Part shown: piece after piece, positions 1 to 24,287 of the stretch
Layout of the letters: the number at the start of each line of letters is the position of its first letter
Position numbering within the stretch: position 1 is the stretch's first letter
NCBI GenBank assembly: GCA_943704525.1
Contig: CALSCQ010002229.1
Coordinates: 5,001-29,287 of the forward strand
DNA length: 24,287 nt
DNA from: Pigoraptor vietnamica
Taxonomy: Eukaryota; Opisthokonta; Filasterea
Reading direction: 5' to 3'
Position numbers and translations under genes: made by a program
The notes under the pieces: model-generated
Database searches by the model: none
What the model saw: the letters and a program-made list of their open reading frames with translations, nothing else
Told to the model about the DNA's origin: nothing

Positions 1-2
1 TC

Positions 3-199
3 CTGTACGGCGCCGGGAAGCCGGACGCGTACCAAGCGGTCCGTATTCGACGTTCTGAAAAAGGGTCCCTCGCTAAGTGTCAATGAACATCTGTCTTGCG
101 CCGGAACGGTCAGGGCACCTGCAATGTGCATTTTTTTTTTTTTTTCAGGCCAATCCATCATTCGAATGTGCCGGTCGGACTTTTTTGTGCGGTTTTTAA
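3..199 (+). other. Possible 3' end of a gene entering from the left edge
   Basis: The frame starting at base 3 has strongly GC-rich third positions for its first 12 codons (reading LYGAGKPDAYQA). This is followed by a possible GTCCGT donor at 39. A run of T ending in CAG just before base 150 looks like an acceptor. Splicing them in phase 0 gives a short tail that stops near base 199. I do not recognise the peptide. The T run could equally be untranslated sequence, so this is only a hint. Confidence 0.15.
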
Positions 200-612
200 A
201 GCGGCCGTCCGTACGGACCATGATCAAATTTCAGCCGCCATCGTCTCGCGTTGTGTTTTGCTATCATCATTCATTGTATCGGTGATGGTCGTCCGGTTAC
301 TGCAACTCTGATATCGGGCAACACGGTCATTCTCGGCACGCCAAAGAGTGGCTCGAATGAATTCCCACCCAGTGATTGACGACAGCCGAGGTGAGCTTCC
401 AATCGATACAATAATTACGTACAATTTCGTACAATTAATCTGACCATGTGCATACCTTGTGCCGACATTCGGCACACAACGTCAGTCCTGGCAACACAGA
501 CACTAGTTGACGTACCATAATTATAATATTTATAAAACTCGATAAATAAAAAAGAGTACATAAGCTGATACATTGCAGTTGACCACCCCTCACATCATTC
601 ATTATAGCGTCG
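200..612. other. Intergenic, no gene seen
   Basis: No convincing coding frame on either strand. Composition becomes AT-rich from about 400 to 610, unlike the GC-rich coding DNA, as expected for spacer and 3' flanks. Confidence 0.6.
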
Positions 613-615
613 CAT

Positions 616-621
616 TTTATT
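616..621 (-). promoter_or_regulatory. AATAAA polyadenylation signal of the isomerase gene
   Basis: A canonical AATAAA hexamer on the minus strand lies about 46 nt downstream of the stop codon of the acyl-CoA-binding/isomerase gene. No such clear hexamer was found behind the other genes here. Confidence 0.7.
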
Positions 622-666
622 GAACATACCCCTCAACGCAACCCAAGCGGGACCGTCAATCAAATT

Positions 667-2672
667 TTAGCTCCTGCCCTTGCTGAGAAACTTCATAATG
701 GCCGCCATGCACTCGTCCGAGAGCCACCGCTGCTCCAACAGCTCGCACTCGGCGTCGTTGACGGCCTCGAGCGTCGCGCGCTCCTTGGACCTCACGAGAT
801 TCTTCGAGAGGCGCAGGGCATTTGGAGGCAGGCGCGCGGCGGCCGCAGCCCGCTCTTGGACCTCCTTTGCGAACGACGCGTCGGGGAAGACCTGCGAGAC
901 GAATCCGGCGTCCTTTGCCTCCTGGGCGCTCATCTTGTGATTGAGGAGGAGCATTTCAGTGGCGCGGCTCTGGCCGAGGATGCGCGGGAACGTGAACGAC
1001 GAGCATCCCTCGGGGGACTGGCCGAGCTGCGTGAACGGCGTCTGGAAGTACGCCTTGTCGGACGCGTAGACGACATCGAAGAGACCAAGGACCTGCGTGC
1101 GCGTGTGTGCCGCACATTCTCAGACCGGCAGTGGCGGAGTGAGACGCACGCGCTACTGATGCGCCGTGTGTAACCATGTTCAAAGCCGGCGCAACGCACC
1201 GTCACGGAGACACCGATGGCGGGGCCGTTGACGCCGCCAATAAGCAGCTTGGGATAGTTGATGAACGTCTTGACAAAATTGTTGAGGAGGACGCGGCCGT
1301 CGGCAGCCATCTGCATGGGAGAGTCAGTCAGCGATTGTGCCGTGCGGTCATATTAGTGTCTGCATGAGTGCCACGATCCGTTTCGCAAAGCAAAGCGAGC
1401 GCGCACTCCCACACAGAGCACATATACATAAAAAAAAAAAAAAGGAATCGGTGCGAACCGAGGTACAGGAGAAGCAGAGCCACATGCCTTCTGGGGTCCT
1501 TCCGGAGGTATGTTGGCAAAGTTGTTCAGGTCATTGCCGCTGCTGCGAACCGCTCAGCACAGGCGATGTTAGCACATGTCTGCGCCAATACACCCCGGCA
1601 ACGAACGCACCCCATATGCAACGCAAATGCAAGACGTGCGCGCGCGGCATTGATTTGCACACCTGTACATGTCTCCGGTGCCCGTAATGAGCGTCGCCAC
1701 CACGCTGTCGTCGGCCGCCGCCTGCTTCAGCGCCGCCATAATCTCGTTGTACGTCGTCCACGCGAACGCGTTCTTCCGCTTGGGCCGGTTGAACGTGATC
1801 GTGAACAGGCCGTCCTTGTTGCTCACGAGAATGTCCGTGTACGTCCCCGCTGGCGCGCTTGCGGCGGGCTTGGACTCGTCTGCCTTTCCGCCTACAACAA
1901 GCACACCAGTCAGTCAAAGCAGTGGCACTCTATCGCAAAGGGGAATAATGAAACGCGTACTGCGGGACACATTACCGGCACACGCGGCATTTTTATTGGC
2001 GAGGCCGCGTGTCCAACCCGGCGCACGAGCGCGCAACGAACATGTGTACACATACAACACATACACAGATCGAACACACGTCACACACACGTTCCAACCA
2101 CAAGCGACACACGCGCGCGCGCCCCCAACACTCCCACACAAAGCGCCGCTTCACTTTCACTTTCCACCAAGCGACACACGCGCGCGCCCCCAACACTCCC
2201 ACACAAAGCGCCGCTTCACTTTCACTTTCCACCTTGCAGCTTCTTGACGAGCGCGACATAGTTCTTCTTGGCATCCGCCGCCGCCGTGCCCTTCACCTTG
2301 GCCCACGCATCCCACTTGGCGCGCGCGACAAAGTTGAACTTGCTCGGCTGCTCCGTCCCGTTGTCGCCCACCGTCGCCTGCTTGAACAGCGCGTACAGCT
2401 CAAGCAGCTGGTCGTTCGACGGGCTCGTCTTCTTCACGTCCTCCTGCGCCTTCGTAAAGTCCGAGTCGAGATCGAACCGGGGAGCGGTCGTTTGGAACCC
2501 GCGCACGCCAACGAGCGACGCGCGCGCGACAGCGACCGGCACAGTCACACGCGGCGCGCTCAGGCGCATGGACGAAACTGCAACGTAAAGCCGTTTGTCA
2601 GTGTGGAGACGACGTCACGTCAGTCAGCGCATAACACTCACAGCGAAGAAGGGATCCCACACGACCCGCCAT
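667..2672 (-). CDS. ECI2: Enoyl-CoA delta isomerase 2-type protein with N-terminal acyl-CoA-binding domain, mitochondrial
   Basis: Shifts the 3-cis/trans double bond of unsaturated enoyl-CoAs to 2-trans so that beta-oxidation can continue. Six exons: 2642-2672, 2233-2577, 1663-1891, 1488-1542, 1200-1310, 667-1092, giving about 398 residues (human ECI2 about 394). The start MAGRVGSLLRFSSMRLS opens an Arg/Ser-rich, acid-free leader typical of mitochondrial import, split by a 64-nt intron. An acyl-CoA-binding domain follows (about residues 40-120, YALFKQATVGD and KWDAW). The crotonase fold comes next: oxyanion-hole segment SSGNDL, then NGPAIGVSVT, then LGQSPEGCSS, whose Glu corresponds to the family's catalytic residue as I recall it. 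The C-terminus is SKGRS, not a peroxisomal SKL signal, so a mitochondrial location is inferred. Exon 4 ends at an unusual GC donor (AAG|GCATGT). Its acceptor is a CAGCAG tandem, so exon 4 may start at 1542 or 1539. Family identity is very secure and splice sites are mostly secure. Confidence 0.95.
2101..2232. repeat. Tandem duplication (about 67 bp x 2) in ECI2 intron 2
   Basis: Two adjacent copies, 2101-2167 and 2168-2232, are nearly identical apart from the length of a CG run. The second copy ends exactly at the intron's 5' splice site, so the first copy carries a duplicate of the donor sequence (GTGGAAAGTG) inside the intron. Confidence 0.9.
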
Positions 2673-3253
2673 CGTAACGTCGGATACAGCGCGGTGTTTT
2701 CACGAGAAAAAAGTGCGACAAAATTTTAAAAGACACGTTTGTGCAAACGTCAGCCTTCCAAACATACTGTAAGACGAAAGACGAAACGAAGAGTCACTTT
2801 GAAAAGATCAAACCAAAAATGGATAAACATAACTCAAATGTGGGGAAAAATAGACAAAATTTATAAAAATAGTAACGCACATATGCGTGACACACCTACG
2901 CCTCAACACATCACACTGGTTGGGCTTTCTGGCAAAGGTGCTTTCTACCACCTTATAGCACCTTTGGTGCGATGGAGTGCGTGGGAATAAAGTGAGTGGC
3001 GAGTGTGCGTGCGCGGCGAACGAGTTGGTATGTGTGCGTGTGTGTGCGTGTGTGCGTGAATAGGTTGAGGGGCCACGCTACAGTCTAACGAGCAGCTGTG
3101 CAAGTTCATGGGCACGCGCAACACCAGACTGGGGCATTCCAGTTCGCTCATGGCGCCAAAACTTTGTTCTTTACATTGCATATACAGAAAATGCGAAACG
3201 CGCGACTTTTGAACGCTGCAGAATTATCCTTTTCGTTTCCTTGTCTCCAGTCT
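2673..3253. other. Spacer between ECI2 and the giant gene, with a hairpin
   Basis: No gene seen. Bases 2690-2890 are AT-rich. A perfect 10-bp inverted repeat (CAAAGGTGCT at 2933-2942 and AGCACCTTTG at 2957-2966) encloses a 14-nt loop. Bases 3020-3060 are TG-rich simple sequence. The region should hold the ECI2 promoter and the 3' flank of the giant gene. No canonical AATAAA was found for the latter on its own strand. Confidence 0.6.
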
Positions 3254-6200
3254 TCACTTGTTGTTCACGAGAGAGAGAGGCCGCCGACGCGGCCGGTGTT
3301 CCAGCTCGCCGGCGTCAACGGCCGATCCCTTTGTCCTTAGGGGGACGTTCGAGCGCAGCTGTTTCATCGGCGGCTCGAAATCGTCGTCCGAATCGAGAGC
3401 ATCTTGGCGCTGCGAAGCAGTCACTTGCGCACGAGCCGGGGAGCGCACCTGAACCGGCTGAGCCGGCGGCGGCGGCGGCGGGCAACTCGTGCGTATGGTC
3501 TTGGTCGCCCCATCAAGGGTAGCCACTGCCGCCAGCAATCCGCCCGGCTGCCGCGGCCTTGCCAGCCCAAGCGTCCTCTGGCGCTTGATGGCAGGCGACG
3601 CCAGCTGCTTGCTTCCATCGCGCGAAGCATCCAGAGCAGTCCCAGCCGCCGAGCCCGCTGTCCCGTCCCCCGCCGCGAGCAGCACTTCGGCGGTCCGCTT
3701 CTTATTGGACGATGGTAGACGCAGAATATTGGACGAGAACGGCCATTGCGTCCGTTGCGCCGCCCGCACGCCGTCCCAACCCGTCGCAACTGCCGGCGAT
3801 GCGTTGCCTGCCGTCGCCTCACGCTGCACGCCGTCCCGACCCGTCGCAACTGGCGCTGCGTTGCCTGCCGTCGCCTCGCGCCGCACGTCGTCCCGACACG
3901 TCGCAACGGGCGCTGCGTTGCCTGCCGTCGCCTCGCGCCGCACGTCGTCCCGACACGTCGCAACGGGCGCTGCGTTGCCTGCCGTCGCCTCGCGCCGCAC
4001 GTCGTCCCGACACGTCGCAACGGGCGCTGCGTTGCCTGCCGTCGCCACGCGCCACACGTCGTCCCGACACGTCGCAACGGGCGCTGCGTTACGGGCCGCC
4101 GTCACCCCGCGTACCATGCCCATAGTGGGACGTGACGCGAGCTCATACTTGTCGCCGCTCGCCGATACAATGGCATCAGCCGGAGCACGAGGCATCCCCT
4201 CCGACTCGCCCAGCGCGACAGAACACACATCATACACGATCGCGTCGAGCCCTTCGAGAGCATTGTCGCCACGCACATGGCACGCGAGCTCGGTGGGGTC
4301 GTCATACGGTGCCATTGCATCAGACGCGTCATTCTGCTCTTGCGTGCCAAGCCGCGCCTCGCCGTCGTCTTCACCGGGCGGTGCTGGCACACGGTCTGCA
4401 CAGGCATTCTCACTGGGGGCCGGCCGCAGATCCTCCTTGAGCGCGTCGGAGCGCAGCACCCCAGTCGCCCTCGGTGCCGCAAGCTCGTTGTGGTAGCCCA
4501 CGTCTTCCGGACGCAGCGTCGAATTGTCGACATCGCAACCGTCGACGGCCAGTAGAGAGCCGGACATTGTCGCACTCGTCTCACCAAGCAACGCCGGCAG
4601 ATCGCTGGCTGACGCGCCGCCGCCGCCATCCAGGGAGCCATCGCCTTTACATCGTCTCTGGCGTTGGAGGCCACCCGTCGCGTCCACTCGCTTGGCGAGT
4701 CGACTGTGCAAACCGTCAGGGTGCGGCGCATCCGCCCTACGCTTCGCCCTCGGTGCCGCAAGCACGGGAACGGCGGCAGGGCTGCGCCGTGTACGCGTCT
4801 TTGGCCACTCGAGCCCATCCGCAGACGTCGGCGCACGCTGTGGCAGGTACGCCGCAAATGTCGGCGGGTTCGTCGTCTTGTTGCTCGAACCGCACTTGTA
4901 CCAGAACGCCGGTCGCCGCACGCCACCAGTGTCCGCCGCGTCGGCCGGCGCAAACTTGCCTGGCTTGAGGCCCCCGAACACGCCCGTGCACGACTGTCCT
5001 GACGCAGCGACGCAATTGGGCGCCCGGCATTGCAACCTCATCGGGATCCCCGGCGTCTGCGGCGACGGCTCCAGCACGACCTCGAACGGCCGTGCCTTCC
5101 GCCGAGCAGCCGACGCCGACGGACTGTCATCCGCAGTCGCGCCGCTGCTGATCACCTCCACGGGCAACGAAAGACCGCAAGAGTCGCACGCGAAATATTG
5201 CCGCTCCACGTGCCTCTCGTCGAAGAACGGCGGCGAGAGGACAATGTCCATGGAACAAGGCGCGCCGCACTGCGGGCACAATACGTCCCCATCGTCGTCG
5301 ACGCCGCCCGGCCCCGGGACGCCGCTCGCCGCCGCAGCATCGCTGTCGCTGCCGCGTGTCTCGCCGCCACTGCAGTCCGCCCGCCGTGGAACACCACCCT
5401 CACAGGCGGCGCCGTCGTCGTCGGAAGCCGCCCTCGAAGGAGCGCCGGTTTTGCCCGCCACCGCAGCGTTCGCCGGTCCCGCATTCGCGCTGGTAATCGT
5501 GCCATCGACCGCCACCGCCGGCCCCCGCGCGGTCCCGGCGCGGCGGGCGCTCGACCACTCCATCCCATCCGCCGACTCCGGGGCATAGGCGGGGACGTAC
5601 GCAGTAAATTTGGCGGCGGCGCCATCCGTGCCCTTTTCCCCGCTCGAACCGCACTTGTACAGAACCGCAGGCCTCCACACGCCGTCGACACACCCGTCGC
5701 CCGCGCCAGGGGCGTACCTGTCCGTTCGGAAAATGTCGAGCGTCGCCATGCACCCGGGCCCGCCCCCGCATCGCTCAGCGCGGCACCGCGCCCTCAGTGG
5801 GATCCCGGGCATCGCCGGCGACGGCTCGGCAACCGCCTGAAACCGCCGCGCCTTCCGAATCGCAAATGAGGGCGCCGGCGCCGACCCCCCGGCGCAAGGA
5901 GCATCCCCGACGGCAACGGGAAATGACAGCCTGCACGCGTCGCACGCAAAAAACTGGACATCCATGCCGGCCCTCTTGTCCCGGTACGCAGGGCTCAGCA
6001 CCCTCGACAGCGAACACGCCGCGTGGCACTTGGGGCACTCGATGCCGTCACCGCCATCGTCGCCCGCATCGGCTGCCGCACCCGCAGCCTCGCCCGCCCA
6101 CTCCATCCCGTCGGCCGTCGTTGGCGCCCGGCGCGGAACGTACCCCGTGAACGTCGGCCGCTTGGCCTTGGGCAGGTCCCCCGACCCGCACACGTACTCA

Positions 6201-9200
6201 AACGCCGGCCGCCGATGATGCCTGCCCTCCTCGGCGTCCTCCGGCGCGTACTTGCCCCCCTTCACCTTGCCCAGCGTTGCCTTGCACTCGGCCCCAGGCT
6301 TCGCGGCGCAGTTCGGCGCCCGGCACCGCACCTCCCGCGGAATCCCCGGAGTCGTCGGCGAGGGCGCTTTCACGCCCGTGAACGTCCGCGCCCGCGGCAG
6401 GTGCTGCAACGAACCTGTCGGCGGCTCCGTCTGCTCTGCCACCTCGACTGAAAGCGAAAGCAGGCAGCGCTCGCACGCGAACAACTGCCACTTTGCCCCG
6501 CTCTTCTTGTCCGTGCGCACCGGCGACAGAACCACAGACAGCGAACACGCCGAACCGCACCCGCGGCATGCCACCATGCCCTCCGCCGCACGCGCCGCCG
6601 CCGCCGCAGCAGCCGGCAGCGACGACAAGACTGCTCGTGGCCCCCGGCTCGGTGGCAGCGCCCCTTCCTGCTGCTGCTGCTGCTGCTGCTGCACGTCCGG
6701 CGCCGAAGCATTCCCCTTGCCCGCCCCTGCCAATGCGTCCTGTTTGTGGGCATTCAACCCACCGAGCGCTCCGCCCAACAGCTCGTCCTTACGCTGATCG
6801 GCGGGACTGCCGGTGCCGACCTGTCCGTTGTCGAGTGCACCCCGATCGTACTCGTGCCCAGCGAGCGCACCTTGCTCCTGCATCACGCTGCCGCCGACGC
6901 CCACGCCACCCGTCTCCTCTTGGTGCCAATGAGCGTCGCGGTGCGCGTCGCCGCCGCAGCCCGTCAGAGCCGTCGCCGGCCCTTGGGAAAGATGAGCAAC
7001 ATGGCCGTCCAAGGCGGCGCACGTCACCTTGGAAAGAACGCCGCCGCCGCCGCCGCCGCCGCTGCCAACCACGCCGACTCCGGGTGATGTCCGTCGGTCC
7101 GCAGCACTAGAAATGGACGGAGAACCCACCCTCGTCACGTCGTCGGTGATGCCGGAGCTCGCCTCCGTGCAGAGGTCAATGATGTCCGTCGACGGCGCTT
7201 TGCAGAGATCGATGACAACTGCAACAGCACTCGGCTTCTTCGCCAGCTTCAGGCGGGAACGCTTCGCCGCGGCGTCCTCTCCACGTGCTGTTGCGAGCCC
7301 GGGGCCGCCCCCCACCCCCCTGGAGAGAGCGTCAACGAGCGCATCCTCCTTTTTGGGGAGGGCGTCAACGAGCGCATCCCCCTTTTGGGGGAGGGCGTCA
7401 ACGAGCGCATCCCCCTTTTTGGGGGAGGGCGTCAACGAGCGCATCGCCCGCCTCCTCGGCGAGAGTGGCGTCGTCGAACCCGTCGTCCCCCGCCAGCGCA
7501 AGCATGCTGCCGTGCGCGTCACCCAACGCAAGCGCATTGCCGAGCACTCTGCCCGTCTCCTCGGAGCAGAGAGCGTCGCCGCGCACGTCGTCCATCACCG
7601 GCGAAAGCGCACCGCCAGCGCCGAGCGCATCGCCACGCGTACCCTCGGGAGGGTCTGGGCCGCCGACATGAACGCCACCCATCTCCGGCGCAGAATCGTC
7701 GCAGCTCACAGCGGGCTCCTTGCGCCGTGCATCACCCGTCGTCCCCTGCATCAAAGGAGGTGTGCTCGGGCGCACGCGCTTTGCCGAGCGTCCAGCCTCT
7801 CCGCCATCGATATCGTGCACATCGGCGCTCCGCTTTGCAGGCACGTACGCAGCACAAGGCGACGGGGCGTCAGCCACAGCCGCAGTGGCCAACACGCGCG
7901 CGCCCGGAGACCATTCCATCCCATCCGCTGTCGTCGGCGCATAGAGCGGAATATACGCACAAAATTTCGGACAGCCCCGGCTCCGTCCGCTCGAGCCGCA
8001 CTTGTACATAAACCCAGGTCGCCGCATGCCCTCCACAGCTTCGCCCCCTTCCGCGGGCGGCGCGCGCTTGTCCCGTCGGAACGTTCCGAGTGTCGCCACG
8101 CAGTCCACGCCCGTCCCGATAGCGGCGCACTTGGGCGCGCGGCACACGACCCGCAGCGGAATCCCCGGCGTCGACGGCGAAGGCTCCTCAACACCCGCAA
8201 AAGGCCGCGCCTCCCGCCGCCGCCCCAGCCGCCCGCCGCCGTACACTGATGTCGCCGCGGCGGCCGCCGCCCCCCGCGCAACCACCGCAACAGGCACCGA
8301 CAGCCCACACGTGTCGCACGCGAAAAACTGCACCAACTCGCCGACATTCCCACCGTCATATGCCGGCGAAAGCACCCTCTTCAACGAACACACTGCATTG
8401 CACTTTGGGCACCTCGCCTCATCCTCATCCTCCCCCTCGGCAACGCAGCTCGCCCTGACGCCGCCGCCCGTCGGCGCATCAGCCTGCTCCACACAAACCG
8501 CGCCCGACGCACCAGCATCAGCAGCGCGGCTCGCACCCTGACCCCTCCCCGCCGACCGACCACCAACAAGCGTAGGGACCACCTGCACCGCGGGCCACGC
8601 GCGCCCGCAGCTTCCGGCCACTCCATCCCGTCAGCAGTCGTCGGCGCCCGGAGAGGAACGTACCCCGTGAACGTCGGCCGCTGCGCCCTGGGCACCCCGC
8701 CCGACCCGCACACGTACTCAAATGCCGGCCGCCGCATGCCCTCCGCGTCCTGTTCGCGGGCCGGCGCGTACTTGCCCTTCTTCACCTTGCCCAGCATCGC
8801 CTTGCACTCGCCCCCCTTCGCGGCGCAGTTTGGCGCCCGGCACCGCACCACCAGCGGAATCCCCGGCGTTGATGGCGAGGGCTCTTCCACGCCCCTGAAA
8901 GGCCGCGCCTGCGGAAGGACTGGCCCGGCTCCAGCCTCGCTCGCACAGCCAATGGCGACAGCCAGTGACACCGACAGCCCGCAACCGTCGCACGCAAACA
9001 CCTGCCGCTCCGTCCCGCATTCGTCCCGGTACACGGGCGATAGCACGACGCGCAGCAGACACGCACCATCGCATCCGCGGCACACGAACGTTGGGCCACC
9101 GCCCCCGTCGCTGTCGCCCCCTCCACCGGCGCCAGCCGCAGCCGCAGCCGCCACAGCGATCTTGCGAGCCTGCCGAAGCATGTTGCCCCGGATAGGCCCC

Positions 9201-12200
9201 GCCGCCGCCGGTCCCGCAGCAGCAGTCGCCGCGACGCCATCATCCGCACCAGCCGTCGGCAGAGACGCCGCCGGAGCCACCGGCCACCGTCGCCCCAACA
9301 CCACTTCCTCGTGCCGAAGGAGGTGATACCCGTGGCCCATCGTCGCGCACCGGTACCGCAGGAACAGCTGCCGCACGCCATCGCCCTCGACCACCTTCAC
9401 CCCGTCAAACACAGCGTCGCAATCATCCCCGTACTGCGTCGCGCTGACCCGCATCGAAATCGCCTTGAGCCGGCCCGTCTCACGCACAGCAACCGCACCA
9501 GCCTTCTTCCCAGCCGTCGCCCGATCCAGAGCCCGCCAAATCACCTCCCCGCACCTGACGCACTCGTGCAGCTGCACCCCCAAACTCCGCACGACGTCCG
9601 TGAACGCAGGGTGCGCCATAACCGCCCCGCACCTCCCGCACTCGCACTCCACGGCCGTCTTCCCGTCGTGCACGGCGCAATCCACGCTCGCCCGTATCAG
9701 CGACATCTCATCCCGCCCATACGCCGACCCGCTCCGAACCCAAATGATCGCTGGCCCCCGCAGCACGTTCCCCGCCGTCGGCGCCTGCCCGTCGCGAGTC
9801 CGCACGAGGCACCGCGCCCCGCACTTCTCCTTGCCGCACCGGTACAACTGCAAATGGAACAGTGCTGCCCCGGCCTGCACGACGTGCGTTTACATTTCGC
9901 AAGTCAGCCTTCTCTTATTTCAATGAACAAAGACAACAACAAGAAACGATCAGGAAAAAAGCACATACACCCACACGCGCGCGCGCATGCCCACCCACCG
10001 ATCCTTGCAAGGGACAGGCCCCCCTCCCTTCCTCGCGGACCAGAGGCGAAGTCACCCCATCAACACGCATGCAGACAGCGCACACCGCCCAGTCCGTCGA
10101 TTCCGCAGCATGGTCACTGCTGACCGACGTGGCATTATTTCCGCCGGCAGCGACTTCACCATCCAGCCCGCGTACCGAGGTTGGCCCGCCCGAGCGCAGG
10201 TCCTTCACAAACTGACCCCCCGACCGCTCCCAACTGAAAAACGATGGGGCACCACCCCCCGCCGCCCGAGCTCTCGATGCGCACTCCAGCGCGTCCACCA
10301 CTTCGGGAGCCATCCATGGCCCTGCCCCGGCCGCGAACCGTCGCGAATCCTCTTCCACGGCCCTGTTGTGCCCCAACTGCGCCCCGGCGAGGTCGCCAAC
10401 GTGCAGCGCACGTATGCGCATGTACGAGTCGACTAACACTCGAGGAAGGGCACTTTTCTCCGAGAGCGTCCACCCACCCTTTTGGCCAGCTGAGTGCAGG
10501 GTCTCATCGGTGGACTGACGACCACTATCCTCGACGGCGCGCCGCTCCTCCGCCATGTACGAGTAGATGACCGACGCCGACCGAATTCCCCCGAGAACAA
10601 CGTCATCCACTTTGACGTCCTCCATGTAGGTAGAGTCGCTGTGCGCCGGGTCCACCAGGACGCGCGCGACGGCATGCTTTATGGAGCGCGTGAACTCGTT
10701 CGTCGTGACGTTGAGACCGCAGCGAATGTCGGCTTCGTCTGACGGGCATCCGTACACGGGGCACAAGAGAGGTTGGTCCAAGGCCTCGGGCACAATCGTC
10801 GCAGGCCGTGCGCCGCTAAGAACCTCGTGCAGTGGGTAGACGAGCGCCCCACGCATCGCGAGGTAATCGAGGACGAGTGAGACGAGATTGACATCACCGG
10901 TACGCGGCGACTCGACCATAACGCATCGACCCTTGCCGCCGTCAGCAACCTTTTTCTCGTCGGCCACGCGGACGAGCATCGCGAGGGGAAGGCCGCCGTG
11001 CTCCATCGACGAATTGGCCTCCACGTACACGGTCTCGCGTCGGACAAATCGCCCGTTGAGCTCCAGCTCAAAAAGCGCCTCTCTGGAGCCAATGATGATG
11101 TCGCCGACCTTGATGCGGTCGATAACGGACGCCCTCGCAAACGTGTGCGACGACAACAGCAGGCCGATGAGCAGGGTGAGGTCCTTCGGGTGTGTGCGAT
11201 CGCACTGCGACGCCACGCGGATAAGAAGATCGTCTCCGAATAGCTGGGGCTTGAATGGCCGTTGCACTCCCATGCGAACGTTCACGGAGCGGATCGCCGC
11301 AGCCAGCCTGAGGAAAAACCCGTCGACCGACATGTTCTTCTCGGGCCTCACGAGGTTGTCCGAGAATTTCTTGACGAAGGCGATGAGGCAAGACATGTTC
11401 GCCATAGCTGTCATGTACGTGTGCCTGCAGGCCGGGAAAGTAATATGAGCGCAGGCGCGTGCGGGTTCTCAATAAAAAGACGACTCGAGAACTGATGCCT
11501 CTCAAAACATCGTGCAGCGTTGGGGGACGAGAGCAAGAGCGTGCTCACACATGTCAACTAGCACAACAGCGGCGGTATTGCACGCACCCAAGTCCATCCG
11601 GGGATCGGAGAAAGATGTAGAAGCCGACCAGCGTCTCCACCCTGCGAAACGGAATCTCCGAAAGCCATGAGGCCGTAGTACTTTGCCAGCTTGTTCAAAG
11701 CCGACGCCGTCCTGCGCACAATAACCTCTTCGTAGAGCACGGTGTGCGTCTGCACCGATGAAACGACCCTCGACCGCGCGCCGACGAGTAAGCCTCCAAG
11801 GCTCCCCGCACCTAGCGAGGCCGCCGTTCCTGGACGCGAAGCAGGTGCGTCCTGCTGAATCCTGGCTGCGGCCGGCACAGCAGCCAGGATTTTAGCGTGG
11901 AGCGCCAACGCCTCGTTGCGGCCGAGCTTCAGCGACATCCAATCGTCGACGTCGAGCGTCGCCACGATCCGCCCGTTCATTGTCGACGGCACGACCTCGC
12001 CAGCGGAGATAAGGCGCTTCGGCACCCATTGTCCGGCGCTCAAGCGAGACCCAAGGAGCGCGACCGCACTCATTGCCCCGTAGTGGTTTAGCTCCATCCA
12101 CGCGAACACTTGCTCCTCCGAGAGCCGATTAAAGCAGTCAAATCGGACAAACATGTTGCTTCGCACGTCGTCCAGCGTCGCAAGAACTTTGAGCCGCCCT

Positions 12201-13522
12201 TCGGCGGCATTTGGGCATGAAGCACTCGTCATTGTTGGCGCCTCCTCGACGCAGCCGCCCTCGCCGCCGCTGTCGGGAAATAAGCGATCGAGCCAAGCGA
12301 CGCCTCCTGGCGATGAGAAGAACTCGAGCGCTCTGATCTTGGCGAGCACGTCGGCGTCAATGACGTCCACCGCAACGCCGCACCGATACGCAAGGGCCGC
12401 AATGTCGAGCGCGCTATAATCGAGAGGGTCATCTGGAAGGACTCGGCCCTCAAGGTCCTGCATCGCCATCTCGGTGTGCGTGTCGCCCCCCACACTCGAC
12501 GTGTCGCCGGCAGCTGCACTGCCCGTCATGACGGATGCAAGCGTCTCGTCGAGCAAAGTGGCGAAACGAGTCCGGACATCACTAGCGGTGGTCGCGGTCG
12601 CTTTCGGCGGCGGAAGTGCTTCTCCCCACGCCCTCCACAGTCCCTCCATACCCGAGAGACCGCCTAGAGAGCTACGCAACTCGTCACGGAGGCAGAACGC
12701 CGGCCTCTCTTGGCCCAGCACTCCAGCCGCAGCATGGGCGCTCGTGCCGTTCAAACGCAGCTCGGCAAGCGCATTGCGCTTGACCTTGCGTAGTGCGTCC
12801 TTTACCGACTTTGGCAGGCCCCCATCGATCGTGAACACCGGGTCACGTACGACGCCGACGTCACGAGCGGCGTCTTCCAACGCACGGGGTGGCACGGCGC
12901 CGGCGTCTGTCGAGGCGCTTGCGGGCGATTCAGACGGTGCACCTATCCGCGCGGTGACGGTGGAGGCCTTCGCGCTATCGATAGTGCGTTGCATATCGGC
13001 CGTCAGGTCCTCCGCCATACGCGCGCGAAGCTCGCAGTAATGCTCGACACTCTTCGCGCCGGCAGGAACGTGAGGGAATGGGGCCGGAGGGTCAGTAAAG
13101 CCCGCAACCTCCCGGTTCAAAATCTTGCGAACGAGCGCCACAGCCGCGGGTCCTGTCGCGCTCAGCTCGGCCCCAGCATGCTGTCCGTCCCAGCTGCTCC
13201 CGCCCGTGCCCGTACGACTGTTCAAGTCGTTCCCAACAGACATGACCTATGTAAAGGAGTGAGTGTGAGTGGGGTAACGTACGCAAAAGGGGCGCTCACA
13301 GTCAGCGTTGAAAAGGAGAAGATGTGCCAAGGGAATGCACGCACGCACATTGCGGATTGTCCGGGCCCAAATCTCACAGAGACGCATGCGCACACAATTG
13401 TACAGACAGTCGCACACTGCCCAAGACACACAATCACACACTGTCGAAACTAGACGTACATGCATCATGCATTAATTACACACACGTGCACGCACACACG
13501 CACACGCACACGCACAGACACG

Positions 13523-13553
<31 letters not shown>

Positions 13554-13590
13554 ACACACACACACACATACGGCACACCACACACACACG

Positions 13591-13656
<66 letters not shown>

Positions 13657-16600
13657 AGCACACGACACGACAAAAGTACACACATCCTTTGACACGCGCA
13701 CACGAATTGTAAGAAAGAAAGAATGGACGCCCGCGTGGCACACTACGTACCGCACTGGCGAGAAGGTGGGGCTTTCCGGCAATGTAGTGCCAGGCGACGG
13801 TGGCTGGCCGGCGCCACATGAGCACCAAGCACACGTGCACGAGCGCACCGAAGAGAGACCTGTCTTGGCCCGTTGCAAGTCGCGATTCGAGCAGCGTCGT
13901 TGCCGCCAGCTTCCGAATGCCAGGAAGCGCAAACTTCGTGCCCGCAAGGCCACACGAGGCAGCCACGAGCCGCAACTCTCCGCCGTACTCCTTCGCCACG
14001 CGGTTGAGGGCCTTGCCGCTCTCGCCCTCTCGAACGTCCGGAAAGAAGTGTGCCGCCTTTATGGCGCCGAATTCCGAGGCCGCCTCCATGCAGTGCTGGA
14101 GAAATGACCGCCCATCGGCAATCACGCACGACTTTGTTGACGACGGGTCCGCGAACACGTAGCGATCCCCCATCGTCGTCGACGACAGATTCAGCGGTGG
14201 GACAACGGCCACGAGACTCTGCCGATCGTCGTCAGCGTTTCCGCCGCCGTCGCCGTCGCCGATCAACATTCCCGTGAGCCGCAAGAGTCGAAGCAACGTA
14301 CGTCGTCCGCACAGCAGCCAACCCACTTCGCCGAACACTGGCATATCCGTCCGGGTGAGAAGCGCATGCGTACCGCCCTCCATCATGCCTGTCTTCTCGT
14401 GGAGGAAGCGAAGGACAAACTGGTGCCCAAACTGGCCGTTGGAAGACGCGACGTCGCGCAGCAAAAGCCGAACGATCGACGTCCCCCGCGCACAGGACCG
14501 AAACATCGTCACGAAGAACGCGGTATCCTGCACGCACCGCGCCATTCGCCGGAGGCACCGAACGATGGCGTCCGCGATGCACTCGACGTTCTCCGCCCCA
14601 AGCTGCGTCGCCTCCGATATCATAGCGAGCACGTCACCTTCGAGGAGTCGCCGCCGCTCGTCGTCACCTTCACGAATGTCCACGCAATCGCCGGCCGGAG
14701 GTTGCTCGGGCTGCGGACGATCCACCGCCCCGCCACCGCTCCCTCCACGAGGTTCGTCAGCACTCGACAACGCCATGGCGTCGAGCATGCGCTCTACACG
14801 AGCACCCACGTCGCGGACGGACATGAATGCCGGAGGGGACGTCAGGGCCGCGGCGGCCTCTGCGCCTGTCTCAGCAGGGAAAAACTCGGACAGCACGGCA
14901 CGCGCCCCCCTGATGAGCGCAGTCGTCGCAGCCTTCACCCCGCCACACGATGTCCCTCGCGACTCGAGGTTACACAGTTTCGCGACCGCGCGCTCGAGAA
15001 GAGTGAGCACGACTTCCGCGCCGTCCGCAATGCCGAGCTCCAGCGATCGAATGAACCCAGCAAATACGGGACGAGGTGGCGCAATGCTGGACTCGGTATC
15101 GCCGACATCCATACGCAGCCGCTGCGATCGCTTGCAACCCAGCGCTATTGCCGAAACGACGGCAGGATTCGTAAGCGAGCGATGAAACCGGATGCGCCCG
15201 TCCGCCCTGAGCTCGTACAACAGCTGCCGGACGTAGACAGGCTGGTACACAAACCCGTCCTCCGAGATAAGCGACGCGACGTACATGGCGATATCGTTGT
15301 ACGTCAGCACCCTCGCCACCAACTTGTCCTCGGGCACGTCCAACATGGCGCACATCACGTCGGCATACAGGCGATAGGCCTTGTCAAGCTTCCGCCCACG
15401 CAGCGCCTCGCGCTCCCTTACGATTCCCATTTGCCGTGTCACGTCGTCACGCACGGCGGATGCCAAAGCACTATTCCCAACGACAACGCCGCGCGCCGCC
15501 GCCTCCTCGTAATCTGCGTCGTCAGGGTCCTTGTCGGCACCAGCTTCCGACTCGCTGCCGGGGGCAGCTGAAACCGGGGCGGCTGCGCCACGATCCGCAG
15601 ACAGCGACCCACGGGATCCCGCCTTCTTCCACGTTGAGCGCCCAGCGCCGCCGAAGAGGGCGGCCCTCTCACGAACAGCACTATCACGTCTGGATTGGTA
15701 ACGAGCCGTCTGCCCCGACCACGCCGAGCGAAACTTGGCCTCATACTCCTCATTGACGAGCCCCGCGGGAAGTCCCTCAACGCCATTCACGGCGACGCCG
15801 CCGTCACCACCCCTCCCAGCGCCGTCTCCCGCATCCACGCGCACGGCGGCCTTGTCCCAAACGCGGTGTGACACTGCCGTGCGATCTGCCGGCGTCGCAT
15901 CAGTGCCAGCCGCTGCATCAACTTTGCCGTCGTCGTTGTCGTCGGCTTCGTCGACACGGAACCGCCAGTAGTCGTCGACAGCTTCCGCAAAAATGCTCTC
16001 CTCCGAACGCCGCTCCATCATTGCGCGGATGGATCGGATGCGCAGGTAGTAAACGACTTTGAAGAGAAGAACGTCCGCGCAAGCCTCGTCAATCCCACGC
16101 AATTCGTCCCGCACGAGCATTGTCACGAGCGTCGTCGCCCCACCTTTCTCGGCTCGCGGTCCGTCGGCGACTTGGGACAGGCACGCGCGCAGCAAATCCT
16201 TTCCGTTGCACGCTAGGCCTTCGCCAAGCGCTCGCGCTCGCTCGGACCCCGTGTCAAAGCCGCATTCGATGAGCGCATCCTCCCCACAAAGGACGCCCTC
16301 AAACGCCGCAACCGCCGCACGTCGACCAGCGTCATCGTCGGGATACGAGGCCGCGAGAAGGCACCCCTTCACGGCTCCATCAAACGTCCGCAAGAGGTCG
16401 CGGTTGTTCTCCACCCCGCCACCCCTGATCGCAGTGAGAAGGAGAGAAAACGACCGACACGCCTCCGCATCTTCATACGCAGTCTCGTCCAGCGCAACAA
16501 TCTCGACAAACCGCTGCAGCGCAGCCCCGCCGTTCGCGAGCGTGAGAGGGAATGGCGTGTTGAGGATGCACAGGTACTGAAAGCGCCCCAGACGGAACAC

Positions 16601-17485
16601 CGCCGCGTCACGTGATGCAGGAGTAACGTTACTCACTCCAGCGGCCGAAAAGATGGCGTCAACGACCCGTTCAAGCCGGCCCGCGCTCGTCTCGATCACA
16701 GACCGGTAATCCCTGCAATACTCTTCGAGCAACGCAGGAACATGCGCGAGTGCGTCCTCGGCGTTGACCTGCTGTCGTCCTAGAACGATCGCAGTGCATG
16801 CGTCGTCCAGCAGCCTGCATCGGCTCCGGGCGGCGGCGCCGGCTGCATGCTCGAGCTCGCCCGCGGCCGCGCCCGTCTGGCACGACTGGGGCGTGTCAGG
16901 GGCCCGCAGGCATGCAGCGACGTTGCCGGGACCTCCAGGTGTGGATGGCGCCATTGCCGTACGAGCGTGGTCTGCCGGCCGGGTCGGCGCTGAAACGGCC
17001 GCCGTCGCTGCTTGCGCCACGCCGCCGGACCCGCTCGGACTATTGGCGGGCACTGCGGGCATCGAGAGTCCTCCGCCGACAGTCGTCGACGAGATGTGCC
17101 GGTACTGAAGAGGCGTCGGCGCTGGATACAAAGGCGAGGAAGCAGGCAGCTTTGCATGACTTGAATGTCGACGGCCTGTCGACTGTGGCGCAACAGCAGG
17201 CGTCAAACAGGCGAGTTGCAGTCCTGTCGCGTCGGCGCATCCCGCACCAATGAACAACTTGCGCCGGTAAAGGTCGAGAGCTACGTCGAAGGGCGCGCTA
17301 CCAGTGCCGGCTCGGTTGGTAGCCGGCGCCGGCGCACCAGTTACACCGATTTGCGGAGACCTCGTGTCGCCGACTGCGCTCAAACTGTCGACTGCGGCCG
17401 CCGGCGCCTGCGAGGGCAGCTCGCCCGGCGAAGAGACATCCGCGGCGGAGCCGCCGTCGCCCCAGTGAAGTCGGCTCGCCGACAT
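3254..17485 (-). CDS. Giant multi-exon protein of unknown family: recombinase-like segment plus five cysteine-rich modules
   Basis: Not recognised. Inferred exons: 13751-17485, 11588-13246, about 9999-11369, 8537-9874 and 3254-8483. The junctions 13751/13246 and 9999/9874 agree as phase 0 on both sides (donors GTACGT and GTGGGT). The start of the third exon is uncertain: 11369 keeps phase 0, whereas the stronger-looking CAG acceptor at 11403 does not. The frame changes again near 8.5 kb, where a 53-nt phase-0 intron (8484-8536) would account for it, and near 7.41 kb, where one 33-bp repeat unit has an extra base. If it is one gene it encodes about 4,440 residues. The start MSASRLHWG is preferred; an in-frame Met lies 68 codons upstream at 17689. 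The N-terminal 1,800 residues look globular and mostly helical with no motif I know. Then come a tyrosine-recombinase-like segment, an extra CxxC pair region, five cysteine-rich modules, a 19-residue repeat tract and a basic, Pro-rich tail. It could be two or more genes, or a transposon gene. Confidence 0.55.
3753..4094 (-). repeat. 57-bp coding minisatellite, six copies
   Basis: Six head-to-tail 57-bp units start at 3753, 3810, 3867, 3924, 3981 and 4038. The middle three are identical and the outer ones diverge. In the giant gene's frame each encodes a 19-residue unit resembling ATAGNAAPVATCRDDVRRE. Because the unit is a multiple of three and lacks stop codons, other frames are open here too; those are shadows. 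Confidence 0.95.
6668..6691 (-). repeat. (CAG)8 tract encoding eight glutamines
   Basis: Eight uninterrupted CTG triplets on the plus strand read as CAG on the coding strand. They give Gln8 in the linker just before module 3 of the giant protein. Confidence 0.95.
7329..7446 (-). repeat. 33-bp coding repeat with one 34-bp spacing
   Basis: The shared core (GATGCGCTCGTTGACGC on the coding strand) recurs at plus-strand positions 7329, 7362, 7395 and 7429. The spacings are therefore 33, 33 and 34 bp. The encoded unit is GDALVDALPQK. The extra base sits in a C5-T5-G5 homopolymer cluster at 7411-7425 and is where the reading frame changes. Confidence 0.9.
10545..11327 (-). other. Tyrosine-recombinase-like segment in the giant protein
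   Basis: The segment has the order expected of a tyrosine recombinase. First is a helical part resembling a core-binding domain. Next is TFARASVIDRIKVGDI, which lines up with the box I pattern TGLRxSELLxLxxxDI, with the candidate catalytic Arg at 11133-11135. After a variable middle comes VKVDDVVLGGIRSASVIYSY, which lines up with the box II end (LGGWxS, then Tyr). Candidate Tyr codons lie at 10557-10565. A standard HxxR is not evident; the nearest is HAVAR, five residues too far from the GG pair, and the usual Trp or His after GG is Ile. This is therefore either a diverged or inactive recombinase fold or a chance resemblance. Confidence 0.4.
13484..13657. repeat. Simple-sequence block inside an intron of the giant gene
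   Basis: A block of CA-rich sequence, (GACA)n at about 13525-13553, (CA)n at about 13590-13621 and (CAA)n at 13621-13655. It lies within the 504-nt intron 13247-13750. The open frames crossing it are low-complexity artefacts. Confidence 0.9.
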
Positions 17486-17697
17486 AACGGCGCCGTCAGT
17501 CTCACCGGCCTCACGGCAGACCCGACGGGGCCAAACTGGCGTCCGCACTGACCGGCGCGCCGGGCGGCGTCGGATATATCCGGCGCGTGTTGTAATGAGT
17601 GTCGCAACTGTGGGTTTCCGCAGGCTTCGGAAGCTCTCTACTGACAACGGCAGGCACTCAGTGACTGACGGCGGCGGTCCGGGCAGCACTGCCGGGG

Positions 17698-18012
17698 CCG
17701 ACGACGGAACGGCCGTATATGATGTGCATCACTGACGTGAACACAAATTTTGTACGAAGCGAGGAGGATGAATGCACAGTAGCGAGTGTGCGGGGTCCGT
17801 CATGTGATGCTTTCTGATTGGCAGATGCCTATCAGTTGCTGCCATCGACCAATGGAGAATGATCACGCGGCTCAAGCCCCATTCGCCATTGGTCTGACAC
17901 CTGTCAAAATTCTGTCAAATCAAGATTAACGAACGCAAGTCGTTTTTGATACAATAATTAAAATCTCATTTCGAACCAAATTGCCAGAAGTGCGCGCGCG
18001 CTTTTTGGCGGG
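17698..18012 (-). promoter_or_regulatory. Promoter-like region upstream of the giant gene (CCAAT cluster, E2F-like site)
   Basis: Three CCAAT pentamers lie within 76 bp: ATTGG at 17817 and 17888, which are CCAAT on the gene's strand, and CCAAT at 17849. A TATATA-like stretch lies at about 17714-17720. An E2F-type TTTTGGCGGG is at 18003-18012, and a repeated CTGTCAAA is near 17898-17917. The arrangement fits a core promoter reading leftwards. That would place transcription start near 17690 and favour the Met at 17485 over the one at 17689. This is inference from motifs only. Confidence 0.4.
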
Positions 18013-18229
18013 CCGCCCGTAATTTTAGTCCAGACACACGCATCCCGACGGCAATTCGGGTGAAAGCGGACGAGCAACCGGCGTCTTGCGAACGGTACTG
18101 ATTCAAGTACCACTCACAGTCAAATGAGATACACAATAGGGACGGAGGGACGGCAGTGGACAAAACATGCCAGCTCCGTTACGATAGTCCCGTCAGTTAA
18201 ACACAAACCTCAGTAAACGCAAGCCCACG
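18013..18229. other. Unassigned spacer
   Basis: Non-repetitive spacer between the promoter-like region and the CA satellite. No gene or RNA seen; a 65-codon open frame on the minus strand has no recognisable content. Confidence 0.5.
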
Positions 18230-18495
18230 TGCCACAGGTGCCGGACACTATTGAACTACACACACTCGCTCGCTCGACCAGGCGCCGCCGGCGACCACAC
18301 ACGGCACAAACACAAACACACCCAACAAGCGCTGACTGGCCCTGACACACACAGCCGAGTGTGCAGAAACACGCGCACACTCGCCCACGCACACACGACA
18401 CACACGCCGCCCATAGGAACACAGTAGATACACAACTCTGAGACACGCACCCACCGAGTAGACATACACACAACGCACACGCGCGCGCGCCGCCT

Positions 18496-18561
<66 letters not shown>

Positions 18562-19380
18562 GCACACACATACGGAGCACGCCCACCAACAAGGAACATC
18601 ACCATAAGTACGTGAACGCCCGGACGCATGCGAATTCCGTAGACACCAGCGTAGACACAACCCACACACCGCACACGCACAAAAACAGCGGCACACACGC
18701 ACACGCACACACAAACACAAACACAAACACAAACACACACAGCGACACGCGCGCAAACAAACGCACAAACGCACACACTGCACCCACGCACACGCGCGCA
18801 CACACACAGGCGCGCACACACACACAGGCGCACACACGCACACACACACGCACACGCACACACACACGCACACGCACACACACAGCGGCACGCGCGCACA
18901 CGCACACACACACGCACACGCACGCACACACAGCGGCACGCGCGCACACGCACACACACACCGACACGCGCGCACACGTACACACACAGAGACACGCGCA
19001 ACGGCAAACGCACACACTGCACACACACGCACCCACGCACCCACACACGCACAAGTGCACACAGTTCCGTCCGTCTGCGTCTGCGACATCTCCTTCATGC
19101 TCACGCTCGCCAAAAAAAAAAAGACTCCTGCGCTCAGAGAGCCCAATGAGTGGGCGTGTCGTGCCGACAATGAGTCCCACCACGCGAAAATGAATCCACA
19201 CCACGGCGGCGCCAACACGCCTTGACACACGCGCGCACAGCACAAACACGCGCGCACGTCCAACCCAAACATCACATAGGTACATGCACACACGCAAGCA
19301 CGCGTACCCATTCGGCGCATACTGACGCCACGCAACGCAACGCACACACAAATAGACACACAGAATGATACACATACACG
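18230..19380. repeat. About 1.1 kb CA-rich satellite, including (AC)31
   Basis: Long purine-pyrimidine alternating sequence with an uninterrupted (AC)31 at 18497-18558. From about 18690 to 19040 there are repeated variants of a CACACAGCGGCACGCGCGCA-type unit. Long minus-strand open frames made of Val, Cys and Arg are by-products of the repeat. Confidence 0.9.
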
Positions 19381-19439
19381 TTGACTACAAACACTCACGT
19401 CGCATCAGCGTTCGTTGAGTAAAAAGACCGTCGACGCCA

Positions 19440-19468
19440 CCCCCCCCCCCCCCCCCCCCCCCCCCCCC
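19440..19468. repeat. Run of 29 cytosines
   Basis: An uninterrupted C29 on the plus strand. It may mark true homopolymer or a sequencing/assembly limit. Shorter C runs recur at the right edge of the window. Confidence 0.9.
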
Positions 19469-19703
19469 GCAAAGTCAGAATGAGCCGGCCGCTCTGACAC
19501 TGCCACTTACATCAGTGACGAACACTATTGTTCACGGGACGCAAAGGGTCTTGCCGCCAATGCAATGCGGAGCCCTTCTTTCTCAATCATCTAAGCGCCG
19601 CGTCTCGGCTCTCGCGCATCCATCCGTCGCTCTCTCCTTGCACAGTTTCACTCACAAAAAAAACTTTTATTCCCAAAAAAGGCTCAAAAAGTTTGAAGAG
19701 TCC
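19469..19703. other. Spacer between the C run and the tRNA gene
   Basis: No gene seen. The stretch nearest the tRNA (19656-19703) has several A runs, which read as T runs on the tRNA strand and would add back-up Pol III terminators. Confidence 0.5.
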
Positions 19704-19708
19704 AAAAA
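19704..19708 (-). terminator. RNA polymerase III terminator (T5) of the tRNA gene
   Basis: Five T on the minus strand, 16 nt beyond the tRNA 3' end. Further T runs follow. Confidence 0.7.
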
Positions 19709-19724
19709 GGATGTAGCTGCCGCG

Positions 19725-19796
19725 TGGCCTCACTGGGGATCGAACCCAGGACCTCATCCGTGTGAAGGACGCGTCATACCACTAGACTATGAGGCC
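19725..19796 (-). tRNA. tRNA-Val, anticodon CAC
   Basis: A 72-nt cloverleaf without intron. Acceptor GGCCTCA pairs with TGAGGCC, with discriminator A. The D arm is GTCTAGTGGTATGAC. The anticodon stem CGTCC/GGATG closes the loop TTCACAC, so the anticodon is CAC (valine, codon GTG). The variable loop is AGGTC, and the T arm CTGGG-TTCGATC-CCCAG is perfect. The internal A and B box promoters match consensus. A valine GTG decoder fits the GC-rich codon use of the neighbours. Confidence 0.95.
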
Positions 19797-19929
19797 CCCT
19801 GCTTTTGCTACGAGTACTTGCTTGCGGCGCGGGATGATAAACGGAGCCCCTCACCTCGTATACTGAACCATGTTACTTGCTGCATAATTTGCCAACTACT
19901 ATCCGCGTCCGCGTCACAAGGAGTTATTA

Positions 19930-20040
19930 CCCGACCTCATCCGCGTCAAGGATTTGTCAAACCAGGTCATAACCCCGTGAAGTGGGCGGGCGCATATATT
20001 GGGGCTCGAAATTAGGACTGCCTCATTGTTTTTGCTGCGA
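19930..20040 (-). pseudogene. Degenerate tRNA-Val-like fragments
   Basis: Bases 19930-19976 resemble the stretch of the neighbouring tRNA gene from variable loop to acceptor. It shares CGACCTCATCCGCGT and AAGGA, then degrades; the loop would read GAC. Bases 20000-20040 resemble the tRNA's T arm (GGGGCTCGAAATTAGGAC) joined directly to an acceptor-plus-5'-flank-like end (CTCAT, then GTTTTTGCTGCGA, against GCTTTTGCTACGA beside the intact gene). Neither forms a cloverleaf. Confidence 0.6.
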
Positions 20041-20196
20041 ATCCGCCGATGAAGCACGTCAACGAACCGGCTAGCCGCAGCCACTGTTCTCCAGTGCTAA
20101 AACGTGCAAACGACTTGAAACGACAGGTACACTGTTCGATATAGATGTGAGAAACACGCACAACGCCGCCCCGCACGCTCGCACGCGACAGCACGC
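20041..20196. other. 3' flank of the proteasome gene
   Basis: No gene seen. No AATAAA hexamer is visible in the first 150 nt after the stop codon of the proteasome gene. Confidence 0.5.
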
Positions 20197-21580
20197 TCAG
20201 TCTTGGTCGGCCGCCTCAATCACGGCGCGCGCGTGCGCATCGGCCTCTGCGATGAGCTCCTTGGACACGAGCTGGTGCTTACCGCCCGTCTCCTCGCACA
20301 CCCACGACATTTCAAGCTCAAACTCCTTGTCCTTCACCTCGTCGTGGATCGTGTGAATGATGCGCGCCACCTCCTTAAGCGCGTCTCGGCACGTGAGCTC
20401 GGACAGCTTCAGCTTCTCCAGCTCGGTCTTGGCCGCCTGCCGTCCCTTGCCAATCGCGCAAGCGTAGTAGCCCTGCATACAACAAAGGTAAATTGAGAAC
20501 GAGTTGCGCGCAAACCATCGAATGTGAACAACAAGGGACCCTTGGCATAGTAACACGAATAATGTGAGGAGCGCATAATCATCATCGAGTGATGTGAACA
20601 ACAGCGAGTGCCAACGCACCCATGACACTCCAGAAGGCTCGATCATGAACAGTTGGGGCCCCTCGTGGTCGTGGGTGCCGAGCATCACGCTCGCGCCAAA
20701 CGGCCGCACGCTCGAATACAGCGTGTAGGCCTGCACAAAGCCCGACACACGCTGCGACAACACCTGCAGAAACATAGAGAGCATGAGGACAGATGCCTTT
20801 CGCCCTGACTCACGCTGCGACAACACATGCAGAAACATAGAAAGCATGAGGAGAAATGCACGGGAAACCATGTCTCCTCTAAGCAAAGCATACATACAAA
20901 TGTAAGGACTGAGATCACACCTTCGCAGGAATGGGTGTCGTGTAAAACGAGCGGTAGTCGGCCGCCTCACTCCGCGCGCGGTTCACAATCTGGCGCGCGT
21001 CGGCAACGAGTCCCGCAATGGCCTAACAGCAGTGCCAATGAGAAGCAGCTCGAGCGACGCAAAACATCGGCGAATCGAGATGCAGTCACGGTCAACATAT
21101 CACCACACGCACCATGCCCACGTGTCGGTCGACTGTGAAGATGCGCTTGTTCGACGTCGGTTCAAGCAGCTTGGAAATCACGAGCTTCTCGACACCAAAC
21201 ACAACGCCATCCTTAACGCGCACACCAACGGCCGTCCTGAAAAAGAACCAGATGAAACGGCATCAGTAAGCAATCTTCAAAAGAAGTGTGTAGTGATCCT
21301 CACTTCTTGTGGTGACACACACCTCTTCTGAGACAGACACCCTACACACACTCACACGTGGGCGCGCGCGCACACACTTTGCGCACTCACCCGCTGTTCT
21401 CGACGGCTTTTGTGGCATACTCGACCTGAAAAACGCGCCCATCTGGCGAAAATGTCGTCGCCGAAAGGTCGTACTGAACACGGAAGGAAGAAGGGAAGAG
21501 GCCGAAACGAACAGATTGTCAGCCCGATGTGCCAGCCACGCATCGCATGCGACACTTACCCCTGTCCCAATGGAGCTCAT
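20197..21580 (-). CDS. PSMA3: 20S proteasome subunit alpha type-3 (alpha 7)
   Basis: Outer-ring alpha subunit of the 20S core particle, which gates and docks regulators and is not proteolytic. Six exons: 21560-21580, 21391-21473, 21113-21236, 20921-21022, 20620-20763, 20197-20472. All junctions keep phase and give 249 residues (human about 255). The N-terminus [20 protein letters not shown] and following [11 protein letters not shown] is the alpha-subunit signature that seals the gate. [61 protein letters not shown] and [20 protein letters not shown] match the alpha type-3 subunit closely. The acidic tail ends in AADQD and is shorter than the long acidic tail of animals. The first exon codes only seven residues. 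It sits head-to-head with the TFIIA gamma gene across 454 bp. A 63-bp tandem duplication overlaps the exon 5 acceptor. Confidence 0.97.
20741..20866 (-). repeat. 63-bp tandem duplication across the PSMA3 exon 5 acceptor
   Basis: Units 20741-20803 and 20804-20866 share most bases. The left unit holds the working 3' splice site (TTTCTGCAG|GTG) and the first codons VLSQRVSG. The upstream copy, inside the intron, has TGCATGTG in place of TGCAGGTG, so its acceptor AG is lost. It still carries a VLSQRESG-like coding remnant. Confidence 0.9.
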
Positions 21581-22034
21581 TCTCACAGCAAGCGCCTTCC
21601 CGCTGAAGAGAGGTGTAGCGCTCACACAAACAACAAATGAAACAGCGACGAGAGACTGAAGCGAAGAGGAGGACGCGTAGTTGATCGGTCAGCTGTGTCA
21701 GCTGTCGCCGGAACAAATGTTCAGAGGCGGCTGGTGACATCACACGTACGTCACGAAGCACGTGACGCCGAATTTGCTACCAAACAGCTGTGCCACACAA
21801 AAGTTTCTCGCAATAACGCCTTCACTCTTCCACTCGCGCGCGGCTTCAATCACTCGCGTGCCTTTCTGAGTTTCCCTTCTCTTTGTGTATATTTTGGCCT
21901 CGGCTGCCCTGTGGAGGCAAAACGGAAGGGCAAAAAAACCAAAGCGGTTTTAGTTTGGCAGAACTGAGGAAAACGAGAGCGACACTGCGGGTCGCAATCA
22001 GGTCGAACGGCCCCGAAAACGGGCCATCTCAAGG
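21581..22034. promoter_or_regulatory. Divergent promoter between PSMA3 and the TFIIA gamma gene
   Basis: 454 bp separate the two start codons, so one interval must serve both genes. It holds an inverted repeat CGTCAC (21749-21754)/GTGACG (21762-21767) that includes an E-box CACGTG (21759-21764). There is also a nearby CRE-like TGACATCA, a TATA-like TGTATATTTT near 21886, and TTTGCTACC at 21773-21781. The last is, on the PSMA3 strand, one base from the yeast proteasome element GGTGGCAAA. Motif roles are inferred. Confidence 0.55.
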
Positions 22035-23130
22035 ATGAGCCACGTCATCTACCACAACACGACGCTTGGGGCGACGCTGCAGGACACGCTCGACGAGTAC
22101 ACGGGCAGCAAGCAGATCACCCCGGAGGTCGCCGTCAAGATTCTCGCGCAGTTTGACCGCTCCTTCAAGTACATTATCGAGCGGCAAGTCAAGGATCGCG
22201 TGAACATCAAGGTGCGCTGTCGTCTGTCTGCGCACACTCCTTGCGCGCTGTCGTCTGTCTGCGCACACTCCTTGCGCGCTGTCGTCTGTCTGCGCACACT
22301 CCTTGCGCGGTGTCGTCTGTCTGCGCACACTCCTTGCGCGGTGTCGTCTGTCTGCGCACACTCCTTGCGCGGTGTCGTCTCTCTGCGCACACTCCTTGCG
22401 CGGTGTCGAATCACGTCGGTTGTTCCTACCGCTCCAAGCGCTCCAAGCGCTTTTGTTTGCGGAAAACTGCGGCTGATGAGTGGGGTGTTTTTTGTTCGAA
22501 TGCTTCTGCTTGCGTATGCTCACCGTGCACTTCAACTCTTCCGTCCTCGTGTGCGCGCTGGATGGGCTGCAGGCAAAGCTCAAATCGTACCGCAACTTTG
22601 AGAATGTGTGGACGTTTATAGTCACGGACGCCAAGATAAGGACCGACTCTGGGACGCACGCCTACGACAAGATCCGCATCATCGCCACGGGCTCAAAAGG
22701 TGAGCGCGAGTGCAATGTCTTGTGGCCCATTTGGGCGTGCCTGTGTGTTGCTCTTCTAGAGTTGGGCGAATGGTGTGTCATGTGTGGCGTCGATTGTGTC
22801 GTTGCATGGCTGTTGTACTTTTGGGTGCGCAAGCGTCTGCGTCGCGCGGTCGTTTTCTGTCGTTTATATATGTACAATCATGCGCGAGGACGTCGATTGT
22901 GGCGTTGTCGTTGCATAGCATGGCTGATATATTGTTGGGTGCGCGCAAGCGTAGGTGTCGCGCGGTCGTGTTTTGCTTTGATTCTGTCGTTTATTTATGC
23001 AGTTCTGACCCCTTTGAGTTTTCTGTACCAACGTTTGCCTCAGCCTGTGCATTTCTCACACTTGTTCGTTTAACTGCTGGCAGCGGAAGAGGAGAGCAAG
23101 GATGCCCACCATCATCCCGGCGACGAATGA
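22035..23130 (+). CDS. GTF2A2: Transcription initiation factor IIA small (gamma) subunit
   Basis: TFIIA gamma pairs with TFIIA alpha/beta to stabilise TBP on promoter DNA for RNA polymerase II. Exons 22035-22211, 22573-22699 and 23084-23130 join in phase 0 and phase 1 to give 116 residues (human 109). The N-terminal helical part has YHNTTLGATLQDTLDE and ITPEVAVKILAQFD, then VKDRVNIK at the first junction. The C-terminal beta part has AKLKSYRNFENVWTFIVTDA and DKIRIIATGSK. The short third exon adds an acidic, His-containing tail ending PGDE. The start is the first ATG after the divergent promoter and matches the family's start. Intron 1 (361 nt) begins with a 31-bp tandem repeat. Intron 2 (384 nt) contains an older duplication. 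Confidence 0.95.
22214..22408 (+). repeat. 31-bp tandem repeat, six copies, at the start of TFIIA gamma intron 1
   Basis: Units start at 22214, 22245, 22276, 22307, 22338 and 22369, each like GCGCTGTCGTCTGTCTGCGC followed by ACACTCCTTGC. A partial copy trails to about 22408. Only one or two bases differ between units. The array starts 2 nt inside the intron, directly after the donor GT. Confidence 0.95.
22789..23002 (+). repeat. Imperfect tandem duplication in TFIIA gamma intron 2
   Basis: Bases 22789-22873 and 22892-23002 both begin GTCGATTGTG. Both then contain GTTGCAT, TTGGGTGCGC, CAAGCGT, GTCGCGCGGTCGT and CTGTCGTTTAT in the same order. Small insertions separate the copies, so the duplication is older than the 31-bp array. 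Confidence 0.8.
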
Positions 23131-23689
23131 CAGCACCTGCCACTCGTCGTGCCTATTGCGCGTCCTGTGAATAATATGCGCCTGCGTGTGCGCGCGTTCG
23201 CGTCTCGTTTCATACTGCGTGCGTCAAAGTGCTGCGTTCCGCAATTACCAACCGAATTTAAAGGACAAACAACATCTGCCGCTGTTGGAGCCACGAATTG
23301 AAAGCGTCCAACTACTCCCAACGTACACGACGTGAAAATTGAATATAATGAGCCCCAAACTGCCAAACGCACGCACGGCGGTCCACATGGCGCGCGAGAG
23401 AGCGTGCCCACAAACCCACGACGCACGCAAAAAACGGGCAAAGAAACAAACGCGAAAACACCCCAGACGCAATTCGCACGCAGACGCACGCGCGCAACAA
23501 CTGACGAAGAAACCCCCGCAACGGAGGTCTACCGCGAAGAGCCGTATAAACGAGCATCGAAAGAAAAAACGCTGCCAGCTGCCGCCAAAGCAGAGCCGCC
23601 CCACACACACTCGCGGAACGCCAGGTCCAACACGAAGTGCACGACGTAAAGCAGTCGCTATGACCGGCAAAAGGCTTTCCCTCATCGGC
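23131..23689. other. Spacer between convergent gene ends
   Basis: The TFIIA gamma gene and the phosphatase gene end towards each other here. No gene, RNA or canonical AATAAA was found on either strand. Several open frames of 75-230 codons cross the region but have no recognisable content or splice context. Confidence 0.55.
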
Positions 23690-24176
23690 TCAGTTGGACG
23701 CCTCGCTGCTCGACTGGGCGCACTTCTTCGCGAGGTCCTCGTACGTGCCTCCGGGGGGCAGGAAGGCGACAATCACGGCCGTCATGTTGTCGCAGCCGAC
23801 GCCGCCAATGTGGCTCTCGGGCGCGAGGCACGCGTCGAGCAGTTCCTCGACAATCTTCTCGAGTGGCACAAGGCGCGCGATGCGAGAACGGATGAAATCG
23901 ACGACGTCCTGGTTGCTCATCACGTCCCAGATGCCTGCGTGCGTGTGCGTGTGCGCGCATGTGCGTGCGTGCGTATGTGTGTCGGGAAGAAAGGAATGAG
24001 AAGATATCACACAAAAGTGCTGAGAATAGCATAGCGTTGATAATTCAACGTTTCCTACGCAAAAAGCGCCAGACTCTGCTCACGCAAGGAGACAGGGAAG
24101 AGCCACTCACCGTCGCACGCGAGGACGATAAACTCTTCCCTCTCCGTCAGTGGTTTTGTGATGACCTCAGGGAACA
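23690..24176 (-). CDS. PP2C-family Ser/Thr protein phosphatase, C-terminal part (runs off right edge)
   Basis: PPM/PP2C metal-dependent phosphatases remove phosphate from Ser/Thr using two Mg/Mn ions held by aspartates. Two exons are seen: 24111-24176, with acceptor CTTGCAG and donor GTGAGT, and 23690-23934. They join in phase 1 across a 176-nt intron that is TG/CA-rich near its acceptor. Together they give about 102 residues. The reading is [20 protein letters not shown] followed by [17 protein letters not shown], then [20 protein letters not shown]. The Asp in LACDG and the Asp in GCDNMT are the two C-terminal metal ligands of the family. The tail after IVAFLPPG is short and ends SSSEASN. 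The incoming phase is 1, so more exons lie beyond the window. The C-runs near 24270 are in that next intron. Confidence 0.94.
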
Positions 24177-24287
24177 CTGCAAGAAGCAGGCGTACGTTCA
24201 ACAACAAGCTACAAAAGCAGCTGAAGAACAAACACATGCACCCCTCCCACACACATCACGCAGTATTCCCCCCCCCCTATTCCCCCC

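Follow-up and report, generated by a model that had tools for sequence, protein, structure and literature searches.

A giant minus-strand gene that probably joins two tandem tyrosine-recombinase units to a zinc-module array

Do the long open frames that lie one after another in the window (the whole analysed stretch of 24,287 nucleotides) form one gene, and what kind of protein would such a gene encode? An earlier note had described a single giant gene in which a DNA-cutting-type segment is joined to an expanded zinc array. The long frames are present, all on the minus strand, at 13472-17728, 11558-13246, 9915-11468, 8381-9889, 7398-8630 and 3254-7594 in the open-reading-frame list. The reading that we favour, with a probability of about 0.6, is that the locus belongs to an old, low-copy, transposon-derived family of tyrosine recombinases (YRs), whose product would be a giant DNA-binding recombinase, now resident in the genome of a single-celled eukaryote and possibly domesticated.

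A search of the genome with frames P0003 and P0002 retrieved in each case the same two further contigs, C566 and C1268, and the check for additional copies advised in the earlier note thus gave two diverged paralogous loci. The three loci found in the assembly (a lower bound, given the searches used) are 29-48% identical in YR unit 2; neither a near-identical copy nor an empty site was found in the genome search. In a blastp comparison among the 11 long frames from these loci, every block was paired: E-values for unit 2 went down to 1e-79 between the paralogues and were about 1e-25 to the window, and the matches across loci were weak for unit 1 (0.007-0.01) and for the zinc parts (1e-4 and 0.02). 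The layout of the gene is as follows.

13751..17485, minus strand: exon 1, starting with the ATG at 17485; its variable N-terminal region is followed by YR unit 1 (core-binding-like and catalytic parts)
13247..13750, minus strand: intron 1, 504 nt, GTACGT...TAG, phase 0
11565..13246, minus strand: exon 2, middle region and presumed start (by position) of the unit-2 core-binding region
11425..11564, minus strand: intron 2, 140 nt, GTGCTA...CAG, phase 2
9999..11424, minus strand: exon 3, catalytic part of YR unit 2 and first cysteines of the zinc region
9875..9998, minus strand: intron 3, 124 nt, GTGGGT...CAG, phase 0
8381..9874, minus strand: exon 4 (frame P0004), N-most zinc region and zinc module 1; frame lost near 8600
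7325..7449, minus strand: 33-bp tandem repeat with homopolymer runs; the P0005/P0006 slip falls in its first unit
3254..4759, minus strand: C-terminal tail, with a 57-bp minisatellite at 3764-4090 and the stop at 3254-3256

Both splice junctions proposed in the earlier note are valid. Junction 13751/13246 delimits intron 1, whose counterpart in C1268 (35536/35937) is identical in position and phase; in C566, a CAG acceptor lies at the matching point of the protein, where the contig ends. The donor follows the assigned tyrosine by 11 codons; in the exon downstream, residue 11 opens a conserved R-T. Junction 9999/9874 delimits intron 3, which is absent from both paralogues, their frames being uninterrupted there. 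Intron 2 (11565/11424), absent from the earlier note, is identical in position and phase in all three copies. Since the blocks are common to C566 and C1268, and two introns match in place and phase, the homologues show that the recombinase and zinc parts belong to one predicted minus-strand gene, running from about 17,485 to 3,254; the comparison with homologues by which the note had proposed to refute its one-gene claim therefore left that claim standing. It is highly improbable that the window holds separate, intronless, head-to-tail genes for two recombinases and a zinc protein: an ATG 3 bases into exon 2 (13243) makes a separate start conceivable, but introns 1 and 2 are conserved between copies, and recombinase 2 and the zinc region share a single open frame in both paralogues (1,474 aa in C566 and 1,060 aa in C1268), which refutes their being separate genes.

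Below about 8.6 kb, the frames are joined by two frame slips, not by clear introns. Codon usage switches frame directly from P0004 to P0005 near 8600, and again from P0005 to P0006 near 7430, inside the 33-bp repeat with its homopolymers. At the first slip, 115 GT-AG pairs of fitting length are present, so that a short intron is possible there; none of these pairs is backed by a paralogue. Because of the two slips, the protein of about 4,440 residues announced in the earlier note is not continuous as assembled: the splicing together of all frames held for the first steps, with the addition of a third intron (11565/11424), and gave way at the last two. As assembled, the spliced frame extends from the ATG at 17485 to a stop at 8381, i.e. 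about 2,780 residues as counted from coordinates. Taken with the broken frames in unit 1 of C1268 (34900-35072 of that contig), the slips could be real and mark the zinc array here and unit 1 there as relics of an old, decaying YR transposon or gene family. Such decay is unlikely, as frames remain open over 1,245 codons in exon 1 and 1,474 codons in C566, key sites are retained at 29-48% identity, and the second slip falls within homopolymer runs, a frequent place for assembly errors. The long open frames and the key sites kept at this identity rather point to a lineage that has long been under selection.

The recombinase-like segment probably consists of two tandem YR units, so that the DNA-cutting-type domain of the earlier note is supported in a doubled form that had been missed. 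Both assignments, given below with the positions in the window, are supported but not proven.

R1081 (14488), K1112 (14395), R1272 (13915), W1305 (13816), Y1315 (13786), minus strand: YR unit 1, frame P0001, by eye
R112 (11135), K172 (10955), R296 (10583), W333 (10472), Y349 (10424), minus strand: YR unit 2, frame P0003

For unit 1, the residues were assigned by eye in both copies, that of C1268 being in pieces. In unit 2, R, K, R, W and Y are invariant in all three copies, i.e. five of the six catalytic positions in a register set partly by eye, and this W is the sole invariant tryptophan across the three. The catalytic pentad of YRs is RKHRH (partial text of PMC8138268); its first histidine is missing in both units, with G or S instead in unit 2. 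The distance from the second R to W is 33-37 residues in both units vs. 23 in XerD and Cre. In unit 2, 60-74 residues separate R from K and 124-130 separate K from the second R, vs. 27-28 and 72-91 in these two enzymes; with 160 residues, unit 1 also has a longer K-R step. In C1268, the motifs SFRHAFATHL, LLGHW and KHYL stand together in one frame.

A Xer profile HMM, built from 80 XerD relatives together with XerC, XerD, FimB, FimE, lambda Int and Cre, was run against the 12 real frames mixed with 252 decoys (12 reversed and 240 shuffled sequences; 264 in total). Three real frames, each of them from C1268 or C566, outranked every decoy (C1268 unit 2, E 0.005; C1268 unit 1 box II, E 0.13; C566 unit 2, E 0.48; best decoy, E 3.2), the arginine of box I and the RHAFATHL motif lining up with the profile; the other nine failed to do so. 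As for the window, P0003 gave no match to the profile even at E 1000, and P0001 an in-register match at E about 31. With hhalign, unit 2 (three copies) scored 32.6 at box I of the Xer set, vs. 24.3 for the best of 60 column shuffles and 14.1 for the reversed alignment, and its box II was not found. A hand-cut box II pair of unit 1 reached E 0.001 in a run without decoys; signals were weak for unit 1 box I by itself (E 0.07) and for the core-binding parts (E 0.024 and 0.31), and the hhalign probabilities were low (17% for unit 2, 22% for the unit 1 box II pair). In pairwise tests, C1268 unit 2 aligned over the catalytic end of Cre with R, W and Y in register, two of 1000 shuffles being as good; three of 1000 were as good for the window box II part against XerD, but in a different register. 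Thirteen of the 15 pairwise tests of the unit 2 box II part were unremarkable (169-933 of 1000 shuffles as good), and the best of 15 for its whole catalytic region had 41 of 1000. For the family, the similarity to known YRs is thus above chance at modest E-values, a level that the window frames alone do not reach.

No Pfam YR model matched any frame tested, and no Pfam family did so at cut-off; PF00589 had zero matches in the whole genome and was positive in 14 of 14 control genomes. PHROGs gave weak matches only, to families of unknown function, and the AF2 model of unit 2 was poor (pLDDT 40.5), with meaningless Foldseek matches. Like the failure of the window frames to outrank decoys, these results would suit a host protein of giant size that binds DNA or chromatin through zinc ribbons and whose likeness to YRs is due to chance or is too remote for recombination chemistry. 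Such a protein is decidedly unlikely in view of the profile signals, obtained separately and in register in two units, and of the three motifs in a single C1268 frame.

The favoured transposon-derived recombinase would comprise a variable N-terminus, YR unit 1, a conserved middle region, YR unit 2 and a C-terminal zinc array. Judging from this anatomy, the zinc ribbons and core-binding parts may hold the DNA, and each YR unit may cut one strand via its tyrosine and then rejoin it. Within one chain, the linked units would each take one arm of a single recombination site, like the separate XerC and XerD chains, and two chains would give a four-unit complex. XerC/XerD and Tn554 TnpA/TnpB are pairs of different YRs, on separate chains, acting at one site; here the units are fused, and their pairing within the chain is what we infer. 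Known YRs act as tetramers of separate chains, and two linked units per chain would offer a natural test for the evolution of half-of-the-sites control and heterodimer pairing. The fullest version, a new, catalytically alive, zinc-aimed site-specific recombinase with two YR active sites per chain forming a XerC-XerD-like heterodimer, kept by the host or by an old transposon lineage, is put forward very tentatively. Cre of phage P1 resembles unit 2 in its R, K, R, W and Y, the W replacing the second histidine, and differs by very low identity, by a first histidine that is G or S here, and by shorter spacings.

A Crypton-like YR transposon, since become resident, would be the most likely origin. 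Cryptons are recognised by a YR as sole recombination enzyme, by 4-6 bp terminal direct repeats and mobility and, in CryptonF only, by GCR1_C. The Crypton-like nature suggested in the earlier note was partly borne out: the YR-type protein comes with no Pfam match to RT, RNase H or DDE transposase in the six long frames or in the flanking frames scanned likewise, which also led to the rejection of DIRS, Ngaro and VIPER retrotransposons. On the other side, no match to GCR1_C, DUF3504 or DUF3435 (the last up to E 5-10) was among those listed by Pfam, though PF00589 misses too, and with only three diverged loci (29-48% in unit 2) the family cannot be filed as a Crypton. According to the partial text of PMC3212892, Cryptons likewise encode a YR protein in eukaryotes, lack RT and often add a further DNA-binding domain; the locus differs by its two YR units per chain, zinc modules, conserved introns and three old loci. 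The phrase 'two YR' is absent from the main text of Kojima and Jurka 2011 (PMC3212892), as far as this partial text extends, and no precedent for two YR domains and a row of zinc modules in one protein was found in the literature searched.

It is also unlikely that the locus is a Crypton-like DNA transposon, still mobile or mobile until recently, whose YR, an oversized transposase, would excise it as a circle and insert it again. The absence of RT, RNase H and DDE matches would fit it, as would the GC content per kb of the unit (0.58-0.71, mostly above the 0.52-0.60 of the flanks) and the five of six catalytic positions retained in the register used, whereas the Crypton-derived animal DUF3504 genes (ZMYM2-4, WOC, QRICH1, KCTD1) have lost the catalytic Y and the second R (partial text of PMC3212892). 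However, three loci, even as a lower bound, are few and diverged, introns were retained between copies, and the flanks (C566 without its 5' side, C1268 with 641 bases on its 3' side) share only simple-repeat-like matches among the best 40. A scan of 11 flanking frames gave matches to ordinary host families for seven and to a transposon family for none. The low copy number, the ordinary neighbours, the lack of any shared flank among those compared and the retention of introns through duplication speak for a resident or domesticated gene rather than an active transposon.

The DUF3504 genes also have a YR-derived domain and encode large host proteins at low copy number; zinc fingers and conserved introns occur in some of them (same partial text). 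They differ from the present locus, in which R, K, R, W and Y are retained in the register used, the zinc modules are C-terminal and the YR units are two; with the tyrosine and second arginine kept in all three unit-2 copies, a DUF3504-type domesticated YR was rejected. If the host keeps the gene, it would be a eukaryotic YR-derived gene with catalytic residues retained, unlike the DUF3504 genes, and could hence be considered for a role in DNA maintenance or programmed DNA rearrangement. Starship captains (DUF3435; partial text of PMC12134995) are likewise eukaryotic YRs; here no DUF3435 match was listed and no cargo was seen. The ALOG/DIRS-1-like YRs combine a YR with a zinc ribbon, placed inside the core-binding domain of an element encoding RT (partial text of PMC3537659), vs. 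a C-terminal zinc array and no RT match here.

The expanded zinc array of the earlier note was confirmed as five two-site modules in the window copy, preceded by a more diverged N-most zinc region.

8591..9100, minus strand: zinc module 1
7890..8423, minus strand: zinc module 2, frame P0005
6080..6589, minus strand: zinc module 3, frame P0006
5495..6052, minus strand: zinc module 4
4760..5293, minus strand: zinc module 5

Eight cysteines are invariant in all seven modules compared, five from the window and one matching module each taken from the arrays of C566 and C1268. This pattern appears to differ from that of MYM fingers. A GRF-like zinc ribbon (PF23549) matched one of the seven modules at E 0.0029 (17.8 bits, below the cut-off of 27), and Zn_ribbon_IS1595 gave a sub-threshold match (E 0.03) in the Pfam search of the six long frames, the one exception to the lack of transposase matches there. 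The array suggests that target recognition could be changed through module duplication. As for its structure, the fold model of module 5 has a mean pLDDT of 81.9.

The finding of the earlier note is real and extends beyond what was reported: a single gene coding for a likely double tyrosine recombinase (YR) followed by a zinc array is present at three loci of the same 32.5-Mb assembly, i.e. in the window (C924:5001-29287) and on contigs C566 and C1268, which carry two diverged paralogues. The open-access literature searched yielded no description of two YR units within one eukaryotic protein. In the window, six long frames (P0001 to P0006, 5' to 3' of the gene) lie on the minus strand between 17,728 and 3,254, and a Pfam scan of these frames gave no family match at the cut-off. 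Introns in this assembly are GT-AG. The gene is laid out as follows.

About 17,485 to 3,254, minus strand: gene, with probable YR unit 1 at the end of exon 1, probable YR unit 2 in exon 3, then the zinc modules
13751/13246, minus strand: intron 1, phase 0
11565/11424, minus strand: intron 2, phase 2
9999/9874, minus strand: intron 3, confined to the window copy among the three loci
Near 8600 and near 7430, minus strand: direct frame switches in the codon-usage profiles
8381, minus strand: stop of the assembled reading frame

Searched against the assembly, P0003 and P0002 each matched C566 and C1268, and P0001 and P0006 had no second locus at an E-value of 0.001; such searches give lower bounds, so further copies could exist. 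When the long frames from all three loci were compared by blastp, every block was paired: unit 2 strongly across all three, the middle region with E-values between 1e-7 and 1e-4, the zinc parts of different loci at 1e-4 and 0.02, and unit 1 solely between the window and C1268 (E 0.007-0.01), that of C566 being unseen because its contig ends inside intron 1. In unit 2, identity is about 30% between the window copy and those of C566 and C1268, which share 46-48% with each other.

Intron 1 has a phase 0 counterpart in C1268 (35536/35937); in both copies its donor lies 11 codons past the assigned tyrosine, and a conserved R-T starts at residue 11 of the following exon. On C566, an acceptor is found at the same protein position, directly at the contig end. 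Intron 2 recurs in C1268 (37558/37764) and C566 (10362/10101), in phase 2 and directly preceding a conserved T-Y in the three copies, and the recombinase runs into the zinc region as one unbroken frame in C566 and C1268. These conserved introns and continuous paralogue frames settle by homology the main claim that the frames form one gene. As for the proposed protein of 4,440 residues, the two frame switches make it a reconstruction by the author of that claim, unlike the assembled frame. The switch near 7430 falls inside the first unit of a homopolymer-rich 33-bp tandem repeat, a unit that exceeds those after it by one base; either assembly error or mutation may account for the switches. Unit 1 of C1268 is also split, over two or three frames (about 34,900 to 35,072).

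Concerning the recombinase motifs, the C1268 frame 35024-35554 (unit 1) reads SFRHAFATHL...YVSLLGHW...ITKHYLAG, the YR box II pattern, also seen in the control YRs. A stretch further upstream in a different frame, NVRGRTLSALRVGDI...GREKT, makes up its box I part. The end of exon 1 in the window has degenerate equivalents (RGTSIVRLLLRDV...HEKTG...IRKLAATTLL...MW...WHYIAG). The unit 2 consensus is SHPxDLR...GRATVA..LKY.DISF...RDEK...R...GGW...Y, and under the register used none of R, K, R, W and Y varies among the three copies, in an alignment with 77 invariant columns out of 385 gap-free ones; since the register was partly chosen by conservation, this is support short of proof. From the second R to the W there are 33-37 residues in units 1 and 2 vs. 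23 in XerD and Cre, where other steps between catalytic residues are likewise shorter; the R-K step is 31 in unit 1 and 60-74 in unit 2. The pentad lacks its first His, a residue described in PMC8138268 as less conserved in one prokaryotic YR subgroup and replaced by Tyr in another.

A YR HMM built from 86 known YRs (80 XerD relatives and six named controls) was run against 264 sequences, 252 of them reversed (12) or shuffled (240) decoys. The three best matches, all in the correct register, were C1268 unit 2 (E 0.005), C1268 unit 1 box II (0.13) and C566 unit 2 (0.48), ahead of the best decoy (3.2); the other nine real frames, including the window's own, did no better than decoys. P0001 matched at about 31 with box I in register and P0003 not at all even at E 1000, window unit 2 being read as a YR because it is clearly homologous to the C566 and C1268 copies. 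With hhalign, the three unit 2 copies reached 32.6 at box I (probability 17%) vs. 24.3 for the best of 60 column shuffles and 14.1 for the reversed control; box II of unit 2 was not recovered. For box II of unit 1, a hand-cut pair from the window and C1268 reached E 0.001 at a probability of 22% in a run without decoys, and box I of unit 1 by itself was weak (E 0.07) but in register. The core-binding parts (E 0.024 and 0.31) were assigned mainly by position. Among 15 pairwise tests (1000 shuffles) of the unit 2 box II part, C1268 vs. Cre was equalled by two shuffles, the alignment covering the end of Cre and keeping R, W and Y in register, and the window vs. XerD by three, but in another register; the remaining 13 were unremarkable. 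When the 15 tests took in the entire catalytic region, the best was equalled by 41 of 1000 shuffles. Unit 2 is very probably YR-derived, and unit 1 probably so, with slightly less assurance. The predicted recombinase, if it works at all, would act in a YR-like mode.

Seven zinc modules were compared: five from the window (about 170-185 residues) plus one per paralogue (C566, C1268). Eight cysteines are kept in all seven (CxxC...QxFxC...C, then C-x4-C...C...C). The module fold was modelled with confidence (pLDDT 81.9); the first half of the model gives a weak alignment to zinc ribbons, and one module of the seven resembles a GRF-like zinc ribbon at a sub-threshold score. DNA or RNA binding may fairly be inferred, no more. 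The coding C-terminal tail holds a 57-bp minisatellite (5.7 units, 3764-4090), giving 19-residue repeats such as ATAGNAAPVATCRDDVRRE.

The YR-type domains, together with the lack of any RT or DDE match, favour a gene family mobile by origin. That it is still mobile, rather than resident, is opposed by the three diverged loci, by introns retained between copies, by flank matches that resemble simple repeats alone as far as the sequence extends, and by host genes as near as 0.6-2.7 kb (coordinates read off the window). The family is placed among the YRs and not filed as a Crypton. According to PMC3212892, true Cryptons have short terminal direct repeats alone and boundaries that are hard to see, so the lack of visible termini is no test of Crypton nature; Crypton-derived animal genes are there described as having lost the tyrosine and second arginine, whereas both are retained here under the register used. 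This retention implies either catalytic use or a lineage mobile until shortly before decay of the copies began.

The surroundings of the locus are ordinary for a eukaryote, with genes for an enoyl-CoA hydratase, a proteasome subunit and TFIIA-gamma, and a tRNA-Val gene. Over the three loci, seven of 11 flanking frames matched ordinary families; the four without such a match include both C566 frames. A proteasome subunit gene lies 5' of the window copy (20200-20982) and of the C1268 copy (C1268 30237-30914), probably by chance. About 36 nt of the tRNA-Val gene (19724-19796) recur in degenerate form at 19929-19964, an alignment equalled by none of 500 shuffles. One intron of TFIIA-gamma apparently contains a 31-bp tandem repeat (6.3 units, 22214-22408). 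A long CA-rich microsatellite tract (18497-19063) and a 29-base C run (19440-19468) lie 5' of the putative recombinase gene. About 290 bp beyond the end of the gene at 3,254, two 10-bp arms, CAAAGGTGCT/AGCACCTTTG, form a perfect inverted repeat around a 14-nt spacer (2933-2966); the same arms, with a spacer of 4-20 allowed, occur at one further genome site, C266:17379-17415.
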